Below, piece after piece: positions 1-64,000 of a DNA stretch of 64,000 nt. A program made the translations under genes and the position numbers. The DNA is from a virus. The notes beneath the pieces are model-generated. The model searched no databases. It saw only the letters and a list, made by a program, of their open reading frames with translations, and had not been told where the DNA came from. Positions within the stretch are counted from its first letter, which is position 1; every line of letters begins with the position of its first letter. The DNA is taken from positions 218,856 to 282,855 of IMG/VR virus record IMGVR_UViG_3300047548_001236; one strand, 5' to 3'.

Positions 1-1
1 T

Positions 2-1456
2 AGGTTCCACCACTATGAACCATACGAGATAGATGATGCGATTGCTGGATACAAGAAGAGGTTGAGTGATAGCAACAATGATCCTACTGCCAGTGGGGTC
101 AGCTACCACCACACAACAAAAAATCTGACAGACATTAGCGAAAAGGCTAAGCTAAGTGACAAGCAATTCGATGCGATCCATTCTCTTCCTATTGGTAAAG
201 ATTACCTTAACCGACCAGAGGGCGTTCCACTCAGCCTGAGCAAAAACAAAAAGCTGACACATGAGCAGGTGGGTAAGTTGCTAGGCGCCCATGACGAGAA
301 GGTGCTTGATCATCACGAAGAGCAGCTTGCACAGAACCCTGTTGTGAAGGACGAACATATTGACGCATTGCTCAAATCACCGAGACTCAGCAAAGAAGCA
401 TTCCACTCGCTGGCCAACAATCCTAACTTGAAACAACATCACATCGACGCTCTTATCAAAGATCCAGAGACGCATGATAAGCTGGGTAGCAACCACGCGA
501 TCACTTTGACCAAGGATCATCAGGATCAGATAATAGATAGTGGCAAGTGGAAGGAAGGGTTTGCACATCGCAGTGACCTGCACCCTGATACCGTCGAGCA
601 TTTGCTGGGAAGTGGGTATGGAGCACACATCCATACGCACCTGGTCAACAACCCACATGTTGAGATGGATGATCGCCAGCTTCGTAGTTTGCATGCGCAG
701 CACAATAGAGGCGAGTCTGCAATTTCTGGAGCCATCTTCGATTCTCCAAAGACGTCTCCAGAGACGAGAGAGCATGTGTTCAATACTCATATGGATCATC
801 TTGAAAGAAGCGGTGGAGGTTCTAGCCCTGCTCTTGATACGATGATCCGTTCCAAGCATTTCACAAAAGACCACCTCGATCGAGTGCTGGATGTTGCTGA
901 CAAAACAGATAAACAACCAGGTGCAACGAACACAATGAGAATATACGCTTCGAGATATCTCAAGGCATCACCTGCTCAGCTTGATCGTCAGGTCAACGCT
1001 AGCAAGCAAGGCACCGCTCCAGTAGGTTATCTGCTTGACAATAAGAACCTGAAACCCGAACACTTGAAAACGTTGTTCAACGCTGCAGCTTCTAGCAAAA
1101 CGGAGTATGAAAAGGAAAAGGTGATGGAGCATCCATCCATCAACGGGGATGTTCTCCATCACGTGTTCGATAGTGGACATAGCTGGGATAGAACACGTGT
1201 TCTACACCACCCAAAAGTTCAAATGTCTCACTTCCAAAAAGCTATGGATGTGGGTCAATCCTTGCATGGCGCGATATCGTCTTCACCGAGTGCTCCGCCT
1301 TCGACTCTGAGTAAGCTGGCTGACTCGCCGTTCTCGTTCGTGCGTCAAAACATTGCGAGTCACAAGAACACACCTCAAGAAACCCTTGCTAACCTAGCAA
1401 ACGATTCAGCCGAAGAGGTGTCGTCCATTGCTAAGAAGCGTTTGAAGTTGAAATAA
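2..1456 (+). CDS. LRV-like helical-repeat protein, 5'-truncated by window edge
   Basis: The frame is open from base 2, so the start lies outside the window and 484 residues are visible. The protein is rich in His, Asp and Lys. It is made of irregular helical repeats of about 25-35 residues in which NP or HP is followed by a segment such as KQHHIDALIKDPE or KPEHLKTLFNAA. The C-terminal part (FVRQNIASHKNTPQETLANLA) fits the leucine-rich-variant (LRV) style of VR-x-x-(I/A)-A-x-x-x-N-TPxExL-x-x-LA. It lies directly upstream of three similar plus-strand genes, so a virion-associated role is inferred. No enzymatic motif was recognised. Confidence 0.75.
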   Translation, partial: RFHHYEPYEIDDAIAGYKKRLSDSNNDPTASGVSYHHTTKNLTDISEKAKLSDKQFDAIHSLPIGKDYLNRPEGVPLSLSKNKKLTHEQVGKLLGAHDEKVLDHHEEQLAQNPVVKDEHIDALLKSPRLSKEAFHSLANNPNLKQHHIDALIKDPETHDKLGSNHAITLTKDHQDQIIDSGKWKEGFAHRSDLHPDTVEHLLGSGYGAHIHTHLVNNPHVEMDDRQLRSLHAQHNRGESAISGAIFDSPKTSPETREHVFNTHMDHLERSGGGSSPALDTMIRSKHFTKDHLDRVLDVADKTDKQPGATNTMRIYASRYLKASPAQLDRQVNASKQGTAPVGYLLDNKNLKPEHLKTLFNAAASSKTEYEKEKVMEHPSINGDVLHHVFDSGHSWDRTRVLHHPKVQMSHFQKAMDVGQSLHGAISSSPSAPPSTLSKLADSPFSFVRQNIASHKNTPQETLANLANDSAEEVSSIAKKRLKLK

Positions 1457-1467
1457 GAGAGCCAAAC

Positions 1468-2442
1468 ATGGAATACGAACTCACATCTCAGAAGCTCGAC
1501 AACAACACCCATCTAGTGAAGAACAAGCACACGAACGAGCCAGTCGCCATACTGAAAAGAACTGGCGGCTACAAGCGAAATGAAGTCAAGTCGGAATGGC
1601 ACCCCGACTACAAGCTGTTGCACCCTGAGGTTCACGAAAACCTTCTGACGAGAAACTTCCACAAGCCACATGACAGCGTTTCTGATGCTGTTAGCAACAT
1701 CACATACATATCGCAAGATCACGCATTTGGTAAAAACTCGCGAATCGATCCTATCAAAACACGGTATGCCGGCGATTTTGATACCAAGACACCTTATGGC
1801 CAAGATACGAAAGGGCATAAGTGGCATGTGTTGGACGATGACGGGAAACACGTCGCTTCTATAACGTCATTCCACGGACCAAACCAAATTCACCGCGAGT
1901 CTCCTGTAAGTGTCGGTTGGGTCAAATCGTTCAACGATAGCGTTCCCGATAGTGTCAAAGAAGCGGCAAATTCAAAGCACGGAGGTCAGACTCTTTATGC
2001 GACGATGAACCGTATTCGTTACATGATGGACAACAAGGGTAAAGAGCCTCGCTTTGTCGGTACGCATGTCGACCCTGCGTCTAAGACTAAGATGTTCAAA
2101 ACGAATCTACCACCAGAAGAAGCGTCGAAGGCGTATGAAGAGCATCTAGCAAAGAGGCTAGGAAACGGCTACACGTTTACACGTCACGGACCCACGCTGT
2201 TTACAGCAGAGAAGCCAGCGCAAGGAAGGTACGATAGAACTTACCAACACCACGTTATAGCTATGCCTGGTCAGCTTCATCATATCGAGTCTTCGCTCCA
2301 TCACCCAGACTACGATACAACGACCAACAAGAACAAGGAAGTTGTTGAGTCGTATATGCTGAATCCTAATAAGAGACCTTACCCGTTGACGCTCGAAGAG
2401 CATCTCAAGGCACAACGTTTCCTCCTTAAAAAGGCTAGATAA
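1468..2442 (+). CDS. hypothetical virion-associated protein
   Basis: A 324-residue, basic, His-rich protein with no recognised domain. It starts 11 bp after the preceding stop, behind AGAGAG, and its stop abuts the next ATG, so it belongs to the same plus-strand unit. The middle (around residues 118-150) reads like a short beta-rich module (WHVLDDDGKHVASI). The C-terminus is charged (FLLKKAR). It lacks the helical repeats of its neighbours. Its position among His-rich repeat proteins suggests a structural or internal virion protein; this is inference only. Confidence 0.7.
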   Translation: MEYELTSQKLDNNTHLVKNKHTNEPVAILKRTGGYKRNEVKSEWHPDYKLLHPEVHENLLTRNFHKPHDSVSDAVSNITYISQDHAFGKNSRIDPIKTRYAGDFDTKTPYGQDTKGHKWHVLDDDGKHVASITSFHGPNQIHRESPVSVGWVKSFNDSVPDSVKEAANSKHGGQTLYATMNRIRYMMDNKGKEPRFVGTHVDPASKTKMFKTNLPPEEASKAYEEHLAKRLGNGYTFTRHGPTLFTAEKPAQGRYDRTYQHHVIAMPGQLHHIESSLHHPDYDTTTNKNKEVVESYMLNPNKRPYPLTLEEHLKAQRFLLKKAR

Positions 2443-4536
2443 ATGCGCAGCTTCAAATCGTATCTGATAGAGTATATAACCGACAGCCAACGTGAACGTT
2501 ACAAAAACGTCCACATGACCGACAAAGCTCGTGCCGATACCGATGAATTTTTCGGTGTCGGTAACGACAAGGTTCACGGCGAAATCGAACACGGTGAAAA
2601 GTCCGAGATACATAAGCAACTCGAGAACCATCTCGGGCGAGAGGTATCTCATGAAGAATACAACAAGGGAACCGTGAAAGACAAACACAACCGTGATGTG
2701 AAGATCGGACGTTTGATCAAGGACAATGACCTACGTATTCAGTTTGACAAGGACCCATCTCGTCAGATTGCAAAAGCACCCACTCTGAAAACAACGACCG
2801 TTCGCGGTGTTGAGGTTGCAGGGCAGACAAACCCTGTACCCAATGCTGAACATCCTGAGGGACATTCGTGGAAGGGTTATAGCTGTAAGAACATTGAGTC
2901 AGGAATCAATAGGCGTTATCTCGAGCCAGAAATCAAGCACGGGACTGTTGTTCACTATGTACATGATCACAACGGCCAAGAAATATATCGAGCAACGCTT
3001 CACCCGCACCATAACGAACATGGTGATGTTGCATATGGCTTGGATGCTGAGTATGGTATCAAACACCCGAAGTTCACAGCTGATGCCCAGCGCGTCGCGA
3101 AGGAGCTCTCTGGTGAATATAAGCCAGGAACGTTCTGGAAGCACCCGGAAGTATACAACGACAACGGCAAGAGTAATATGTTCCACCCTGGCATATCCGA
3201 AGGGCATATTTCAGATATCTTAACACACGGTTCAACCAGTGACAAACATGATATCATGATGCACCCTGCTTTCACAAGCGATCACGTGTCCAAGGTTCTG
3301 AAATACGAACCAAATGGAGCACTGAGAGGACACGCTTTATTGAGAAGCGATCTTGTGACACCAGAACACATCACGACAGCTTTGAACGATCCCGACGACC
3401 ACGTTAAGCGTATGGCTCTACACAACGGGTCCAAAATTACAGCGGATCATGTTAAACGAGCTCTTGAGCCTGACATGCCAGCGGACATTCGCCGTCATAT
3501 GGCTAAAAACCGCCATGCAACACCTGAATTGCTTTCACAAGTTATCAAGCACGATCCGAACTCGGAAGTTGTGCAAACGGCTGTAATGAACAAGAATGCT
3601 ACCCCAGAACATATAACTCAGGCTTTACAACATCCTGACGTTTACGTGAGACAAGCGGCATTGACGCGTTCTGACCTCGTCAATGACAGCCATCTGCACA
3701 CCGCTGTCCGTGACTCCAGTCCTCGTATCACAACACATGCAGCTTTTCATCACAAAGCTAAACCAGAACATCTCGACTACATTATGGATCATGGACATAA
3801 CAACGCACTCGAAGCTATGTTCCACCGTGAAAGCAACGCAACGTCTGAACACATTGGCAAAGCTCTTCGTAGCACCGATCCAAGATTCACGACAACTATA
3901 AAAGAGTTCGCTGCATCACATCCCAACGCATCTTCGGAAAATATCATGGATGCGTTGAAACTAAACAACCCACGCATCACCTATGATGTGATCGATAATC
4001 ACGATAATCTCAGCAAAGAGCATATGGATCACATAGTGAAGCATACGCCTGATGATGACGATATGATATCCGCAATATCTCGTCACCCATCGTTGCGTGC
4101 CGAGCACATTACGCATCTTCTCGATAGACCGGGCATATCAAAGAACATATTCGCAAGTCGTATATACAAACAGCTAGCCAACCACCGGAATCTCGCTCCG
4201 GAACATATGGAGAGACTGGCCAAGCACGACAACTGGAATGTTCGAAATATCATTGCCAATCGTCACGATGCTCCTGCTCATGTTCTCTCACATATCGTCA
4301 GACACGATCCAGAAGAAGCAAACAGATATGATGCTATCATGAACGACAACACTCATCCGGACGATCTGGAGCATGCTGTCAAACATGATGAAAGCGTATT
4401 CAATAAGGAAGCTGCACTGCGCAACTTCAATACGCCGGTACATGCAATCAAGCACGTTTTGGATACATATAAGACAGGCGATCTGAGAAAACAAGCCATT
4501 AGCTCTCTGCGTCAAAGAGGAATACAAGCCGAATGA
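2443..4536 (+). CDS. Internal virion protein candidate: tag, shared N-domain, LRV-like repeats (paralogue A)
   Basis: A 697-residue protein. It begins with MRSFKSYLIEY, resembling the T4 capsid-targeting sequence that ends at an (L/I)-x-E site cut by the prohead protease. Residues about 1-245 form a domain shared with the next gene, with common motifs MTDKARADTD, GRLIKDNDLR and HDHNGQEIYRATLHPHH. From about residue 255 onward there are roughly 14 helical repeats of about 28-32 residues with the pattern NATPEHI-x-x-AL-x-x-P-D-x-x-VR-x-x-A, an LRV-like solenoid. The stop overlaps the next start (ATGA). Packaging into the head is inferred from the tag; no enzyme motif was found. Confidence 0.8.
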   Translation: MRSFKSYLIEYITDSQRERYKNVHMTDKARADTDEFFGVGNDKVHGEIEHGEKSEIHKQLENHLGREVSHEEYNKGTVKDKHNRDVKIGRLIKDNDLRIQFDKDPSRQIAKAPTLKTTTVRGVEVAGQTNPVPNAEHPEGHSWKGYSCKNIESGINRRYLEPEIKHGTVVHYVHDHNGQEIYRATLHPHHNEHGDVAYGLDAEYGIKHPKFTADAQRVAKELSGEYKPGTFWKHPEVYNDNGKSNMFHPGISEGHISDILTHGSTSDKHDIMMHPAFTSDHVSKVLKYEPNGALRGHALLRSDLVTPEHITTALNDPDDHVKRMALHNGSKITADHVKRALEPDMPADIRRHMAKNRHATPELLSQVIKHDPNSEVVQTAVMNKNATPEHITQALQHPDVYVRQAALTRSDLVNDSHLHTAVRDSSPRITTHAAFHHKAKPEHLDYIMDHGHNNALEAMFHRESNATSEHIGKALRSTDPRFTTTIKEFAASHPNASSENIMDALKLNNPRITYDVIDNHDNLSKEHMDHIVKHTPDDDDMISAISRHPSLRAEHITHLLDRPGISKNIFASRIYKQLANHRNLAPEHMERLAKHDNWNVRNIIANRHDAPAHVLSHIVRHDPEEANRYDAIMNDNTHPDDLEHAVKHDESVFNKEAALRNFNTPVHAIKHVLDTYKTGDLRKQAISSLRQRGIQAE

Positions 4537-6464
4537 TAAAGTTCAAATCGTTTTTGTTGGAATATCTAACAGACAAGCAAAGGGAACGGTATAAAGACGT
4601 TCGCATGACCGATAAGGCTCGCGCTGACACGGACCATTTCTTTGGAGCTGGGAATGACAAGATACACGGCGAGATCGAGCATGACGACAAGTCAGAAATT
4701 CATCACCAGCTCGAAGCCCATCTAGGCCAGCCTATTTCTCACGAGGATTACAAAAAAGGAACGACTCTCGATCGTCACGGTCGAGAAGTGAAGATTGGCC
4801 GTCTGATTAAGGATAACGACCTTCGCAATCAGTTTGACCAAGATCCATCACGTAAGATAGCCAAAACGTCAACGCTCAAAACCACAACGGTACGTGGTAC
4901 GGAAGTAGCTGGCCAGACAAATCCTGAGCCAAACGCAGAGCATCCAAACGGCCACTCGTGGCACGACATAAGCTGTAAAAACGTTGAGAATGGCATAAAC
5001 AAGCATTATCTTGATAAAGAGATCCAACACGGCACCGTTGTCCATTTTGTTCACGACCACAACGGGCAGGAAATCTACCGAGCAACATTACACCCACATC
5101 ACAACGATGAGGGTCATACCATCTACTCCGTCGATGCGGAATATGGTATAAAACACCCCAACTTCACACAGGATGCTCATCGTGTCGCGAGCCAGCTTTC
5201 TGGCGAGTATAAAAGGGGAACATTTGTCAAAAACCGCAATGTGTATAACGACAATGGAATGAGGTATGCTCTTCACCCAGCAGCACCTGGAGCTGAGGTT
5301 GATAAAGAAACCCACGAAGAACTCGCAAAACCGTACGAAAAGCAGAGTGCTGAGAAGCTGAGAGTGCTGCTAACACATCCAAATATTTCAGGCGAAACGT
5401 TGTCACACGTTCTACACACTACTCAGGAGACGCCTGCAGACGTATGGGGTCTTGCAGCTAAACACCCAAATCTGAAAGGTGAACACCTAGAAAAAGCGTT
5501 GAACAGCACACATAGTCACACAGCGACTTCGGCTCTAAAGAATCCTAATGTTACAGCCGAACATCTGCATAAAGTGTTGGACGCTCCAGATACCAATCGT
5601 AACTGGGCTCAAAAACGAGCTGTGTTCGAATCCCCTGCTGTCAATTCGAGCCACATTGAGAAAGCTCTCAAGACCGATCCTAGCGATGATTTGTTTCATG
5701 CTGCAGCACAACATCCTAAGACAACATCTGCGCAGTTGAACGTTGTCGCTCAGCATTACCCATACATTGCTCTCCAACACAGAAACGTCAAGCCATCCAA
5801 CATCGATAAATGGTTGGATAGTGACGATGGTCGTCTACGTCAAGGAGCTGCTCTGCATAAAGCGGCTACTGATGCTAACCTCACAAAAGCTCTGTCACAG
5901 GATCCTGAAACGCGATCAGGCACTGTTTGGGCTGCTCTAGGCAACCGTAACATAAAACCACATCACATCGAACCGTTTCTGAATCACAGTAACAGAGAAC
6001 TCCGCATTGCGGCTGCTGAAAGTCCTGGAATCTCTCCTGAGCAGATTGATAAAGTTCTTGACCACGAGAAAGATCGGCATGTTTTAAGTACATTGATCCA
6101 CAGAACCAATACCAAGGTTACAGATGCACATCTACGCAAGGTTCTGAACGGTGATTATCCGATGAGAGTTAAAGAAAAGGTAGCAGAGCATCCGAACATA
6201 TCTTCTGATACGATCAACAAGGCGTTGGATTTTGCTCATCAAAACGATAATGGGAAGATGGCGCTCGACGCTCTTAGTCACGACCACGTAACCTCAGACA
6301 ACCTACACCACGCGTTGAAACTCGACAATCCTCGCATCGAGAGCGACGTCTTGTGGCATAATCAGGCTACACCAGAACACTGGGAATACGTTGCCAAGCA
6401 CAGTAAAAGCCCAGGTAACGTTGCTGTTGCCGAGCGGTTCCTGGCAAACGGTAGAAGAGGATAA
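4533..6464 (+). CDS. Internal virion protein candidate, LRV-like repeats (paralogue B)
   Basis: A 643-residue paralogue of the preceding gene. The tag MIKFKSFLLEY has a possible cleavage after LLE. It is followed by the same roughly 240-residue domain, clearly homologous along its whole length, and then a different set of LRV-like repeats (HPNISGETLSHVL, NPNVTAEHLHKVLD, SPGISPEQIDKVLD). The shared N-domain with diverged repeat arrays suggests a tandem duplication followed by repeat turnover. AGAGGAAT upstream serves as ribosome site despite the 4-base overlap. It is the last gene before a strong terminator. Confidence 0.8.
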   Translation: MIKFKSFLLEYLTDKQRERYKDVRMTDKARADTDHFFGAGNDKIHGEIEHDDKSEIHHQLEAHLGQPISHEDYKKGTTLDRHGREVKIGRLIKDNDLRNQFDQDPSRKIAKTSTLKTTTVRGTEVAGQTNPEPNAEHPNGHSWHDISCKNVENGINKHYLDKEIQHGTVVHFVHDHNGQEIYRATLHPHHNDEGHTIYSVDAEYGIKHPNFTQDAHRVASQLSGEYKRGTFVKNRNVYNDNGMRYALHPAAPGAEVDKETHEELAKPYEKQSAEKLRVLLTHPNISGETLSHVLHTTQETPADVWGLAAKHPNLKGEHLEKALNSTHSHTATSALKNPNVTAEHLHKVLDAPDTNRNWAQKRAVFESPAVNSSHIEKALKTDPSDDLFHAAAQHPKTTSAQLNVVAQHYPYIALQHRNVKPSNIDKWLDSDDGRLRQGAALHKAATDANLTKALSQDPETRSGTVWAALGNRNIKPHHIEPFLNHSNRELRIAAAESPGISPEQIDKVLDHEKDRHVLSTLIHRTNTKVTDAHLRKVLNGDYPMRVKEKVAEHPNISSDTINKALDFAHQNDNGKMALDALSHDHVTSDNLHHALKLDNPRIESDVLWHNQATPEHWEYVAKHSKSPGNVAVAERFLANGRRG

Positions 6465-6467
6465 GAA

Positions 6468-6489
6468 AAAAGCCCCTTTCGGGGCTTTT
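6468..6489. terminator. Bidirectional intrinsic terminator
   Basis: A perfect 9-bp stem (AAAAGCCCC / GGGGCTTTT) with loop TTTC. It has a T tract on the plus side and an A tract on the other side, so it can end transcripts from both strands. It lies exactly between the convergent plus-strand late genes and the minus-strand block. Confidence 0.9.
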
Positions 6490-6491
6490 CC

Positions 6492-6722
6492 TTAGGGACG
6501 AGCGATTAGCGTGTCCAGCTTTGCATTGATTTGTCGCAACGCTTCTGCTGTTGCCTCTGATTCAGTACGAGAAGCTTCCATCTGCGTTGTAGCAGTTTCG
6601 AGTTTGAGAAGCACTTCATCGATCCGCGGTTGGACAGTTTGCGTTGAAAGAAGATACGCAAGACCGATTGCGGCAATCGCCATAAGCGGAAGAGTGAAGA
6701 AGACAGCTTTCAAAAATGACAT
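6492..6722 (-). CDS. Small single-TM coiled-coil protein
   Basis: 76 residues from the ATG at 6722, chosen because AAGGAAA lies at good spacing. An N-terminal hydrophobic segment (about residues 4-24) is followed by a polar heptad-like helix rich in Glu, Ala and Leu. This is probably an inner-membrane protein with a cytoplasmic or periplasmic coiled coil. It is the last gene of the minus-strand early block. The function is unknown. Confidence 0.7.
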   Translation of the reverse strand: MSFLKAVFFTLPLMAIAAIGLAYLLSTQTVQPRIDEVLLKLETATTQMEASRTESEATAEALRQINAKLDTLIARP

Positions 6723-6740
6723 GTATTTTCCTTTCAAGTG

Positions 6741-7103
6741 TTAGCTGTAGTTAACGTGGATTTGAGCGAAGTAGTGGAAGTTACCCATCGGTTCTTTGAT
6801 TGACCGAACAACAAACTCTGGAACAAAACGACCGAACCGTTCGATGAATTGATCTTTATCAAGAATTTCGGCGCCCATTGCCATCCAACCATCAAACGTC
6901 TCGGCAAAGTCGCGAATTAAGATGTCCTCGACTTTTGTCTTTAGAACGCCTCGATTAAACACAACCCTACCATTTTCATCTCGTTGTTCCTCGAAGTGAG
7001 GCTTAACCTCATAATCTTCATCTTTTGGGTGAAGATACGTGATCAGGATGGAAATAGTTCTACCTTCACCGGTTGCTGCGTAGTCTGATACAACGAAGTG
7101 CAC
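6741..7103 (-). CDS. hypothetical protein
   Basis: About 120 residues from a GTG at 7103 that follows AAAGGTGATAAA; a TTG at 7130 is the longer alternative. A soluble protein with mixed charge and no recognised motif. It starts just after the stop of the preceding small gene. Confidence 0.6.
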   Translation of the reverse strand: MHFVVSDYAATGEGRTISILITYLHPKDEDYEVKPHFEEQRDENGRVVFNRGVLKTKVEDILIRDFAETFDGWMAMGAEILDKDQFIERFGRFVPEFVVRSIKEPMGNFHYFAQIHVNYS

Positions 7104-7107
7104 TTTA

Positions 7108-7380
7108 TCACCTTTTGAAATAATACACAACAGACGTTCCAGTCAGACCATTGCACGAGATAGTAACGTCTACAAATTCGAGATTGCCGTCCTCTGACGC
7201 GTGTTCGGAAGCCCATTTATATGCTTCCTCGAAAGAAGCAAACCCCTCTGTCAGGTGAGCATACGAGTAATGACGCCAATAGTCTTCGTCATACTCAGAT
7301 GGTTTTGGTGAAGGATAGAACAGGATGGGATGGTAAGTCCCACCCTGTGTATCTTCTGCGATACAGATTTTGTTAGTCAT
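7108..7380 (-). CDS. hypothetical small protein
   Basis: 90 residues, aromatic and acidic. The start overlaps the ligase stop by ATGA, so it is probably translationally coupled to the ligase. No family was recognised. Confidence 0.65.
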   Translation of the reverse strand: MTNKICIAEDTQGGTYHPILFYPSPKPSEYDEDYWRHYSYAHLTEGFASFEEAYKWASEHASEDGNLEFVDVTISCNGLTGTSVVYYFKR

Positions 7381-8717
7381 GCGAAGCTCATTGCCATTTG
7401 CTTGATCTCCAGAGCACGCTCGAGAGTATCGGTTTCGGTTTTGTCAGTGCGAACCTCATCAAAGCGAGGGTGAGACAGAGCATAGTGCTCACTGTCACGA
7501 CCACGGGTGATGTCATTGCAGGTGACGGCGATAATCTTGCCGATGTACCAATCACGATTGCTGTTGATCTTCTCGAGCTGTTCATCGCTGAACCCCGAGC
7601 ACGATCCCTTGATCTTGTCATCGTCGGTCTTGTATTCAATCGCACCAAACGTCTTCTCACGCTTGGTTCCGATCCGACCTTCCTTGAAGCCGGTGACACG
7701 AACGTCAATCGTCATCTCAAGCTTCATCTTCAACTGATGCTTGCTGGTGCCGTCCTTGAACACACCATCTGCATCCTTAAGAATGCCACCTTCAAGACCC
7801 TGTTCCATCCAAGCTGTGACTTTGTCGAATGCTTCCGGAATGCTGGACACCAGATGAGATTCGATCAGTTTCAATTGACGGTGTTCAACATTTGCAAGGA
7901 TTTCGCTGAGAGTCCGAAGACGCTTGGCATACTTGGTGGTGTTTTTCACCTTACGCGAAGCATCCGTATATTCTTCGGGAGTAACATAATCCCACAGATG
8001 GAACACGATCTTATCCATCGGAGGATTGTCAGAATTCAGAAGACCGTTGCTTTCCGCACGGTTCTCAGTCCCTTCAACAATCATCTCACCCATGTAGTGA
8101 CCATCAGGCAGCACGTCGATCAGATCGTTTGCAAACGTGTAGTCGTACTGCTCACCGCTACGAGACAGGAACTCGATCTTACCACCGGAGACTTGCATCT
8201 CACGATACGTCCCATCTGCCTTCAACTGAATGAAAGCAGGGAACTTGATGTCCTTTGCAGTCTTGGCAGTAAACACACCGCAACGCATGTAGACAGGTTT
8301 TGTGATCAGATCGCCGAACACTTTGTTGATCTGCGTACGGCCACAGTTAATACGCAGATCGCGATTAATCACTTTGATCAGAAGATCGCGGTCGGTAGCA
8401 TCCATCGAAAGGAACACGCGCTCCATCGCCTCGATCGCATCATTGCCAGTCACGAGACGTTCAGACAGCTTGTGCTCGAGGAAGTCGAGAGCTTGCTCGA
8501 GCGTAGTCGTTGCATTTTCCGAAACTGGGAAAGGATTGCCTCCCAGTTTCTTGTACCAATGATTCATCGTCAGATAATAACGATAGATCACCTTATCGTA
8601 GGTCATTTTCAGCACACGCTGTAGCAGAGCGTTGTCTTTGTGCTTCTTCAAAACAGCGACCTTGTGGTTCGAGCTGTTGCTGGCGTTCAGTTCCTCAACA
8701 ATATTGTGGATGCTCAT
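7377..8717 (-). CDS. ATP-dependent DNA ligase, T4 gp30 type
   Basis: A 446-residue ligase that seals nicks in phage DNA. The adenylation motif I is KADGT with the nucleophilic lysine at about residue 166, close to the position in T4 ligase. The N-terminal helical region resembles gp30 (KKHKDNALLQRVLKMTYD). Later nucleotidyltransferase motifs include GEMIVEGTENR (motif III/IIIa region), GLEGGILK (motif IV) and LKMKLEMTIDVRVTG (motif V). The length is slightly below the T4 protein's. A small gene is coupled downstream. Confidence 0.93.
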   Translation of the reverse strand: MSIHNIVEELNASNSSNHKVAVLKKHKDNALLQRVLKMTYDKVIYRYYLTMNHWYKKLGGNPFPVSENATTTLEQALDFLEHKLSERLVTGNDAIEAMERVFLSMDATDRDLLIKVINRDLRINCGRTQINKVFGDLITKPVYMRCGVFTAKTAKDIKFPAFIQLKADGTYREMQVSGGKIEFLSRSGEQYDYTFANDLIDVLPDGHYMGEMIVEGTENRAESNGLLNSDNPPMDKIVFHLWDYVTPEEYTDASRKVKNTTKYAKRLRTLSEILANVEHRQLKLIESHLVSSIPEAFDKVTAWMEQGLEGGILKDADGVFKDGTSKHQLKMKLEMTIDVRVTGFKEGRIGTKREKTFGAIEYKTDDDKIKGSCSGFSDEQLEKINSNRDWYIGKIIAVTCNDITRGRDSEHYALSHPRFDEVRTDKTETDTLERALEIKQMAMSFA

Positions 8718-8734
8718 GACGAAGGGTCTCCTGA

Positions 8735-8884
8735 TTATTCATCTTCCTCTTCGTCATACACCCACTCTTGATCCGAGTCAACGAACCCGTCATCATACAG
8801 TGCCTCGAAAATCTCATCGACCATGTGATCCTGGCCTTCGATCAACATCAAGCACCACTTTGCGTATTGTTCAGCTGTTGCCAT
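8735..8884 (-). CDS. Tiny acidic protein
   Basis: 49 residues ending in a strongly acidic tail (WVYDEEEDE). The start at 8884 is supported by GAAGAGGAAC. It overlaps the stop of the upstream small gene and lies 17 bp before the ligase start. The function is unknown; the acidic tail would fit a DNA-mimic or host-protein binder, but that is speculation. Confidence 0.65.
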   Translation of the reverse strand: MATAEQYAKWCLMLIEGQDHMVDEIFEALYDDGFVDSDQEWVYDEEEDE

Positions 8885-9032
8885 TTTTCTGTTCCTCTTC
8901 CTTCAAAACATTGATTGCCTTATCCCAATACTCCCACTGCTCAACACCGTATGAGCGAAGGATCGCTAAGAGTTCGTGCTCCTTTAGAAGCCTTTCGTAC
9001 TCTTCTCTATATATCACGACTTTATCATTCAT
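8871..9032 (-). CDS. Tiny helical protein
   Basis: 53 residues, mostly charged helix (YREEYERLLKEHELLAIL). The ATG at 9032 follows AAAGGG and overlaps the end of the upstream nucleotidyltransferase-like gene. The function is unknown. Confidence 0.6.
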   Translation of the reverse strand: MNDKVVIYREEYERLLKEHELLAILRSYGVEQWEYWDKAINVLKEEEQKNGNS

Positions 9033-10185
9033 CAGAAACCCTTTCGTCGATTCTCATCCTCGTAACTTGGATCTCTCCCGACTTGTTGATCATTTTCAGA
9101 TCACCAGCGCGATATGAAACCTTAAACACGTCACGGCTTGCTCCAACTCGTGAACGAGCCTGTTTTAGATCTTTGAAGACAAACAAGTACGGGCTATTTA
9201 GTTCCTCTGTCTCCTGACCAGGAACATACACGACCTTCTTTCCGTACGTGTTATACAACCCTGGCCCGTATGTTCCGTTCCCGTTGTCTTTCAGAACCTT
9301 GTACCCGTAGAGGCGGAACTCAGGATCGTTTTCGTTCAACAGAGTGTAGTTTTTGGGTTTGGCTTCACCTAAAAAGCGTGTTGCCACCATAGTTTCAGTA
9401 TCAACGAGGAAGTATTCGCCGTCAGCGTTGACAACAACCGTTTTGAGATCACGTGAGAAAAGATCCTCCAAGTATTCCCCAGTCGACATCTCCTCTGTGA
9501 TTTCTTTATCACGTTCGTAGTAGGTGAACGATTCGATGTCCGCTAATACCTCCAGCGCACGTTCCAGTGTGAATTGTTCATCTTCGACTCGGAGACTGAT
9601 CTCACGACCGTATGTTCCACCAATTTGTGATTCCAGCTCCTGCCAAGATGTGGGCAGACCCTTATCAATGGCGGTCAGAATCATGCGGATGTGTTCGGGT
9701 TTACCAATATGGTATCCCTTTGCGGTGTATTTGGTCAACCTAAGAAGACTGTTTAACGGATATCGAGTATTGGGATTGAAACGAATTGTCTTGGATGCGA
9801 TGTCAGGATAAAAGTCTGGATGAAAGGTATGTTCCTTAGTATCGCAATCGAACGCGCCCATGCAAACAGTGAAGTCGAAATGCTCGAAGATCTTCTCAGC
9901 AGTCTCAAAGGTATCGTACGTCATGACTTGGATAATGCCACGTTCACCTTTGTCATTGGTGATGTCGTTTGATTTGAACGTGACAGCACGATCGGAGATG
10001 TTGACAACAAAACACCCATCTTCTTCAATCAGAGTGTAGAATGCGTCGATCATGGCCTTATCGGTCTTGGGATACACATCATAATCGTTCGTTTCAGTCT
10101 TCGTGGCTCGAGACAGAACAGCACCGCCAGCAATGAAACATCCTGGCAGGTTAACTTCATATCCTTTGGGCATTCTACTCATCAT
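9025..10185 (-). CDS. Nucleotidyltransferase-fold protein
   Basis: About 386 residues from the ATG at 10185, which forms an ATGA overlap with the upstream stop and follows AGGAG. The N-terminus carries CFIAGGAVLS and then ETNDYDVYP, resembling the GG...DxD/E signature of pol-beta-like nucleotidyltransferases. A further conserved segment is FDFTVCMGAFDC, with acidic residues that could complete the metal site. The C-terminal half has no recognised domain. Phage proteins of this architecture are common but poorly characterised. The substrate is unknown. Confidence 0.65.
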   Translation of the reverse strand: MMSRMPKGYEVNLPGCFIAGGAVLSRATKTETNDYDVYPKTDKAMIDAFYTLIEEDGCFVVNISDRAVTFKSNDITNDKGERGIIQVMTYDTFETAEKIFEHFDFTVCMGAFDCDTKEHTFHPDFYPDIASKTIRFNPNTRYPLNSLLRLTKYTAKGYHIGKPEHIRMILTAIDKGLPTSWQELESQIGGTYGREISLRVEDEQFTLERALEVLADIESFTYYERDKEITEEMSTGEYLEDLFSRDLKTVVVNADGEYFLVDTETMVATRFLGEAKPKNYTLLNENDPEFRLYGYKVLKDNGNGTYGPGLYNTYGKKVVYVPGQETEELNSPYLFVFKDLKQARSRVGASRDVFKVSYRAGDLKMINKSGEIQVTRMRIDERVSDE

Positions 10186-10370
10186 GCATCTCCTGTTTTG
10201 TCTAACCAATCTTTCAACTTAATGTAGTCGCTTTCCACCATGTAGATGCAATTACCCGACCTCACGGCCTGTCCTTCGAGCACCTCAAGGAATTGATCCG
10301 ATCCATCTTCCTTATACAGTCGATGACCGCTGTGAACCACAATGATGTCCGTTCCCGTAAATGTATTCAT
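10182..10370 (-). CDS. hypothetical small protein
   Basis: 62 residues from the ATG at 10370, 9 bases after GGAG; a TTG at 10385 is the alternative. It is coupled by ATGA to the nucleotidyltransferase-like gene. A compact basic-acidic protein with no recognised fold. Confidence 0.6.
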   Translation of the reverse strand: MNTFTGTDIIVVHSGHRLYKEDGSDQFLEVLEGQAVRSGNCIYMVESDYIKLKDWLDKTGDA

Positions 10371-10374
10371 TCGA

Positions 10375-10584
10375 CTAATCTCCAATCACGACTGTAGTTG
10401 TTGTGTAGCATTCAAAATCGATTCGCGTTTCAGATCCATCTGCATTGACTCGGTAGAGTTGGACAACGTGGTCGCTCTCGATCAATTCCGCAATCTCTTC
10501 GCGGACAACATTGATATCGTCTGAATCTCTCGTTGGTACGGACGGTCCACCACCACCGTAGCCTTGTGCCTTAATTCTGTACAT
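10375..10584 (-). CDS. hypothetical small protein
   Basis: 69 residues from the ATG at 10584, preceded by AGAGGAAA. It has a glycine run (GYGGGGPS) near the N-terminus. The rest looks like a small alpha/beta domain. The function is unknown. Confidence 0.6.
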   Translation of the reverse strand: MYRIKAQGYGGGGPSVPTRDSDDINVVREEIAELIESDHVVQLYRVNADGSETRIDFECYTTTTVVIGD

Positions 10585-10840
10585 TGTGGTATTTCCTCTT
10601 GATTTCATTTTCGATTTCTACGGCCATGATATTTACAAGCTCGTGTTCGGGATTCAGACCCATAATAACCGAGAGATCGTGAATCAATTCGTTCGATGCA
10701 TTGCTTTCCAACATCAGCTCCGCACCGTTGACTACTGTTGAGAAATTATAGCTGATATCGTTCCAGGATTTTCCCTGCCGAATGCATTTAATGAAGTAGT
10801 CGACGCCATCAACAGTTACCGTGAAATCATCAAGAGTCAT
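10571..10840 (-). CDS. hypothetical protein
   Basis: 89 residues. The ATG at 10840 is preferred because GGAG lies 9 bases upstream, whereas the ATG at 10849 touches the same GGAG. It overlaps both neighbours. No motif was recognised. Confidence 0.6.
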   Translation of the reverse strand: MTLDDFTVTVDGVDYFIKCIRQGKSWNDISYNFSTVVNGAELMLESNASNELIHDLSVIMGLNPEHELVNIMAVEIENEIKRKYHNVQN

Positions 10841-11066
10841 GCCATACATCTCCAGGAAAGTCAGCTACCAAACGTTCATGATCGTTGGGATCATCGAACA
10901 CAAAATAATCCCAAGGCATGTCGTCTCCAGTGCATCGGTATGAGGATGATTTGATCCAAGTGTAGAAACGTTTGTATTTCGGTCCAAAACCTCTACTTCT
11001 ATAGTGCCTGATACCATCTTCACCGTCATACCAAAGGATGCCCAGGACGTCTGATTCGTTCACCAT
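10830..11066 (-). CDS. hypothetical protein
   Basis: 78 residues, aromatic-rich (YTWIKSSSYRC). The ATG at 11066 follows GAGGAG and overlaps the end of the metallophosphoesterase segment. No family was recognised. Confidence 0.6.
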   Translation of the reverse strand: MVNESDVLGILWYDGEDGIRHYRSRGFGPKYKRFYTWIKSSSYRCTGDDMPWDYFVFDDPNDHERLVADFPGDVWHDS

Positions 11067-11635
11067 ATCCGCAGCTCCTCGATATTGACTGGAGTGTAAT
11101 CGACTACCTCAACGCAAACATTGCGATAAGGTCCAGGAGGCGATTCCATGCTATGAATATGTCCGTGAACATTGAGCAGTTGCTTGGAGAAGTCCACGCT
11201 ACTGTAGAGACCGCTTTCGTGACGTGGATCGTGAGTTAGGATCAAGCCAAACTCAGGATACTTACGCCAGAACATCACTTTCTCAAATAGCCAGCGACCT
11301 TCTGAGTCTTTGCCAGAAAGATAACGAATGTCATCGTGGTTGCCAACAATCAGTCGCTTGTGGCCATTGAACTTACGCCAATCAACCTCGAACTTCGCCC
11401 GATGTTCAGGTGTGCGGTCATAGAAAACGTCCCCGAGGTGGTAGACGATGTCATTGGGTTTGACAACACTATTCCAGCCTTCGAGGATGCGTTCGTTCAT
11501 TTCTTCAACAGAATTGAAGTCACGAACACGACGGCCCTTGAAATCGTAGAACGTCAGTATATCCGGTTGGTTGAACCCCGGCTAATAGTGTGTATCAGAA
11601 ATAACCCAAATATCACGGGCTTTTCTCGTATACAC
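11060..11635 (-). pseudogene. Metallophosphoesterase interrupted by in-frame TAG near its 5' end
   Basis: From 11500 down, the frame encodes a calcineurin-like phosphoesterase body: VYHLGDVF, LIVGNHDD, ILTHDPR and VHGHIHS, which supply most metal ligands. The same frame continues upstream through IRES-free sequence matching the family (RRVRDFNSVEEMNER) to a TAG at 11582-11584. Immediately before it comes WVISDTHY, the family's first metal motif, preceded by a GTG at 11635 with AAAGGAGG at good spacing. So the gene reads as GTG, 17 codons, stop, remainder. A product from the ATG at 11500 would lack DxH. The expected His after DTH (family FNHPDIL) is Gln here. It is probably broken by the adjacent HNH-like insertion; readthrough is possible. 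Confidence 0.7.
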
Positions 11636-11643
11636 ACTATTAG
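11582..11643. repeat. 14-bp perfect inverted repeat flanking the recoded DTH motif
   Basis: Arms at 11582-11595 and 11630-11643 are exact reverse complements, separated by 34 bp. One arm contains the in-frame TAG of the broken phosphoesterase; the other contains its GTG start and the stop of the HNH-like ORF. In RNA the stem would bury the GTG start codon. Confidence 0.85.
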
Positions 11644-12053
11644 ACCTCCTTTCTCCTAGACCATCTCTCTCCATTTTCGTACCCTTCTATATTTTTCAAC
11701 GTGTCTTTTTGTTCAGGCCAATAATACGTAGTGTGCCTTATTTTGTGAAACAACTCATCTAGTGTTATAACATCATCTTGTTTTTTAGCTGATATGGAAC
11801 AGTTTTTTGAATGGGTAATTATGTTACAGTTCTCGACATGGTATAATATGTTAGGAAACACCCCAAGACGAAACCCACTGTTACGAGAAAACGTGTGGTC
11901 ACGTACTACACCGGTTGGGTTAGATTTCGCGTTGAATACCCCGATTTCGTTTATAACGGGGAACGACTCGACCATCAAATCAAACATACGGTATTTCCAG
12001 TCCGATTCAACGAAATAAATTTGATAGTCTGTTTTTTCCGAAAGAGGCAGCAT
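11640..12053 (-). CDS. HNH-like homing endonuclease inserted in metallophosphoesterase gene
   Basis: 137 residues. The core VRDHTFSRNSGF followed by HVENCNIITHSKN and TLDELFHKI matches the phage HNH subfamily with DH...S...GF...P.il.H..NC...H..N. The first DH pair and the later His/Asn are candidate catalytic and metal residues. The start ATG lies one base out of register within the first copy of the phosphoesterase 5' end. The ORF stop sits beside AGGAGG that serves the second copy. The ORF is short compared with typical HNH homing enzymes and may be partly degraded. Confidence 0.6.
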   Translation of the reverse strand: MLPLSEKTDYQIYFVESDWKYRMFDLMVESFPVINEIGVFNAKSNPTGVVRDHTFSRNSGFRLGVFPNILYHVENCNIITHSKNCSISAKKQDDVITLDELFHKIRHTTYYWPEQKDTLKNIEGYENGERWSRRKEV

Positions 12054-12081
12054 TGTAATGGGTGTCAGATATCACCCACAT
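12007..12081 (-). pseudogene. Orphan 5' fragment of metallophosphoesterase
   Basis: The ATG at 12081 begins MWVISDTHYNAASFGK and stops after 24 codons. WVISDTHY is the first metal-binding motif of the phosphoesterase and is repeated at 11585-11608 with nearly every codon changed synonymously. The fragment is therefore the original or a second 5' end, cut off by the HNH-like ORF. Confidence 0.65.
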
Positions 12082-12085
12082 GTCT

Positions 12086-12460
12086 CTACTCATCAGACAC
12101 CTTCTTTCGTACAAACGACAATTTCTTACGGTCGATGTGGAAACTGAAATCGTTAGCCCACCGATCGCGTACTCTCTCGAGTGCGTTAGCGATTGATACG
12201 AACGCGCTGCGTTGCATCTCGTTTTTGGTCAGCTTCGATCCCTCTTCAAGAATAGCAATCTCGTCATTGAATGCTTTCAACAGCTTCGCTTCAAACGACG
12301 CAATGAACGCAATCTGTGCTTCGACCGCTTCCAGACGTTGGGTCAGCTTTTCAATCACTTCGTCTCTCGGATCGGGTTTAACCTCCGGTTTTTCATCAAC
12401 CGGAGGAGGGAGCTGAGTTAGCAGCTTCTTTGAGATTGGAACTTCTTTAACCTCTGCCAT
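12086..12460 (-). CDS. Coiled-coil protein
   Basis: 124 residues from the ATG at 12460, which forms a TGATG overlap with the upstream stop. A proline-rich N-terminal stretch (LTQLPPPVDEKPEVKPDPRD) is followed by long amphipathic helices. It is probably oligomeric. The function is unknown. Confidence 0.6.
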   Translation of the reverse strand: MAEVKEVPISKKLLTQLPPPVDEKPEVKPDPRDEVIEKLTQRLEAVEAQIAFIASFEAKLLKAFNDEIAILEEGSKLTKNEMQRSAFVSIANALERVRDRWANDFSFHIDRKKLSFVRKKVSDE

Positions 12461-12630
12461 CACATGAGGAACCCTTCTTTCTGAACAGCTTTCTTTTCCA
12501 GGTCAGACAGACAAACGAACTTTGCAGTGAACTTACCATCAGCAAGTTTGACAGTGGTATATTCCACATACTTCAACTGCGTCTGGTTGATCTTACGAAT
12601 CAGCGAGGACAGCGTTTGATACGATTTCAT
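12460..12630 (-). CDS. hypothetical small protein, first gene after promoter
   Basis: 56 residues. The ATG at 12630 follows AAGGAG and a strong promoter about 25 bases upstream. A basic, soluble protein (LIRKINQTQLKYVEYTT). The function is unknown; its position suggests early expression. Confidence 0.7.
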   Translation of the reverse strand: MKSYQTLSSLIRKINQTQLKYVEYTTVKLADGKFTAKFVCLSDLEKKAVQKEGFLM

Positions 12631-12653
12631 TGTCGGTCTCCTTGTCTACCTCT

Positions 12654-12682
12654 AATATAGGAGAGTGAACTGACGGAGTCAA
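12654..12682 (-). promoter_or_regulatory. Sigma70-like promoter P1
   Basis: TTGACT (12682-12677), 17 bp, TATATT (12659-12654), reading leftward. The -35 box sits in the loop of a perfect dyad. It drives the 12630 gene and those beyond. Confidence 0.85.
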
Positions 12683-12692
12683 CCGTCAGTTC
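12667..12692. terminator. 10-bp dyad over dda stop and P1 -35 box
   Basis: GAACTGACGG and CCGTCAGTTC pair perfectly around the six-base loop holding TTGACT. It spans the dda stop codon. There is no U tract on the minus side, so it is either a weak terminator or RNA-processing stem for dda mRNA, or an operator for P1. Confidence 0.5.
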
Positions 12693-13792
12693 TTTAGCAA
12701 CGTGATTTTATCTGATGCACGGGTGATCGCAGTATACAACCAACGTTGCCATACATCTCTAAAACACCACGACTCATCGTAGATCAACACATTATCCCAC
12801 TGACTACCTTGACTTTTGTGGCACGTGATAGCGTATCCATAGTCAAACTCTTGCGACCCTTTCAGCGTTTTCCAGTCAGGTTTAGCAGCGTCACTAACAA
12901 AGAAGCTCTTGTGGACCTTGACTTTAACAGGCAACTCATTAGTACCATCATCACGATCCAATGTGTAATGGAAAAAGTTGGTCTTGTACTTCTGTTGGTT
13001 AATGCTCCAGATCGTAAACATTCCACCGTTGAAGATGCCCAAGTCATGGTCATTCTTCAAACAGATTAACCGATCCCCTACAACAGGAGCGTCTGGATCC
13101 AGTTTCAACAGCTTACGGACTTTGCGATTGAGGTCATCTCTTGTTACGTTTCGCCCGACAAGAATTTGACTCGCATTCAAAGCGTCTTGAGATGAGATCT
13201 TGCTAACGACACGACTTTCACCATAATCACCGAAATCGGGATATGTTCCGTTTCGGACTTGCGTTGCAAGATACACGATCGGGTTATCTTCTGCTTGACG
13301 GTGAATCTCTGTCAGCATCACATCAGGCTTTGCATCCGTGAAGAAACCAGCACCTGAGACGGGAGGAAGTTGTGCAGGATCGCCGAGCACGAGAATTGGT
13401 TTTCGGAATGAAAGTAGATCCTTCGCCATTTTTTCGTCGACCATTGAACATTCGTCAATAATCAGCAAGGCAGCATCTTTCAAAATGCTACCATTCCGAT
13501 TGAGACGGAATGTCACTTCGCCGGTTTTGTCATCGACATCTGCAATATAGATCAAGCTATGGATTGTACGTGCTCCGACACATCCATTCTTTTGCATGAC
13601 AAGCGCAGCTTTGCCTGTGAAAGCTGCATACAGAACATCACCATCGATTGTCTCAGCGAAATGCCTCGCGAGAGTCGACTTGCCCGTCCCTGCATACCCA
13701 AACACACGGAAGATTTGCTTCTTCTTGGATTCTTGATAGAACCACTTATCGACAGCCTTCAAGGCTGCTTCTTGTTGGGGTGACCATTTCAT
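12686..13792 (-). CDS. dda: Dda-like SF1B DNA helicase
   Basis: 368 residues. This is an ATP-driven 5'-3' helicase that in T4 helps start replication and remodels protein-DNA complexes. Walker A is GYAGTGKST at residues 32-40. Walker B is LLIIDECSMVDE, followed by LVLGDPAQLPPV (motif III). Near the C-terminus come YGYAITCHKSQGSQWD and YTAITRASDK (motifs V and VI). The length is slightly shorter than T4 Dda (439). A 72-residue gene starts 2 bp upstream. Confidence 0.92.
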   Translation of the reverse strand: MKWSPQQEAALKAVDKWFYQESKKKQIFRVFGYAGTGKSTLARHFAETIDGDVLYAAFTGKAALVMQKNGCVGARTIHSLIYIADVDDKTGEVTFRLNRNGSILKDAALLIIDECSMVDEKMAKDLLSFRKPILVLGDPAQLPPVSGAGFFTDAKPDVMLTEIHRQAEDNPIVYLATQVRNGTYPDFGDYGESRVVSKISSQDALNASQILVGRNVTRDDLNRKVRKLLKLDPDAPVVGDRLICLKNDHDLGIFNGGMFTIWSINQQKYKTNFFHYTLDRDDGTNELPVKVKVHKSFFVSDAAKPDWKTLKGSQEFDYGYAITCHKSQGSQWDNVLIYDESWCFRDVWQRWLYTAITRASDKITLLKN

Positions 13793-13794
13793 TG

Positions 13795-14013
13795 TTATTT
13801 CCCGTTATCAATGAATTCGATTGCTTGAGATTCCCACTCTGCAATATCGGAAACATCCGGTCCAAAAACAGGACTGTAGGTCATCGATACCTGACGTTCA
13901 AGAAGAACCTTAGCACCTTCTTTAATTGTCAGCACTCCGTAAAACTCATCTGTTTGCTTAACAGAACACTGATACTTGTTGTCCAGATCTGCTTTCCACA
14001 GAACGTCTTTCAT
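13795..14013 (-). CDS. hypothetical small protein
   Basis: 72 residues, soluble, ending 2 bp before dda, so probably cotranscribed with it. The start is coupled by ATGA to the next upstream gene. No motif was recognised. Confidence 0.65.
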   Translation of the reverse strand: MKDVLWKADLDNKYQCSVKQTDEFYGVLTIKEGAKVLLERQVSMTYSPVFGPDVSDIAEWESQAIEFIDNGK

Positions 14014-14264
14014 AATGCATTCCTCGCTTCATTGAATGTCATCTCATCAACGATCTGTATCTCCGAATCCGTTTCAATCCAGGCACGAGCACCGCATGAG
14101 AGTTGTGAACCATTGTATACCAATTTCGATGGTCCGTCAATCAGTACCTCTCGGCCATACCTGACAGTTTTGCCCGTCTTGATCGTATATACAGGTCTAT
14201 CTAAACCGTCCTTTGCATTCATCGCTATGTGCTGACGGTTGACGTGGATAATGTGCTTTGTCAT
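14010..14264 (-). CDS. hypothetical protein
   Basis: 84 residues, beta-rich (TGKTVRYGREVLIDGPSKLV). The start abuts the upstream stop. No family was recognised. Confidence 0.65.
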   Translation of the reverse strand: MTKHIIHVNRQHIAMNAKDGLDRPVYTIKTGKTVRYGREVLIDGPSKLVYNGSQLSCGARAWIETDSEIQIVDEMTFNEARNAL

Positions 14265-14265
14265 A

Positions 14266-14775
14266 TTAACCGACCCTCTTCTCTACAATAGCTTTAGGTA
14301 GAATAACAAAGCCATCAAATCCAGGGACAACATGAACAGACCACGCATTAAACACACGTCCCCTATACGGATCGTTGTAAGCAAGGTCTGTCTTAAACAT
14401 CATCGGACTGTAAAAGTAAGGTGTGTTGATGTCGGATTCATGAACCGTTTGAAAATACGTGTCTTCACCCATTACGACAACGTAATCATCTGGTGTGATT
14501 GTTGTATTGAAATCGTATTCATAGTTGTGAATTGCTTTCATGATTTTATCGGAAAGCAGCTTACACTTAGCGGGAGTGTAATCGTACATTTCAGTAACTA
14601 CATCATCGTAGTAAGGTTGTAGATACCCACGTTTGACCATTTGATTGAAAACCCAATCAAATAGATCTCGTGTCACATGCCAACCCTTGAACATGTTCGA
14701 TTTCTTGTATGCATCCTCGACAAGTAGCTTTTTGCTGATTCGATTGACTTTTGCATAACGAATTGTGTCTCTCAT
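14266..14775 (-). CDS. hypothetical protein
   Basis: 169 residues from the ATG at 14775, preceded by GAGGTG; longer frames upstream have no ribosome site. A soluble, tyrosine-rich protein of unknown function. Confidence 0.7.
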   Translation of the reverse strand: MRDTIRYAKVNRISKKLLVEDAYKKSNMFKGWHVTRDLFDWVFNQMVKRGYLQPYYDDVVTEMYDYTPAKCKLLSDKIMKAIHNYEYDFNTTITPDDYVVVMGEDTYFQTVHESDINTPYFYSPMMFKTDLAYNDPYRGRVFNAWSVHVVPGFDGFVILPKAIVEKRVG

Positions 14776-14796
14776 ATTCACCTCATAAATGTAAAT

Positions 14797-14822
14797 GGGT
14801 GAGGAGCCGAAGCTCCTCACCC
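14797..14822 (-). terminator. UUCG-capped hairpin over a stop codon
   Basis: An 11-bp perfect stem with loop UUCG on the minus strand (GGGTGAGGAGC / GCTCCTCACCC). It contains the TGA of the upstream gene. The following sequence ATTTACATTTAT is not a clean U tract, so it may attenuate, terminate weakly or protect mRNA ends. Confidence 0.55.
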
Positions 14823-15044
14823 TCTGTAATGACCTACTCCCTCGTAGTCACATTCCCACTGTCCACATTCAGGACAACGATCTTTCCGATGAGGATATCC
14901 GTACCCATTCAGATCTTTACGATCCTTAAAGAACGTCTTTGGCGTTCCGTCAGGATACCGTAGACCTTTGTTGCGCTCATCGTTCATTTTCCAAATGAGC
15001 CCCATCATCACAGCATCGTCAAATGGTGTCTTTTCAGTATACAT
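14817..15044 (-). CDS. Small protein with CxxC motif
   Basis: 75 residues ending in CPECGQWEC, a partial zinc-ribbon-like cluster. The start follows GGGAGG inside the end of nadV. The function is unknown; it is cotranscribed with the NAD genes. Confidence 0.65.
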   Translation of the reverse strand: MYTEKTPFDDAVMMGLIWKMNDERNKGLRYPDGTPKTFFKDRKDLNGYGYPHRKDRCPECGQWECDYEGVGHYRG

Positions 15045-15046
15045 GA

Positions 15047-16492
15047 TTAGTACCTCCCAGTTTCACGAGGAATGTATTCGCTTTCCATCAAAGCAGCTCG
15101 CTTGCGAATTGCTTCGAACGTGTCTTCGATCAACAGCTCACCGTTCTTGAACACGGTCCGCAGAATGTTTTGCTTGGATACCTCCTCGGGCAGCGTTCTG
15201 AAACCGCAAGAACCAATACCACACTGGTATTCGAGAGCAAGACGGCCTTTTTTGGACTGCTTGCCCTTGTCAGTGATCGGGTCTTTACTGAAACCTTCCC
15301 ACTCACCGTTGTTGATACGAATGGCCGAAGCCTTCATCGCATATTTCAGCGAATCGCGGTTCCAAGCCTGCAGAAGACCACCGCCCATACCGAAGGCGAT
15401 GTTATCGGCACTGAACCCAGCAGCTTTGAGGTTCTCAAGGATAATGGGCAACGTGTGTTCGTTGATACCATCTCCCTGAATCACTCGGATGTAAGGAGGA
15501 AGGACTTTATATCCCTTACTGTTGATCGTGTATCCAAACTTCTCAGCAAGGATCTTAACGACCTCGACAGGAACTGTTTCGGGATCACCACTGTCAGGAC
15601 GTACCACCAAGGTGCCGCCCATGTTGACGATCTTATCTTTCAGCTTGTCGCCCCAAAGATCACGGCATGCCGCATAGATGTCAAAGCTGTCCGAGACACA
15701 TGCAAGGATCTTGCCAGGCCCACCAAACTTGTCCAGCATGTTTTCGAATGCCTTAACTTCGTTTTCACGGCCCCAAGAAGTAATCGTGCTGTGTTCAGAA
15801 GCGGGAATTGAGAATCCAACAACCTGATCAGTGTTGTAGTACGCCATCACCCCTTCAAGAGCTTCGAACGTGTCGGTGCCCATGAAGTTGACAAGGTGTC
15901 CCATACCACCAAGGATTGCTGTTTCACCCGAGCTGGCACCACGAGCACCAAAGTCGTGCAGTTTGAACGTCAGTTGATCCATCACAGGAACATCCGACGT
16001 TTCGTGTAGGGCTTTAGCAATAAGCACCTTCATCTTGCGGCTCTTGGTCGCAACAGTGGAAGGATACCATACACCACGCAGCAGAGCGGTTTCAATGTAC
16101 GAGGTCAGCCACCACAGACGAGGATCGGTGTTGACAACCTGCACTTGAACGTTGTGAGTTTCCATGAACGTTCCTTCCGGAACAGCCTGGATCTCGAGAG
16201 GGAGAAGCCCACCATACTCTTTGACGATGATCTCCCAACCTTCACGGTTGAAAGGCAGGCCATGTGCAGTAACAATACGCTCTGCACGATCGATATCCTT
16301 CATCGTGATCGGAGTCAGTAGGTAGTCTTTGATGAATGCTTGCAGTCCAAAGAATACCGACATATCTTCACCACCACGTGACTCGATGTACGAGCTGATG
16401 TGAGTGGTTCCCTTGGGATATTGCATCCATTGGCTGAACTTGTAGCTGTCGGTGCGAACGATGGTACTGATAAAGCTAAGTACAGTCTTCAT
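15047..16492 (-). CDS. nadV: Nicotinamide phosphoribosyltransferase
   Basis: A 481-residue NAMPT that converts nicotinamide and PRPP to NMN. Conserved active-site segments are seen in order: KLHDFGARGASS (about 177-188, holding the Asp that selects nicotinamide), SIPASEHST with the catalytic-type His at about 234, VVRPDSGDP (PRPP/phosphate binding), IQGDGIN and FGMGGGLLQ. The length equals that of bacterial and human enzymes. It is the first step of a two-step route to NAD+ with the NMN adenylyltransferase just upstream on the same strand. Confidence 0.95.
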   Translation of the reverse strand: MKTVLSFISTIVRTDSYKFSQWMQYPKGTTHISSYIESRGGEDMSVFFGLQAFIKDYLLTPITMKDIDRAERIVTAHGLPFNREGWEIIVKEYGGLLPLEIQAVPEGTFMETHNVQVQVVNTDPRLWWLTSYIETALLRGVWYPSTVATKSRKMKVLIAKALHETSDVPVMDQLTFKLHDFGARGASSGETAILGGMGHLVNFMGTDTFEALEGVMAYYNTDQVVGFSIPASEHSTITSWGRENEVKAFENMLDKFGGPGKILACVSDSFDIYAACRDLWGDKLKDKIVNMGGTLVVRPDSGDPETVPVEVVKILAEKFGYTINSKGYKVLPPYIRVIQGDGINEHTLPIILENLKAAGFSADNIAFGMGGGLLQAWNRDSLKYAMKASAIRINNGEWEGFSKDPITDKGKQSKKGRLALEYQCGIGSCGFRTLPEEVSKQNILRTVFKNGELLIEDTFEAIRKRAALMESEYIPRETGRY

Positions 16493-16549
16493 AATAGAAA
16501 CTCCTTCTATTGTTTGTGTTATGCCAAGACTCTCTGTCCTGGGCTTTGT

Positions 16550-16849
16550 TTAAGCAGCGGCTGGTTTAGCCTCCTGCCATTCTTTAGTCCACCGATCCAG
16601 TTCTTTGTAACCAGTGGGCCAATCATTCAAACCGAGGTCGGTCAGCTTACCGCAGCAGGGGCATTTGAAACATACTGCAGGGTCGCGATAACCCCAAGTA
16701 ACTTCTCCACCCGTCCCCGGAAAATACTTGAGATCGTTGAACTCAATCTCCAACAGAGCGTTACAACCTTCGCCACCATTACCCCATGCAGTACAACGAT
16801 GGCGCATAGCCCATTTTTCGCCAACTCGGCCAGGTTCGATGATTTTCAT
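16550..16849 (-). CDS. Zinc-ribbon-like small protein
   Basis: 99 residues with an early Cys (RHRCTAWGNGGEGC) and a later CFKCPCCGK, together able to bind zinc. It lies between nadV and the NMN adenylyltransferase gene, so a link to NAD metabolism is possible but unproven. Confidence 0.65.
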   Translation of the reverse strand: MKIIEPGRVGEKWAMRHRCTAWGNGGEGCNALLEIEFNDLKYFPGTGGEVTWGYRDPAVCFKCPCCGKLTDLGLNDWPTGYKELDRWTKEWQEAKPAAA

Positions 16850-16861
16850 ATTATGTTCTCC

Positions 16862-17962
16862 TCACAGTACAGGAACAAAATAGTCGATCATGAAAGCATG
16901 ATCTTCGAAGAACCGATCGCGCTGCTTTCCAATCTCATTCAGTGGAACCCAAAACGCTTTTTCAGCATCATCAGATCCTTTCACTTTGGGAAGCTCGCCA
17001 ACACCAAGATCGATGTAGAACGCTTGGGTGATGGTACGCCCACGAGCCGAACGATTCGGAGCATCAAAAGTCTTGGATGCCTTGATAGACCCCTTTAGAA
17101 CAGCAACAGGAACCTTGATCTTGGTTTCTTCTTTCAACTCACGAATGCAACCATCAACCATCGTCTCTTCTTGGTTGAGGAACCCTCCGGGTAATGCCCA
17201 TAAATTTTTTCCCGGCATGTCACCGCGCTTGACAAGCAGGATGTGACCCGACTGAACCACAACAGCATCGACAGTCATGAAGGTCGGCGGGAACGGTGCA
17301 GCCTTCCACGCCTCTTTGTACTTCTTGATCATCTGGTATTCAACAAGAAGTTTACCCCATGCTCCACCAGTATTACTGTTATTTGAGATAATCCGTTTCA
17401 TTTCCCAATGAGATTGTGAAGGCATAACTTCCCTGATGGAATCGTATTCCTCGTAATCAGTGGAATCAAAAAGCGACTTTCGAATGTCGGTGGCATTGAT
17501 ACCATCGACGTTAGGCACTTCAACATGGTTCTTCCACTTCGGGAAGATATTCAAGTAGTAGCTAGTGTGATCTTTCGAGTGACCAATCAGGCCAACATCG
17601 TTGAAATGCGGGCCGAGTGTTTCATCAACGACCTTCTGCACTGCATTGACCCACTTGTTGTCGTCATAGGGGTAGTCAGAGACAGGGACAACGAGAACAC
17701 GAGGGCTGGTTGCGAAGCCTTTGAGACTGCCAGCATCCCATGAGACGACTTCGTCCTTATAGACAGCATCGATCATGGCCTTGCGTTCTTGGAATGTGAA
17801 GGGATTTCGAATGCTCCGAGCAGCGAAACTGGATCCGACTACAACGACAACCTGTTTGGCTTGCTTGAGCGCGGCATCAATGACCGCCTTGTGTCCATTA
17901 TGAAACGGCTGGAATCTCCCTACAAACACAAGAGCATCCCGCATTTTAGTGGTATTTGACAT
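16862..17962 (-). CDS. nadM: Bifunctional NMN adenylyltransferase / Nudix hydrolase
   Basis: 366 residues. The N-terminal nucleotidyltransferase domain has GRFQPFHNGH with the intact HxGH at 21-24, and INATDIRKS (155-163) as the second signature; it makes NAD+ from NMN and ATP. The C-terminal domain is a Nudix hydrolase with the Nudix box at about 260-282 (GG...E...RELKEET), a type often acting on ADP-ribose. Such NadM-Nudix fusions occur in cyanobacteria and phages. GAGGAG precedes the start. It supplies the second step after NadV. Confidence 0.94.
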   Translation of the reverse strand: MSNTTKMRDALVFVGRFQPFHNGHKAVIDAALKQAKQVVVVVGSSFAARSIRNPFTFQERKAMIDAVYKDEVVSWDAGSLKGFATSPRVLVVPVSDYPYDDNKWVNAVQKVVDETLGPHFNDVGLIGHSKDHTSYYLNIFPKWKNHVEVPNVDGINATDIRKSLFDSTDYEEYDSIREVMPSQSHWEMKRIISNNSNTGGAWGKLLVEYQMIKKYKEAWKAAPFPPTFMTVDAVVVQSGHILLVKRGDMPGKNLWALPGGFLNQEETMVDGCIRELKEETKIKVPVAVLKGSIKASKTFDAPNRSARGRTITQAFYIDLGVGELPKVKGSDDAEKAFWVPLNEIGKQRDRFFEDHAFMIDYFVPVL

Positions 17963-17980
17963 ATTAGAACTCCTCTAATG

Positions 17981-17988
17981 TATAAATA
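17981..17988 (+). promoter_or_regulatory. T4-type late promoter for HNH gene
   Basis: An exact TATAAATA on the plus strand, 87 bp upstream of the only plus-strand gene in the early block. It lies in the divergent gap with nadM. Confidence 0.65.
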
Positions 17989-18074
17989 GTTTCGCAATCT
18001 CTTTGCAAAACGTTCTTCGCGGTAGTACCAATACCCAAGAACTCTACGATAAACAGTTTAGGAGCATCGCAGCT

Positions 18075-18794
18075 ATGGATATTTATATTTCCAACAAGTA
18101 CACTCGCACATATTTCACTATCATCAATAAGTCCCTTTCAGAAAACAGGAAAAGGACGGATTCACGCATTTATGAGGAACATCACATTGTCCCTAAATCG
18201 TGTGGAGGCCCAAACGAAGATGCCAATCTCGTACTCCTTACCCCCAAAGAACACTACGTGTGTCATCGACTTCTCCCAAAGATGGTAACGTCTAAGACCC
18301 ATTATGAGAAAATGATATACGCCTTGTGGTCACTTGTCAACGGTAATGGCAGGTCTAAACGATACTCACCTAGCGGTAAGATATACCAGCAAATCAAAGA
18401 AGAACAAAGAACTGTACGATCTGAACGCATGAAAGGTGAGAGAAATCACTTCTATGGTAAAACTCACTCTGACGAACTGAAAGCCAAGATGAGTATAGAT
18501 AACCCCGCAAAAAGAGAAGACGTCAAGGTAAAACTTCGAGGCCCTAGACCAGGATTTATGCCTCATAATCACTACACTGGGTGGTCGGATGCTACCAAAG
18601 AGAAATTGAGGCAGGCTAACATAGGCAAGAAACTGTCAGATGAGACCCGACAAAAGATGAGCAGAACAAGATCAAACAAAGTGTGGGTTAAAAAGGAAGG
18701 TGAAAAGTCTCGACATATACAGTCTGAATACTTACCCACCTTCCTGGCTGATGGTTGGTGTCTGGGCAGACACCTTACACGACGTAAGCCATAG
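18075..18794 (+). CDS. HNH homing endonuclease with NUMOD-like C-terminus
   Basis: 239 residues from the ATG at 18075 after TAGGAG; no upstream ATG has a ribosome site. The HNH core is EEHHIVPKSCGG then NLVLLTPKEHYVCHRLL. The C-terminal half carries repeated DNA-binding modules (NHFYGKTHSDELKAKMS; GKKLSDETRQKMSRTR) of NUMOD3 type. It is a free-standing mobile gene inserted against transcription between nadM and an 18.8-kb gene. Confidence 0.9.
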   Translation: MDIYISNKYTRTYFTIINKSLSENRKRTDSRIYEEHHIVPKSCGGPNEDANLVLLTPKEHYVCHRLLPKMVTSKTHYEKMIYALWSLVNGNGRSKRYSPSGKIYQQIKEEQRTVRSERMKGERNHFYGKTHSDELKAKMSIDNPAKREDVKVKLRGPRPGFMPHNHYTGWSDATKEKLRQANIGKKLSDETRQKMSRTRSNKVWVKKEGEKSRHIQSEYLPTFLADGWCLGRHLTRRKP

Positions 18795-18799
18795 TCAAA

Positions 18800-19039
18800 T
18801 CACTCGGAAGTCAAGTCTTCTGCGGGGATTTGGCTGAGAAGTTTGGTGGCGGCTTTCGTAGCGTCGTCGACCAGTGCTTGAGGAGAATACCCCAGCAGTT
18901 TAGCAACAATCAGTCCGGCGTAGACCGATGCGAGTAGATCATCCTCAGTGTTTTCACTGTTTTCCAGTCTGCCAAGCCAGTCTTCCATATGAACTGCAGC
19001 GCGGGCGCTGATCTTGGCGATTCGTTCTTGTTCATCCAT
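18800..19039 (-). CDS. hypothetical helical protein
   Basis: 79 residues, mostly helical and acidic. The ATG follows AAAGGAAC, which overlaps the nadR-like stop region. It is adjacent to the HNH insertion. The function is unknown. Confidence 0.65.
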   Translation of the reverse strand: MDEQERIAKISARAAVHMEDWLGRLENSENTEDDLLASVYAGLIVAKLLGYSPQALVDDATKAATKLLSQIPAEDLTSE

Positions 19040-19041
19040 TA

Positions 19042-20082
19042 TCAGTTCCTTTCATATTCTCTGATAGGTGTGGTGTAGTAGTCAAACATCTTGATCACAT
19101 CGTTAGCGACTTCACGACGCTGCTTGCGCAAGTCTGTGTTAGCTACGACGGTGTATTCACAATCGAACTCTTCAAGTAGATCGATCCAGAATTGAGTTTG
19201 GCTTTCACGCTTATCGCCACCGTAACGAAGAGGATCCTGCTCAAACGGAATCTGATCATTCATCACGATGTATAGATCGGACTTAGTTTTCTTAGCATAG
19301 TGGGTGACCAGGTCGATATCTTCATCCGTCCCACCACCCCAAAGACGGTAGTAGCCCAGCGTGCTAAACAAGTCCGTGTCTTGGAAGATGAATGCCTTGT
19401 CATACAAGTCGTTCTGAGCTGCCTGTTGTACAGCATACTGCCCGTGAATGATTGCACGCATCTTTTCATCAGTGATTTCGGGACCAACCGTTTTGAGATA
19501 TTCACGAGCCCATTCGGGAACGAAGTGCCCATAAAGCTCCTCTGCCAACCACTTGGTCATAGTAGTCTTACCGCAGCTTTCAGCTCCAAACACTGTTACC
19601 GTCTTGCGAATGTGCTTTTGGAACTCCGGAAGGATGAAGTCAAAGTTTCCGATAAGATCTTGACGTACTTCCGTTCCTCTGATCGGAACGGTCTCGCGGT
19701 AGCGATTGCACGGCATAAACTTGCACCCGAGCACGTTGGCCATATCGATTCCGTACAGCTCGCTTGCGACAAAATAGTCGTCTGGTTTGACGTCTACAAA
19801 CTCTTCCACGATATCACGCCACACTTTCCAGAAGTTTGGATGCTCGCTGGGTTGTTGAGGGACGTCACGATGAAGGTGGTGGATCTTCACACGAGAATCG
19901 GCATTATATGCCGCTCTGAAAGCGTCAACTCTATCTTTACCGTTGACGGGCTCTCTTTCCATCGAGCCAACAATCACATGAACCGTACCACGCCACGTCA
20001 CCAACGACCGTGCAAAATCGATTAGATACTTGTGCCCGAGAGTGGGCACAAGTGCTGTCATAAGAATGATTGCGTTAGGCAT
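19042..20082 (-). CDS. nadR: NadR-like NMN adenylyltransferase / nicotinamide riboside kinase
   Basis: 346 residues from the ATG at 20082 after GAGGAGG. The N-terminal domain is a nucleotidyltransferase: the usual HxGH reads TLGH (residues 14-17), so its first His is replaced by Thr. The second signature PIRGTEVRQ is recognisable. The C-terminal domain is a P-loop kinase with GAESCGKTT at about 166-174, expected to phosphorylate nicotinamide riboside to NMN. With PnuC two genes upstream it forms an NR uptake and use route. The kinase activity is more secure than the adenylyltransferase activity. Confidence 0.9.
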   Translation of the reverse strand: MPNAIILMTALVPTLGHKYLIDFARSLVTWRGTVHVIVGSMEREPVNGKDRVDAFRAAYNADSRVKIHHLHRDVPQQPSEHPNFWKVWRDIVEEFVDVKPDDYFVASELYGIDMANVLGCKFMPCNRYRETVPIRGTEVRQDLIGNFDFILPEFQKHIRKTVTVFGAESCGKTTMTKWLAEELYGHFVPEWAREYLKTVGPEITDEKMRAIIHGQYAVQQAAQNDLYDKAFIFQDTDLFSTLGYYRLWGGGTDEDIDLVTHYAKKTKSDLYIVMNDQIPFEQDPLRYGGDKRESQTQFWIDLLEEFDCEYTVVANTDLRKQRREVANDVIKMFDYYTTPIREYERN

Positions 20083-20092
20083 TTTTGCCTCC

Positions 20093-20368
20093 TCAGAGTT
20101 TCTGACGAACAAATCCAGTCGGTTGGGTCAGCATTTCGACAGCTTCGAGAACAAAGAATTGAATCCCTGGATTTGCCTTGGCAAGCCTTTCAGCTTCCCG
20201 AACTGCATCTTGACGATTAGCGTGCCGTACTTTTGGAGAATTACCGTCACCGGTAATCATCCAGAACTTTTTCGAGCTGTTTTCCATTTCATTTCCTTTC
20301 AAAACATCATCATATCCGATCCACCAGGATCTTGGTTTGCACGTATACCAGTTTGAATCGTTTTCCAT
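20093..20368 (-). CDS. hypothetical protein
   Basis: 91 residues from the ATG at 20368, which overlaps the pnuC stop (TGATG) with GGAGA upstream. A second start at 20287 with AAAGGA gives 64 residues. The core looks like a small alpha/beta domain with HANRQDAVREAERLAKANPG. It lies between nadR and pnuC. The function is unknown. Confidence 0.6.
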   Translation of the reverse strand: MENDSNWYTCKPRSWWIGYDDVLKGNEMENSSKKFWMITGDGNSPKVRHANRQDAVREAERLAKANPGIQFFVLEAVEMLTQPTGFVRQKL

Positions 20369-21078
20369 CACAACCATCTCCGATTTGCATAATAATCATT
20401 TAGCCGTTCTTCCTCAGTGGAAGTGTCTTTTGTCATAGAACGCTTCCACTGAACATGACCGATAACGGTGTTTGCAAGGAAGAAGATATACTGGAAGGCA
20501 ACCAGAGTCAACCCACTATAGATGAAGAATGGAATTGAAACAATGTCAATACCTGCCCAAAGAGTCCAGTTTTCAAGCTTCTTGTTATCCAGCATCAACT
20601 GAGCAACGCCGCTAGCGACAGCAAGACCTACGTCGATTGGGTTCAGACCGGCAAGGCCAGCAGGGTTGAACAACATATTTGCAACAAGGAATAGACCGAG
20701 AATTGCAAGACCGACAGCACCGTATCCTGCATACCATTTCAGAGGAATGCGAGTGACGGGCCGAGTGTTGTCGTCGCTCCCCCAACGGAACCAACCGTAG
20801 ATCAGCGAGAACACTAGGTAGAGGTTGAACACCGCAAGTGCCAACATACCCCATTGGTAAAAGAGAACGGAATAAGCAGCGGTTGTTACAATACCGATTG
20901 GATAGTTCCATCGGGACTGGCGAGTGCACAACCAGGTGCAACTATATGAAGTGAAAACCGCAAACACTTCCAGCCAGTTGAGAGCCACGATCCATCCCAT
21001 CCAGAGACCGACACCGTAGCTGAGAGCAGTAAGCACCACTGCAAGGGCGATAGATTCAAGAATATACTTGGTAGTCAT
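20368..21078 (-). CDS. pnuC: Nicotinamide riboside transporter PnuC
   Basis: 236 residues with about seven hydrophobic helices in the inner membrane. Conserved PnuC features include CTRQSRWNYPIGI and a W/N-rich segment NWTLWAGIDIVSIP in the substrate path. It imports nicotinamide riboside, which NadR phosphorylates and so traps. The ATG at 21078 follows AAGGAG. Confidence 0.93.
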   Translation of the reverse strand: MTTKYILESIALAVVLTALSYGVGLWMGWIVALNWLEVFAVFTSYSCTWLCTRQSRWNYPIGIVTTAAYSVLFYQWGMLALAVFNLYLVFSLIYGWFRWGSDDNTRPVTRIPLKWYAGYGAVGLAILGLFLVANMLFNPAGLAGLNPIDVGLAVASGVAQLMLDNKKLENWTLWAGIDIVSIPFFIYSGLTLVAFQYIFFLANTVIGHVQWKRSMTKDTSTEEERLNDYYANRRWL

Positions 21079-21138
21079 CTGCAAAAACTCCTTTTGCTAT
21101 GAAACGTAGACCTCTCTGGTCCACGTGCTTGTTTTGTA

Positions 21139-21330
21139 TCACCAGATAGGATCTGGTGCACCATCAATTATCACTTCTGTGATGAAGTATGCTCGGAACA
21201 GCCGCAGTTTCGTTTGTTCGAACATAGCCTCTGCTTCAACGGCTTTGTCGTGAGACGAGTATACACCCAACACGTAGGAACCATCATATCCCATGTCTCC
21301 ACGAAGGACAAATACTTTATCACCGCTCAT
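21139..21330 (-). CDS. hypothetical small protein
   Basis: 63 residues from the ATG at 21330, overlapping the upstream stop by ATGA. A small alpha/beta domain (YVLGVYSSHDKAVEAEAMFE). The function is unknown. It is the first of a run of tiny genes upstream of pnuC. Confidence 0.65.
   Translation of the reverse strand: MSGDKVFVLRGDMGYDGSYVLGVYSSHDKAVEAEAMFEQTKLRLFRAYFITEVIIDGAPDPIW
21140..21158. other. Short hairpin at gene end before pnuC
   Basis: CACCAGAT / ATCTGGTG with a three-base loop, overlapping the stop of the preceding gene. No T tract follows, so a terminator role is doubtful. It may mark the 3' end of the upstream block. Confidence 0.35.
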
Positions 21331-21479
21331 TGCACATATTCCCATTTCTCTTCTTCGATATACATACCCTTCATCTCAGGATACATATTCTCGTAAAAGT
21401 CTTTCCATTGTTCCGCGTCACCCAGCAAAGCAAATGCGGCTACCGGACCTAGCGTGGGACATTTGACAGTGTAACGCAT
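21327..21479 (-). CDS. Tiny protein
   Basis: 50 residues (starts MRYTVKCPTLG). It is linked by TGATG to the upstream gene and by ATGA to the downstream gene, which supports real translation. No function was recognised. Confidence 0.65.
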   Translation of the reverse strand: MRYTVKCPTLGPVAAFALLGDAEQWKDFYENMYPEMKGMYIEEEKWEYVQ

Positions 21480-21691
21480 CAGAAAAACTTCTCCTCAAGA
21501 GTCGTCATCCAATATTCGAAGTCACCCCAGCCCATCTGTTTGGGGGTAACCAGACCCAATCGATCAGTAACCTTGTATTTGATCTTCTTGTACTCCAGCA
21601 TAGATGCCATGCAGAATACTGTATGAGTCTCGTCGGCAACGACAGTACAAGTCTTACCCCATTCGGGTTCATACCAAGTGATCATTCGCAT
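21479..21691 (-). CDS. hypothetical small protein
   Basis: 70 residues from the ATG at 21691 after AGGTGAAC. A soluble, aromatic-rich protein. No family was recognised. Confidence 0.6.
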   Translation of the reverse strand: MRMITWYEPEWGKTCTVVADETHTVFCMASMLEYKKIKYKVTDRLGLVTPKQMGWGDFEYWMTTLEEKFF

Positions 21692-21699
21692 TTGTTCAC

Positions 21700-21888
21700 C
21701 TATTTGTTGAATACAAATAATGGATAACCCTTTTGACGGCACTCGTCAACGGCTTCTTCATATGTGATAGCATTTAATTTGGTTTTTTCGTTCAAACGAA
21801 CAGTACACCATCCCGTTGTGTGTGGATTGACGTGACTCTTACAGTACACCCACACTCCTGAACCAAAGAAGCGTTCATCGTCTGTCAT
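21700..21888 (-). CDS. hypothetical small protein
   Basis: 62 residues. The ATG at 21888 overlaps the upstream stop by ATGA. A small beta-alpha domain. The function is unknown. Confidence 0.6.
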   Translation of the reverse strand: MTDDERFFGSGVWVYCKSHVNPHTTGWCTVRLNEKTKLNAITYEEAVDECRQKGYPLFVFNK

Positions 21889-22265
21889 TGCTTGATAAAT
21901 CCCCAAGCAATGCAGCCACCTCGAACATCTTTATCGCACGCTGCTAAAGTATCGTGATTGTCCATGATCGATGTAACGGTTTCACTACCGTCCATAAACC
22001 CGACCAACCAAAGTGGGATCAGAATTAGATTGCCGTCCCAATTTCCAAAACCAAACTCGTATAGGGTTTCACGATCCAGTTGTTTCAGCTCATTCTGTGT
22101 AATCGTTGGGATCTCTTCATATCCAAAATCCTTGGCGCGGGAGAGACCTCGAGCGAGTTCTTGGAACGCAAACTCCACACTCCATGAGTTGTGATATTCA
22201 TTGACCGACGATGCAGCATTCAGCACACGACGACGAGCTCTTTTCAGTTTTTCAATCGTATTCAT
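21885..22265 (-). CDS. hypothetical protein
   Basis: 126 residues with a basic N-terminal helix (EKLKRARRRVLNAASS). The C-terminal half has several aromatic residues and a Cys pair (GGCIAWGF). No family was recognised. Confidence 0.65.
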   Translation of the reverse strand: MNTIEKLKRARRRVLNAASSVNEYHNSWSVEFAFQELARGLSRAKDFGYEEIPTITQNELKQLDRETLYEFGFGNWDGNLILIPLWLVGFMDGSETVTSIMDNHDTLAACDKDVRGGCIAWGFIKQ

Positions 22266-22279
22266 TTAGCTTTCTCCTG

Positions 22280-22546
22280 TCATCCAAAAGGTTGGTTATC
22301 ACCACGAGTGATGGCAAGAATCTGTCGATACTTCTCTGCTTGGTCTTTTTCAATTTGAGTTGGAGAAGCGTGCACTTCATGTTCATACGATTCACTATCA
22401 GCAATCCTACCGATCGCGAAAGCATAGTTTTTAGCAGCCATCTCTTTCATGATAGCGAGTCTCTCCGCCAGACTGGGGTTATTCTCATATCGAATAAGAA
22501 TACTTTGAAGGTCGAGCAGAATTTGGACATCTCTTTTCGTCAGCAT
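22280..22546 (-). CDS. hypothetical helical protein
   Basis: 88 residues from the ATG at 22546 (TGATG overlap). Mostly helical. The function is unknown. Confidence 0.6.
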   Translation of the reverse strand: MLTKRDVQILLDLQSILIRYENNPSLAERLAIMKEMAAKNYAFAIGRIADSESYEHEVHASPTQIEKDQAEKYRQILAITRGDNQPFG

Positions 22547-22755
22547 CACGCGTTCTCCCGCATCCGAAGGTATTCGTTGATGTCGTCCTGGATTTCATTC
22601 AGAGTCACGAGCCCCGCCTGCCAATCGGCATAGATCCGTTGATACACTTTGTTCTGATCAACGGGGATCTTCCCATATTGTGCATTGACGTGTTGAACAT
22701 GGAGAAACACCAATTGGCGAATCTTCCGCTGAACGAGTTGTGTGGGTTCGGTCAT
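22546..22755 (-). CDS. hypothetical helical protein
   Basis: 69 residues from the ATG at 22755 (TGATG overlap with the upstream stop). Helical and basic at the N-terminus. The function is unknown. Confidence 0.6.
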   Translation of the reverse strand: MTEPTQLVQRKIRQLVFLHVQHVNAQYGKIPVDQNKVYQRIYADWQAGLVTLNEIQDDINEYLRMRENA

Positions 22756-22913
22756 CACATGGTTTCCTTCAAGCGCTTGTTGATGATTTGATTGATCCTA
22801 TCGGTGATCAATTTTTTTGCCCACTCGGGTGCGGGATCGGAGGGGACAAGAGTCAGAGCCTTCCGCAACTGAGCATTTGTCAGGGCATTCAGACGAGCCA
22901 GTTCTTTTTCCAT
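22755..22913 (-). CDS. Tiny helical protein
   Basis: 52 residues from the ATG at 22913, behind GAGGAG that lies in the end of the upstream gene. It is a repeat-free helical protein (EKELARLNALTNAQLRKAL). The function is unknown. Confidence 0.6.
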   Translation of the reverse strand: MEKELARLNALTNAQLRKALTLVPSDPAPEWAKKLITDRINQIINKRLKETM

Positions 22914-22917
22914 TTGA

Positions 22918-23250
22918 TCACTCCTCGTCTTCATCATCTTCATCCTTCCAGCGATTCTTCCACAGCCATTCGTGGCTGCCTGGCTTACGTCCCATGGCGC
23001 GACCATCCACCCACTCTCCCACGGTACGAGCCGTAAACGAAAGGGTACCCGTGTTGGCATACACCTCAACACTATCCTCCATGGTGATCTTGCCCTCGCT
23101 CAGGAGCTTGGTCAGCAGAGCCAGGATGGGCGAACGGTACGACACAGCCGTCACTCCCAGAGCCGTAGCTGCCGGCTTCATGGTGTACTCACTCTTACCC
23201 CGAGTCTTCTTGACCGAGCCGGTATCGATGCGGATCACGTTGTTGGTCAT
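22918..23250 (-). CDS. Small acidic-tailed protein after promoter P2
   Basis: 110 residues with a basic core and a very acidic tail (KDEDDEDEE). AAGGAG precedes the start and P2 lies just upstream, so it is the first gene of an early transcript. Segments such as LALLTKLLSEGKI suggest a compact helical domain. The function is unknown. Confidence 0.65.
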   Translation of the reverse strand: MTNNVIRIDTGSVKKTRGKSEYTMKPAATALGVTAVSYRSPILALLTKLLSEGKITMEDSVEVYANTGTLSFTARTVGEWVDGRAMGRKPGSHEWLWKNRWKDEDDEDEE

Positions 23251-23275
23251 CTTTTATCTCCTTGCTTATGAATAC

Positions 23276-23304
23276 AATATAGGCCAAACCTCGATCCGGG
23301 GCAA
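23276..23304 (-). promoter_or_regulatory. Sigma70-like promoter P2
   Basis: TTGCCC (23304-23299), 17 bp, TATATT (23281-23276), reading leftward. It drives the block from 23250. Confidence 0.75.
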
Positions 23305-23319
23305 GAGCTGTTTTCAAAA

Positions 23320-24096
23320 TTATAGAATGAAATTGACTCTTTGCTCGATGGGCAGATCACCAAAGAATCCCACATCGACAGTCATAATTTGACGTCGAGT
23401 AACAAGCAGATCAGTGGGCCATTTGTTTTCGGGAATGTTCTGCAGTTCTTCACTAGTCAAATAGGATTCCACCTTGACTGGCTTGACATAGGCCCCATAC
23501 TTCCATTGATTGGGGATCTTGTCCCACCATACGTCATATTCATTCTCAAGAATGGTGGTCATACTTTCTCCATTCAGGCCATGCATTAGCTTGGCTCCTG
23601 CTGTCCAACGAAACAAAGAAGAAATGCTGTTTTTACGTGCGTCCTGGGCTCGCCATAGCAACACATTTGAGGCTTCGATGTCAGAAGGAATTTCCCAGGT
23701 TCTACAATCAAAATAGGCCAGTCTATCGACAGGAATGTGGCCCATAGTCTGGATCAGCACGTTGAAGTGTGCAGTTGCCATGGAAGCAAACACTGAGTTG
23801 ATCTTGGATACTTTACCATTAAAGATCCGCTCGCCTTCAACGGGAGGGTATAGTAGGGTGATTTCGTCCGACTGTGTATAACCTACAGAGGCATGAGTCT
23901 CTTCAACCAGACGCTTGGTTGTGGTCACCATAGCGTTGGTAATTCCGTGATCGAAGGGTTTCTTGAAGCCCTTCGTGAATTTGCTAAAGCCCTTGCCATC
24001 AATTCGCACAGCCATCCACTTGTTGGGATCGATCTTGGCAGACGTGTAGGCCTGCTCATACTTCTTCATTCGATCACCAAATTCATCATTTTTCAT
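23320..24096 (-). CDS. Thg1-like 3'-5' nucleotidyltransferase (tRNAHis guanylyltransferase family)
   Basis: 258 residues. The family adds nucleotides to RNA 5' ends, either G-1 of tRNAHis or repair of truncated 5' ends. RIDGKGFSKF (31-40) holds the first catalytic Asp (D33) and the GTP-binding Lys/Phe region; QSDEITLL supplies D77 and E78, at the same spacing as known Thg1 enzymes. The KKPFDHG segment is also family-typical. The length is close to the bacterial/archaeal Thg1-like proteins. It could repair host or phage tRNA cut by defence nucleases. The start overlaps the upstream stop (ATGA). Confidence 0.88.
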   Translation of the reverse strand: MKNDEFGDRMKKYEQAYTSAKIDPNKWMAVRIDGKGFSKFTKGFKKPFDHGITNAMVTTTKRLVEETHASVGYTQSDEITLLYPPVEGERIFNGKVSKINSVFASMATAHFNVLIQTMGHIPVDRLAYFDCRTWEIPSDIEASNVLLWRAQDARKNSISSLFRWTAGAKLMHGLNGESMTTILENEYDVWWDKIPNQWKYGAYVKPVKVESYLTSEELQNIPENKWPTDLLVTRRQIMTVDVGFFGDLPIEQRVNFIL

Positions 24097-24311
24097 CTTG
24101 AAATTTCCTGTTTGATCGATTCCATCGAATCAGGTTGTGTTAGAGCTTCTTCTAAAAATTCGGACACAAACGAGACGATCGCTGGACTACCTCGTTTGTG
24201 GAAGGATAGTGTATCTGAGGCGAGATTGAACCTGGAAATATCCGCAACAGCAAATCCAAGTTCTGTGTATTTGTCTTTCAGTTGTTTGAGATTTTCCTCT
24301 ATTGTTATCAT
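24093..24311 (-). CDS. hypothetical small protein
   Basis: 72 residues, helical and acidic, coupled by ATGA to the Thg1-like gene on one side and overlapping the membrane protein gene on the other. The function is unknown. Confidence 0.65.
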   Translation of the reverse strand: MITIEENLKQLKDKYTELGFAVADISRFNLASDTLSFHKRGSPAIVSFVSEFLEEALTQPDSMESIKQEISR

Positions 24312-24574
24312 TGAGCCTGGTCCTGTTGCTTGAGGTTTTCAATGTAAATCACCCGATCTGTGATTGTGCCTGCGCAGAACTCGCGAGTGACGTAGTGGAC
24401 CATTTCATCACGATTGAATGCATATTCAGCACCACAAGATTGAATCATGGCCATATTCTCATCGTGAGTCTGAGATCCCGAAAGGTAGAACAACGTGGCA
24501 ATCCCCAAGATTACCACGACAATGGCAATAGCAACGCCGATCCCAAATACAGCTTCCCAACCCTTCTCACTCAT
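24308..24574 (-). CDS. Small single-TM protein
   Basis: 88 residues from the ATG at 24574 (ATGA overlap with the HD gene). A strong hydrophobic helix (IGVAIAIVVVILGIATLFYL) is followed by a soluble tail with two Cys. Probably an inner-membrane protein. The function is unknown. Confidence 0.7.
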   Translation of the reverse strand: MSEKGWEAVFGIGVAIAIVVVILGIATLFYLSGSQTHDENMAMIQSCGAEYAFNRDEMVHYVTREFCAGTITDRVIYIENLKQQDQAQ

Positions 24575-25191
24575 TGGCCTTCTCCCTTCACTAGATTTGC
24601 GAGCGCGATTGATAAGTCGATCCCATTCAGCACGCTCTCGTAGAACTCTTTGTGCTTCGGATCTCGACTGACGTTCGTAAGCACGCGCTCTCGCAACCCT
24701 TGCATAAACACTGCACTTTGGCTTGCGAATGCTTTTGGATCGATAGAGTAAAGATTGCATGATTCTTCCATGATGTTGGCAAAATTACGAATGGTTGATG
24801 AAGTATCTGTCAGACCATGTAGATCTGCCCTGATGATGGCAGAAAGATCAGGCGACGTAACAAGATGATCAACAGTACCATAGATCATCTCGGACCCACG
24901 TGCAAGAACATAATCATTGATCTTGTATTTGGGGATGTTCCCATTGAACGTCAGCATGATGGCAGAACGCTTTTCCTTCTCTGGGAGTTTGTCATACACA
25001 ATATCATGAAATAACACAGCCCAGTCAAGAGCCTCATCATAGGGCTCATTGGTTTTCTCCAGATAGGCATACATTGATTGAACATGATCGTAGTTGTGAT
25101 ACGTCAACCCCAAATCCTTGGTGTAGTGTTGGATAGCTCCAACAGCATCTTTTGCAAGATCGAGGTCTGTGATACGAGACCAATTATTCAT
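24571..25191 (-). CDS. HD-domain phosphohydrolase-like protein
   Basis: 206 residues from the ATG at 25191; other ATGs at 25194 and 25200 are equally placed behind GAGGATG. Motifs YHNYDHV and LDWAVLFHDIVYD give the H...HD...D metal set of the predicted metal-dependent HD superfamily seen in bacteria. Such enzymes act on nucleotides or phosphoesters; the substrate here is unknown. Confidence 0.8.
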   Translation of the reverse strand: MNNWSRITDLDLAKDAVGAIQHYTKDLGLTYHNYDHVQSMYAYLEKTNEPYDEALDWAVLFHDIVYDKLPEKEKRSAIMLTFNGNIPKYKINDYVLARGSEMIYGTVDHLVTSPDLSAIIRADLHGLTDTSSTIRNFANIMEESCNLYSIDPKAFASQSAVFMQGLRERVLTNVSRDPKHKEFYESVLNGIDLSIALANLVKGEGQ

Positions 25192-25843
25192 CATCTTCAT
25201 CCTCTTCGTCGCCGATGAACACAATACGAGCAGCGACGATCTCTCCTTTGTCATTGCGACCCACGTAGCAATTGTACCCACCATCACCATAGCCCGAATG
25301 AGTAGCAACGCCAAACCCTACGTTGGCGATACCAAGATAGTTTGGCTCAGAGCGAACACGTGTAGCAGTCCTCATGGAGTCGATGATATCACGGACTCGC
25401 TCGTTGGAAAGTTCTTTTGATTCTGTGTAAATCTTTTCCAATCTCTCAATCATATCTTCGGTATAAAGGGGTTCTTCCCAAATCCTTTCATCACCGGCGG
25501 TCCCGGAGCAGACCTTTCCGTAGAACGTATCCAAATTCATGTATTCGCCAGTCTCGCCTTCGGGATACTGGGTTTCATCAAAGAATCCGGCCTGGCCACT
25601 ATCAACACCAACATGAATTTCTGTCAGTTCGTGCGCATCGACATTACCGATAAAGTCACCATGCCAAATGCACAGTTCAGCAATCCGATCACCCCAACCA
25701 GTTTGTTCATGAGACGCGACAACCTTCTCAGCAATCCATGCACCAGGAAGAACATTTTCAAGAACACCGGCACACCACGTTCCCTTGGTGTAACAGGGAT
25801 CGGTGACACGGAGTTGGTTAGAAGTCAAGTGAAAAACGGTCAT
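25184..25843 (-). CDS. DUF4241-like protein
   Basis: 219 residues. VTDPCY near the N-terminus and VDSGQAGFFDETQY in the middle match the DUF4241 pattern, a family of unknown function widespread in bacteria and phages. The C-terminus is very acidic (GDEEDEDDE). AAGGATAT precedes the ATG. Confidence 0.75.
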   Translation of the reverse strand: MTVFHLTSNQLRVTDPCYTKGTWCAGVLENVLPGAWIAEKVVASHEQTGWGDRIAELCIWHGDFIGNVDAHELTEIHVGVDSGQAGFFDETQYPEGETGEYMNLDTFYGKVCSGTAGDERIWEEPLYTEDMIERLEKIYTESKELSNERVRDIIDSMRTATRVRSEPNYLGIANVGFGVATHSGYGDGGYNCYVGRNDKGEIVAARIVFIGDEEDEDDE

Positions 25844-25857
25844 AATATATCCTTATG

Positions 25858-26365
25858 TTAGATTGGCTGTCCGTAGATATCATAGAGGGTAACCGAGTGG
25901 AACCCCTCATCAACAGAAGGTTCAACATAGCTGCGAACCATACTCTCGATCACGTTATCGGGAATGGTTTTCCCGGGACGATTGGCGAGACGACGGCGCA
26001 GCTCATCCCACTCCGATTGATCTCGGGGCGGCACCATGCAAATGCAATGCCTGGTGTAGATTTTGGGAGTCTTGGCCAAGATGCTGGCTCGCTTCTTGGG
26101 GGACATATTGGTCTGATCCCAGTATACGTCAATTTTACATTCAAACGCCATAGTCAGCAACTCATTCATGCGTTTGGTTGCAGGATCAATATACTTGGAG
26201 AATCCGAAGTCATAGCTCCATCCATTAACATTGGACCACTGTTCAATCAGGGCATCGGTGCTGTATACGAATACGTCTCCTCCGAACTCAGGATCATCAA
26301 CGAACTTCAGAAAAGACGACTTGCCAGAACCAGGCAACCCCCACGAGAACAGTCATGTTACGCAT
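25858..26365 (-). pseudogene. Polynucleotide-kinase-like P-loop protein with frameshift in Walker A region
   Basis: The long frame starts LPGSGKSS and continues with STDALIEQW, VYWDQTNMSPKKRA and a C-terminal helix, typical of T4 PseT-like 5'-kinase domains. The natural start is the ATG at 26365 (GGAGGG nine bases upstream), which reads MRNMTVLVG and then leaves frame in a run of five G residues (26339-26343 on the plus strand as C). Four G residues would give MRNMTVLVGLPGSGKSS. So either a base was gained in the run or the read is wrong; a TTG start at 26337 would leave the P-loop at the very end. Confidence 0.72.
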
Positions 26366-26560
26366 TCAGCGAATCCCTCCAATATTTTGCTCACACCACA
26401 CACTGTGGAGCTGCTCCATAACAGCCTTGATATCTCGGTTCTCACGATCAGACAAGCGGATTTCATTGCCGTTGACCATATTGACAACTCCTCGGTCAAT
26501 ATTAACCGAGGAGACGTTATCCAAATTGATGATGTGGGTTTGGGTAAAGAACAGTCTCAT
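26366..26560 (-). CDS. hypothetical small protein
   Basis: 64 residues from the ATG at 26560 after GAGAGGAA. Beta-strand-rich N-terminus (THIINLDNVSSVNIDRG). It abuts the kinase-like start. The function is unknown. Confidence 0.65.
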   Translation of the reverse strand: MRLFFTQTHIINLDNVSSVNIDRGVVNMVNGNEIRLSDRENRDIKAVMEQLHSVWCEQNIGGIR

Positions 26561-26571
26561 TAGGTTTCCTC

Positions 26572-26859
26572 TCAGAACATAACAGAACGAACGATTTCGA
26601 CGGGAGCGCCAAGATCGCGAACACGAAACTTTTTGCGAATCGAACAGCCGTGCTTGTTGCAGAAGTCGGCGTACCACTGCTCATCACTACGGCACTGGTT
26701 GTTTGCAGCTTCTTCGGTGGTGAACGACCACTTCAACTGCCAGTAGTTGTCAGGATCAATTCCGTTCAGACGCATTTGAGCTTTGTGCTCGGCCGGAAGA
26801 TCTTCAAGATACTCGACCACGAACTGGTTGATACGCTCGATGTAGGTTTCGTTTTCCAT
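26572..26859 (-). CDS. hypothetical protein, first gene after P3
   Basis: 95 residues from the ATG at 26859 after AAAGGAGA. Soluble, with two Cys. The function is unknown. Confidence 0.65.
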   Translation of the reverse strand: MENETYIERINQFVVEYLEDLPAEHKAQMRLNGIDPDNYWQLKWSFTTEEAANNQCRSDEQWYADFCNKHGCSIRKKFRVRDLGAPVEIVRSVMF

Positions 26860-26885
26860 GGCTGATCTCCTTTGCCTATGCAATG

Positions 26886-26914
26886 GATATAGGATTAAAA
26901 CGTAGTGAAGTCAA
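26886..26914 (-). promoter_or_regulatory. Sigma70-like promoter P3
   Basis: TTGACT (26914-26909), 17 bp, TATATC (26891-26886), reading leftward, just after the stop of the preceding gene. Confidence 0.85.
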
Positions 26915-26921
26915 CCAGCTT

Positions 26922-27557
26922 TCACCGATTGACTTCAACTTCCATGAAATAATTTGCAGAGCCTTCGTCGATAAGATCACGAATCTCATCAGCGGTATCA
27001 GTGATCGAGTACTTGTAGCTGGTCGAAGTGTACGATTTCTTTTTACCTTCGATGATATCCAGCATCAGCCGCTTGAGAATGTGCCAGGTGTAGGAGAAGT
27101 CTGAGAACCAGATCTTCTCTTCGGCCAGCCGCAGCATCTGCTTGTCGACCCCTTTCGGAGCCCACCCTCGAGCAAACATCTCATCGAGATTATGGTCCCA
27201 ACAGTGCTCCTTGACATAATCATTGACGAGGATTGCATAGTCGTTGTACTGATCAGCCAGTTTCTCAACCGAAATCACAAATGTATCGCTGGCACCCACA
27301 TAGCTATGATCGCAGCAACGACATTCCGTGTAGACTGTCTCCGTGATTGCGGCTCGTTGATCGCGGAAAGTCGTGGGATCGACGATGGGTAGTTGAGGAA
27401 TATGTTTGTAAACTCCAAGGGTACGGAACCCCCAGGCAGTCAACAAACCGCTGCTATCCACATAACCGTTACGTTTCAGAGACCGAAGCGTCCGACCGTC
27501 AATTTGACCACCTCCGTGAATTGTTTGAAGGTGGGTGATGATCGCAGCGTTGTTCAT
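26922..27557 (-). CDS. hypothetical protein
   Basis: 211 residues from the ATG at 27557; AAGGAG is nine bases upstream. It begins with a helix-turn-helix-like stretch (GRTLRSLKRNGYVDSSGLLT) resembling a winged-helix N-terminus, then CRCCDHSYVG. A DNA-binding regulator is possible. It is the first gene after P4. Confidence 0.65.
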   Translation of the reverse strand: MNNAAIITHLQTIHGGGQIDGRTLRSLKRNGYVDSSGLLTAWGFRTLGVYKHIPQLPIVDPTTFRDQRAAITETVYTECRCCDHSYVGASDTFVISVEKLADQYNDYAILVNDYVKEHCWDHNLDEMFARGWAPKGVDKQMLRLAEEKIWFSDFSYTWHILKRLMLDIIEGKKKSYTSTSYKYSITDTADEIRDLIDEGSANYFMEVEVNR

Positions 27558-27583
27558 TTTCACATTCTCCTTTTGTCTAAACA

Positions 27584-27612
27584 GATATAGGAGGGTTCGT
27601 ATACAGATTCAA
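27584..27612 (-). promoter_or_regulatory. Sigma70-like promoter P4
   Basis: TTGAAT (27612-27607), 17 bp, TATATC (27589-27584), reading leftward. Confidence 0.8.
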
Positions 27613-27630
27613 CAAGTATATTGTAAATGA

Positions 27631-27879
27631 TCACCACTCAACCACGTTGACACGGAACGATGCAAACGATGAGATGTCGATCACGCAATTGTGGATATTG
27701 ATGTACCCATTACCATCGCTGCTGTTGAACACTTGTTTGATCAGGTTCTTAATCTGATCGATCCCCTCTTGAATCTGTTCAGCGTCAGCTTCATCATCGA
27801 TGGGAGCTGTTTCAAGCAGCACCCAGTGGACACCACCATTCTTGAGAAGACCTTCGATGCTCAGCGATTTCTTTGCCAT
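27631..27879 (-). CDS. hypothetical small protein
   Basis: 82 residues, acidic. GGAGC in the end of the upstream gene serves its ATG. No recognised domain. It ends just upstream of P4. Confidence 0.65.
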   Translation of the reverse strand: MAKKSLSIEGLLKNGGVHWVLLETAPIDDEADAEQIQEGIDQIKNLIKQVFNSSDGNGYINIHNCVIDISSFASFRVNVVEW

Positions 27880-27882
27880 GAT

Positions 27883-28149
27883 TCAGCTCCAATCCATTTC
27901 CACAAATTCGGTGCGACCACCGGGTTCAATGCGTTTGCCTTCAACGATGATGGCAACGGGACCATTCCACTCGTACCACATACCATCGCGAACGGTTTCA
28001 CGAGACGACCATCCAATATCACGGAAGTCGCCGATGCACAGACCATACGCATAGCCAGATGCATCAATCACTTCGATAACTTCACCGGCCTTGATCTTTT
28101 CGATTGCTTCGGCCAGCAGTTGCTTCTTTTGTTGGTAGGCTTCGATCAT
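27883..28149 (-). CDS. hypothetical protein in P5 transcript
   Basis: 88 residues from the ATG at 28149, which has GGGAGA eight bases upstream. Earlier starts (28185, 28164) fall inside or at the foot of a 5' hairpin, so are less likely. The protein looks like a small beta-barrel (GEVIEVIDASGYAYGLCIG). The function is unknown. Confidence 0.65.
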   Translation of the reverse strand: MIEAYQQKKQLLAEAIEKIKAGEVIEVIDASGYAYGLCIGDFRDIGWSSRETVRDGMWYEWNGPVAIIVEGKRIEPGGRTEFVEMDWS

Positions 28150-28164
28150 TGTGTTGTCTCCCAT

Positions 28165-28208
28165 CGACAGCAAAGGTCCTGTCATCACTGCTCAGTCCTT
28201 TGCTGTCG
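28165..28208 (-). promoter_or_regulatory. 5' leader hairpin after P5
   Basis: CGACAGCAAAGG and CCTTTGCTGTCG (12 bp, perfect) enclose a 20-base loop. The stem begins about two bases after the predicted transcript start, so the mRNA would start with a stable stem-loop. Confidence 0.7.
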
Positions 28209-28216
28209 TTGTAGGA

Positions 28217-28245
28217 GATATAGGATCACTCTTCTGGAGTGTCAA
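28217..28245 (-). promoter_or_regulatory. Sigma70-like promoter P5
   Basis: A consensus TTGACA (28245-28240), 17 bp, TATATC (28222-28217), reading leftward. The -35 box lies in the last codons of the clpP-like gene. Confidence 0.88.
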
Positions 28246-28876
28246 CAGTCTCAATGACTTTTTTCTGAGCTTTTTTCTTAGCACCTTGTTGCTCAGACTT
28301 CTTTTGGCGAGCCTTGAGTCGCTTGATCACCTCATGACCATCCATCCAGATGTCCTTGTTATTGAGGATGGATACGATTTCTTCTGGAGACAGGAAGTCG
28401 TTGTAGATCTCTTTGAGAAGACGCTCAGACCACTTGCGTTCATGCTGTAGCTGGTCGAACATCTCACCACCTTTACCAAACACGCCTGAGCTGTAGTTAT
28501 GGAACATGAACATCGAATGCTCAGATACTTCGAATGTTTCAGCACAAAGGAAAATCATGGTTGCCGCTGACATGCATGCACCTTCGACAGACATGATCAC
28601 TGTTGCTGCAGTCTCTTGTAGCACTCTCATAAACTGAATTGCAGTGAACACATCACCGCCATATGAGTTGATGTAGATCTTGACAGCATCATTCTCACCA
28701 GCATGACGGATCGTATCGAACCATTGGATATATTCATCTGCTGATTCAATATCACCGCTGAGGTAGAACTCGTGGACGTTGATGATAGGCTTTGTGAAGA
28801 ACCTTTCATCCTGTTTTTGCGATTTCCCAAATATGTCCAGTAGGTCTAGCTTGCCGCCTGTTTTGTTATTCTTCAC
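28226..28876 (-). CDS. ClpP/crotonase-fold serine peptidase
   Basis: 216 residues. ClpP-like order: YINSYGGDV (oxyanion region), GACMSAATM with Ser at about 103, SMFMFHNY with His at about 126, and DIWMDGHEV with Asp at about 179. This gives a complete Ser-His-Asp triad. A lysine-rich C-terminal tail is added. The start is a GTG at 28876 behind AAGGA. It sits among early genes, so it may act on host proteins, or later on prohead proteins; neither is shown. It may need a host ClpX/ClpA-type partner. Confidence 0.85.
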   Translation of the reverse strand: MKNNKTGGKLDLLDIFGKSQKQDERFFTKPIINVHEFYLSGDIESADEYIQWFDTIRHAGENDAVKIYINSYGGDVFTAIQFMRVLQETAATVIMSVEGACMSAATMIFLCAETFEVSEHSMFMFHNYSSGVFGKGGEMFDQLQHERKWSERLLKEIYNDFLSPEEIVSILNNKDIWMDGHEVIKRLKARQKKSEQQGAKKKAQKKVIETVDTPEE

Positions 28877-28889
28877 GTTGATGTCCTTC

Positions 28890-29462
28890 TCAGAAGTTGT
28901 GATTTTCTTTATATTGCTTGAGCCACTTCAACGCGGCTTCTCTCTCTCTTTCCCAACGGGGAATGTGTATGTCCCAACCAACAGAGTCAGGCCATGTATC
29001 CGATTTTTTATATTCCGGGATTTTCTCAAGATTGGCAATAGCTTCGTCAATGGTGAGGTTACCATCCTTACCAAATGCACCACGAACCTTGTAAGCGGGG
29101 TGCTTACCAAGCCCTTCAAGGGTACTGATCCCCAATGCTTCTTCGACGTGACAACGGATACAGGAGCAGGGAACACATATACAATCACCCATATGTTCGG
29201 CGTTCAGATAACTGAGGAACGAGGTGACTTCTTCGGACTCGGTTGTCATGTTGCAGATGGGGCCCCATTTGGCGAGTTTATTACTGACAGCTTCGAGAGT
29301 CGGGATGTTGTCTTTATCGATTTTGCCATCGAGCCACATATGGACGGAACATAGAATTTCAGTATATTCTTCATTTTGTAAGTAGAGAACGACACGTTCC
29401 TTGTCACGTTCGTCGACCTCTATAGTAGTGTTGAATGGGTTTGGTTGCCAGTTAATTTTCAT
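28890..29462 (-). CDS. Conserved phage protein with Cys cluster
   Basis: 190 residues from the ATG at 29462 (ATGA overlap; GGAG upstream). Motif NWQPNPFNTTIEVDERDK starts the protein, and CICVPCSCIRCHVEEAL gives a cluster of four Cys and a His able to bind a metal. The C-terminus is Trp-rich. The function is unknown. Confidence 0.7.
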   Translation of the reverse strand: MKINWQPNPFNTTIEVDERDKERVVLYLQNEEYTEILCSVHMWLDGKIDKDNIPTLEAVSNKLAKWGPICNMTTESEEVTSFLSYLNAEHMGDCICVPCSCIRCHVEEALGISTLEGLGKHPAYKVRGAFGKDGNLTIDEAIANLEKIPEYKKSDTWPDSVGWDIHIPRWEREREAALKWLKQYKENHNF

Positions 29463-29728
29463 TCGTCGTATATCTCCAGTCTCGCTTGCTTTGCACGGTA
29501 TCCTCCGTCGTGCCAACGTTGGATGCGAATCGACAGTTCGCCCTCATCTAAAGGTACAAGATTAGTTTGGCAGTGCTTTCTCCAGGCTTGTCTAGCTGTC
29601 TGAGCAAACGTGCCGTGACTCATTTCGGGCCAGATTTTGTCTTTATGTTTGACGTCCCACGGAGAAAGTGGAGGTACAATCACCCACCCATCGAGATAGT
29701 ATGTTTTGGTTTCATTTGGTTTCGTCAT
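29459..29728 (-). CDS. hypothetical small protein
   Basis: 89 residues, basic, with WVIVPPLSPWD near the N-terminus. It overlaps both neighbours. The function is unknown. Confidence 0.65.
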   Translation of the reverse strand: MTKPNETKTYYLDGWVIVPPLSPWDVKHKDKIWPEMSHGTFAQTARQAWRKHCQTNLVPLDEGELSIRIQRWHDGGYRAKQARLEIYDE

Positions 29729-29984
29729 ATGGTGTCACCTCAAAACGGCAATGCGATAGCCACTGCGGCTCTATATACTGTTTGGCTACTTCATGGAATC
29801 GTTCTTTCCATCTCTCAACACCTTCATCTGACAGACGACTAAACGTATAGTCTACTTTATGCGGAGGAACGATGGATCTCCAGAACACCTTTTCGTAATT
29901 CTGGGTGATTAGGATTCTCTCAATGTTTGACAGAGCTTCATCGCCTGTAAACGGAATAGTCACTTTCAGCTTGTTACTTGGCAT
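29712..29984 (-). CDS. hypothetical protein, paralogue of the 41.1-kb protein
   Basis: 90 residues. It shares length and pattern with the protein at 41069-41329: VxIPxxD near the start, NYEK/SYEK, VDYTF/MVYRF, (D/E)xGVExxK and HCxFxV at the end. The similarity is weak but runs the whole length. The function is unknown. Confidence 0.65.
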   Translation of the reverse strand: MPSNKLKVTIPFTGDEALSNIERILITQNYEKVFWRSIVPPHKVDYTFSRLSDEGVERWKERFHEVAKQYIEPQWLSHCRFEVTPYDETK

Positions 29985-30282
29985 CCCAATAGTCCTTTGG
30001 CATATTGGTCCAAGGAGTAGACCAGTAGAACACGATCCAGTACAGATTCAATTGAGCGTGAGGGCAATCGTACCAAAACTTGTGTAGGCCAAACACAGGC
30101 CATCCTAGCACTGTTTTGAACCAACCATCATCCGAGCTTTTTCTCAATGCATCGCGCATCTCTTTATCGATTCGACCGACTTTGAAGTAGTAGAAGTAGT
30201 GATCAGTGCCGAGTGTCTTCTCGGTCTGGTAGAATTCAATCCCTTCACGGACGATCTTAAAATTCCAGGGATACTGTTTCAA
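29974..30282 (-). CDS. hypothetical protein with TTG start
   Basis: 102 residues from a TTG at 30282 whose bases overlap the upstream TGA (TTGA), after AGGAAAG; an ATG at 30342 would give 122 residues but overlaps the upstream gene heavily. Trp/Tyr/Phe-rich C-terminus (YWIVFYWSTPW). The function is unknown. Confidence 0.55.
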   Translation of the reverse strand: MKQYPWNFKIVREGIEFYQTEKTLGTDHYFYYFKVGRIDKEMRDALRKSSDDGWFKTVLGWPVFGLHKFWYDCPHAQLNLYWIVFYWSTPWTNMPKDYWDAK

Positions 30283-30464
30283 CTTTCCTGATCCTTCTTT
30301 GAACTCATCGTATTGAGGTAAAGCTCGTATGCAGACTCGCACGCATCACATTGTTTACCATCTACTTCTCCATAACCACCATTACAGGTGTTGTTTCCAC
30401 ACTTACCGCATATGACAACGTCGTGCTCACATAAACTACAGTAGTCCCAGTAATGATTCATCAT
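30279..30464 (-). CDS. Small zinc-finger-like protein
   Basis: 61 residues with CSLCEHDVVICGKCGNNTC and a later CDAC, enough ligands for two zinc sites. Linked by TGATG to the gene upstream. It could bind nucleic acid or a host protein. Confidence 0.7.
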   Translation of the reverse strand: MMNHYWDYCSLCEHDVVICGKCGNNTCNGGYGEVDGKQCDACESAYELYLNTMSSKKDQES

Positions 30465-30736
30465 CAGTCCTTTTCATACACATAAAACGTTGGCTCGTAA
30501 TCAAGCTCGAACGAGAAGTCGGTGGGTTTGTTAACGCCCTGCTGTTTGACTCGAACAGTAGACTTGCCGTTATCGTTACGCATCCACTCCCAACCATCCA
30601 TGTTGCTGTGAGCATATTGAAGGAACTTTTCAGCGACCAACGACTCCCACCCAGGGTATTCCATCATTGTCCAGTGCTCATCGTCGTCATCTTCATCGCC
30701 GACAATCCAAGCCTGATACTCAACCTGCGAGCCCAT
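30464..30736 (-). CDS. Acidic small protein
   Basis: 90 residues from the ATG at 30736 (TGATG). It has DEDDDDEHW near the N-terminus and many aromatics. The function is unknown. Confidence 0.65.
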   Translation of the reverse strand: MGSQVEYQAWIVGDEDDDDEHWTMMEYPGWESLVAEKFLQYAHSNMDGWEWMRNDNGKSTVRVKQQGVNKPTDFSFELDYEPTFYVYEKD

Positions 30737-30981
30737 CAATACACCTCTCTATGATTCGTATGTTCTACAAATCCACACAACGCGCATGTTCTAACGTCGT
30801 AATAACCGTCAAGTCTTCCATATTCATCATCTGTTGACTTATGCTGGACATTGACAAAGTTGTCGGGGTGAGGACACGCAGCCTGAAAATCTTTAATCTC
30901 CTGACGAAGACCTTTGATCGCTTGCTCGTGATCCTCTATATCTTTATATATCTGAACCAACGGTCTCTTTGCTTTAACCAT
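30736..30981 (-). CDS. Coiled coil with C-terminal zinc-ribbon-like motif
   Basis: 81 residues from the ATG at 30981 after GGAGAAAAAG. An N-terminal helix is followed by CPHPDNF and CALCGF, a C-x2-H...C-x2-C pattern seen in small phage zinc ribbons. The function is unknown. Confidence 0.65.
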   Translation of the reverse strand: MVKAKRPLVQIYKDIEDHEQAIKGLRQEIKDFQAACPHPDNFVNVQHKSTDDEYGRLDGYYDVRTCALCGFVEHTNHREVY

Positions 30982-31210
30982 TCTTCTTTTTCTCCAATCG
31001 GTAGGCGCCTTCTGGCTTATCAAGGGATGCAAGAAAATCGTCGAACATGTCAGGAGACATAACGATTTCAACATGATTGTCGATATCCTCATTCCATTGA
31101 CGAATGATAATACAGTCATCGTATAGGTTAAACGTCACGTCTTCATGGAATCCACTATCATCGAGGATAGTGATTTTAACCTCATCCAATTCCATTTCTG
31201 TCGTAAACAT
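30974..31210 (-). CDS. Acidic hypothetical protein
   Basis: 78 residues from the ATG at 31210 (TGATG overlap, AAGGAG upstream). Strongly acidic with a C-terminal basic tail. The function is unknown. Confidence 0.65.
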   Translation of the reverse strand: MFTTEMELDEVKITILDDSGFHEDVTFNLYDDCIIIRQWNEDIDNHVEIVMSPDMFDDFLASLDKPEGAYRLEKKKNG

Positions 31211-31584
31211 CAGATAGTCTCCTTCCAGAAGGTGTTCTTGATATCTTGCCACACCTGCTCCGCGACATCATTGTTGGGCATACGGTAGGTGTGCTTTGTC
31301 TCCCCATAAGAGATTGTCACCATGGGGGATTGCCAGTATGTATAATCCCAACCGCTACCCCATAGCTTGAACGGTGTGTAAAACCTGCTAAGAGTAGGAT
31401 GTTTCTTCTTCCACAGCTTAACCAAGCGACGATTAACAACCACATCGGGATGGCTACGCCGGCCTTTAGACCAATACACTCCTAGCAGTTGAATAGTGTT
31501 AATGTGCGCAAAACGAGGTTCATCTTCGTTTTTCATAGCAGGTAATGGATACTTCACTAAATGTTCTGTTGGCGTATCTGTCAT
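31210..31584 (-). CDS. hypothetical protein
   Basis: 124 residues from the ATG at 31584 after GGAG. Basic and Trp-rich in the middle (WKKKHPTLSRFYTPFKLWG). It directly follows the NADAR gene. The function is unknown. Confidence 0.65.
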   Translation of the reverse strand: MTDTPTEHLVKYPLPAMKNEDEPRFAHINTIQLLGVYWSKGRRSHPDVVVNRRLVKLWKKKHPTLSRFYTPFKLWGSGWDYTYWQSPMVTISYGETKHTYRMPNNDVAEQVWQDIKNTFWKETI

Positions 31585-31585
31585 A

Positions 31586-32035
31586 TCAAACTCCAAATTT
31601 CAAAGTAATGTCGTCTCGAATCTCCATCAGCAGTTTGCCAAGCATATTCTTGCCCGTGCCGATAGGACATTGGCCCCAGAACCTATCGTTCCATGTATTC
31701 CCTTCGATCAGCTCACGCGGTGCTGTCGATTGAAGCCAGCTATACAAAGGTACGTCAGACCGGAATGGAGAAAACTTGCGCTCGAGGATTCGACGCATCT
31801 CCATCACTTTAATCTGCTCCCAATCATCTCTAAGTTTTATCGTGCGACCGAACTTCTTCACCTGATACGGCGATGCGATTTTTGAGATCTTTTCTCGCAG
31901 CTCTTCGTCTTTTGTCTTGGCAGCGACATACGCATGTTCAGACGAAGGATACGTCAACCCTTCATAAGCAACGTCAGCCATAAACATATTTGACAAAAAG
32001 AAGTAGCGATCTTTGAAACTTATTATGGGCTCCAA
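31586..32035 (-). CDS. NADAR (YbiA-like) N-glycosidase-fold protein
   Basis: 149 residues from a TTG at 32035, giving the family-typical start (M)EPIISFKDRYFFLSN; an ATG at 32071 adds 12 residues. Further family motifs are LTYPSSEHAYVAAKT, LIEGNTWNDRFWG and NMLGKLLMEIRD. NADAR proteins act on ADP-ribosyl or related N-glycosidic links, and some remove ADP-ribose from DNA guanine, reversing DarT-type toxins. This fits a phage with an NAD gene set, but the substrate here is not shown. Confidence 0.87.
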   Translation of the reverse strand: MEPIISFKDRYFFLSNMFMADVAYEGLTYPSSEHAYVAAKTKDEELREKISKIASPYQVKKFGRTIKLRDDWEQIKVMEMRRILERKFSPFRSDVPLYSWLQSTAPRELIEGNTWNDRFWGQCPIGTGKNMLGKLLMEIRDDITLKFGV

Positions 32036-32298
32036 TTTTTCACCTGTTTGTTTCCATGACAATACATGCAAGCCGTGTACGACTCGAATCCGTTCACCTT
32101 ACCACGCTCATTCTCTGTAAATCCACAGAAATGTCCGGTCCGATGAATACCAATCATGCACCGGAACCAGTGATAAAAGAAACGGCGATAGCCCTTGAAG
32201 CCATCACCATGGGTTTGAGCTTCAAGGGCAATATTGATCCAGCGTCCAGAATACCAGACGAATACTCTTTTGTGCTTGAACAGAATGGGGAATCTCAT
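32023..32298 (-). CDS. hypothetical basic protein
   Basis: 91 residues from the ATG at 32298 (ATGA overlap). Basic and aromatic; CMYCHG near the end could bind metal with HFCGF. The function is unknown. Confidence 0.6.
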   Translation of the reverse strand: MRFPILFKHKRVFVWYSGRWINIALEAQTHGDGFKGYRRFFYHWFRCMIGIHRTGHFCGFTENERGKVNGFESYTACMYCHGNKQVKNWSP

Positions 32299-33110
32299 GT
32301 CCACAGACTCTTTCTAACTTTAATCAGACGAATCAACATTTCCGTGTCCTCTTCATCATACTGACGTTCAATTTCACGGTTTTTGTCCATAATCGCACGA
32401 AAAGCGTCGCGATCTTCCTCAGGATCATCATCAAACATATCAATGCCGCGTTTGCGCTGTTGTTCGCTGTGAGCTTCCCAGCCACTAACAACGTACGGAT
32501 CGGGACGGTTAGGACGAATCTCCGTCCACCATTTGTAAAGCTCTGTGATCTCGGTAGCAGCAATTGCTTGAGCTGTGGGCTTGGCTTCGTGCTTCTTGTC
32601 TTCTTCGAGCCACTCTTCGTCCGTAAGCTCGGACGCCCATTTCAAGTGATCGAGTCCAGCCTCACGGTTGCGATACGTACGAAGGCGCCATTTACCAGCT
32701 TGCCACCACTTCTTATCTTTCAGCTTTTCTTCGTCCCAGCGGATGTTGGAATACGCTGTCTCAATCTCGACGAAGTCGACTAGTTCGTCAAACATGCAGT
32801 ACAGCATACGCTCACTCAAATCCATGAAGCTGCCAGGTTTCACATGTTTGGGATGAGCGACCAACGCGTGAGCTTGATCGATCCACCGATTGACGATGTA
32901 GTACTTAATATTGTACATCTTGTCAGTAGGCCAATAGACGATCTTTTGAAGATGATCCAAACCCTCCTCTGCAAGCCAGTAACGAATGGGATGGTTAGCC
33001 TTTGCTTCGGCTTCCCACTTCTTCCATCCAGAACCGCTCTCAGCGTGTGGTTTCTTCGTTCCTCTCAGCCAATCGGCGAATTTGGAACAACTCCAGTAGC
33101 TGCTACGCAT
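32295..33110 (-). CDS. Conserved phage protein of unknown function
   Basis: 271 residues starting MRSSYWSCSKFADWLRGT, a strongly conserved opening found in many large phages. Trp-rich throughout (YWPTDKMYNIKYYIVNRW). It is the largest gene in this stretch of tiny ORFs. No catalytic motif was recognised. Confidence 0.8.
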   Translation of the reverse strand: MRSSYWSCSKFADWLRGTKKPHAESGSGWKKWEAEAKANHPIRYWLAEEGLDHLQKIVYWPTDKMYNIKYYIVNRWIDQAHALVAHPKHVKPGSFMDLSERMLYCMFDELVDFVEIETAYSNIRWDEEKLKDKKWWQAGKWRLRTYRNREAGLDHLKWASELTDEEWLEEDKKHEAKPTAQAIAATEITELYKWWTEIRPNRPDPYVVSGWEAHSEQQRKRGIDMFDDDPEEDRDAFRAIMDKNREIERQYDEEDTEMLIRLIKVRKSLWT

Positions 33111-33113
33111 TGC

Positions 33114-33341
33114 TTAACGCCCTTTCAAAAACTCAACAAATTTGTGCTGATCATCCTGCGATTCAAAACAGAGAGTGTGTGAGTACATGTCAGTGTACCT
33201 CACAAAACCCCACTGGTGTTGTTTAAGATGAGCTCTGCACCATCTTTTTCCTTCATACTCAAAATCTTCGTCGATTTCCACAGTATAATGCTCTTGGTGC
33301 ATCCACTTCTGCTTATACTCGAATATCTCCTGAGGTGTCAT
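33114..33341 (-). CDS. hypothetical small protein
   Basis: 75 residues with many His, Tyr and Phe. The next gene upstream overlaps it by 4 bases. The function is unknown. Confidence 0.65.
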   Translation of the reverse strand: MTPQEIFEYKQKWMHQEHYTVEIDEDFEYEGKRWCRAHLKQHQWGFVRYTDMYSHTLCFESQDDQHKFVEFLKGR

Positions 33342-33670
33342 CCATGCCTCTCAAATGCATCTGCCATCATCTGTTTGTAATTGTCGAGCTCGGTGCGAGC
33401 TTTTTCAGACACGATCATCGGATCATCCCAATTAATCATGTTCTGTTCATCGGTCACCCCAATTTCACATCCACACCCCATATCGAGCCAGTCGTGCAGA
33501 GTTACAGGTTCTTTCCCATTGAACTCAAGAAAATCTACTAGGCAGTGAACGCAGACGTACCCTTGTACCCAGTCTTTGAATTCCTGATGAGAATTGAACG
33601 ACCATTCAGTCGCTGTAGAATCAGGAAACGGAGAAGGTTCCCCCGCGGGATAATATTCAACGACGATCAA
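33338..33670 (-). CDS. hypothetical protein with CxC motif
   Basis: 110 residues. CVHC and a later GCGCE could form a metal site. It overlaps both neighbours. The function is unknown. Confidence 0.65.
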   Translation of the reverse strand: MIVVEYYPAGEPSPFPDSTATEWSFNSHQEFKDWVQGYVCVHCLVDFLEFNGKEPVTLHDWLDMGCGCEIGVTDEQNMINWDDPMIVSEKARTELDNYKQMMADAFERHG

Positions 33671-34028
33671 GCTCTGTTTGCTCCTCTTGACGGATTTTCA
33701 TTTCAGCTTCTGCTTCTTTTTTCGAAGAAAACCAATCACAATCATCAGCATCACGGTCATGTAGATACATCATCCCTTCTGTTGGGTGTTCAATAAAATA
33801 TTTTGTCTCGTCAATGTCCTCAGGAATGACATTGCCAGTGGTGTGAACATCCGCTCTACCCACATACGTGTATTCAGCAACAGAATACACGCGGACTGGC
33901 TTGTCATAGCGATACCACTCAACACCATTTTCATCAACCATGATAATCTTCTTGCGATTGAACACGTGAAGATCTTCGGTCACCTGATATACCTTATCCC
34001 CAAAAGACAGGTTGTTAAACTCAATCAT
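33657..34028 (-). CDS. hypothetical protein
   Basis: 123 residues with an SH3-like N-terminal half (FGDKVYQVTEDL...VRVYSV) and an acidic, Glu-rich C-terminus. The function is unknown. Confidence 0.65.
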   Translation of the reverse strand: MIEFNNLSFGDKVYQVTEDLHVFNRKKIIMVDENGVEWYRYDKPVRVYSVAEYTYVGRADVHTTGNVIPEDIDETKYFIEHPTEGMMYLHDRDADDCDWFSSKKEAEAEMKIRQEEQTELDRR

Positions 34029-34407
34029 TGCTTGTCCTTTCCATTTCAGAAACGGCTTTTTGAAGAATCTCTAGCAGCTCGCTATCCTTTTCATCTTGTT
34101 CTGCTCTATACTGCTGATTTTCTCTCAATGCTTCTTCGTGAACGTGGCTAAACCCTGTTCCATGCACACGCTTCACGTTTTCGATGATACATTCATCGCA
34201 AATAGCGATATCGAGAGTTGTTCCCTTCCCGTCCATCGGATCGAACACGCGTGACCCGTAGTGGCCATAGGTGATAAAGTGCAAACCACCCATAGGATGC
34301 ACTGTTACACGAGACGAGGTGCCGTCAGAGCGCTGGGTTTCATATATCCAGTTTCCCATCTGCCGTCCACAGCAAAAACAATCAATCGTCGCGTCGGTCT
34401 TTACCAT
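34021..34407 (-). CDS. Zinc-finger-like protein with C-terminal helix
   Basis: 128 residues from the ATG at 34407 after AAAGGA. CFCCGR near the N-terminus and CDECI in the middle form a likely zinc site. The C-terminal third is an acidic coiled coil. The function is unknown. Confidence 0.7.
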   Translation of the reverse strand: MVKTDATIDCFCCGRQMGNWIYETQRSDGTSSRVTVHPMGGLHFITYGHYGSRVFDPMDGKGTTLDIAICDECIIENVKRVHGTGFSHVHEEALRENQQYRAEQDEKDSELLEILQKAVSEMERTSND

Positions 34408-34588
34408 TTGGGATCCTTTCATACGTTTGTGAGTGTGGAGGATGGACTCCATCGCTAGTGTCGCTGAGCAGCTCGATCTTCGGACCCTTCGGTCTGATGT
34501 TCGATAATGGAATTGATCCTTCTGTGAGCTTTCTCCGTTCAAGATCTTCGAACCATTGTTTCCATTCGATAATCGAACGCTCATTCAT
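34382..34588 (-). CDS. hypothetical small protein
   Basis: 68 residues. The N-terminal helix IIEWKQWFEDLERRK is followed by a proline-rich, disordered-looking tail. The start lies within the end of the preceding tiny gene. The function is unknown. Confidence 0.6.
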   Translation of the reverse strand: MNERSIIEWKQWFEDLERRKLTEGSIPLSNIRPKGPKIELLSDTSDGVHPPHSQTYERIPNGKDRRDD

Positions 34589-34733
34589 TCAGTAAACCCT
34601 TTTGATAAAGAAACATCCTCATCGTATGCATAAACACCTTGGGATAGTGATCGGGGTTGACCATTTGATGTTTGTTTTGTTGCACGAACTCTTCGATCAA
34701 TTCGTCAGTCAATTCCAAATAGCGCTCTGACAT
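34581..34733 (-). CDS. Tiny helical protein
   Basis: 50 residues (MSERYLELTDELIEEF...). Linked by overlaps at both ends (bases 34705-34733 upstream, 34581-34588 downstream), which supports translation. The function is unknown. Confidence 0.6.
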   Translation of the reverse strand: MSERYLELTDELIEEFVQQNKHQMVNPDHYPKVFMHTMRMFLYQKGLLNE

Positions 34734-34980
34734 CACGTTTTATTTCCATCGCTTTGGGAGTCAAGACATCATCTTCTTCGAGTGCAAATTCTCTGAGAAG
34801 AAACACAAGATGGTCCTTCAACTCGTCTGTTGGTTGGTTTGTTTCAAATATTGGTATTTCTTCGATATGTCCAGACGGAAGTCGTAAAGTGTATATGTCA
34901 AACCCTTCGCTATGTCGTTCAACTCGAAAAAACGGATAGTATATTGTTTCGTATGACTTGCCGTCGTGCTCAATCTTCAT
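34705..34980 (-). CDS. hypothetical protein
   Basis: 91 residues from the ATG at 34980 behind GGTGA. Beta-rich N-terminus and acidic helical C-terminus. The function is unknown. Confidence 0.6.
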   Translation of the reverse strand: MKIEHDGKSYETIYYPFFRVERHSEGFDIYTLRLPSGHIEEIPIFETNQPTDELKDHLVFLLREFALEEDDVLTPKAMEIKRDVRALFGID

Positions 34981-35197
34981 AACAGTCACCGTACTCGCTT
35001 CCAATACGCTGATACATCTCCATCATATCTTCACTGAGCTTTTCTGCTCGTGCTTTCAGATGAGGAGTTTTATCGACGAACGGGTGGTCGAGTACGTATT
35101 GGTTAAACATTTCCATAACGAGAAACATTCGGTCAAGAGATTCGTGGGCATACCATTGGTCTAATACAACGGGACCTGATCTATCAATTCTTGGCAT
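34970..35197 (-). CDS. hypothetical protein
   Basis: 75 residues from the ATG at 35197 after GGGAAG, inside the end of the upstream gene. Helical. The function is unknown. Confidence 0.6.
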   Translation of the reverse strand: MPRIDRSGPVVLDQWYAHESLDRMFLVMEMFNQYVLDHPFVDKTPHLKARAEKLSEDMMEMYQRIGSEYGDCYED

Positions 35198-35489
35198 ACT
35201 GCTTCCCATACACTAGCTTTTCATATAAGAAATACTCAGCACTTCCAATTTTGTAACTGTCGCCTAGTTTGGAGAGAAGCATGTCAATTTCCGATAGAGA
35301 CAAATCAACCGTTTCTTTTGTAACGTGACCGCCTCTTGCTTCCACCTCTGCAAACAATTCGTGGTCATCAAAATCACTGATATCGTAAGAAACAGGCTCA
35401 CCTCGACTCTCTAGCTCTTCACGCAGCTCATCGTCTGTAAAGGCGCTGAGATCTATATCAATACTCGCAGTTGTTTCAAATGTTGGCAT
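35184..35489 (-). CDS. Acidic hypothetical protein with duplicated motif
   Basis: 101 residues from the ATG at 35489 after GAGGAG. Contains two related segments, DDELREELESRG and DHELFAEVEARG, plus a third helix, so it is a short internal duplication. Very acidic overall. The function is unknown. Confidence 0.65.
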   Translation of the reverse strand: MPTFETTASIDIDLSAFTDDELREELESRGEPVSYDISDFDDHELFAEVEARGGHVTKETVDLSLSEIDMLLSKLGDSYKIGSAEYFLYEKLVYGKQYAKN

Positions 35490-35733
35490 GTGGGGGATTC
35501 TCCTCGTAATAGTCATATGGAAGATCTGAACAGGGCATGTTTTTATACCAAAAGCGATATATGAGCTCTGGACAACTGCTGTCTCTAACAGAGCGTGGAT
35601 AGCCTTGCTCGACTATCCACGCATCCATTTGCTCTGGTTTGAGCCATTCTGGTACGATTTTTGGAAAACCGTATCTCCATCCATCAGGAACGTCAACAAG
35701 CAGTACTGTTACAGTTTGTTGCTGACTTGCCAT
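35476..35733 (-). CDS. hypothetical protein
   Basis: 85 residues from the ATG at 35733, partly overlapping a small membrane protein gene. Trp/Tyr-rich, with two Cys. The function is unknown. Confidence 0.6.
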   Translation of the reverse strand: MASQQQTVTVLLVDVPDGWRYGFPKIVPEWLKPEQMDAWIVEQGYPRSVRDSSCPELIYRFWYKNMPCSDLPYDYYEENPPHANI

Positions 35734-35858
35734 TTCCTGAAATCCTCGTAAAAAAGATACCATAGAACAGGAAATACAACTGCCCAACTGCCCGCCATAA
35801 TGGCCCCAGCAGCAAAGTCTGCAATAACAACACATACTACATAATCGTACCAGCGCAT
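35709..35858 (-). CDS. Tiny membrane protein
   Basis: 49 residues from the ATG at 35858, behind GAGGAG at good spacing. Most of it is hydrophobic: residues about 6-35 can form one or two membrane helices. It ends inside the next gene in another frame. It lies directly downstream of the SleB-like gene, so a role in envelope change or superinfection exclusion is conceivable. Confidence 0.65.
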   Translation of the reverse strand: MRWYDYVVCVVIADFAAGAIMAGSWAVVFPVLWYLFYEDFRKWQVSNKL

Positions 35859-35867
35859 AGCATCTCC

Positions 35868-36398
35868 TCAGATTGCTGTTGTTTGTGAAAACCTTCTTAC
35901 AATTTCCACGCTATTGTCAGTGTAGAAAACGTGGCTTCCTACTCGACCTACCATCTCCAAACGTCGGGCCCATCTCGGTGTGTAACCCAGAGCTTCGGGG
36001 TTGATAAAGTGCGTAGCACCATTGTTAAAGTAGTTGGCCGACCCATTCATGAGGGATTCAGCGATCTCTACAGCGACAATCCATGATTCGATTTCACGAG
36101 GTGTCTTATCACGGCGCGACGTCCATGAAAATTGACCATCCTGATAGACAACTTCACAGATTGAGTCAGGATAATTGTCTGACCGAACACGGTTGAGAGT
36201 TACCTCTCCGACCATCTGCATTGCCATCACTTGTTCGGCATAGGTTTTACCATCCCCTCTCGCCTCAAAGTACATGTTTAGAGCGAGAGTCGTGACTTCG
36301 TCGATCGGATCTTTAGGATCGCAATGCTTGGCGACCGCAGCAGAACCGAAAACAGCAATGCAAAGGGCCGCCACAAAGGGAAGAATATACTTCTTCAT
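35868..36398 (-). CDS. SleB-like cell wall hydrolase with signal peptide
   Basis: 176 residues. An N-terminal signal peptide (MKKYILPFVAALCIAVFGSAAVA) would send it to the periplasm. The domain carries MYFEARGDGKTYAEQVMAM (catalytic-type Glu) and CEVVYQDGQFSW, matching the hydrolase_2/SleB lytic transglycosylase-like family. It has its own sigma70-like promoter 30 bp upstream. Periplasmic peptidoglycan remodelling during early infection is a reasonable inference; it is separate from the lysis cassette. Confidence 0.85.
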   Translation of the reverse strand: MKKYILPFVAALCIAVFGSAAVAKHCDPKDPIDEVTTLALNMYFEARGDGKTYAEQVMAMQMVGEVTLNRVRSDNYPDSICEVVYQDGQFSWTSRRDKTPREIESWIVAVEIAESLMNGSANYFNNGATHFINPEALGYTPRWARRLEMVGRVGSHVFYTDNSVEIVRRFSQTTAI

Positions 36399-36426
36399 TT
36401 GTAGTTCCTTCTAGTTGGTTTGAGTT

Positions 36427-36455
36427 AACATAAACCAACCAGGACAATAGATCAA
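36427..36455 (-). promoter_or_regulatory. Sigma70-like promoter P6
   Basis: TTGATC (36455-36450), 17 bp, TATGTT (36432-36427), reading leftward. Transcription would start about 20 bases before the SleB-like ATG. Confidence 0.7.
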
Positions 36456-36467
36456 GCGTTATGCTTG

Positions 36468-36926
36468 TTATGGTGCGCTCAGCCTTTTCCTGAGTAAGGT
36501 AGTAAGTTCGTCGAAAGTATTAAGAACTGGTGTCCTGGTTAGTTCGCTAGTGATGACGACGTTTCCTTTGCGGAAGTAGCCGTCGGGGCAACAGACTAAA
36601 GCCTGCTTACCTGATCCAATCACGTAACCGAGTTCCATCAACGTGATGGGTGATTGTGTGTTTGGATCGAAGTAGAACACCACAAGGTCGGCCTTGTGAA
36701 TGTGTTCAAGCTCCCACGAGACCTGCTCGTGGAACTGTGTGCCGGGAGTCGGATCCTGCTTCCAAGATGAATCCCAGTCATCACGTCGCGGGTTAAACAG
36801 GACAACGTCCTCTATATCCGCAACAGTTGCAGCAAGACGATCTTGCCACATCTCGGCTTTTCCCATCTCGATGGAACCGGCCAAGAAAACGGTCTTAACT
36901 CTATTTGGTGCTTTCACATGTATCAT
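36468..36926 (-). CDS. Nucleoside 2-deoxyribosyltransferase-like protein
   Basis: 152 residues. VFLAGSIEMG, LFNPRRDDWD, QVSWELEHIHKADLVVFYFDP and TLMELGYVIGSGK match the nucleoside deoxyribosyltransferase-like fold, with the WELE/MELG Glu as the expected catalytic residue region. The family swaps or hydrolyses bases of (deoxy)nucleosides. It sits near the RNR, ThyA and DHFR genes. Confidence 0.82.
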   Translation of the reverse strand: MIHVKAPNRVKTVFLAGSIEMGKAEMWQDRLAATVADIEDVVLFNPRRDDWDSSWKQDPTPGTQFHEQVSWELEHIHKADLVVFYFDPNTQSPITLMELGYVIGSGKQALVCCPDGYFRKGNVVITSELTRTPVLNTFDELTTLLRKRLSAP

Positions 36927-36941
36927 AACAAACTCTTTTGA

Positions 36942-37292
36942 TTATAGATCAGAAGAGTGGTGTATTACTTGCCACACATCTCTCTGATCACCCTTAGTGA
37001 CGATTGTAAGTTGGTGTTGTTCAGAACCGTTATATTTGGAGTAGACGTGTTCGGTGACAACACCAGGACGATATGTTTTTGTCTGATATCGATAACCGGA
37101 AGCCATCACCCACTCATGCAGATGTTCATGCTTCATCTTGATGGACATACGATCATTGATATAGCCGACACCACCATCCTCAGTCATAACCTTGTGAAAA
37201 TCTTTCAACTCTTCATCAAGGTTGAGAATACCCGAATCTTGTTCGGGCATGTATATCACACTTTCGCTGAGAATCTGCTTGAACGTTTTCAT
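36942..37292 (-). CDS. Tagged small virion protein candidate
   Basis: 116 residues from the ATG at 37292 after AAAGGTG. The N-terminus MKTFKQILSES has the form of a T4 capsid-targeting tag with a possible cut after LSE. A late-type CATAAATA lies about 30 bp upstream. The body is His-rich and has no known domain. Packaging into the head is inferred. Confidence 0.65.
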   Translation of the reverse strand: MKTFKQILSESVIYMPEQDSGILNLDEELKDFHKVMTEDGGVGYINDRMSIKMKHEHLHEWVMASGYRYQTKTYRPGVVTEHVYSKYNGSEQHQLTIVTKGDQRDVWQVIHHSSDL

Positions 37293-37318
37293 ATAGCACC
37301 TTTTGTTGATAATGCTAG

Positions 37319-37326
37319 TATTTATG
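37319..37326 (-). promoter_or_regulatory. Late-type promoter (CATAAATA)
   Basis: A one-base variant of TATAAATA, about 30 bp before a gene with a capsid-tag-like N-terminus. Its late use is inferred from that gene. Confidence 0.5.
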
Positions 37327-37327
37327 C

Positions 37328-37567
37328 TCAACCCTTATTCAGGCCAGCCGAGTCGATGAGCAGCCATAGACCCAACTTTTCCAAAGCGTTCATCTCGTCA
37401 ATGCCCGCAGCAACTAACCGTAGCTTCTGCTCTAAAGCATCGAGAGCTTCGTAGACGTCTTTCTCTGGCACGTAACCATAGTTATATTGATACGTTAGTT
37501 TGATGCAATCAAACCCAGGATTGTACGGCTTCAAGTTAGCACGAAGCTGCTCGATTGTAACAGACAT
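37328..37567 (-). CDS. hypothetical protein
   Basis: 79 residues. Soluble, helical. It follows the next upstream gene without spacing (start at 37567, upstream stop at 37568). The function is unknown. Confidence 0.65.
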   Translation of the reverse strand: MSVTIEQLRANLKPYNPGFDCIKLTYQYNYGYVPEKDVYEALDALEQKLRLVAAGIDEMNALEKLGLWLLIDSAGLNKG

Positions 37568-37765
37568 TTACTTTTCCTTTATGTCAAAAGACGCCATTAG
37601 ATGCTCAGCCAATGTAAGGTTTGAGCCGAAGAACTTACCGCCAAATTGCTCATCAAAGCACCAGCGATAAAGTTGTTCGTCGTCCCAGTCTACTGCAGAT
37701 GTGTTTGTCTGCCTTTCGATCTCCATTGCGATTTTCTCGCGTAGTGTTAGATTTGGTTTCATCAT
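37568..37765 (-). CDS. hypothetical small protein
   Basis: 65 residues (two ATGs in tandem at 37765 and 37762, after GAGGG). Trp-rich and acidic. It lies just after the RNR terminator. The function is unknown. Confidence 0.65.
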   Translation of the reverse strand: MMKPNLTLREKIAMEIERQTNTSAVDWDDEQLYRWCFDEQFGGKFFGSNLTLAEHLMASFDIKEK

Positions 37766-37793
37766 ACCCTCATCGTTGCTCGAAAGTCAATTA

Positions 37794-37817
37794 AAAAGAG
37801 GGCCGAAGCCCTCTTTT
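37794..37817 (-). terminator. Intrinsic terminator after class II RNR
   Basis: A 10-bp stem (AAAAGAGGGC / GCCCTCTTTT) with a UUCG loop, followed by TTTTTAA on the minus strand. A textbook rho-independent terminator two bases after the RNR stop. Confidence 0.9.
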
Positions 37818-37818
37818 C

Positions 37819-40062
37819 TTAAATGGCACATCCAATCGGACCAGCACACGCAGCAGCCGCTGTCGTGTCAATATCTGTAAACTTCTTCGACTCAAGTTGT
37901 GTCGCGAAATCAACGGACTTGTAGTTTTCCTGGATCTTTGCCCACTTGTGTAGCAAGTAGACGGCTTTCAAGCAATATTCAGCACGCTTGCGGTCGCCAT
38001 TGAAGTAGGTCTTAGCATACTTGTCGAAACGACGAATCCAATCAGCGCGAATGTCAGCCTTCTCCTGGTTGCCTTCATTGTCGCCGAAGTTTGCGATCAT
38101 AATAGCAGACCACAGATTATCGAAGATCTTGACACCATCAACAATCAGACCCGAAGCGAACATTGCACCACGTCCATACTTACGGGTGATCTCCTCTTCC
38201 GTTTCAATAGCTGTAAAAGGAGCTTGCGCGAAGTCCTTGTCACCGCTGGAGGCAAGAAGGCTAACACCAGCAAACGAGTGACGGTTCTCAAACAGATACT
38301 CTTCAACCTCATCCCACTGAGTAGGTAGAACGTCGATTGTATTGGATACGTTGTGACGTACTGTAGGATCTACGCAAAGCGACTCGTCAGTGCCATACTC
38401 GACCCAGTTCTGTTGAATAAGTTTGACCTTTTCAAGCAGGTTAACGCCATACAGATCAGTCTTCCAGATTGAGGTCTTTGGTGCAATGACAGGGAATGAA
38501 ATCACATAGTCCGTCTTGTTTTGCGACCAGACGGATTCTTCCACCATGTAAGGATTGACAGCTTTGATCAGCTGTGCCACTTCCGAGTCCTTGTTCATTT
38601 GCATGTTGCGGATATACAGAGGAGCTTGTTCACCGTGAACACCAGAAGCGGTCTTCAACAGAACCGAAGCGTTACCGGCAGGCTTAACACATGTAGTACG
38701 AGCAGCAGGATTAATTCCAATAATCTTAGCAACGTGACGATTGACTTCACGAACAAGCGTTGCACCCTTCTGCAGAATTTCAGGCTGCAGAAGAATCTGT
38801 GGGTTGTTCATCCAACCAGTGATCGAAACACCGAGCAGAGCCTCACGATCAAAGATTTTCTTCGAAATATCGCCAATAAACTTGAAGTTTGTGTATCCAG
38901 CTTGCAATGTTCCAAGAATAGCTGCACCACGGCATGCTCTCATGAACTCTTCAACAGAGTTAGCCTTCGCACCGTTGATTTCTGTTAGGTTGCAGCCTTG
39001 CCAACCAGAATGCTTTTCACCATTCTCGTCGATGAATACCGGATACTTACCGATTTCAACACAAGGGTTGTAAGTATGCTCTGTCGACTCAGTAAACACA
39101 AAACCAGGCTCACCAAACTCACGGACAGATTGCATCAGCTTGTGGAACTGCTCACGATCAGCTGTTGAACGGACGATCAGAGCAGAGTTGTTCGAACGGC
39201 CACGCTGAGGATTCTCAATGAACCAGTTGCCCGTCTTTGCCTTCATCATTTCTTCGTCGTCGGGCGAGAATAGGAAGATCGTGGCGGAACGACGCACACC
39301 ACCAGCTAGAACAGCATCAGCCAAGTGCATGGAGATATCATACACGTGGATTGGTGATAGCTGAGTAGCGCCTTTAAGAACCAGACCTTGTAACAGATGC
39401 TCAATCTTGTCAAGCGCGCGACGCAGGGGTTCAGGACCAGGAGCTTTGAAGCCGCCGCTAATCAACGCACCCTTTTCACGAATCTTCGAAAGGTCGAAGT
39501 ACACACGACGTCCTTCGTATTCTGGATGCTTACCACCGCCTACGAAATACGAGGAAAGCAGAACATCAGCACAGTCAGCCCATCCTTCAATGCTATCTTC
39601 TGGGGTGAAGATCTTTGCTTGCTTGGAACGGTTTTGGATCTTCGGCAGCTTAGCGATATGATGCTTCTGGACGGATACGCCAGCACCTGCTCCACACAAT
39701 AGCACATAGAAGAACTCGCCAAAGAACTCAGCACGATCCGCATACGTACTGGTGCAGTTGTACAGTCTCATTTGATGCTTGAGTAACTGCTCACCACCGA
39801 ATTGAAGAGCGCGTTGTGCACCAAGGAAGTACTTTTGTTTGTATAGTTGCTCCGCCTCATCCATCAGAGCAGACAGCTCATCCGTCATCTTATCTTTGTA
39901 GAACTGACGGTGCATAGACATCACGCGCTCGACAGCTTCATCCCACGTTTCGTATCTGTTTTTGGAATCGTTCCATCTCGAATATCCTTCGAAAAACTTT
40001 GCGTCGGACATCATATCTCGTGTGTCGCGATCGCCATTAAGATATATGACATTATCGGTCAT
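37819..40062 (-). CDS. nrdJ: Adenosylcobalamin-dependent (class II) ribonucleotide reductase
   Basis: 747 residues, the single-chain, monomeric type. C103 (YNCTST) matches the first redox Cys; NPCVE (C334, E336) holds the radical Cys and catalytic Glu; GCNLTEIN (C357) is the second redox Cys. The C-terminal CAGPIGC (C739, C745) is the swinging redox pair. CVKPAGNASVLL and SGVHG are family-typical phosphate-site segments. It makes dNTPs or dNDPs without oxygen dependence but needs host or scavenged B12. A possible late promoter and two hairpins lie upstream. Confidence 0.94.
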   Translation of the reverse strand: MTDNVIYLNGDRDTRDMMSDAKFFEGYSRWNDSKNRYETWDEAVERVMSMHRQFYKDKMTDELSALMDEAEQLYKQKYFLGAQRALQFGGEQLLKHQMRLYNCTSTYADRAEFFGEFFYVLLCGAGAGVSVQKHHIAKLPKIQNRSKQAKIFTPEDSIEGWADCADVLLSSYFVGGGKHPEYEGRRVYFDLSKIREKGALISGGFKAPGPEPLRRALDKIEHLLQGLVLKGATQLSPIHVYDISMHLADAVLAGGVRRSATIFLFSPDDEEMMKAKTGNWFIENPQRGRSNNSALIVRSTADREQFHKLMQSVREFGEPGFVFTESTEHTYNPCVEIGKYPVFIDENGEKHSGWQGCNLTEINGAKANSVEEFMRACRGAAILGTLQAGYTNFKFIGDISKKIFDREALLGVSITGWMNNPQILLQPEILQKGATLVREVNRHVAKIIGINPAARTTCVKPAGNASVLLKTASGVHGEQAPLYIRNMQMNKDSEVAQLIKAVNPYMVEESVWSQNKTDYVISFPVIAPKTSIWKTDLYGVNLLEKVKLIQQNWVEYGTDESLCVDPTVRHNVSNTIDVLPTQWDEVEEYLFENRHSFAGVSLLASSGDKDFAQAPFTAIETEEEITRKYGRGAMFASGLIVDGVKIFDNLWSAIMIANFGDNEGNQEKADIRADWIRRFDKYAKTYFNGDRKRAEYCLKAVYLLHKWAKIQENYKSVDFATQLESKKFTDIDTTAAAACAGPIGCAI

Positions 40063-40097
40063 GCTTTCCTCTTTTTGTTATAGTTGATGAGTTGTCG

Positions 40098-40125
40098 ACA
40101 CGAGTTTTTGAAAAAAATCTCGTGT
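40098..40125. other. Hairpin in RNR leader
   Basis: ACACGAG / CTCGTGT with an A/T-rich inner stem (TTTTT/AAAAA plus a small bulge) and a one-base tip. It lies 36 bp upstream of the RNR start, between the late promoter and the gene. It may control RNR mRNA stability or translation. Confidence 0.45.
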
Positions 40126-40158
40126 TGTGTAAAAGTCGGTTATTAGAGCTGCGTTTTG

Positions 40159-40166
40159 TATTTATA
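40159..40166 (-). promoter_or_regulatory. T4-type late promoter upstream of nrdJ
   Basis: An exact TATAAATA reading leftward about 100 bp before the RNR start. Late use of an RNR gene is unusual, so it could also be coincidental. Confidence 0.5.
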
Positions 40167-40171
40167 CACAC

Positions 40172-40197
40172 GCCTATGGCGTTAGACAGCCATAGGC
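40172..40197 (-). terminator. Hairpin over thyA stop
   Basis: A 9-bp perfect stem (GCCTATGGC / GCCATAGGC) with an eight-base loop containing the stop codon. No U tract follows, so this is probably an mRNA 3' end or weak terminator. Confidence 0.45.
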
Positions 40198-41072
40198 ATC
40201 TTTATTTCAGCATGGTGTGTGTATCCTTCTAGTACAAACATTTTCGTAGCATCGAAAGGAAACTTGTGCTGCAGACCATCTTGCAGGTCAAACTCAGGAT
40301 CAATCTTAAGTGTTGGCAGTGGGTGGGGTTCACGTTCGATCAATTGTTTCATTGCATCGATATGATTGTTGTATATATGAGCATCCCCTATCGTATGTAC
40401 ATAGTCACCGACTCCAAGACCACATTCTCTTGCAATCATATGAGTTAACAACGCGTATGATGCAATGTTGAATGGAACACCTAGACCAACGTCAGCAGAC
40501 CTTTGATACATTTGACAGGACAAAAGACCGTTGACTACACGGAATTGTGTAAGCAGGTGACAGGGTGGTAAAGCCATGTCATCTAGTAGTAGCGGGTTCC
40601 AAGCAGTTAGAATAATTCTTCGAGAATCGGGCGTGCTCTTAATTTGTTTGAGAATTTGTTGTATCTGATCTACGCCAGACACGGAGACTGGGTAGTAGTC
40701 AAAGTGGCGCCAGTTAAAACCGTAGACGGGACCTAGTTCTTTAATATATTCATCGTTGTAGTGTCCGAGATCTACTCCTTGCTTGTCAGCATTTGCTGTC
40801 CAGATTGTTGTTTTACCAACCAGCTCATCCCTCGGCTTACCGTATGTCAGCTCAGCTAAGCGACGTTCATCTGTCGACCCCTCTAAGAACCACAACAGCT
40901 CCGCGACGACAGACTTCCATGCTAGCTTTTTTGTAGTAACAGCAGGGAACCCTTCTTGCAGGTTGAAACGCATCTGATATCCAAACAGCGATTTAGTTCC
41001 AACACCTGTTCTATCTGAAACGTCCACTCCGTTTTCCAAAACATCTTTGACAAGTTGTTGGTATTGTTTCAT
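40182..41072 (-). CDS. thyA: Thymidylate synthase ThyA
   Basis: 296 residues from the ATG at 41072, which overlaps the upstream stop (ATGA) and has GGAG nearby. DRTGVGT, ELLWFLEGSTD, GPVYGFNWRHF and LPPCHLLTQF (nucleophilic Cys at about 171) are all present, and HIYNNHIDA near the C-terminus. It makes dTMP from dUMP with methylene-tetrahydrofolate; DHFR encoded close by regenerates the folate. Confidence 0.95.
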   Translation of the reverse strand: MKQYQQLVKDVLENGVDVSDRTGVGTKSLFGYQMRFNLQEGFPAVTTKKLAWKSVVAELLWFLEGSTDERRLAELTYGKPRDELVGKTTIWTANADKQGVDLGHYNDEYIKELGPVYGFNWRHFDYYPVSVSGVDQIQQILKQIKSTPDSRRIILTAWNPLLLDDMALPPCHLLTQFRVVNGLLSCQMYQRSADVGLGVPFNIASYALLTHMIARECGLGVGDYVHTIGDAHIYNNHIDAMKQLIEREPHPLPTLKIDPEFDLQDGLQHKFPFDATKMFVLEGYTHHAEIKMPMAV

Positions 41073-41329
41073 TGGGTTATCTCCGCAACAGTAAAGGAAC
41101 AATGATTTTTGAACGGCGAGTTGCTGAAAATTTCTCTGAATGCTGTTTTATAGTTTTCAACCCCGTCTTCTGTCAAAGGACCAAAACGATAAACCATTTT
41201 GTGGATTGATGTCATCGATGGTTGGTATTCCTTTTCATAAGATGAGAATCTCAACAAACGAATAACGGTGTCAAAGTTATCTTCAATCGGGATCACAACA
41301 GTGAGGACGAAGAATTGGGGTTCTTTCAT
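41069..41329 (-). CDS. hypothetical protein between thyA and DHFR, paralogue of the 29.7-kb protein
   Basis: 86 residues from the ATG at 41329 (ATGA overlap with the DHFR stop). Weakly similar over its full length to the protein at 29712-29984. No known domain. The location between two folate genes may be incidental. Confidence 0.6.
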   Translation of the reverse strand: MKEPQFFVLTVVIPIEDNFDTVIRLLRFSSYEKEYQPSMTSIHKMVYRFGPLTEDGVENYKTAFREIFSNSPFKNHCSFTVAEITQ

Positions 41330-41814
41330 AGTCTTCTCCATATACTAAACGTGCATTCTGATGTCTTCTGCACAGCTGTCATTTGAACGAAACGATCCAA
41401 GAGAACAGGATCGAAAAATGTGTCGCATTGATAGGTTCCGTGAAATCGTGTCAAATAGACGAAATCACAGTGTGGAATTGCTTGCTTGTAGATCTGCCCT
41501 CCACCAATGATCCATATCTTCTTTGGAAAGAAACGATCGTTTAGTTCTTTTAGTACAGCAGAATCAAACCCCGCCACTCTAATATCAGGCGAACCTTCGA
41601 TACTACTTATGTCTGATGAAACAACGCAGTTGACACGTTTCGGTAAACACTTGTTGCCTAACGATTGCCAAGTTTTCCTTCCCATCACAACGACACCGTC
41701 CATTGTATTCTCTCGAAACCATTTCATATCGTATTCGTTACGAGGCCAGGGCAAGTCGTTGTTGTTACCTATTCCCCAGTTATCGTCACATGCTAGAATT
41801 GCATTTACTGTCAC
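41326..41814 (-). CDS. Dihydrofolate reductase
   Basis: 162 residues from a GTG at 41814 that overlaps the primase stop (GTGA), behind GGAGAAA. Hallmarks: GIGNNNDLPWP, MGRKTWQSL, IWIIGGGQIYK and YLTRFHGTY. It reduces dihydrofolate to tetrahydrofolate to support ThyA. Confidence 0.93.
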   Translation of the reverse strand: MTVNAILACDDNWGIGNNNDLPWPRNEYDMKWFRENTMDGVVVMGRKTWQSLGNKCLPKRVNCVVSSDISSIEGSPDIRVAGFDSAVLKELNDRFFPKKIWIIGGGQIYKQAIPHCDFVYLTRFHGTYQCDTFFDPVLLDRFVQMTAVQKTSECTFSIWRRL

Positions 41815-42833
41815 GTTTTTCTCCACATTGCTAGTTTCAGGTTGGCTTCAAGCCCCTTGTATGTATTTGCTCTGATAATCGACTCGATGTCTTGGATACC
41901 AGCGAGAACCATATCATTAATGTCCTTTTGTTGTATGTTAGTTGGCCATATACACACGGACATGCCCTGACGAATCAATCTCTCAATCCTCTTATGGATC
42001 TCTTTGTTTCTAGGTTCATTATCGAACACGAAAGTTGCATTGGATGGGTTGTCGATACCCTCGAAGCTTCCATCAGCTCCTGCCATTGCTACTGCATTAT
42101 TCAAGAACAGCGAGTCTATAGGTCCCTCAACAACGAAATATGGCTTGTTGAAATCGACCTTATCGAGACCGAAGATTTTCGGTTTGTCTTGGAACATAAT
42201 TGTTAGATACCGTAACCCGTCAGGATCGAATCCTCTGCCTGTCAGACCAAAGCAAACTCCTTTCTTGTCGATAAACGGCAAGATTAAACGAGGATGATCT
42301 TTGTCTGTGTTTTGAAACTTGCCTGGCAGATTGCTGTTGATCCACTGCATGAACTTTGGGGCGTAAAACAATCTGTAGTGCTGATGAGAAGGTATCTTTC
42401 TCTTCTGTATGTATTTTTTCACAGGGTGGTCTGGTTGAAGCTGACTAATCTTTTTGATCTTCTTCAACGGATCCGTCATGATCTTCGGAGTGTTCGTTTT
42501 GAACTCTTCGGGTGACGTGTTTGAGCTTACTATTCCACCCTTCACCTTGCCAATGTACTTAGCTGACAGGTATTGGTTGTATACTAGCGGATCGACAGTT
42601 TTGATAAAGTTGTGGAAGTTGAGGCTTGCACTGCAGTTGTGGCAATAATAATGAAAGGACCCGTCTTTCGGATCCTCTAAAAGCCAGCCTCTAGCTTTGA
42701 TCTTAGATTTTTGTGAGTCCCCGCATATGGGGCATCTAAAGTTGATCTGGTAAGGATTTGTCGCCTTGATCTTGAAACGGTCAAGCCTATTTGATAGTTG
42801 CGTAGCGTGTTGTAGATCAACTATATCTACCAT
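41811..42833 (-). CDS. DNA primase, T4 gp61 type
   Basis: 340 residues. The N-terminal zinc finger is CPICGDSQ...CHNC. A TOPRIM domain has VVEGPIDSLFL (motif with catalytic Glu) and FVFDNEPRN with the Asp-x-Glu-like metal site. It makes RNA primers with the gp41-like helicase encoded at the right edge of the window. A consensus sigma70 promoter lies about 35 bp upstream. Confidence 0.9.
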   Translation of the reverse strand: MVDIVDLQHATQLSNRLDRFKIKATNPYQINFRCPICGDSQKSKIKARGWLLEDPKDGSFHYYCHNCSASLNFHNFIKTVDPLVYNQYLSAKYIGKVKGGIVSSNTSPEEFKTNTPKIMTDPLKKIKKISQLQPDHPVKKYIQKRKIPSHQHYRLFYAPKFMQWINSNLPGKFQNTDKDHPRLILPFIDKKGVCFGLTGRGFDPDGLRYLTIMFQDKPKIFGLDKVDFNKPYFVVEGPIDSLFLNNAVAMAGADGSFEGIDNPSNATFVFDNEPRNKEIHKRIERLIRQGMSVCIWPTNIQQKDINDMVLAGIQDIESIIRANTYKGLEANLKLAMWRKT

Positions 42834-42866
42834 AATGAAGCCCTTTATTGAAAATATACATTAATC

Positions 42867-42895
42867 AGTATATCTCCGCAAGGGCGTGTTGTCAA
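42867..42895 (-). promoter_or_regulatory. Sigma70-like promoter P7 for primase operon
   Basis: TTGACA (42895-42890), 17 bp, TATACT (42872-42867), reading leftward. Its -35 box includes the stop of the upstream membrane-protein gene. Confidence 0.88.
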
Positions 42896-43359
42896 CCACC
42901 AAAGAGCGAGGTCCAAGGAATCTTACTTATAATCAGAACGATAACAGCGGTGATGCCCGCAGCATACCATCTCCACCCTTCCAAGGAAGCAATTCTCTTG
43001 TCCTGTTCTTCTAGCTTAGCGTTCAGAGTGTCGGACATCTTCTCGATTGCGTCCATCATCTGCTTGTGTCTTGCGTCTCGATCCGCTTCGATTTTTGTAG
43101 CCATGTCGTCAAGACGTTTGCTTAGCTCTTTTCTAAATTCTGCCTCGTCGTTGTTGTGCTTCACGAGATTTTCCTCTAGTAGTGTTATTCTTCGGGCGTC
43201 ATTTTCTAGAGTCTTCTCTTGCACGGCTAGGGACTTGGAAATCTCCGATATTTGTTCGAGAGTGTCGTCCACTTTTTTGTAAACCTGGCTTATCTGAGTG
43301 ATGTCACGTTTGATAACAGCAACGTCTGTCTTGATGGTATTTATCTCATTGTCGGTCAT
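42892..43359 (-). CDS. Coiled-coil protein with C-terminal TM anchor
   Basis: 155 residues. A long charged coiled coil (about 1-115) is followed by one membrane helix (AAGITAVIVLIISKIP). The gene overlaps the holin-like gene and lies at the end of the lysis region, so it may be a lysis regulator or accessory. It has no classic spanin features. Confidence 0.7.
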   Translation of the reverse strand: MTDNEINTIKTDVAVIKRDITQISQVYKKVDDTLEQISEISKSLAVQEKTLENDARRITLLEENLVKHNNDEAEFRKELSKRLDDMATKIEADRDARHKQMMDAIEKMSDTLNAKLEEQDKRIASLEGWRWYAAGITAVIVLIISKIPWTSLFGG

Positions 43360-43660
43360 CTGGTGCTTCCTCTGATGTGTCCTGACCCTCCTGATACGTC
43401 GTCCTCAGCCTTTCGATCTTCTCCTTGCCTCTTGTGAAAGCGGAAATACCAAGTACGGCACCCATAGCAGCGTGGAATATACCACCAGATAAAAGGGTTA
43501 GCGGTGCCCATTGCAAAGTCACGGCTCCTGCTGCATATGCTTGCAAGATGCTCCACAAAATTGGAGCGACGATGAAGTCGAAGAGTATGATGACCATGTA
43601 GGCCACAGCCATCATCGGACGCCAGTATTTTTGAAGCCAGGTATCTTTTTTGCTACTCAT
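43346..43660 (-). CDS. Holin-like membrane protein
   Basis: 104 residues from the ATG at 43660. WRPMMAVAYMVIILFDFIVAP and later helices (GAVTLQWAPLTLLSGG...AMGAVLGISAF) give three membrane segments, ending in a basic charged tail (TRGKEKIERLR). This matches the three-TM phage/GTA holin type. It sits beside spanins and endolysin, so it is the probable lysis timer. Confidence 0.82.
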   Translation of the reverse strand: MSSKKDTWLQKYWRPMMAVAYMVIILFDFIVAPILWSILQAYAAGAVTLQWAPLTLLSGGIFHAAMGAVLGISAFTRGKEKIERLRTTYQEGQDTSEEAPDDRQ

Positions 43661-43676
43661 GACACTATTTATGAGA

Positions 43677-44036
43677 TTAGAATTGTTGCTGGTAAATTGC
43701 AACGACTCTCTTGTATTGTTCTATATTGGCACGTATGTCTGAGAGGTTAAGCGCAAGGTTTTCGTATCCCTCACGAGTCAAAGCAAAGAACACAAGTTCT
43801 CCCTCCTTTATGCTTGCAAACTTCTCATCTATGTTTTCTGGGGTGATTATTACCCATTGTATCGTTCTGAGATCCAACTGATCAACACTAGGAACAATTG
43901 GAGCGGGTCTTGGGACTTCGATTGTTCTAACTTCAACGGATGTGACGGGCTCTACGGGTGGCGTTGATGAACATGCACTAAGGAGTGACAAGCTCATGAT
44001 AAAGCCAAGGGCATTCAGAGTTAAACTCCCTTTCAT
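43677..44036 (-). CDS. o-spanin (Rz1-like lipoprotein)
   Basis: 119 residues from the ATG at 44036 (nine bases after AGGA). A signal peptide ends in LSACSS, a lipobox whose Cys would be lipidated, followed by a proline-rich stretch (PPVEPV...VPRPAPIVP). Its start lies within the 3' end of the i-spanin gene in another frame, as in Rz/Rz1. It disrupts the outer membrane together with the i-spanin. Confidence 0.82.
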   Translation of the reverse strand: MKGSLTLNALGFIMSLSLLSACSSTPPVEPVTSVEVRTIEVPRPAPIVPSVDQLDLRTIQWVIITPENIDEKFASIKEGELVFFALTREGYENLALNLSDIRANIEQYKRVVAIYQQQF

Positions 44037-44454
44037 TCCTTGCATTCCTTTCTTGTTCTGTGAGTGGAGATCCTGACAGCAACTCAAAGCATCTAAGTGC
44101 TTTGTCACTTGCGTTGTTAATGGTCCTCTGGACCAATTCAGGCCGTGCTGCTGCGAGTGCATCCAACTCATGTCTTCCAAGACGTTCCCTCAGTTCCTTG
44201 TTCTGCATCCTTATTACTTGAAACTCAGACTGAACTTGTGTGAATTGTTCTTGGACTCTTTGATACGAAGCCTGTAAGTCGTCGATTGTTTGCAAATTTT
44301 GCTCATTCGCTACAACAAGCTGTTTGTTGTTTTCCTCAAGCACGGCATTATTTTCAATCAATTGAGCAATACGAGTTTGAGTGGTGCTGTAGTAGTAGTA
44401 AGCAGCACCACTGATCATTGCAACCAATATACCTATAAAGATCCAGGATTTCAT
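43978..44454 (-). CDS. i-spanin (Rz-like)
   Basis: 158 residues. One N-terminal membrane helix (WIFIGILVAMISGAAYYYY) is followed by a long periplasmic coiled coil. It overlaps the o-spanin gene by 59 bases. Together they bridge inner and outer membranes at lysis. Confidence 0.82.
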   Translation of the reverse strand: MKSWIFIGILVAMISGAAYYYYSTTQTRIAQLIENNAVLEENNKQLVVANEQNLQTIDDLQASYQRVQEQFTQVQSEFQVIRMQNKELRERLGRHELDALAAARPELVQRTINNASDKALRCFELLSGSPLTEQERNARNEREFNSECPWLYHELVTP

Positions 44455-44457
44455 TTG

Positions 44458-44631
44458 TTACTTTGCGACGTCGTCAGATTCTTCTTCGGGATGGTATTCG
44501 TCGTCCTCTTTGGCTTTCATTTTTGCTTCCAATGCAAGACCTATGCGAGAACGTAGTTCTTCTTTCAAGGTTGCTTCGAAACCAAGAGCGTTTTTATCCA
44601 TCGCTTCTTGTACAAGTGTTTTAACCGACAT
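44458..44631 (-). CDS. Small prohead-core-like protein, copy 1
   Basis: 57 residues beginning MSVKTLVQEAMDKNALGFE, closely similar to the protein encoded at 44853-45293, with the same ELRSRIGLALEAKM helix and an acidic tail. The pattern resembles T4 gp67-type prohead core proteins, but homology is unproven. Confidence 0.7.
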   Translation of the reverse strand: MSVKTLVQEAMDKNALGFEATLKEELRSRIGLALEAKMKAKEDDEYHPEEESDDVAK

Positions 44632-44845
44632 TTTTATATCCTCTGTGAGTTAGGTTAGTTGAAAGGTTTTCCATCGAGTGGTTATACGTTGCAATTTCTC
44701 TATTGCTGTCATCGTACACATGCGTGACAATGCCGTTCTTCACTCTTTTGTAACGCCCGTAGTTATCGTTGAAGTCGTCTCCCGACATATTATACAGGTT
44801 TTTGTGCTTTGCTTCTATTATAAACGCTTTAAACGACTTCAACAT
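44621..44845 (-). CDS. Tagged small virion protein candidate
   Basis: 74 residues starting MLKSFKAFIIEAK, a tag with a possible prohead-protease site after IIE. The body is basic, Asn/Tyr-rich. It lies between the two MSVKT paralogues. Packaging into the head is inferred. Confidence 0.65.
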   Translation of the reverse strand: MLKSFKAFIIEAKHKNLYNMSGDDFNDNYGRYKRVKNGIVTHVYDDSNREIATYNHSMENLSTNLTHRGYKNVG

Positions 44846-44852
44846 GATACGA

Positions 44853-45293
44853 TCATTCCTTTGTTGCAGCTACCTTAGCTGACGAGCTTTTACCTTCCAT
44901 CTTTCTGACCTTTTCATCGGCCATTTTGACGCCAGCGTATCTATTATCCACTTTCTTGGTTGGTAGTTTGCGATGCTTTGATGCGTCAGATGCTTTAATA
45001 GAATAATTTGCTGCTAGCTTTGCAGAAATTTCATCGAGCTGAGCAGACTCAGATCTCATCTTAGCGTTTTCAGCGTCCTTTTGCTCGTCTTCGTCGTCAT
45101 CCTTGTCTTCTGGCTCAAGTTCGACGTCGTCTTCTGGTGTTTCTTCCTCGTCGTCCTCTTCATCCTCAGGTAGGCCATTCATCTTGGCTTCGAGAGCGAG
45201 AGACATGCGACGACGGAGTTCTTCTTTAAGAGTCTTTTCAAACCCCAAAGCATCCTTTTCCATTGCTTCTTGAATTAGTGTCTTAACTGACAT
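44853..45293 (-). CDS. Prohead-core-like acidic protein, copy 2
   Basis: 146 residues. The N-terminal 40 residues match the 44458-44631 protein. An acidic run (about 42-75, mostly Asp/Glu) is followed by a basic C-terminus (ASKHRKLPTKKVD). Acidic core followed by a basic tail is common in scaffold or internal proteins. Confidence 0.7.
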   Translation of the reverse strand: MSVKTLIQEAMEKDALGFEKTLKEELRRRMSLALEAKMNGLPEDEEDDEEETPEDDVELEPEDKDDDEDEQKDAENAKMRSESAQLDEISAKLAANYSIKASDASKHRKLPTKKVDNRYAGVKMADEKVRKMEGKSSSAKVAATKE

Positions 45294-45311
45294 GATTGTT
45301 CCTTTCTTGGG

Positions 45312-46181
45312 TTATTTTACAATTTGGCTGATTTGTGTTTCGTCTAGCTTGCCTGTTATAGGATATTTATTTGCCCTTTGCCAAGAACGAACAGCAGCTT
45401 CTGTTGTAACGCCATATATGCCATCGACAGAGATTCTTAGAGACTGCTGTACTCTACGTACTAGATCACCTTTTGCTCCTCTCTGCAATGATCTCGCTTG
45501 AGGAGCAGCAGCTGGAGTCGTGACTGCATCTGTTATTTGTGGATTGACAGGAGTCGCGGAAGTTAGACCGACGAAAGCGTTCTTGTTTCTCGAATAGCGA
45601 GAAACACGATCGTTCATACCATTATCGCCGCCATTAACAGCTCGGGACATTCCTCGGATATCGTCAGCATCCGCAAAACGATTGAGGTTGTTCGTTCTCC
45701 AGAACCATAAAGCCGATTCCATCGCGCCTTTTTTCGTTTCCATATATGCGGCAGCTTCCTCTGCAGTCATGTCGACTGACTTGCCAAACTTTTCGTAATT
45801 CCATCTACCAGTCAATTGAATCAAACCACGGCCTCTAAATCTCCAGCCATCACCAGGCTGTGTGTTACCGAGCTTGTTGGTTCTATTTGCGTCGTCGTAA
45901 ACCCTATTTGCGATCATCTCAGGCTTGCGAGCGAACTGCTTTGCAGTTTCCTTTGTAAAGTACCTTCCGAAAGTTTTCAAAAGAGCGGTTTCGCTATAAT
46001 TGAGATTTTCTTGAAGTACCTTAAAATCACCTGATTCGTGTCCTGCTTGAGCCATAAAACCAGCTATTCGGTTAGCCGTCGTCAGATCGTATTTTGGAAA
46101 CAACTCCTCTGCTATGTCGTACCACTCCTTAGCAGATTTGTTGGTGGGTATCATTTTCTCGAATTGTTCTAATGTTAGCAT
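45312..46181 (-). CDS. Endolysin: GH19 glycosidase plus peptidoglycan-binding domain
   Basis: 289 residues. The GH19 chitinase-type domain (about 1-200) has MAQAGHESGDF with the catalytic Glu at about 49 and a second Glu in ENLNYS, then RGRGLIQLTGRWNYEKFG. After a linker of Ala/Pro/Thr, a PG_binding_1 domain (about 230-289; LRISVDGIYGVTTEAAVRSWQ) completes it. There is no signal peptide, so it needs the holin. AGGTAACAATAA precedes the ATG. Confidence 0.92.
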   Translation of the reverse strand: MLTLEQFEKMIPTNKSAKEWYDIAEELFPKYDLTTANRIAGFMAQAGHESGDFKVLQENLNYSETALLKTFGRYFTKETAKQFARKPEMIANRVYDDANRTNKLGNTQPGDGWRFRGRGLIQLTGRWNYEKFGKSVDMTAEEAAAYMETKKGAMESALWFWRTNNLNRFADADDIRGMSRAVNGGDNGMNDRVSRYSRNKNAFVGLTSATPVNPQITDAVTTPAAAPQARSLQRGAKGDLVRRVQQSLRISVDGIYGVTTEAAVRSWQRANKYPITGKLDETQISQIVK

Positions 46182-46192
46182 TTATTGTTACC

Positions 46193-46900
46193 TCATGCAA
46201 TTCTATCTGTTGGTTGTGGATGTCTCTTATCACGACGGCCACGTTGAATGTTTGTTGGTTCAGGGGCGTATCCAATTGGCTGCGTTGGAGATGCAGCTTG
46301 TGTGGAAGCTGCTTCTTTCACAAACGCTGCAAACGTCTTCCTGCCAGCCATATCCATTGCTGTTGCGGCAGCCTGTTTGCGATGCTTCTTTTGCTGCGCT
46401 CTCGTGAGACCAGGTTCACCTTGTGGACCTACACCCAACCCTGCAATATCACCTCCGCCAACATTCACCGTCGGCGCTCCACCTTCACCCTCTTCTGTAA
46501 TTTTTCTGTTGTCTTCGGTGAAAATAGGTAGATAATAGTGATACCACTCTAGAAATAAATTAGCTGATCGTTCAATATCAGCATCTGATGTGGATTCATT
46601 CAATGCGGATTTATCGGAAAAATGGTTCCATTCTTTGATTAACCATAATGCAGCCATGTAAGATGCTATTTTTGATGACCCACCCGGAACTTTTGCAAGT
46701 AGCTTTTTGAGTTTCAGGATCATGAGATCGAACTTGCCAAATGATTGGATCTGTTCGGGAGTTCTCTCAGGCTTGCTCGTGACTATATTTCCCTTTTCGT
46801 CAATTACACCAGTTTTGAAAGCCTCCCATTGAGTGAACGGGAGGGCCAATCTTTTCAGAAATTGATATACGAGAAATAGGTCGACGGCCTTCTTTATCAT
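46193..46900 (-). CDS. Conserved structural-type protein
   Basis: 235 residues from the ATG at 46900, behind AAGGAATAAA. The N-terminus MIKKAVDLFLVYQFLKRLA and LKKLLAKVPGGSSKIASY match a conserved protein of T4-like marine phages. The C-terminal half is low-complexity, Gly/Ala-rich with a basic end (RGRRDKRHPQ). Virion location is likely but unproven. Confidence 0.72.
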   Translation of the reverse strand: MIKKAVDLFLVYQFLKRLALPFTQWEAFKTGVIDEKGNIVTSKPERTPEQIQSFGKFDLMILKLKKLLAKVPGGSSKIASYMAALWLIKEWNHFSDKSALNESTSDADIERSANLFLEWYHYYLPIFTEDNRKITEEGEGGAPTVNVGGGDIAGLGVGPQGEPGLTRAQQKKHRKQAAATAMDMAGRKTFAAFVKEAASTQAASPTQPIGYAPEPTNIQRGRRDKRHPQPTDRIA

Positions 46901-46901
46901 T

Positions 46902-47765
46902 TTATTCCTTAGCCCTCTTACCGGCAAGATAGTTCTTGATCACTTCGTTGTGCTTTTCAGAATCCTCAGTAGGTCGACCAACAGATCTCACTGACACAAG
47001 TCTCTTGCTTTGTTCGTCGGCACGAGAGGACATACCTCTCTGATATACGTGATGAAGGGTGCTTTTACCTGTCTTAGTATTCTCAACACGAATGGCAACA
47101 GTATCGCCGTAATCGTCCTTATCGTGTACAGGTACACCGATTCTACCCATTTTACGAGTGTGAGCGACAACGTGAGATGGCGGTCCTTCTCTCATTGAAG
47201 TTTTCTGCCCTGTTTTCAGGGTGTAGCTACCGTACTGTTGTGGCTGCCAAAGACGACTCTCGTTCATATCGACACTCTCGTGATACATTCTACCTTGAAG
47301 TCTTGCAGCTCTCTTTTCGCGCCACGCTTCATGATCGTCAACAGCATCTTCTTTAGATGCTATCTGCTCGAATTCAGGATCGTTTCTTGTGTATATCATC
47401 GAGTGCTCATCACCACTCATTGGCTTACCCGACGCATCAATTCTACGCACTTCGATTTCATCGGGTGTACGTCTTGTCACGGCAACATCTGAGGAGCCGT
47501 CCCAGTCAACAGTATGTACCGCTTCACTAACGCACTTACCACCTTTGTATACAGCAACGTCGTTTTTGCTGGGATAGAGAGATACATAGTGCTTATCGCC
47601 TACTTTATTGACATGGTAGCTGTTGCTCATATTCTCAGGCTTTGATGAGAATGACATAGCTGCTTGTCTTGCTGATTTTTCGTCCGTGGCTTCGAGAAGC
47701 GCGCCCTCTCGTAGAGAAGACAAATGCATTCTATCTAAGCCGAACCATCCGTTTGATGTCCACAT
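46902..47765 (-). CDS. Virion-associated protein with MWTSNxWFG tag, copy 1
   Basis: 287 residues starting MWTSNGWFGLDRMHLSS and then ALLEATDE, with a possible prohead-protease-like site after LLE. The body contains several beta-rich segments and charged helices. It shares its first ~20 residues with the 47781-48155 protein. No enzyme motif was recognised. Confidence 0.68.
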   Translation of the reverse strand: MWTSNGWFGLDRMHLSSLREGALLEATDEKSARQAAMSFSSKPENMSNSYHVNKVGDKHYVSLYPSKNDVAVYKGGKCVSEAVHTVDWDGSSDVAVTRRTPDEIEVRRIDASGKPMSGDEHSMIYTRNDPEFEQIASKEDAVDDHEAWREKRAARLQGRMYHESVDMNESRLWQPQQYGSYTLKTGQKTSMREGPPSHVVAHTRKMGRIGVPVHDKDDYGDTVAIRVENTKTGKSTLHHVYQRGMSSRADEQSKRLVSVRSVGRPTEDSEKHNEVIKNYLAGKRAKE

Positions 47766-47780
47766 CTATTTACTTCCTCT

Positions 47781-48155
47781 TTAATCTGATGCTTCAATTG
47801 CGCGACTTGTATTGAAAGCCTTCTTAGAGCTTTCTTCTGCTTGCTTTATGGCTTCACTAGCTGCTGGGTGCATATGCTTGCTACGGTCGCCCATTTGCTG
47901 AAATGCATACATGTGGTGTGCAGCTTCGTCTTGAGCTTTTGCGGCATCGTCGTGTTCTCTTGCGGCGATTTCATTGAACCGACCACCCATAGCTCTATGA
48001 CGTGCAGCCATATCACGGTGTAATTGACCCATGCGTTCATGATTGATCTCATGCTCGCCCCAGTTAACGTCACCGCCACCGAGTTTGAATTCAGCTTCGT
48101 CAATACTGTTAAATTGTTCTCTACTGAAACCAAACCACTTGTTTGATGTCCACAT
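47781..48155 (-). CDS. Virion-associated protein with MWTSNxWFG tag, copy 2
   Basis: 124 residues starting MWTSNKWFGFSREQFNSIDEAE, with a possible cut after IDE. After the tag it is a His/Ala-rich helical protein (HRDMAARHRAMGGRFNEIAARE). Its function is unknown; the paired tag suggests the same destination as its neighbour. Confidence 0.68.
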   Translation of the reverse strand: MWTSNKWFGFSREQFNSIDEAEFKLGGGDVNWGEHEINHERMGQLHRDMAARHRAMGGRFNEIAAREHDDAAKAQDEAAHHMYAFQQMGDRSKHMHPAASEAIKQAEESSKKAFNTSRAIEASD

Positions 48156-48156
48156 T

Positions 48157-48543
48157 TTACACTTCCTCGAGCTTCTTTGCGATAATAGCGTCTGATATTA
48201 TTCTGTTTGTATGTAGTACAGTGCCGTTATATTCTACTGTTGGAGGCAAATAGTTCAGATATTCAACGAATGGTTTAAGGTATTGGTGAAAACCTTCTAA
48301 CTTCATGAATAACATATTTGTTGCGGCTTTGCCAAAACAGTTGTAGATAACAATCAAATGATTCAGAATCAACCTTTCTTTCAGGTCGCCGAGTGTATGA
48401 TATCGTCCAAATAACTTCCTGAGGTATTGGAATCGCTTGAGGTCTTCTTCGAATTCCGACACGTCGTGGCATTGGATGTTATCATAATGATTGGCGGCGT
48501 ACACCAGAAAGGTTGATTCACTTAGTCTCACGGCAGATCTCAA
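48157..48543 (-). CDS. Conserved T4-like phage structural protein
   Basis: 128 residues. The segment YAANHYDNIQCHDVSEFEED with LKERLILNHLIVIYNCFG is conserved across T4-like marine phages, next to other virion genes. Starts at a TTG (48543) overlapping the upstream stop (TTGA); a GTG at 48531 is the alternative. Probably a virion or neck component. Confidence 0.7.
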   Translation of the reverse strand: MRSAVRLSESTFLVYAANHYDNIQCHDVSEFEEDLKRFQYLRKLFGRYHTLGDLKERLILNHLIVIYNCFGKAATNMLFMKLEGFHQYLKPFVEYLNYLPPTVEYNGTVLHTNRIISDAIIAKKLEEV

Positions 48544-48878
48544 CTATCTGCTATTGTTGCGTCTTCAATATCCGTGTTACCCGATACACCCAGGTCGCCT
48601 GCGTCTACAGCAGATACCTTCATAGGTACCAGGGTCTCTACAAACTTACGGCCATTACCGTATTCTTTATAGAGGATCCAACCTGGCGTCTTCACACCGT
48701 TGGCGCGGTTAGCTGCAACCCCAGCTTCTGTCGTATCGACGAAGAATGCGTTGTTGACGTCAACCTGCATTGGAAGACCACCGTAATCAATCTCTGCGTT
48801 AGCTGCAGGGAAGTCGGTGGAATCGAGTAGAAACTTTGGCGCTGAATTTGCGCTATCTGTATTTCCCCAAAGACTCAT
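48540..48878 (-). CDS. Conserved structural protein
   Basis: 112 residues beginning MSLWGNTDSANSAPKF, a form common in T4-like marine phages, and containing GWILYKEYGNGRKFVETLV. AAGGAGAAC precedes the ATG. Probably a virion protein. Confidence 0.75.
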   Translation of the reverse strand: MSLWGNTDSANSAPKFLLDSTDFPAANAEIDYGGLPMQVDVNNAFFVDTTEAGVAANRANGVKTPGWILYKEYGNGRKFVETLVPMKVSAVDAGDLGVSGNTDIEDATIADS

Positions 48879-49018
48879 TTTTGTTCTCCTTGTTGTTTTT
48901 CTTTGTGTCTCAGTCTTTCACTTACCAAAATTCGTTCTGCTTCAATCTGATATGGATCAAAATTATTGATAATGTCCTCAAGCAACTGCGAGCTTAGTAG
49001 TTTCTTCCACCAGTTCAT
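48875..49018 (-). CDS. Tiny protein
   Basis: 47 residues from the ATG at 49018 (AGGA nine bases upstream), ending in an ATGA overlap with the next gene. Basic C-terminus (RLRHKEKQQGEQK). Probably real because of both overlaps. The function is unknown. Confidence 0.6.
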   Translation of the reverse strand: MNWWKKLLSSQLLEDIINNFDPYQIEAERILVSERLRHKEKQQGEQK

Positions 49019-49301
49019 CTATTTTAATCCTCAGAGTGGTTGTGCCAGGAATGATGCGGTGATACACCATCTTCGGCACAAAGAATTCATCGCCTTTATT
49101 TATCAAGAATGGTAACTCATTGTCATACTGGAACAACCAACCACATCCCTCAATAACTTCAATTCGTCTGCTTTCCTTGTCACGGTGCCACACAAAGTCC
49201 TCATCCTGTTGATCGGGTTGGAAAGATCTAACCAACACCCCATCACGAATTTGTTCATCAATAAACGGCTTTGGCGTTTCGTTGAATACCGCGTTGATCA
49301 T
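48978..49301 (-). CDS. Cupin-like conserved phage protein
   Basis: 107 residues from the ATG at 49301 after GAGAGG. FVWHRDKESRRIEVIEG and the following strands resemble a small cupin fold. The family is conserved next to virion genes in T4-like phages. The function is unknown. Confidence 0.72.
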   Translation of the reverse strand: MINAVFNETPKPFIDEQIRDGVLVRSFQPDQQDEDFVWHRDKESRRIEVIEGCGWLFQYDNELPFLINKGDEFFVPKMVYHRIIPGTTTLRIKIDELVEETTKLAVA

Positions 49302-49309
49302 ATGACCTC

Positions 49310-49852
49310 TCACCAGAAAAATTTACCACCACCTGTTAGTCCAACCGATTTAGCGAAGTAAGGAAGTCTACAAGACCAATATGCGGCGGACGTCTTATCT
49401 GTCTGATCTGAACATTTATGCCGCGACGCAAAGTTTTTACGTGCCTCTGGATCGTTGATCTTTGCTGTCAACCCTGTTGTATCCCCAAACGTTACCTTCT
49501 TAATATTGCCTGTTGAAGGATCTTTGACGTACACGTAGAATTTCTTTGGTCCACCTCTACGGGGCTTGTTTAACGGAACCTTTTCTTCTTCACCCTCCAT
49601 CAAAGGTATATCGAGAGGAACCGCCCTGTCTTCGTAAAGTGCATACTCGCCAATATCTGATTCAAGTAATTCTTTCTCAAACCAGTCTTTTGTTTCATAC
49701 AAACCAACATCGTAAAGATAGCGAGCCTCGGTAAACAACGCATTGCTCATTTCTGAATGAGGCCTAAACACGTTTTCCGTGAATGGAATCTTTTTCGTCA
49801 AATGATATTCAATTGCACGCTCTAGCGTATGTTCTTTGAGGCTTCTCAACAT
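49310..49852 (-). CDS. Conserved protein with C-terminal DUF5872-like domain
   Basis: 180 residues. The C-terminal part carries PKKFYVYVKDPSTGNIKKV, TFGDTTGL and ARKNFASRHKCSDQTDKTSA, a conserved module of T4-like phages. The N-terminal part is helical. It is probably a virion or DNA-binding protein, unproven. Confidence 0.75.
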   Translation of the reverse strand: MLRSLKEHTLERAIEYHLTKKIPFTENVFRPHSEMSNALFTEARYLYDVGLYETKDWFEKELLESDIGEYALYEDRAVPLDIPLMEGEEEKVPLNKPRRGGPKKFYVYVKDPSTGNIKKVTFGDTTGLTAKINDPEARKNFASRHKCSDQTDKTSAAYWSCRLPYFAKSVGLTGGGKFFW

Positions 49853-50382
49853 TACGACTTCTTCCCTTTGTTACCGTAGGCTCCGCCTTCGTACCATGCA
49901 CACCAACCATTAGGGCTGATAGTTCCAGATACAGCGGTACACTTATTTGGTTCTCTCCACATTGTGCAATTGACACAGCGTTGACCGTTCTTTGGCTTGT
50001 CTTGATACTTAGCCTCAGCTTTTGATGCCTTTTTCTCTTCCGCGACTACCCTTGCTACAAATGGAAACATTGGCTGTAAATGAGCATATTCGTGTCCGAC
50101 ATATTCTATGTCGTCCGCTACAGGGTTCATTTCTTCTGCTGGCAACTCTTCGGATTGATCACCGCCGTTAGCCTTCATGTATGTGCATACTGAGACAAGG
50201 TAATCGGACGCGAGCGTCACTTTGCTTTCACCCCATCTTTCCATTGTTGCACCGGAGTCCAACATTGATATAATCTCTTGAGCTGCATTGACTGCCACTT
50301 GCAACTCTCTTTTAGACATGTCGTCTTGCTCTACTTTCGAGTCGCAAGCAACTTCATTCAGAACCTGCTTAAATGTCTTCAT
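49852..50382 (-). CDS. Tagged virion protein with HiPIP-like Cys motif
   Basis: 176 residues. The tag is MKTFKQVLNEV (possible cut after LNE). The C-terminal region has CVNCTMW...C...SPNGWCAWYEG, i.e. C-x2-C-x8-C-x12-C, which resembles HiPIP-type four-Cys clusters. In the middle EYVGHEYAHLQPM contains HExxH-like spacing (HEYAH). The stop overlaps the next start by a base. Iron-sulfur binding is a hypothesis. Confidence 0.7.
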   Translation of the reverse strand: MKTFKQVLNEVACDSKVEQDDMSKRELQVAVNAAQEIISMLDSGATMERWGESKVTLASDYLVSVCTYMKANGGDQSEELPAEEMNPVADDIEYVGHEYAHLQPMFPFVARVVAEEKKASKAEAKYQDKPKNGQRCVNCTMWREPNKCTAVSGTISPNGWCAWYEGGAYGNKGKKS

Positions 50383-50400
50383 TTGGAATTCTCCTTAAGA

Positions 50401-52092
50401 TCACGATTTATCTTCGATGTCGAGCGTCTTAGGATATCCCTTCTCGCCAGGGCGAAGCCTGCGAAGACCTTTTTCACGACGCTTCCTGATGTTGTACCAG
50501 AGTCCTTTGGGTTTATGCTTTTCCTCGACTACTTGTCCAGGCGTCTCTCTCTTGTATATATCTGTCAAACTGTCTGTGCCCCACTCTCTTTGGTCAGGAA
50601 TGCTTTCTTCTGGATCTAGAGACTCGGTGACGTCAAATGTGTTGAGATATGCCTTATGGCCTTTTGTCAGTCTGTATCTATTGTACAGCTTTTCAAGCTC
50701 TTTAGCTTTTTCAGGGTCAAGATTGTATTTACTCGTGACGGATCCCGCATCACCATCTATATCCGGCGTTGCTTCATAATCTTTGAGTGCTGCAAGCATG
50801 TTCTTTCTTTCAAGTTCACGCTTGATAATTGTCTGGATGGGATCGAGATCGTCCGCTTCATTCATTCTGTCACGAATATCAGCAAACCGTTTTGAAGCTC
50901 TCTTGTTGACATCGGCATGTCTTGCATTCGTCATCATTCTGTGATGTCTGACTGCGTCCACCTTCTTTTCACTTGCGATGACGGAACGCACTCTATCTGT
51001 ATTAGACGTCTCGAGAGCTTCGATCAGCTGATTTAGATCAGTAAGAACCTCAACACTCTCGAAAACAGCATCTGTGTAATTTTTGAAGGCCTCGTTAACA
51101 TGACCTCTGTGTCCTGTAGCCGATGCTGATAGACTAACATGGTGGGAGTGTGATCTGCTTAGACGTTCAGTTTCGACTTTACGAACGACGGGGAGCAGTC
51201 TCTTAGCAATTCGCTCGATCACTGCAGGTGGGATATTCATCAGACGAGCGTCAAGAGCGTTCTTTTCAACCACGGAAAGTTCTGCGTAATCCTTGTTACG
51301 CAGAATACGCGAGCGGATGATTTCAAGCGCTCTTTTACGGGCTCTTTCTCTAAGTTTTTCAGGGGATGCTCTGCGCTCTGCAGCTCTTTCACGTGCGATT
51401 TCAATTCGCTTCGCGTAGCGACGCATCGTCTGCGCCTTCTTAATCCGCTCTGAATACGGAATAGGACGTATCTTTTCTGTGAGGTATCCCTCAGACAAAC
51501 CGTCTAATTGCACCACGACAGCTTCAAATATATCTCTCGCTGATGGACGTAGCGGCATTGCCAACGATTGCTTGAACGAAGTGAAATCACCGCGAATTGC
51601 GTGTTCTGCGATTACATCGTATGACCCAGGATCGCTATATGGAACGATGTCTATTGATTCGAAACGCAGCTCATCACGGTGCATAGCTACTACGTTGGAA
51701 ACGTCATACGCTTCTTCTTGCATGCATACAATCACGACGCTGTTGTATTCGTCTTCGCAAACCTTTAGTGCTTCAAGTATGGTAGGAACAGCACTTGGAT
51801 ACACAATGTTTCCAAAAACGCTTTGGGACATACCAATCCGCTGTTGCTCATCAAGATACCCCTCAGAGACGTCACGGTTTGAAACAAACACATATGTATC
51901 TGCCTCGTACAGCTTTGCATACTTTTTCAGGGTTTCAACCAGACGTTGATCAGCGATAGAGGGAGGGGAATAGTCACCCATCGTCAACATCGCCTTGCTT
52001 TTCTTGTCTCTTTCGAGCGTAGGATTTACCTCGACATATTTTGATGGGCTGAACTTTTTTAGGACAACCTTTTGGATTTTCTTCTCGGTCAT
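50401..52092 (-). CDS. Virion protein: degenerate nucleotidyltransferase domain plus Arg-rich domain
   Basis: 563 residues from the ATG at 52092 after AAAGGTG. The N-domain resembles phage nucleotidyltransferase-like proteins: GDYSPPSIADQRL takes the place of the expected GRFNPPTxGHxxL, so the HxGH residues are lost; VPTILEALKVCEDEYNSVVIV aligns with the later helix-strand. From about residue 205 there is an Arg/Ala-rich helical region (MRRYAKRIEIARERAAERR ... DARLMNIPPAVIERIAKR) conserved in T4-like marine phages. A late promoter precedes it. Probably a structural, non-catalytic domain. Confidence 0.72.
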   Translation of the reverse strand: MTEKKIQKVVLKKFSPSKYVEVNPTLERDKKSKAMLTMGDYSPPSIADQRLVETLKKYAKLYEADTYVFVSNRDVSEGYLDEQQRIGMSQSVFGNIVYPSAVPTILEALKVCEDEYNSVVIVCMQEEAYDVSNVVAMHRDELRFESIDIVPYSDPGSYDVIAEHAIRGDFTSFKQSLAMPLRPSARDIFEAVVVQLDGLSEGYLTEKIRPIPYSERIKKAQTMRRYAKRIEIARERAAERRASPEKLRERARKRALEIIRSRILRNKDYAELSVVEKNALDARLMNIPPAVIERIAKRLLPVVRKVETERLSRSHSHHVSLSASATGHRGHVNEAFKNYTDAVFESVEVLTDLNQLIEALETSNTDRVRSVIASEKKVDAVRHHRMMTNARHADVNKRASKRFADIRDRMNEADDLDPIQTIIKRELERKNMLAALKDYEATPDIDGDAGSVTSKYNLDPEKAKELEKLYNRYRLTKGHKAYLNTFDVTESLDPEESIPDQREWGTDSLTDIYKRETPGQVVEEKHKPKGLWYNIRKRREKGLRRLRPGEKGYPKTLDIEDKS

Positions 52093-52129
52093 GAGAACAC
52101 CTTTCACTGGATTTGAGATCTGTTTACAG

Positions 52130-52137
52130 TATTTATA
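52130..52137 (-). promoter_or_regulatory. T4-type late promoter
   Basis: An exact TATAAATA reading leftward, about 38 bp before the ATG of the 563-residue virion protein, in a short gene-free gap. Confidence 0.75.
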
Positions 52138-52140
52138 CTG

Positions 52141-52827
52141 TCAAGACTTTAGGTGTTTGTGAAAGGATGATATTGTAGAACCGTAAAAGGTATCTGCTTT
52201 ATTCCATATTGTCGATTGCCTTATCCATCCGATAGCTGGGGTCGGATCAACAACAGCAAGAGGAACGCGACTTCTTCTTTTCTTCATGAAAAAACGGTTG
52301 TCTATTGGACCACCACCTCCACCAGTCCTCAACTCGTCTAACAGAGATTGTGCTGTTTTAGGAGTCAGTGCGTACGCGTGAGCGCCGTTGTGATGATCGA
52401 TATCTATTATCTTTCTGGGAGGTCCGGCAGCTATGTGATCATACTTAGATGGGTCGTTAAGTTTATACCCCAACACAACAATTTTACCATCGGGAATGTT
52501 CATATTGATAGGATGTAACATCAAAGCATCATGTTCCAAAACAATAGCGCATTGCTGTGTTTCAGCAATGCGCTTCCATATTAATGCATGTGACACGGAA
52601 CAACAGGCTGCTTTGTCAATCTTGTCGTCGTTTATTCGGTGATCCATACTTCCCTGTAGGATTTCTAAACCCGTCGATGTCCACGCATTGTAACTTGTCA
52701 TGTTTTCTACGCCATCAAAGAACTCGTACTGAATGCCTACGCTTTCACATGATCTTGCGCACGTGTCAGCATATTCCCGTGACAGTGGCGACGTAATGCG
52801 AAGGATGTACGCCTTTTCTGGCCTCAT
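52141..52827 (-). CDS. GT25-like glycosyltransferase, copy 1
   Basis: 228 residues. The opening MRPEKAYILRITSPLSREY, the CSVSHALIWKRI helix and AIVLEHDALML (the GT25 ED-type acidic motif) are those of LPS-type beta-glycosyltransferases; GAHAYALT follows. About half the residues match the next gene. It probably moves a sugar onto LPS, a glycoprotein or DNA; the target is unknown. Confidence 0.8.
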   Translation of the reverse strand: MRPEKAYILRITSPLSREYADTCARSCESVGIQYEFFDGVENMTSYNAWTSTGLEILQGSMDHRINDDKIDKAACCSVSHALIWKRIAETQQCAIVLEHDALMLHPINMNIPDGKIVVLGYKLNDPSKYDHIAAGPPRKIIDIDHHNGAHAYALTPKTAQSLLDELRTGGGGGPIDNRFFMKKRRSRVPLAVVDPTPAIGWIRQSTIWNKADTFYGSTISSFHKHLKS

Positions 52828-52831
52828 CGAA

Positions 52832-53506
52832 TTACCTATAGTTGTTGTTGAAAGATTCGATGAACGGGTAGTTTAACGTTGACGATTCTTTCCATATTGT
52901 CGATTTTCTGATCCAACCAATTGCTGGAGTTGGGTCGGCAATTGAGAGAGGAACCTTTGTCCGTCTCATTTTCAAGAAAAAGCAATTGTCAACAGGAGTA
53001 TTAACTCCAATAGTATTTAGCTCGTTCAACATTATTGACGCGGTATTCCACGTGAGTGCATAAGCGTGCGCTCCTTCATGTCCATCGATACCTATTAGTT
53101 TGCGAGGCGGACCAGCCTTGACGTGGTCATAACGGTTCGGATCCTGTAGTTTATAACCGAGTGCGACAATCATGTTATCAGGAATATGAACCGTAACTGG
53201 GTGAAGCATGATTGCATCATGCTCTAACACGATGGCAACTTCCTTTCGTGTGGCTATTTTGTGCCACACCATTGCATGGCTGACTGTTGCACATGCAGCC
53301 TTATCGACTTTCCCCGATTTGTAGACGCCAAGCATCTTGACAGGAAAATGGCACATCATCCATGCATCATATGCTGTTTGATTCTCGATTCCGTCAAAGA
53401 ATTCGTATGGAAGACCAATCTTTTCGCATGATTTTACAGCCTCTGATGCATATTGCTGTGACAGTGGATCAGATATTCGAATAATGTATGCTTTTTCGGG
53501 GTACAT
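52832..53506 (-). CDS. GT25-like glycosyltransferase, copy 2
   Basis: 224 residues from the ATG at 53506, whose first residues (MYPEKAYIIRI) align with copy 1; a GTG at 53521 overlapping the upstream stop is the alternative. VAIVLEHDAIML and EGAHAYALTWNTA repeat the family motifs. Clear tandem duplicate of its neighbour. Confidence 0.8.
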   Translation of the reverse strand: MYPEKAYIIRISDPLSQQYASEAVKSCEKIGLPYEFFDGIENQTAYDAWMMCHFPVKMLGVYKSGKVDKAACATVSHAMVWHKIATRKEVAIVLEHDAIMLHPVTVHIPDNMIVALGYKLQDPNRYDHVKAGPPRKLIGIDGHEGAHAYALTWNTASIMLNELNTIGVNTPVDNCFFLKMRRTKVPLSIADPTPAIGWIRKSTIWKESSTLNYPFIESFNNNYR

Positions 53507-53517
53507 AATATGAACGC

Positions 53518-54213
53518 TCACAGAGTTGTTGTTGATTTCAAGTTTTGAACTTGAGTATAGTAGGTTTTACTCACGGCCAAAAAATTACATAATTGTTGAC
53601 ACATAATTGCATCGTTTGGCCACAGACCGTATTTATAGCAGAGTTCAATCAGATGCTTTGCAGCAAACGGTTTGATGATGTATGCGGAATTGCCAGGCAG
53701 ACCTTGGGGAACCTCCTTACTAGCAAGCATTGGAGGACTCATCAGCTCATCTTTACTGTTCTGTACCATGTCGTGGTACGTCCTAAAAGCAAATGTTGCA
53801 TGCATTGGACTATTGATACCTATTACACCATATCTTGTTTCAAGCAGCGGTTCTGGATCTAGCTTATGCACAAACATTGCGTCATGTTCTAATACGAGGA
53901 TTGGCTCTTGTGTTTGCATGCATTTTTCCCACAATAGAAAATGACTCAGAGAACAAGCGACTCTTCTTTTAGGATCTCTACCACCGTAAGCGGTCTTTCT
54001 CATCTCGGTCCATGGATCTAACACAGAACCGACATCTGGATAATTCCATATCAGCTTTTTAGCCTTCATCAATCCGTCTACGTCAGGTGGCGTTACAGCT
54101 TGAAACCTTTCAACAGTAAACGCGTTACCAACACCTTTTGACGATGATAAAAGAGCATGGAACCCTTTCTCAGATATCTCATTACCGTTCATTACTATTG
54201 CATAAGCCTTCAT
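53518..54213 (-). CDS. GT25-like glycosyltransferase, copy 3 (divergent)
   Basis: 231 residues. RVACSLSHFLLWEKC and ILVLEHDAMFV keep the GT25 pattern, but the rest differs strongly from copies 1 and 2. GNSAYIIKPFAAKHLIE replaces the Ala-Tyr-Ala-Leu segment. It may use another acceptor or donor. Confidence 0.77.
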   Translation of the reverse strand: MKAYAIVMNGNEISEKGFHALLSSSKGVGNAFTVERFQAVTPPDVDGLMKAKKLIWNYPDVGSVLDPWTEMRKTAYGGRDPKRRVACSLSHFLLWEKCMQTQEPILVLEHDAMFVHKLDPEPLLETRYGVIGINSPMHATFAFRTYHDMVQNSKDELMSPPMLASKEVPQGLPGNSAYIIKPFAAKHLIELCYKYGLWPNDAIMCQQLCNFLAVSKTYYTQVQNLKSTTTL

Positions 54214-54216
54214 AAA

Positions 54217-54513
54217 TCAATCCTTGTTATCGAATAACCACTTTGCTTTATCGTCAACCCAAACATCGTACACGGGCTTTTTCATACGCAATTCGTGGTA
54301 TTTACATCCCCACTGTTTCAACTGCTTCTCGGTCAACTCCGAAAAGTCAAGACCTCTACTCATTCCTCGTGCTGTCCAATATATGATAGTGTTTCCTTCA
54401 TCGTAAAGCTGGTTTATACGATCGATTCTTTCTTGGATAGGCTGTGACTGTGTGTAATCGCCAGAAGGCGGTGAAAAACATATAGTCCCATCAATATCTA
54501 CAATGTAAATCAT
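54217..54513 (-). CDS. HAD-family phosphatase
   Basis: 98 residues. DIDGT near the N-terminus (nucleophile Asp), YWTARG with the Thr/Arg, and VWVDDKA (second Asp pair) give a minimal HAD core, as in sugar-phosphate phosphatases near capsule or heptose genes. Coupled by ATGA to the cupin gene. A role removing a sugar phosphate is inferred. Confidence 0.83.
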   Translation of the reverse strand: MIYIVDIDGTICFSPPSGDYTQSQPIQERIDRINQLYDEGNTIIYWTARGMSRGLDFSELTEKQLKQWGCKYHELRMKKPVYDVWVDDKAKWLFDNKD

Positions 54514-54866
54514 CGCTGACTATCTCCTTTGAATACACGGTAGTTATCCTCGACAGAGTCAGGCGTCGAAACTTCCAAAATTGTACCAGCTTCAAGGCAT
54601 ATCAATTGGTGAGGCATTAAAGGAGGATTGTGCCATACGTCACCCACGTTAAGCGTTTTAACGTGTTGCTCTGCATTCGTGGTGTCAATATAACGAACTT
54701 CAAATTTCCCCTGAACAACATACCACGTTTCGTCCTTGACAGCATGGAAATGCATGGAGAACATTGCTCCTCGATTGAAGTTCAAAAACTTCGAACAATA
54801 TAGATCATTGCTGACCCATATGTTTTCAGAACCCCAGCCTTTTTCAACATATCCGGACAATCTCAT
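54510..54866 (-). CDS. Cupin, mannose-6-phosphate isomerase-like
   Basis: 118 residues. MHFHAVKDETWYVVQGKF and MPHQLICLE contain the His/Glu metal ligands of a single-domain cupin (HxH...E...H). Such proteins in sugar clusters act as isomerases or as sugar-nucleotide modifying enzymes. The start overlaps the kinase stop (ATGA). Confidence 0.82.
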   Translation of the reverse strand: MRLSGYVEKGWGSENIWVSNDLYCSKFLNFNRGAMFSMHFHAVKDETWYVVQGKFEVRYIDTTNAEQHVKTLNVGDVWHNPPLMPHQLICLEAGTILEVSTPDSVEDNYRVFKGDSQR

Positions 54867-55612
54867 AGACCCACCTCCTCTAATCTTGGGGCATATACGC
54901 CAACATGACGTACTGTCACTTCCGAAGCTCTCATTGCAAATTGTATTGATTGGCTCATGTCTTGCGTTGAGCAGAACATGTATGATAATGCTGCTAGGAA
55001 CGTATCACCAGCTCCACAAACATCATGCACTTCGACTTTTCTAGGGTAATATACTTCTGCTCCATAGACAACCTTTTCACCGCCGTATGTAACAACAGCA
55101 TCGTGATGATCGGACGTTCGAGCTTCCCACTCGATATGGTTGACCTTGAGACAAAAGCCGTCGAACTGTTTCAAGTCTGTCTTCTTTGTGTCGATAAATT
55201 TAGGACAAGAGTATTTCGATCCTATCACAGCAATATCTTCATATGATAGAAACCCTTTGTTGTAGTCAGATACCACCACACAATCGTACACATCGTCAGG
55301 AAGAGTGTTCAAATCAATGCGATGGTTTCCAAGTCTCTCATCGACCCTAAGCAGTTGTGTGTTTCTTTTTATATCAATATATCGTGTCTTCTTCTCGATC
55401 ACGGCACTGATCATAACGACATCACATCCTAGATTTGAAAGATTTAGCATTACATTGGACGCCATACCACCCAGCTCACGGCTATGATGCATGTCAAGTA
55501 TCGGAACAGGTGCTTCTGGACTTAGTCTGTTGACATTCCCATAATGGTAAACGTCGATACAACTATCGCCTATCAATAATACTTTGAATTGTGTTTGTTG
55601 TTGACTGTCCAT
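54863..55612 (-). CDS. HldE-domain-I-like sugar kinase (PfkB family)
   Basis: 249 residues from the ATG at 55612 after GAGAGG. LLIGDSCIDVYHYG, a GGMASNV phosphate-binding segment, VVSDYNKGFL, and DVCGAGDTFLAAL with the catalytic Asp define the RfaE/HldE kinase domain, which phosphorylates heptose-7-phosphate at C1. It is somewhat shorter than the host domain. Its 5' end overlaps the nucleotidyltransferase gene. Confidence 0.85.
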   Translation of the reverse strand: MDSQQQTQFKVLLIGDSCIDVYHYGNVNRLSPEAPVPILDMHHSRELGGMASNVMLNLSNLGCDVVMISAVIEKKTRYIDIKRNTQLLRVDERLGNHRIDLNTLPDDVYDCVVVSDYNKGFLSYEDIAVIGSKYSCPKFIDTKKTDLKQFDGFCLKVNHIEWEARTSDHHDAVVTYGGEKVVYGAEVYYPRKVEVHDVCGAGDTFLAALSYMFCSTQDMSQSIQFAMRASEVTVRHVGVYAPRLEEVGL

Positions 55613-55967
55613 TGTTCCTCTCAAAATAAACTAGGCTTTCACTATATTCAGCTCCAACGACTGGACGACCTCTCCAGTCAGACCCAATCACTCTCACCGC
55701 GGGCTTGTGTTTCTTCAACAATTCGATCAACTGCTGATCCGAATCAAATTCTTCGACAATGTCTACAGGTTTCAACTGTTCCATAATTGCACGGCGAATG
55801 TTGATTGGGTTGATCGGACGACTCGGTCCCTTCGATTCAGCAATTCTACGATCAGAGTCCAGCCCTACAACTAATCGATCTCCAAGCCCTTTTGCGTATT
55901 TAAGAAGTTCAATGTGTCCTTCATGAAGAAGATCGAATGCTCCATTGCAAAATATCACTTTAGACAT
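55563..55967 (-). CDS. HldE-domain-II-like nucleotidyltransferase
   Basis: 134 residues. CNGAFDLLHEGHIELL keeps the HxGH motif and VIGSDWRGRP is typical of the RfaE-type adenylyltransferase; RRIAESKGPSRP is the usual loop. It activates a heptose- or glycerol-like phosphate to a nucleotide sugar. With the kinase it forms a split HldE, and overlaps it by about 50 bases. Confidence 0.87.
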   Translation of the reverse strand: MSKVIFCNGAFDLLHEGHIELLKYAKGLGDRLVVGLDSDRRIAESKGPSRPINPINIRRAIMEQLKPVDIVEEFDSDQQLIELLKKHKPAVRVIGSDWRGRPVVGAEYSESLVYFERNNGQSTTNTIQSIIDRR

Positions 55968-56574
55968 CGATGATCCTCACGTTGCGGTTACGGTACATTG
56001 CTTCTAACGCATAGTCCCAGAAGTTATGTCGTCGACGGTGCTCGCTGTTTAACAGAATCGTGCACGGGGTTCCTGCAGACATTGCTACCCAACTTGTTCC
56101 CGATGCTGCTCCAACGTGTTCTTGCGCATTCGCTACAGTGTCGAACAGCTGTTTTAGAGTCATGCCCTGTTGATGTGCATTGCTAAGGTCGATCGTTCGA
56201 CGGTTGCCAACATATTTAGACACATCCCCCACACTACGTGTGCTGTTGCGCGAATGTAGCTGCGTAGTAACATAATCGCCGACCGACTTAGTTGTCGTAT
56301 ACTGTACTGTGGGTATGTTGTTTTCCAAATACACTTGATCTGGATATAGCACTGTCGAGTGCGTTCCTCTAAGGAATTTCACTCTATACTTATCAGGATA
56401 TATCTGATTGCTAAGATCTTGAATTAACTTCACACCATATGCGTCAGGATCATCGACATACAAAGTAATATCCGATCCTATATACGCAAGGACAGAGCAT
56501 ACCAGAATGCTGTCGCCTAACTTCCATCCACCAAAACTGGGTCTACCTCTTGCTTCCAGTCTAAAGCTGTTCAC
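55960..56574 (-). CDS. Glycosyltransferase-9-like (heptosyltransferase-like) protein A
   Basis: 204 residues. KLGDSILVCSVLAYIG and the C-terminal AQEHVGAASGTSWVAMSAGTP resemble the nucleotide-sugar-binding half of GT9 enzymes (ADP-heptose:LPS heptosyltransferase fold). Shorter than a complete enzyme. It is adjacent to a second such protein. Assignment rests on motif style only. Confidence 0.6.
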   Translation of the reverse strand: MNSFRLEARGRPSFGGWKLGDSILVCSVLAYIGSDITLYVDDPDAYGVKLIQDLSNQIYPDKYRVKFLRGTHSTVLYPDQVYLENNIPTVQYTTTKSVGDYVTTQLHSRNSTRSVGDVSKYVGNRRTIDLSNAHQQGMTLKQLFDTVANAQEHVGAASGTSWVAMSAGTPCTILLNSEHRRRHNFWDYALEAMYRNRNVRIIDV

Positions 56575-57278
56575 AACAACCTCACATCGTAACCTTTTTC
56601 AATCCATCTCTTTGCAACACCCGTTTGCTTATCAGCTGGAATGTATACGTGGACGTCTTTTGGATCCTTGACGCAATATGCAAAGTGCGTTAGACCGCTG
56701 TCAATACCAACGTGAAACTCGGCGTGCTCAAGCATATATGCAACTGTTGCTAACCCCATACTATCACGTCCACCGATATTGATATAGGCGTAATTGGGAT
56801 ACCAACGACGCAGAATTGAATCGATCATATGTGTCGTGTAACCACACCTTTTCGAAACGCCGGTATACTGGAACGTGACGTATTTCTTAGGAGGGAGAGT
56901 GCATTTTCTCAACTGTGTTTTATCTACTGTCAGATATGGAGCTGTAGGGTAATTGTCCAACACAGTCCGACCGCTAACTTGTGCTAACGTGTCGTTGTCA
57001 TACGACTTGGATATATATGATAGATATCTTCCTTGGTCGATGACTAACCGATCAAGGACGTCGGAAGCATTACACAGCTTTGCAAACTCTTTGTACGCGT
57101 CATTGATGAACGGTACGAGTAGCTTGCTGTTTGCAGGACAGCCGTTGGCAAAGTTGCTGACAGTTGCAACCATATCTCCGAAACCTCGAGGGGTCGTGAC
57201 AAGAACTTTTTGTTGGGTGGAGGCGGGACGGAAAAAATCCGTCCCATCCGAGAAACCGCGTAGAATAAAGTCGTTCAC
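56571..57278 (-). CDS. Glycosyltransferase-9-like protein B
   Basis: 235 residues from a GTG at 57278 overlapping the upstream stop (GTGA). It has TPRGFGDMVATVSNF at the N-terminus and YMLEHAEFHVGIDSGLTHFA near the C-terminus, the latter a good match to heptosyltransferase active sites. With protein A it may act on the activated sugar from the HldE-like pair. Confidence 0.65.
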   Translation of the reverse strand: MNDFILRGFSDGTDFFRPASTQQKVLVTTPRGFGDMVATVSNFANGCPANSKLLVPFINDAYKEFAKLCNASDVLDRLVIDQGRYLSYISKSYDNDTLAQVSGRTVLDNYPTAPYLTVDKTQLRKCTLPPKKYVTFQYTGVSKRCGYTTHMIDSILRRWYPNYAYINIGGRDSMGLATVAYMLEHAEFHVGIDSGLTHFAYCVKDPKDVHVYIPADKQTGVAKRWIEKGYDVRLL

Positions 57279-57880
57279 GGAACTAGCCTTAGCTGGTGTT
57301 GACCATATTGGGCATATGCTCTGCTTGCCCAATCCAAGAAATTGGTGGGTTGGAAGTTTGACAGAGCTGGGTCCACATACCAGTCTTCAAAATAGATTCC
57401 ATGCATATCCAGACGTCGAACGTCTTTAATTACACGAAGGTATCCTTGTGCTGTAAGAAGTTCGTAAGCCTTGATCTGGTATACGTCATTAGTTGAGTAC
57501 TTGTCATGCTCAAACGTGATACATTTAGTGCGGATTCCTGCATCAACGATACGCTGCAATGCTTTGAATGTGAATTCTGGCGGTTCGATATCAAGCGATA
57601 TGTAATCGAAGAATTTTTCGTTTAAACCTTCATAATCGAACGTCAGCGCATCAGCAATATGGAATTCATCCTTCGTTCTCCACGAAGAGTTCCACATTTC
57701 CCTGTATTTCTCTTCAATCTCTATCGATACCCCAGACCACCCGTTCTTTTCGAGCAAAGCTGTGTTACTGTTTTTTTCAGGTTGGTATGCTCCTATTTCC
57801 AACCACCTTTTGCCTTTGCCACACACTTCGAGAGCAAAAAGATCTTGCAGTGCGTGCGTTGAGCTTCTAAATGAATTCAT
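57275..57880 (-). CDS. FkbM-like methyltransferase
   Basis: 201 residues. WLEIGAYQPEKNSNT is a SAM-binding motif I in a FkbM-like setting, and YISLDIEPPEF follows as motif post-II. It probably O-methylates a sugar, as often seen in phage glycan clusters. Target unknown. Confidence 0.75.
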   Translation of the reverse strand: MNSFRSSTHALQDLFALEVCGKGKRWLEIGAYQPEKNSNTALLEKNGWSGVSIEIEEKYREMWNSSWRTKDEFHIADALTFDYEGLNEKFFDYISLDIEPPEFTFKALQRIVDAGIRTKCITFEHDKYSTNDVYQIKAYELLTAQGYLRVIKDVRRLDMHGIYFEDWYVDPALSNFQPTNFLDWASRAYAQYGQHQLRLVP

Positions 57881-58371
57881 CGTTTAACTCCCATAGCTGC
57901 GAACGAGTTGTAAAGGTCGACCTCCGACACGAAAATTTTCTCCCATCCTCTTGCTTCAAAATAATCGCGGATAAACTGAGGAAGAAGAATATTGACGTGC
58001 TTTCTGTTGTTCCATGGTCTCCAGTATTCTTGTGAGTAGTGTGGCAGATATAGGAACATTACACCGCCTGGCCTGATCCTCGTGGACCAGTAATCAAGCA
58101 CTCCAACCCAATCTGGAAGATGCTCTAAACAATGTGAAGAGAAGATGTAGTCGTATTGGTGGTCTGGAAGATTGTTTGCATGATATTCGTCATCGACAGA
58201 CAGGTCAATCAACCTTGCTCCTGGAAATTTCCACTGCTCGTTTCCACCCCCGATATCTAGCCCCTCGCCGCGTAGAACCTCTTTTGCAAAAGGCATTATA
58301 AATCTAGCTGCATTACCGTTTGTTTGAAAAGCAGGATATTGGCCTTCTTTGAAAACTACTGTATCGATCAT
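57877..58371 (-). CDS. SAM-dependent methyltransferase (class I)
   Basis: 164 residues. EGLDIGGGNEQWKFPGA (motif I), YIFSSHCLEHLPDW (motif II) and RPGGVMFLYLPHY (motif III) define a methyltransferase-11-like enzyme. Coupled by ATGA to the glycosyltransferase gene upstream. Confidence 0.82.
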   Translation of the reverse strand: MIDTVVFKEGQYPAFQTNGNAARFIMPFAKEVLRGEGLDIGGGNEQWKFPGARLIDLSVDDEYHANNLPDHQYDYIFSSHCLEHLPDWVGVLDYWSTRIRPGGVMFLYLPHYSQEYWRPWNNRKHVNILLPQFIRDYFEARGWEKIFVSEVDLYNSFAAMGVKR

Positions 58372-59159
58372 CTTAGTCCTTCCATGTTTAATACTTGCTC
58401 GACATTCTCACCTTTTGACGGTAGATGATCCTTCAAGAAGAAGTGTATAAAATACGAGTCTTTTAGGTAAAAATCTTCGATCCCTTTGTATAGCGCATTC
58501 CATCTCCAGTTGAGGCGCTTGTATTTGACACCGTCTTTACGAATCCAGTAGTTTAACAAAGTTTGATCTGTAGACCATTTCCAGAATCCAAGACCATCAA
58601 TGAAACGCTTGAATTCTGGACGAGCAAGAAACTCTGCAGGTGTCTGACCGTTGAGGTACTTCTTGATCTCGCTGCTGAAAATCATCAGACCCATATTCAT
58701 AAACTCGTAGCCACGTTCGTTTTTCTTCCAATCGATGTCGGTTAGCGTCTCGTACTGTTCTCTCGAGTAAGCTGAAATCTTGCCAAAATATGCTCTGGTG
58801 AGCGGCATCTCTCTCTCGACCACAGCTCCAAATTCCGAACCGTCGTCCAGCTCAGCAAATATATTTGGTGCATTTTCTCGGATGTAGATATCCGAATCGA
58901 TGATAGCTATTCTATCATACTGATCGAGATATGAAAACGCATTTTCCTTCTCGTATATAGGTAGATAGCCCAGTCTTCCATATGAAGCTGAGCTGCGATT
59001 TGTTACCTTGATGTCTGGAACTATTTTTAGGATGGGTTCTCGCTGAACAATATGATCAAACCCATGCTTTTTACAATATCTTGCTACCGATGCAACACAG
59101 TAGTCGTACAGTTTCAGTTTTGGTCCTACATAGACCTGGTATATCATACACTTCTTCAT
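58368..59159 (-). CDS. GT-A glycosyltransferase with DxD motif
   Basis: 263 residues from the ATG at 59159 after GGGAGAG. IAIIDSDIYI supplies the DxD metal site of GT-A enzymes (GT8-like), and FMNMGLMIFS and STDQTLLNYW are usual acceptor/donor loops. The leader holds a hairpin and a late promoter. It starts the sugar operon. Confidence 0.8.
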   Translation of the reverse strand: MKKCMIYQVYVGPKLKLYDYCVASVARYCKKHGFDHIVQREPILKIVPDIKVTNRSSASYGRLGYLPIYEKENAFSYLDQYDRIAIIDSDIYIRENAPNIFAELDDGSEFGAVVEREMPLTRAYFGKISAYSREQYETLTDIDWKKNERGYEFMNMGLMIFSSEIKKYLNGQTPAEFLARPEFKRFIDGLGFWKWSTDQTLLNYWIRKDGVKYKRLNWRWNALYKGIEDFYLKDSYFIHFFLKDHLPSKGENVEQVLNMEGLR

Positions 59160-59179
59160 TATCTCTCCCATCATAGAAA

Positions 59180-59205
59180 GAAAGGTGGAAGTAACTCCAC
59201 CTTTC
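59180..59205 (-). promoter_or_regulatory. 5' leader hairpin of the sugar operon
   Basis: A 10-bp perfect stem (GAAAGGTGGA / TCCACCTTTC) with a six-base loop, starting about 5 bases after the expected transcript start. It is followed by TTTCT on the minus strand, so it could also end readthrough transcripts from upstream. Confidence 0.6.
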
Positions 59206-59216
59206 ACAATCACAAG

Positions 59217-59224
59217 TATTTATA
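59217..59224 (-). promoter_or_regulatory. T4-type late promoter of the sugar operon
   Basis: An exact TATAAATA reading leftward, about 58 bp before the glycosyltransferase ATG, in the gap before the operon. Confidence 0.75.
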
Positions 59225-59230
59225 TGCGAA

Positions 59231-59389
59231 TCACCAACGTTGTTGGAAAGGTGCGCGTCCTTTATCTATTTCGCGCATTCTTCTTTCAAGATCAACGTGA
59301 TCGACAGCTTCGCTAAGATATTTCTCTTCGTCGGACATCGTCTTCGAGCCGTGTACAAGATTTCTAAGAGCTTGAAAAAGTAACATCAT
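59231..59389 (-). CDS. DUF3563-like small protein
   Basis: 52 residues. EEKYLSEAVDHVDLERRMREID matches the DUF3563 motif (small proteins of proteobacteria and phages). The ATG overlaps the upstream stop. The function is unknown. Confidence 0.7.
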   Translation of the reverse strand: MMLLFQALRNLVHGSKTMSDEEKYLSEAVDHVDLERRMREIDKGRAPFQQRW

Positions 59390-59565
59390 TTTGCGAACGA
59401 AGCTCCAAGCTCATGTACCTTACCCATTTTGACCATCGTCAAAATGTAATCGTACGATTCGTGCTTATACTCAGATGACCACAGCATGTATGCTATCTCG
59501 CGCTGTGCCTTTTCGTGACGGGACTCGATCATCGCATCCCACAAACCAATGAAGAAACTCTTCAT
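59386..59565 (-). CDS. Small helical protein
   Basis: 59 residues from the ATG at 59565 after AAAGGAG. Helical, aromatic (SFFIGLWDAMIESRHEKAQ). Coupled by ATGA to the DUF3563-like gene. The function is unknown. Confidence 0.65.
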   Translation of the reverse strand: MKSFFIGLWDAMIESRHEKAQREIAYMLWSSEYKHESYDYILTMVKMGKVHELGASFAK

Positions 59566-59676
59566 TTTCTTTCTCCTTTCCGTAACAATACAACTGATAT
59601 TTATTGCACTATATCATGAAAAGTCGTGTTCCGGTCAGGGTATTTGCGAATAGCTGCTTTCACATAAAGTGGACGA

Positions 59677-60984
59677 TCAAGTAATCTCTTGCCAAGCAAT
59701 CGATCCAAGAGCATCGTCGCCCGCTGCTGCACCTGTAGCAATCAAGCTGAATACTGTGCCTTTGTTAGACGCGGCAAATGGATTACGTTCCAACTGATAC
59801 GAGAATACATCAGCAGTCTTGAGATTTGTCGTTTGACCACCAGCGCCCGACGCAACGTTGACAAATCCCTGAGCAAGAGTTCTTCCGCCTGTGATTGCAG
59901 TGGCGGTGATATCGTATTCAATAGACGACTCGGATGCCACGTTTGCCCATTGAGCTCCTGTAAGCGTTCCGCCAACAACAATCTTCCAATTGTAACGTGT
60001 GTTATTCCCCACACCAAAGAATTCAACATCTGTCGGAACCACAATTGCATCAGCTCTCGTGTCTTTCAAACGTATTGATATGATTGGTGTGAATGTTCCA
60101 GCTGTAGGAATGTCCTTGGGTGTCATCAATGGTATGCCAATTGTGAAGGAACGGCCCCGAAGGTCGTAACCACCTTCGGATATCACAGACGTACAAACAA
60201 TTTTTGCAGTGCTAGGCACGGCCGTGTTTGCAGTGTTTTCAATCTCCATGCGTACAGGCAAGCACGCTGTTCCCATGTACGTAGTTTCAATCCTATTAGC
60301 GTGGTGGAATGAATGACAGTGAATCAGCTTACCGTCAATCACAAAACCGTTACGGACTGTGCCTAGTCCCAACCATTCGATGTCGGTAAACATGATTTGT
60401 GCTTTTGTGATGTCGAGAACAAGTCCGCTAGGACCATCCCCATCAAGAGGATCGACATTCCACTGCGACTGCGGAACTTTGGTTTCTCTTAGTGAGCCGC
60501 TTGAGAATGAACGCTCAACGAAGAACAACTCGTTGTTTGCAAGTTCAAGAAATATACCGTTCTGCTCTCCAAAATATCCATAACGCTGGCGCAAACCGTT
60601 TTGTGGAGGGGCGAGAACAAACGTTTGTAGAATTTGTAGTGATTTGCCAGGCTGGTACGCAAACACTCTAGACGATTCTCTTTTGACAACGTCACCTGCG
60701 GTTGTACCAACATTGCAAAGGACTATACTAGAATTTGGGTCGTGAACAGTGTTAGCCGCTCCAGCAGTGAACTGACTTATTCTTCCGTTGTCTTGGAACC
60801 GATGAAATGAATCAAATAAAGTGAACGGATCTGACGTTCGAGCTCTACCAAATGCATCAACGGCCATACCACTTGGGTTGGCTGGGCCAATCATATTACC
60901 GTATTGATCGGCCAACATGACAACTTCAAAAAGGGTCTTGTTGTCACCGAGATATCTATACGTATCTTTTCTATACTGAGCCAT
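59677..60984 (-). CDS. T4-like phage structural protein
   Basis: 435 residues. DAFGRARTSDPFTLFDSFHRFQ near residues 42-63 is the hallmark of a virion protein found across T4-like marine phages. The rest is beta-rich, suggesting a capsid- or tail-associated surface protein. A late promoter lies about 35 bp upstream. Confidence 0.82.
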   Translation of the reverse strand: MAQYRKDTYRYLGDNKTLFEVVMLADQYGNMIGPANPSGMAVDAFGRARTSDPFTLFDSFHRFQDNGRISQFTAGAANTVHDPNSSIVLCNVGTTAGDVVKRESSRVFAYQPGKSLQILQTFVLAPPQNGLRQRYGYFGEQNGIFLELANNELFFVERSFSSGSLRETKVPQSQWNVDPLDGDGPSGLVLDITKAQIMFTDIEWLGLGTVRNGFVIDGKLIHCHSFHHANRIETTYMGTACLPVRMEIENTANTAVPSTAKIVCTSVISEGGYDLRGRSFTIGIPLMTPKDIPTAGTFTPIISIRLKDTRADAIVVPTDVEFFGVGNNTRYNWKIVVGGTLTGAQWANVASESSIEYDITATAITGGRTLAQGFVNVASGAGGQTTNLKTADVFSYQLERNPFAASNKGTVFSLIATGAAAGDDALGSIAWQEIT

Positions 60985-60999
60985 TGAAATTCACTACCT

Positions 61000-61233
61000 T
61001 TACCTGCTAGATGGCTTATTTATAGCTGAACGTAATCTCCGCTCAATGATCCGTTGAGTATTATCCAAGTGTTTTTCTTCGCTGTCAATACCACTAACCC
61101 AAGCCACCTCAGCGTCGAGGCTATTGACGAGTGGCTTGGATTGAGTGCGATAAAATTGTAAGGCTTTTCTGAGCAGTATAAGAGCTAGTTTGTTCATCCA
61201 TAGGTTCTTACGGATCTTCATGCGAGCCTTCAT
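61000..61233 (-). CDS. hypothetical small basic protein
   Basis: 77 residues from the ATG at 61233, behind GGAAAA; an ATG at 61245 is possible. The start is very basic (MKARMKIRKNLWMNK). Its 3' end contains the late promoter of the structural gene. The function is unknown. Confidence 0.55.
   Translation of the reverse strand: MKARMKIRKNLWMNKLALILLRKALQFYRTQSKPLVNSLDAEVAWVSGIDSEEKHLDNTQRIIERRLRSAINKPSSR
61017..61024 (-). promoter_or_regulatory. T4-type late promoter of the structural gene
   Basis: An exact TATAAATA reading leftward, 33 bp before the structural-protein start, and inside the end of the small upstream gene. Confidence 0.65.
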
Positions 61234-61248
61234 TTTTCCAAACATATC

Positions 61249-62853
61249 TCATACGCGTATTGTGCATTTACCATTGATGACGTTGATAAGCTGACGCTGT
61301 CCGTTTTCATAGACTAGACAGCATGTTTGGGTCCAAGATGTGGGACCTCTGTTGTAACCAAGATCCAACTTCGTCATGGTTCCCACGCGGAACACACCTC
61401 TATGAATAGCAGCAGAATGCGCATGACCAATAACACAGTTTCCATATGTCTTCTCAAGAGTTGCGAGCGAAGGTTTTGCACCATTCATCCCAAGATCGCC
61501 GTGCGAACCACATTCAACGTCACCGATCTTGTAGCTGGAATCTCGAGTAAGAAAAGTCCAGTGTTCTGGAACACGTTGCTGCACAACCTCAAATCCTCGT
61601 TTGAGGACGTCTTTTTTCTCGAAAAGAGCTGTAGCTATCTTGAGGCTTGTGTAGTGGTTTGTGGGATCGCTGATGTAGCGGCCTTCTTGAAGATATCGTG
61701 TTAGGAATTCGTCGTGGTTTGACTTGACAATTACCACTTCCCGAGGATTGAGGTAGCCGTCAATGTAATCAATCAAACCATATGTGTCTAATAGTTCTTG
61801 ATATAGATCGTGATATCCTTGCATCTCCCTAATTGCACGAGCAGCAATTGTTGTTTCGTGATGGTTGATACTAAACCCGTCAAAGATATCGTGCAGGAAC
61901 ACGCGATTGATCTCCATCGTCGATGCAAGCTCGAGAACGGGTTTGAGAGCTTCATCATCGACGTTGACAGCATGCAAATCGCCAAACACGAGGTTTGTCT
62001 CAACTGCAATGGTAGATCCATCAGGATTATATTGCGTTCCGAGATCAATGAACGATCCATCACTATCTGCTTGGATTTGACGGAAATGGAACACACGATC
62101 GTCCTGGATCTCAATGACAATCGCTCCAATTACGTGATCTTTTTCTGCGATATAAGACAAGCGCTTTGATACGAACGTCTCTGTGTAGTATCGCGGAAGC
62201 GTGCAAGCTCCTGTCGTCATGATCGAGTAATTCGTGCCACGGTTGTTGCCAGAAGGCACAAACTCCAAGAACTGTTTCGTTCCTGCAAACACGAACGATC
62301 CGTCTCTGTTTCCAATGCGAGACAGTCCGGTGATCGGACGGATCTGCTTCGCTGATACCTGAATGCTACACAAGCTGATGTTGTTGTTCAACAACGTATC
62401 CTTCGATACAAACATGTACTTGGGGTCAGAGAATACACTAGCAAAAACGGCTGTCTTATTTTCGAAGCTATTGGTGACACTTTCACAAGGCATGACAACA
62501 ATCTGTGCATCGTGCTCCTTGCTATATGTGTCAAGAGCTTTAAGGAATCCTTCATGTGGGGGTGAATCAGCAACAGCAGTTGTTACGATGAACGTTTTTG
62601 TGCTGTTTACACTTGCGCTACGTTGATCTGAGAACACATCATCTAATGACATGAACATATTGGACAGATCAGAGGAGTGCTCTTGATCCATGTGTTGATG
62701 AAGCTTCTCGATTCCACCAAAGCGTGAGCGTATGGCATCACGTGTAATGCCATACTTCAAGAAGTCTGCGTATGTCGGTCTTGTGTTGGTATCGGCAGCG
62801 ATGGTCAAATAATGTTGTATTATTTGCTGCCGTTTATCGTTTAGAGTTGTCAT
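61249..62853 (-). CDS. HTH-metallophosphoesterase protein (A1-like)
   Basis: 534 residues. The N-terminal 60 residues look like a helix-turn-helix (TYADFLKYGITRDAIRSRFG). A calcineurin-type phosphoesterase domain follows: VFGDLHAVN, FLHDIFDGFS, VIVKSNHDEF, SHGDLG and VIGHAHSAA give the metal ligands in order. The layout resembles the first-step-transfer A1 protein of T5-type phages, but this is a tentative link. It may degrade or process DNA early or during packaging. Confidence 0.7.
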   Translation of the reverse strand: MTTLNDKRQQIIQHYLTIAADTNTRPTYADFLKYGITRDAIRSRFGGIEKLHQHMDQEHSSDLSNMFMSLDDVFSDQRSASVNSTKTFIVTTAVADSPPHEGFLKALDTYSKEHDAQIVVMPCESVTNSFENKTAVFASVFSDPKYMFVSKDTLLNNNISLCSIQVSAKQIRPITGLSRIGNRDGSFVFAGTKQFLEFVPSGNNRGTNYSIMTTGACTLPRYYTETFVSKRLSYIAEKDHVIGAIVIEIQDDRVFHFRQIQADSDGSFIDLGTQYNPDGSTIAVETNLVFGDLHAVNVDDEALKPVLELASTMEINRVFLHDIFDGFSINHHETTIAARAIREMQGYHDLYQELLDTYGLIDYIDGYLNPREVVIVKSNHDEFLTRYLQEGRYISDPTNHYTSLKIATALFEKKDVLKRGFEVVQQRVPEHWTFLTRDSSYKIGDVECGSHGDLGMNGAKPSLATLEKTYGNCVIGHAHSAAIHRGVFRVGTMTKLDLGYNRGPTSWTQTCCLVYENGQRQLINVINGKCTIRV

Positions 62854-62882
62854 TCAATCCATCATCTGTTGTTGTTATGGTT

Positions 62883-62890
62883 TATTTATC
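62883..62890 (-). promoter_or_regulatory. Late-type promoter variant (GATAAATA)
   Basis: A one-base variant of TATAAATA about 37 bp before the metallophosphoesterase start, in the gap after the replication genes. Weak evidence on its own. Confidence 0.4.
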
Positions 62891-63401
62891 AGGGCCGAAT
62901 TTCGGACCCGTTAATTTTCACAGCAGTGATGGAGTCCAGAGAAAACGAGCGGATGACCACCTTGTTCTCGATTCCTCCCTGTGATTCCTCATTTTCCTTA
63001 ACGACGGGAATCCCTTCGATGTCATCTTTGTCGGTTTCGACGCCATCGACCAGATAAACGCTTTTGCCAGGAGAGACGAAGATGCATTCCAGGTACTTCT
63101 TGCCGTTGTGATCGATGAACGGGCTTTGCTCGATTCGTTGACCCCACGCACGTTTGCCAAGCACAAAAGTAGAAGGATCTTTACCTTCTTCGGCCATACG
63201 ACGCTTGATCATGTTCTCATAGCCGTTTTGTTCGGTGCTATTGAACACCATCACGTTAGCTCCACGAGTTGCTTTCTGCACACGACCTTGCAGTGGATTC
63301 TTCTTACCACCAGTCAGCTTGACGTCGGTAAGAGTGTCCAGGCTGATGAACGTCACACCTTTGACGTGATCGACAGCAGACTTGAGAGTTTGGTAATCCA
63401 T
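62889..63401 (-). CDS. Conserved phage protein of unknown function
   Basis: 170 residues after AAAGGAG. The pattern GRVQKATRGANVMVFN, NGYENMIKRRMAEEGKDP and KRAWGQRIEQSPFIDH is conserved in many large phages, and the C-terminus has VVIRSFSLDSI. It may be a structural or single-strand-DNA related protein; unproven. Confidence 0.8.
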   Translation of the reverse strand: MDYQTLKSAVDHVKGVTFISLDTLTDVKLTGGKKNPLQGRVQKATRGANVMVFNSTEQNGYENMIKRRMAEEGKDPSTFVLGKRAWGQRIEQSPFIDHNGKKYLECIFVSPGKSVYLVDGVETDKDDIEGIPVVKENEESQGGIENKVVIRSFSLDSITAVKINGSEIRP

Positions 63402-63429
63402 GATGTATCTCCTTTGATTTCAATATATC

Positions 63430-63627
63430 TCAATATGCCTGGCCAGTCAACTCATAACCGACAGCAACGAACGAAGGTGTCCATCCTGCAAAGCCAGAAC
63501 CGAGATTAAGTTTACGGCACAGTCCACGAGCTCGTTCCTCCGATGTGCGGAGTTCGATTGTCGTATCGGTATCGACCTCGATAATGTCGAAAGTGCCTTT
63601 GTCGTTCTTCGTCACCTTGTAGCTCAT
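63430..63627 (-). CDS. hypothetical small protein
   Basis: 65 residues, coupled by ATGA to the helicase gene. Beta-alpha fold (GTFDIIEVDTDTTIELRTSE). The function is unknown. Confidence 0.7.
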   Translation of the reverse strand: MSYKVTKNDKGTFDIIEVDTDTTIELRTSEERARGLCRKLNLGSGFAGWTPSFVAVGYELTGQAY

Positions 63628-64000
63628 GATAACTGATCTCCTGTGTCAAATAGCTGTTTCTTACCACGTCGTATAGGCTTGTTCTCGTCACCCCACTGTT
63701 CAGCAAACGCACTCTTGTCAAACGTAGAAGTGTCTTGCTGAGCAGCAGTACTCGCCTCCGATGTCACATTCTTCTGTGCACTCTCTTCTAGATTGTACAG
63801 CTTCATCTTCGAACGGTCAATCCCAACAACAAACCGTCTGTAGTAGTTAATGTCACCCCATCGATTCTTCAACTGTTTAATCATCACCTGGCCAAGATTG
63901 TCCAGTTCCTCTGATGTGATAAGAGCGAAGATTGCGTCAGCGGTATGGGTGATACCCATTGATTCGGACGTGTTGGTTAGATCGACGTCTGAGTTGTCAT
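63624..64000 (-). CDS. Replicative DNA helicase C-terminus, T4 gp41 type (5'-partial)
   Basis: The frame is open to the right edge, so only about 125 C-terminal residues are seen. Segments DVDLTNTSESMGITHTADAI, FALITSEELDNLGQ and IKQLKNRWGDINYYRR followed by FVVGIDRSKMKLYNLEE match the last part of the DnaB-like RecA fold in gp41 helicases. It works with the gp61-like primase encoded at 41.8 kb. Confidence 0.82.
   Translation of the reverse strand, partial: DNSDVDLTNTSESMGITHTADAIFALITSEELDNLGQVMIKQLKNRWGDINYYRRFVVGIDRSKMKLYNLEESAQKNVTSEASTAAQQDTSTFDKSAFAEQWGDENKPIRRGKKQLFDTGDQLS

Follow-up and report, generated by a model that had tools for sequence, protein, structure and literature searches.

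A cupin predicted to replace GmhA in a putative late heptose cassette of a T4-like phage

The 'LPS clusters' of cyanophages have been known since the 2000s. In the T4-like cyanophages P-SSM2, S-SSM7 and S-SM2 they carry the families T4-GC 304-308, of which T4-GC 304, 305, 307 and 308 were found to co-occur, with the question of whether they are functional or stuffer DNA left open (Sullivan et al. 2010, PMC3037559). In jumbo-phage sugar clusters, PfkB kinases, HIGH nucleotidyltransferases, cupins, HAD proteins and glycosyltransferases have been noted (Iyer et al. 2021, PMC7824862), but, unlike here, neither a heptose pathway nor a cupin step was assigned. The bacterial ADP-heptose pathway runs through GmhA, HldE, GmhB and HldD. 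As presented in PMC11573728 and PMC11461863, Tang et al. 2024 reported that viral and archaeal heptose enzymes make ADP-heptose, and that the phosphatase was absent from viruses.

We analyzed a window of 64,000 nucleotides from a 283-kb T4-like phage record (282,855 bases). It contains a tightly packed cassette of 12 ORFs, all on the minus strand, running from 59159 to 52141 of the window (all features below are given in window coordinates and lie on the minus strand). Since the intergenic gaps range from -58 to +4 nt, mostly as 4-nt overlaps, the cassette looks like one operon. A T4-type late promoter, TATAAATA (59217..59224), precedes the first gene by ~58 nt. This motif occurs in 7 exact copies in the window against 1.23 expected (0/100 shuffles), and in 46 copies across the record against 18 for a reversed-pattern control. 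The late promoter that a preliminary description of this DNA had claimed is thus supported, and its proposal that the cassette is used late is well supported by the position of that promoter. The cassette adjoins a virion structural gene (phrog_1645).

The locus shares with the cyanophage LPS clusters the nucleotidyltransferase, kinase, small HAD and cupin families (~32-57% identical), lying adjacent to one another in the late region in both; the adjacent nucleotidyltransferase, compact kinase and cupin of the T4-GC 304/305/307 families are all present. Here, however, the cupin comes before the HAD, the HldD-like epimerase (T4-GC 308) is absent, and GT25 and GT9 genes flank the module. Nor is the phage closely related to the cyanophages: its MCP is closest to those of Sinorhizobium and Methylophilales phages (66%). 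A near-identity search of phage records gave no match. The split kinase/nucleotidyltransferase/cupin/small HAD module is already known from cyanophages; the new point is the predicted role of the cupin.

The kinase, KIN (54863..55612; ATG at 55612 preferred, ORF start TTG at 55624), is a compact predicted heptose-7-phosphate kinase of the RfaE domain I type. It matches TIGR02198 (E=1.3e-36), PF00294 (PfkB, E=3.5e-16) and phrog_8133 (E=2e-79), and aligns with 4e84, a D-beta-D-heptose 7-phosphate kinase. The nucleotidyltransferase, NT (55563..55967), is a predicted heptose-1-phosphate nucleotidyltransferase of the RfaE domain II type, matching TIGR02199 (E=3.4e-32), PF01467 (E=1.3e-15) and phrog_7878 (E=9e-45). 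Their best matches are the two domains of HldE, which in the bacterial pathway form one protein and here are two small ones, and the split HldE-like pair recognized earlier stands, with both proteins below the equivalog cut-offs of their best families (126 against 345 bits for KIN, 111 against 181.5 for NT). With such scores a related sugar is possible. An HldE-like descent with a changed substrate, so that the module would make another heptose, a hexose or a pentose, would also fit KIN being ~60 residues short of the HldE domain and the lack of HldD. We consider it improbable: the RxSPEAPVP segment and the GAGD motif are conserved in the kinase, most relatives have an HldD-type epimerase nearby, and the cassette has a member of GT9, the heptosyltransferase family. 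The viral heptose enzymes reported active by Tang et al. 2024, as relayed in PMC11573728 and PMC11461863, point the same way. NT ends in RNNGQSTT, and so does not carry the promiscuous STTR5 motif.

Two steps of the bacterial pathway have no recognizable homologue in the 282,855-base record: we found no PF13580 match (SIS-type GmhA) and no PF01370 match (HldD epimerase), absences on which the preliminary description was silent. A third, the GmhB-type HAD it had named, was not borne out. The HAD of the cassette (54217..54513, phrog_1238) is a 98-aa C0-type phosphatase without a TIGR00213 match; its best family is EcbF-BcbF (TIGR01689), and the assignment to GmhB was rejected in favor of an EcbF/BcbF-like one. 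Its conserved residues are DxDGT, T47, K79 and DD87-88, and its profile matches PDB 9iqw (E=2.5e-19). The family is currently annotated as 'phosphoheptose isomerase'; we predict a heptose-bisphosphate phosphatase. Some viral relatives of the cassette do carry a GmhB-type HAD (PRK08942, E=1.5e-38), and the small HAD stands beside a viral GmhB in 0/88 viral loci, with neither nearby in 54 of them. This mutual exclusivity is modest (p=0.035), and the small HAD probably fills the GmhB role.

The remaining gene of the module encodes a cupin of 118 aa, CUP (54510..54866), which the preliminary description had listed without suggesting that it is the likely isomerase. It is indeed a metal cupin: a 3-His/1-Glu site (H39, H41, E46 and H86) is invariant across 28 sequences, the S-H-H-K-E motif is present in 128 of 129, and the AF2 model has a pLDDT of 94.7. 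The family now carries the annotation 'cysteine dioxygenase'. Searched against the PDB, its profile matches aldose-ketose isomerases (D-lyxose, L-ribose), while structural matches ranked by E-value place quercetinase and oxalate decarboxylase first and sugar isomerases lower. With D-lyxose/D-mannose isomerases and type II phosphomannose isomerases CUP shares the metal cupin fold and would share aldose-ketose isomerization, at only ~19% identity and with a heptulose 7-phosphate as the predicted substrate.

These relationships also bear on another reading, in which the cupin is a mannose-6-phosphate isomerase, or an epimerase/ketoisomerase tailoring the nucleotide sugar, and a host GmhA feeds the kinase. 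CUP is weakly similar to WbuC and to PF01050, the C-terminal cupin of type II phosphomannose isomerases (22.1 bits, under the cut-off of 23.6), and PF01050 matches at E<0.01 in four of nine members of the cupin family. A type II phosphomannose isomerase has moreover been reported in cyanophage S-SCSM1 (PMC9602691); that protein is absent from the cupin match list, and its identity with CUP was rejected. The company that the cupin keeps in other genomes makes this reading unlikely.

Cyanophages (T4-GC 304-307) and hundreds of viral contigs carry the module of kinase, nucleotidyltransferase, cupin and small HAD. We counted the partners of the kinase at the 57 viral loci flanked by 3 kb or more on each side: the nucleotidyltransferase was present in 54, the cupin in 54 and an epimerase in 50. 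The cupin also occurred in all 31 phage database records (marine T4-like) holding the kinase. The epimerase of the viral relatives is of the HldD type (ADP-heptose 6-epimerase TIGR02197, E=1.7e-58 to 4.9e-62). That the phage may supply its own activated sugar, as proposed earlier, is thus well supported, with heptose as the sugar, since the kinase/nucleotidyltransferase pair of its relatives usually comes with an ADP-heptose 6-epimerase. GmhA (PF13580) was absent from all 50 related viral records searched. In the phages Bellamy and SynMITS9220M01, the cupin lies between HddA- and HddC-type GDP-heptose genes (NF049969, E=7e-83 and 3e-85), whose kinase and nucleotidyltransferase are unrelated to KIN and NT; the small HAD of Bellamy belongs to the same family as ours (55% identical). 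The GDP-heptose and ADP-heptose routes have only the isomerase and phosphatase steps in common, and pairing with the enzymes of both argues against a phosphomannose isomerase or a tailoring enzyme.

A similar picture emerged in archaea. In one DPANN phylum, the 29 genomes with a strong HldE-type kinase comprise 17 with GmhA, 9 with the cupin and 3 with neither, counts from MAGs that are not phylogenetically independent. GmhA and cupin show no clear overlap (Fisher p=2e-5, or 3e-4 if a 61-bit SIS_2 on another contig of genome G105 is counted as GmhA). The kinase is fused to the cupin in four archaeal genomes and to GmhA in sister genomes; there are also a GmhB-cupin-NT fusion and cupin-HldD-kinase operons. 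Such a replacement of GmhA in kinase-positive genomes, and fusions to kinase, GmhB and nucleotidyltransferase, fit the first step of the pathway and no later tailoring step. One supposed cellular cupin locus, L094, looks like a phage contig binned into a MAG, and L106, L108, L109, L118, L125, L139 and L163 are probably phage contigs in MAGs too; all were excluded from the cellular evidence.

From its co-occurrence with the kinase, the displacement of GmhA, the fusions and the pairing with GDP-heptose genes, we predict that phosphoheptose isomerization falls to the cupin, which would take the place of GmhA. In the library searched, we found no paper that treats a cupin together with phosphoheptose isomerase and phage, nor one that links a cupin to heptose, isomerase, kinase and nucleotidyltransferase; in a search on cupin, phosphoheptose isomerase and sedoheptulose, none of the matches listed held both enzyme terms.

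The rest of the cassette could use the activated sugar. Its first gene (58368..59159; ATG at 59159, ORF open to 59213) encodes the DxD glycosyltransferase noted earlier, with a DSD motif, and belongs to GT8 (PF01501, 26.5 bits, cut-off 24.3). It is followed by a SAM methyltransferase (57877..58371; Methyltransf_23, PF13489 E=4.2e-11). Both have orthologues in loci L036 and L066, where the methyltransferase is immediately upstream of NT and close to it, respectively. A second methyltransferase (57275..57880) is putative, FkbM-like by eye, with a sub-threshold PF13489 match (12.5 bits) and no match at E<0.1 in a second profile search. Two GT9-like proteins had likewise been proposed. One (56571..57332) has a marginal PF01075 match (22.6 bits, cut-off 22), TIGR02193 at E=7.9e-5 and a relative in L066 (127 bits). 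The other, an orphan 204-aa protein (55960..56574) GT-B/GT9-like by eye only, gave no GT9 match; its AF2 model, built without an alignment, reached a pLDDT of 32.7 and was discarded, leaving the GT9 call unsupported. The three GT25-like enzymes all held, against a PF01755 cut-off of 24: GT25a (53518..54213; 46.6 bits), with an orthologue immediately after the HAD in L036 and L066, and GT25b (52832..53521; 35.0 bits) and GT25c (52141..52827; 40.3 bits), a tandem duplicate pair 55% identical. Single-sequence scans of viral contigs found no viral relatives of the orphan protein or of GT25b.

What the sequences show is which genes are present and to which families they are related, the lack of GmhA and HldD in the record, the late promoter, and the displacement and fusion of pathway partners; the reactions, nucleotide, sugar and acceptor are predictions read from them. 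CUP would convert S7P to heptose-7-P in place of GmhA, KIN would phosphorylate it at C1, HAD, standing in for GmhB, would cleave the phosphate from C7, and NT would add a nucleotide, probably AMP. HldD being absent from the record, the sugar would be used as the D,D-epimer, unless a host HldD were available. From this sugar, late in infection, the GT9, GT8 and GT25 enzymes would assemble a short glycan that contains heptose and is probably methylated. We hold this nucleotide-heptose route with late glycan assembly to be the best explanation and a likely one. It keeps from the preliminary description the phage's own activated heptose and its late use, and departs from it in the type of HAD.

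The acceptor would most likely be virion proteins, and otherwise the cell envelope. Decoration of host LPS or another envelope glycan, blocking superinfection or changing the receptor, is the role that Iyer et al. 2021 (PMC7824862) put forward for cyanophage clusters, and GT9 and GT25 are LPS-type families. Superinfection exclusion should nevertheless act early, yet the promoter ahead of this operon is a late one, the cassette lies beside phrog_1645, and the clusters of P-SSM2 and S-SSM7 are near tail-fibre or neck genes. An envelope acceptor is accordingly a possibility that we regard as the lesser one. Modification of the phage DNA, like the glucose or arabinose of T-even phages, might be considered for a T4-like phage with glycosyltransferases, but those of the cassette are GT8, GT9 and GT25, none matched a DNA-modifying family, and we find it very improbable.

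Seen from this locus, T4-GC 304 reads as a nucleotidyltransferase, T4-GC 305 as a kinase, T4-GC 307 as an isomerase and T4-GC 308 as a 6-epimerase, all belonging to a single pathway. With the cupin replacing GmhA and the small HAD replacing GmhB, our analysis predicts a self-contained ADP-heptose route; the phosphatase reported missing in viruses by Tang et al. 2024, as presented in the articles cited above, has a candidate in the small HAD, and GmhB homologues are found in other viruses. Families now named 'cysteine dioxygenase' (the cupin) and 'phosphoheptose isomerase' (the HAD) would thereby gain precise predicted reactions. We think it fairly likely that phosphoheptose isomerases come in a second, non-homologous class, represented by the cupin family, which would displace GmhA in ADP- and GDP-heptose routes of hundreds of phages, some DPANN archaea and bacteria and, with the HAD replacing GmhB, would give a fully self-sufficient miniature pathway.

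The major capsid protein encoded by the 282,855-base record, of which the window (218856-282855) is part, is of T4 type (PF07068, E=1.8e-146) and closest to those of the Sinorhizobium phages phiN3/phiM12 and of Methylophilales phages (~66% identity). Separately, a 97-aa open frame at window 10595-10711 weakly matched a T4 capsid family fragment (21.5 bits). The cassette (window 52141-59159, minus strand) consists of 12 ORFs, almost all overlapping or lying at most 4 nt apart, in the transcription order GT8, methyltransferase, possible methyltransferase, GT9, orphan 204-aa protein, nucleotidyltransferase, kinase, cupin, HAD phosphatase, GT25a, GT25b and GT25c. A late promoter, TATAAATA, occupies 59217-59224 on the minus strand, 58 nt upstream of the first ATG. 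Copies of this motif exceed expectation in the window (7 vs 1.2 expected) and outnumber those of a reversed-pattern control across the whole record (46 vs 18). The neighbours are also of late type, with a virion structural protein (phrog_1645) upstream and an endolysin downstream. The adjoining 568-aa protein (50401-52107) has a weakly cytidyltransferase-like N-terminus (phrog_3041, E=6.8e-14).

The preliminary description had proposed a split HldE, and consistently, the kinase and the nucleotidyltransferase were each best matched by one HldE half (TIGR02198, E=1.3e-36, and TIGR02199, E=3.4e-32), both below the equivalog cut-off. The alignment of the kinase with the heptose-7-P kinase 4e84 covers both the RxSPEAPVP segment and the GAGD motif. 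The nucleotidyltransferase ends in GQSTT and lacks the arginine of STTR5, the motif of promiscuous nucleotidyltransferases (PMC11573728); an ADP product is taken as the default guess. Other PF01467 matches were seen among NAD-salvage-looking genes (window 15047-17962, with a gene NadV-like by eye) and in a third protein, a 143-aa open frame (G000:74988-75305, contig L003) ~23% identical to the cassette nucleotidyltransferase. The HAD protein has all four HAD motifs, but was not of the GmhB type initially suggested: it groups with EcbF/BcbF-type small phosphatases (profile match PDB 9iqw). In the cupin, the metal site is intact. The public names "phosphoheptose isomerase" for the HAD phosphatase and "cysteine dioxygenase" for the cupin look wrong (phrog_1238 and phrog_7851; L008:14749-15093 and 15074-15430).

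The module is already known, since the same four families are grouped together in P-SSM2, S-SSM7 and P-TIM68. Sullivan et al. 2010 noted that T4-GC 304, 305, 307 and 308 co-occur and posed their functionality as a question (PMC3037559), and for clusters of jumbo phages Iyer et al. 2021 listed a kinase, a HIGH nucleotidyltransferase, a cupin and a HAD, leaving the pathway unassigned (PMC7824862). As relayed in PMC11573728 and PMC11461863, Tang et al. 2024 demonstrated heptose enzymes of viruses and archaea and reported that viruses lack the phosphatase. Matches to the kinase family were found in at least 580 viral contigs. Of 57 viral kinase loci flanked by 3 kb or more on each side, 54 have the nucleotidyltransferase, 54 the cupin and 50 an epimerase; a GmhB-type HAD is present in 16 and the small HAD in 14, the two HADs never jointly (0/57). 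Because this epimerase resembles ADP-heptose 6-epimerase (TIGR02197, E=1.7e-58 to 4.9e-62) and GmhB is resembled by the larger of the two HAD proteins (PRK08942, E=1.5e-38), the module is predicted to be part of heptose activation. Much of the cassette gene order recurs in two contigs, L036 and L066; no epimerase gene was found in the stretch of L036 examined, nor in this phage. A phage-like contig in a Neomarinimicrobiota MAG carries a fused compact kinase-nucleotidyltransferase (mini HldE, 379 aa; L094:4745-5884) beside an epimerase, a cupin and a GmhB-type HAD.

The heptose pathway requires an isomerase acting on sedoheptulose-7-P. No SIS-type GmhA was found in the phage record, which is possibly incomplete, nor in any of 50 viral records with the kinase. 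The constant extra gene of the viral kinase module is the cupin, present in all 31 marine T4-like records with the kinase in an annotated phage collection. Scanning bacterial and archaeal genomes, we found cellular contigs in which the cupin gene adjoins full-length HldE-type genes or is fused to them: cupin-kinase-GmhB-nucleotidyltransferase (L132), cupin-kinase-nucleotidyltransferase with a kinase of 377 bits, over the 345 equivalog cut-off (L158), a kinase-cupin fusion (L160) and an unusual archaeal GmhB-cupin-nucleotidyltransferase fusion (L154, genome G003).

We then surveyed 148 genomes of one archaeal phylum plus G004 from the first set (kinase ≥280 bits, GmhA ≥80, cupin ≥100). Among the 29 with a strong HldE-type kinase, which are MAGs of shared ancestry, 17 had GmhA, 9 the cupin and 3 neither (Fisher p=2e-5 for exclusion; 3e-4 counting G105 as both). 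G105, with a 61-bit SIS protein on a different contig, is the sole possible overlap. Four cupin genomes have kinase-cupin fusions, and in G085 and G104 the kinase is instead fused to GmhA, which takes the same C-terminal position as the cupin. Three other cupin genomes have cupin-HldD-kinase operons, and G049 (L192) unusually combines a kinase-cupin fusion, a nucleotidyltransferase-GmhB fusion and an epimerase. None of 30 kinase-poor control genomes had a cupin of at least 100 bits.

The kinases and nucleotidyltransferases of the ADP- and GDP-heptose routes are unrelated, so that the isomerase and the phosphatase are all that the two routes have in common. Two phages, Bellamy and SynMITS9220M01, have the cupin gene flanked on one side by an HddA-type kinase (NF049969, E=7e-83 and 3e-85) and on the other by a nucleotidyltransferase of HddC type (NF049965, E ~1e-16), that is, in the GDP-heptose route; the small HAD is present in Bellamy as well, with 55% identity to that of the window. 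Since Bellamy pairs both with GDP-route enzymes, cupin and small HAD are predicted to fill the two shared steps, as candidate isomerase and candidate phosphatase of both routes. The confident structural model of the cupin (pLDDT 94.7) matched many cupins in Foldseek, including D-lyxose/D-mannose isomerases of fitting chemistry (TM 0.75), and its sequence profiles also match D-lyxose and L-ribose isomerases; these matches are compatible with an isomerase, but not diagnostic. We found no proposal of a cupin as phosphoheptose isomerase in the openly accessible literature searched.

Late in infection, the phage enzymes would probably convert host sedoheptulose-7-P into ADP-D,D-heptose, from which the GT9, GT8 and GT25 enzymes and one or two methyltransferases would assemble a small glycan. 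No HldD was found in the phage record, which suggests that the D,D form is used or that the epimerase comes from the host. Given the late timing and the virion gene neighbours, we favour virion glycosylation over superinfection exclusion as the role of this glycan.
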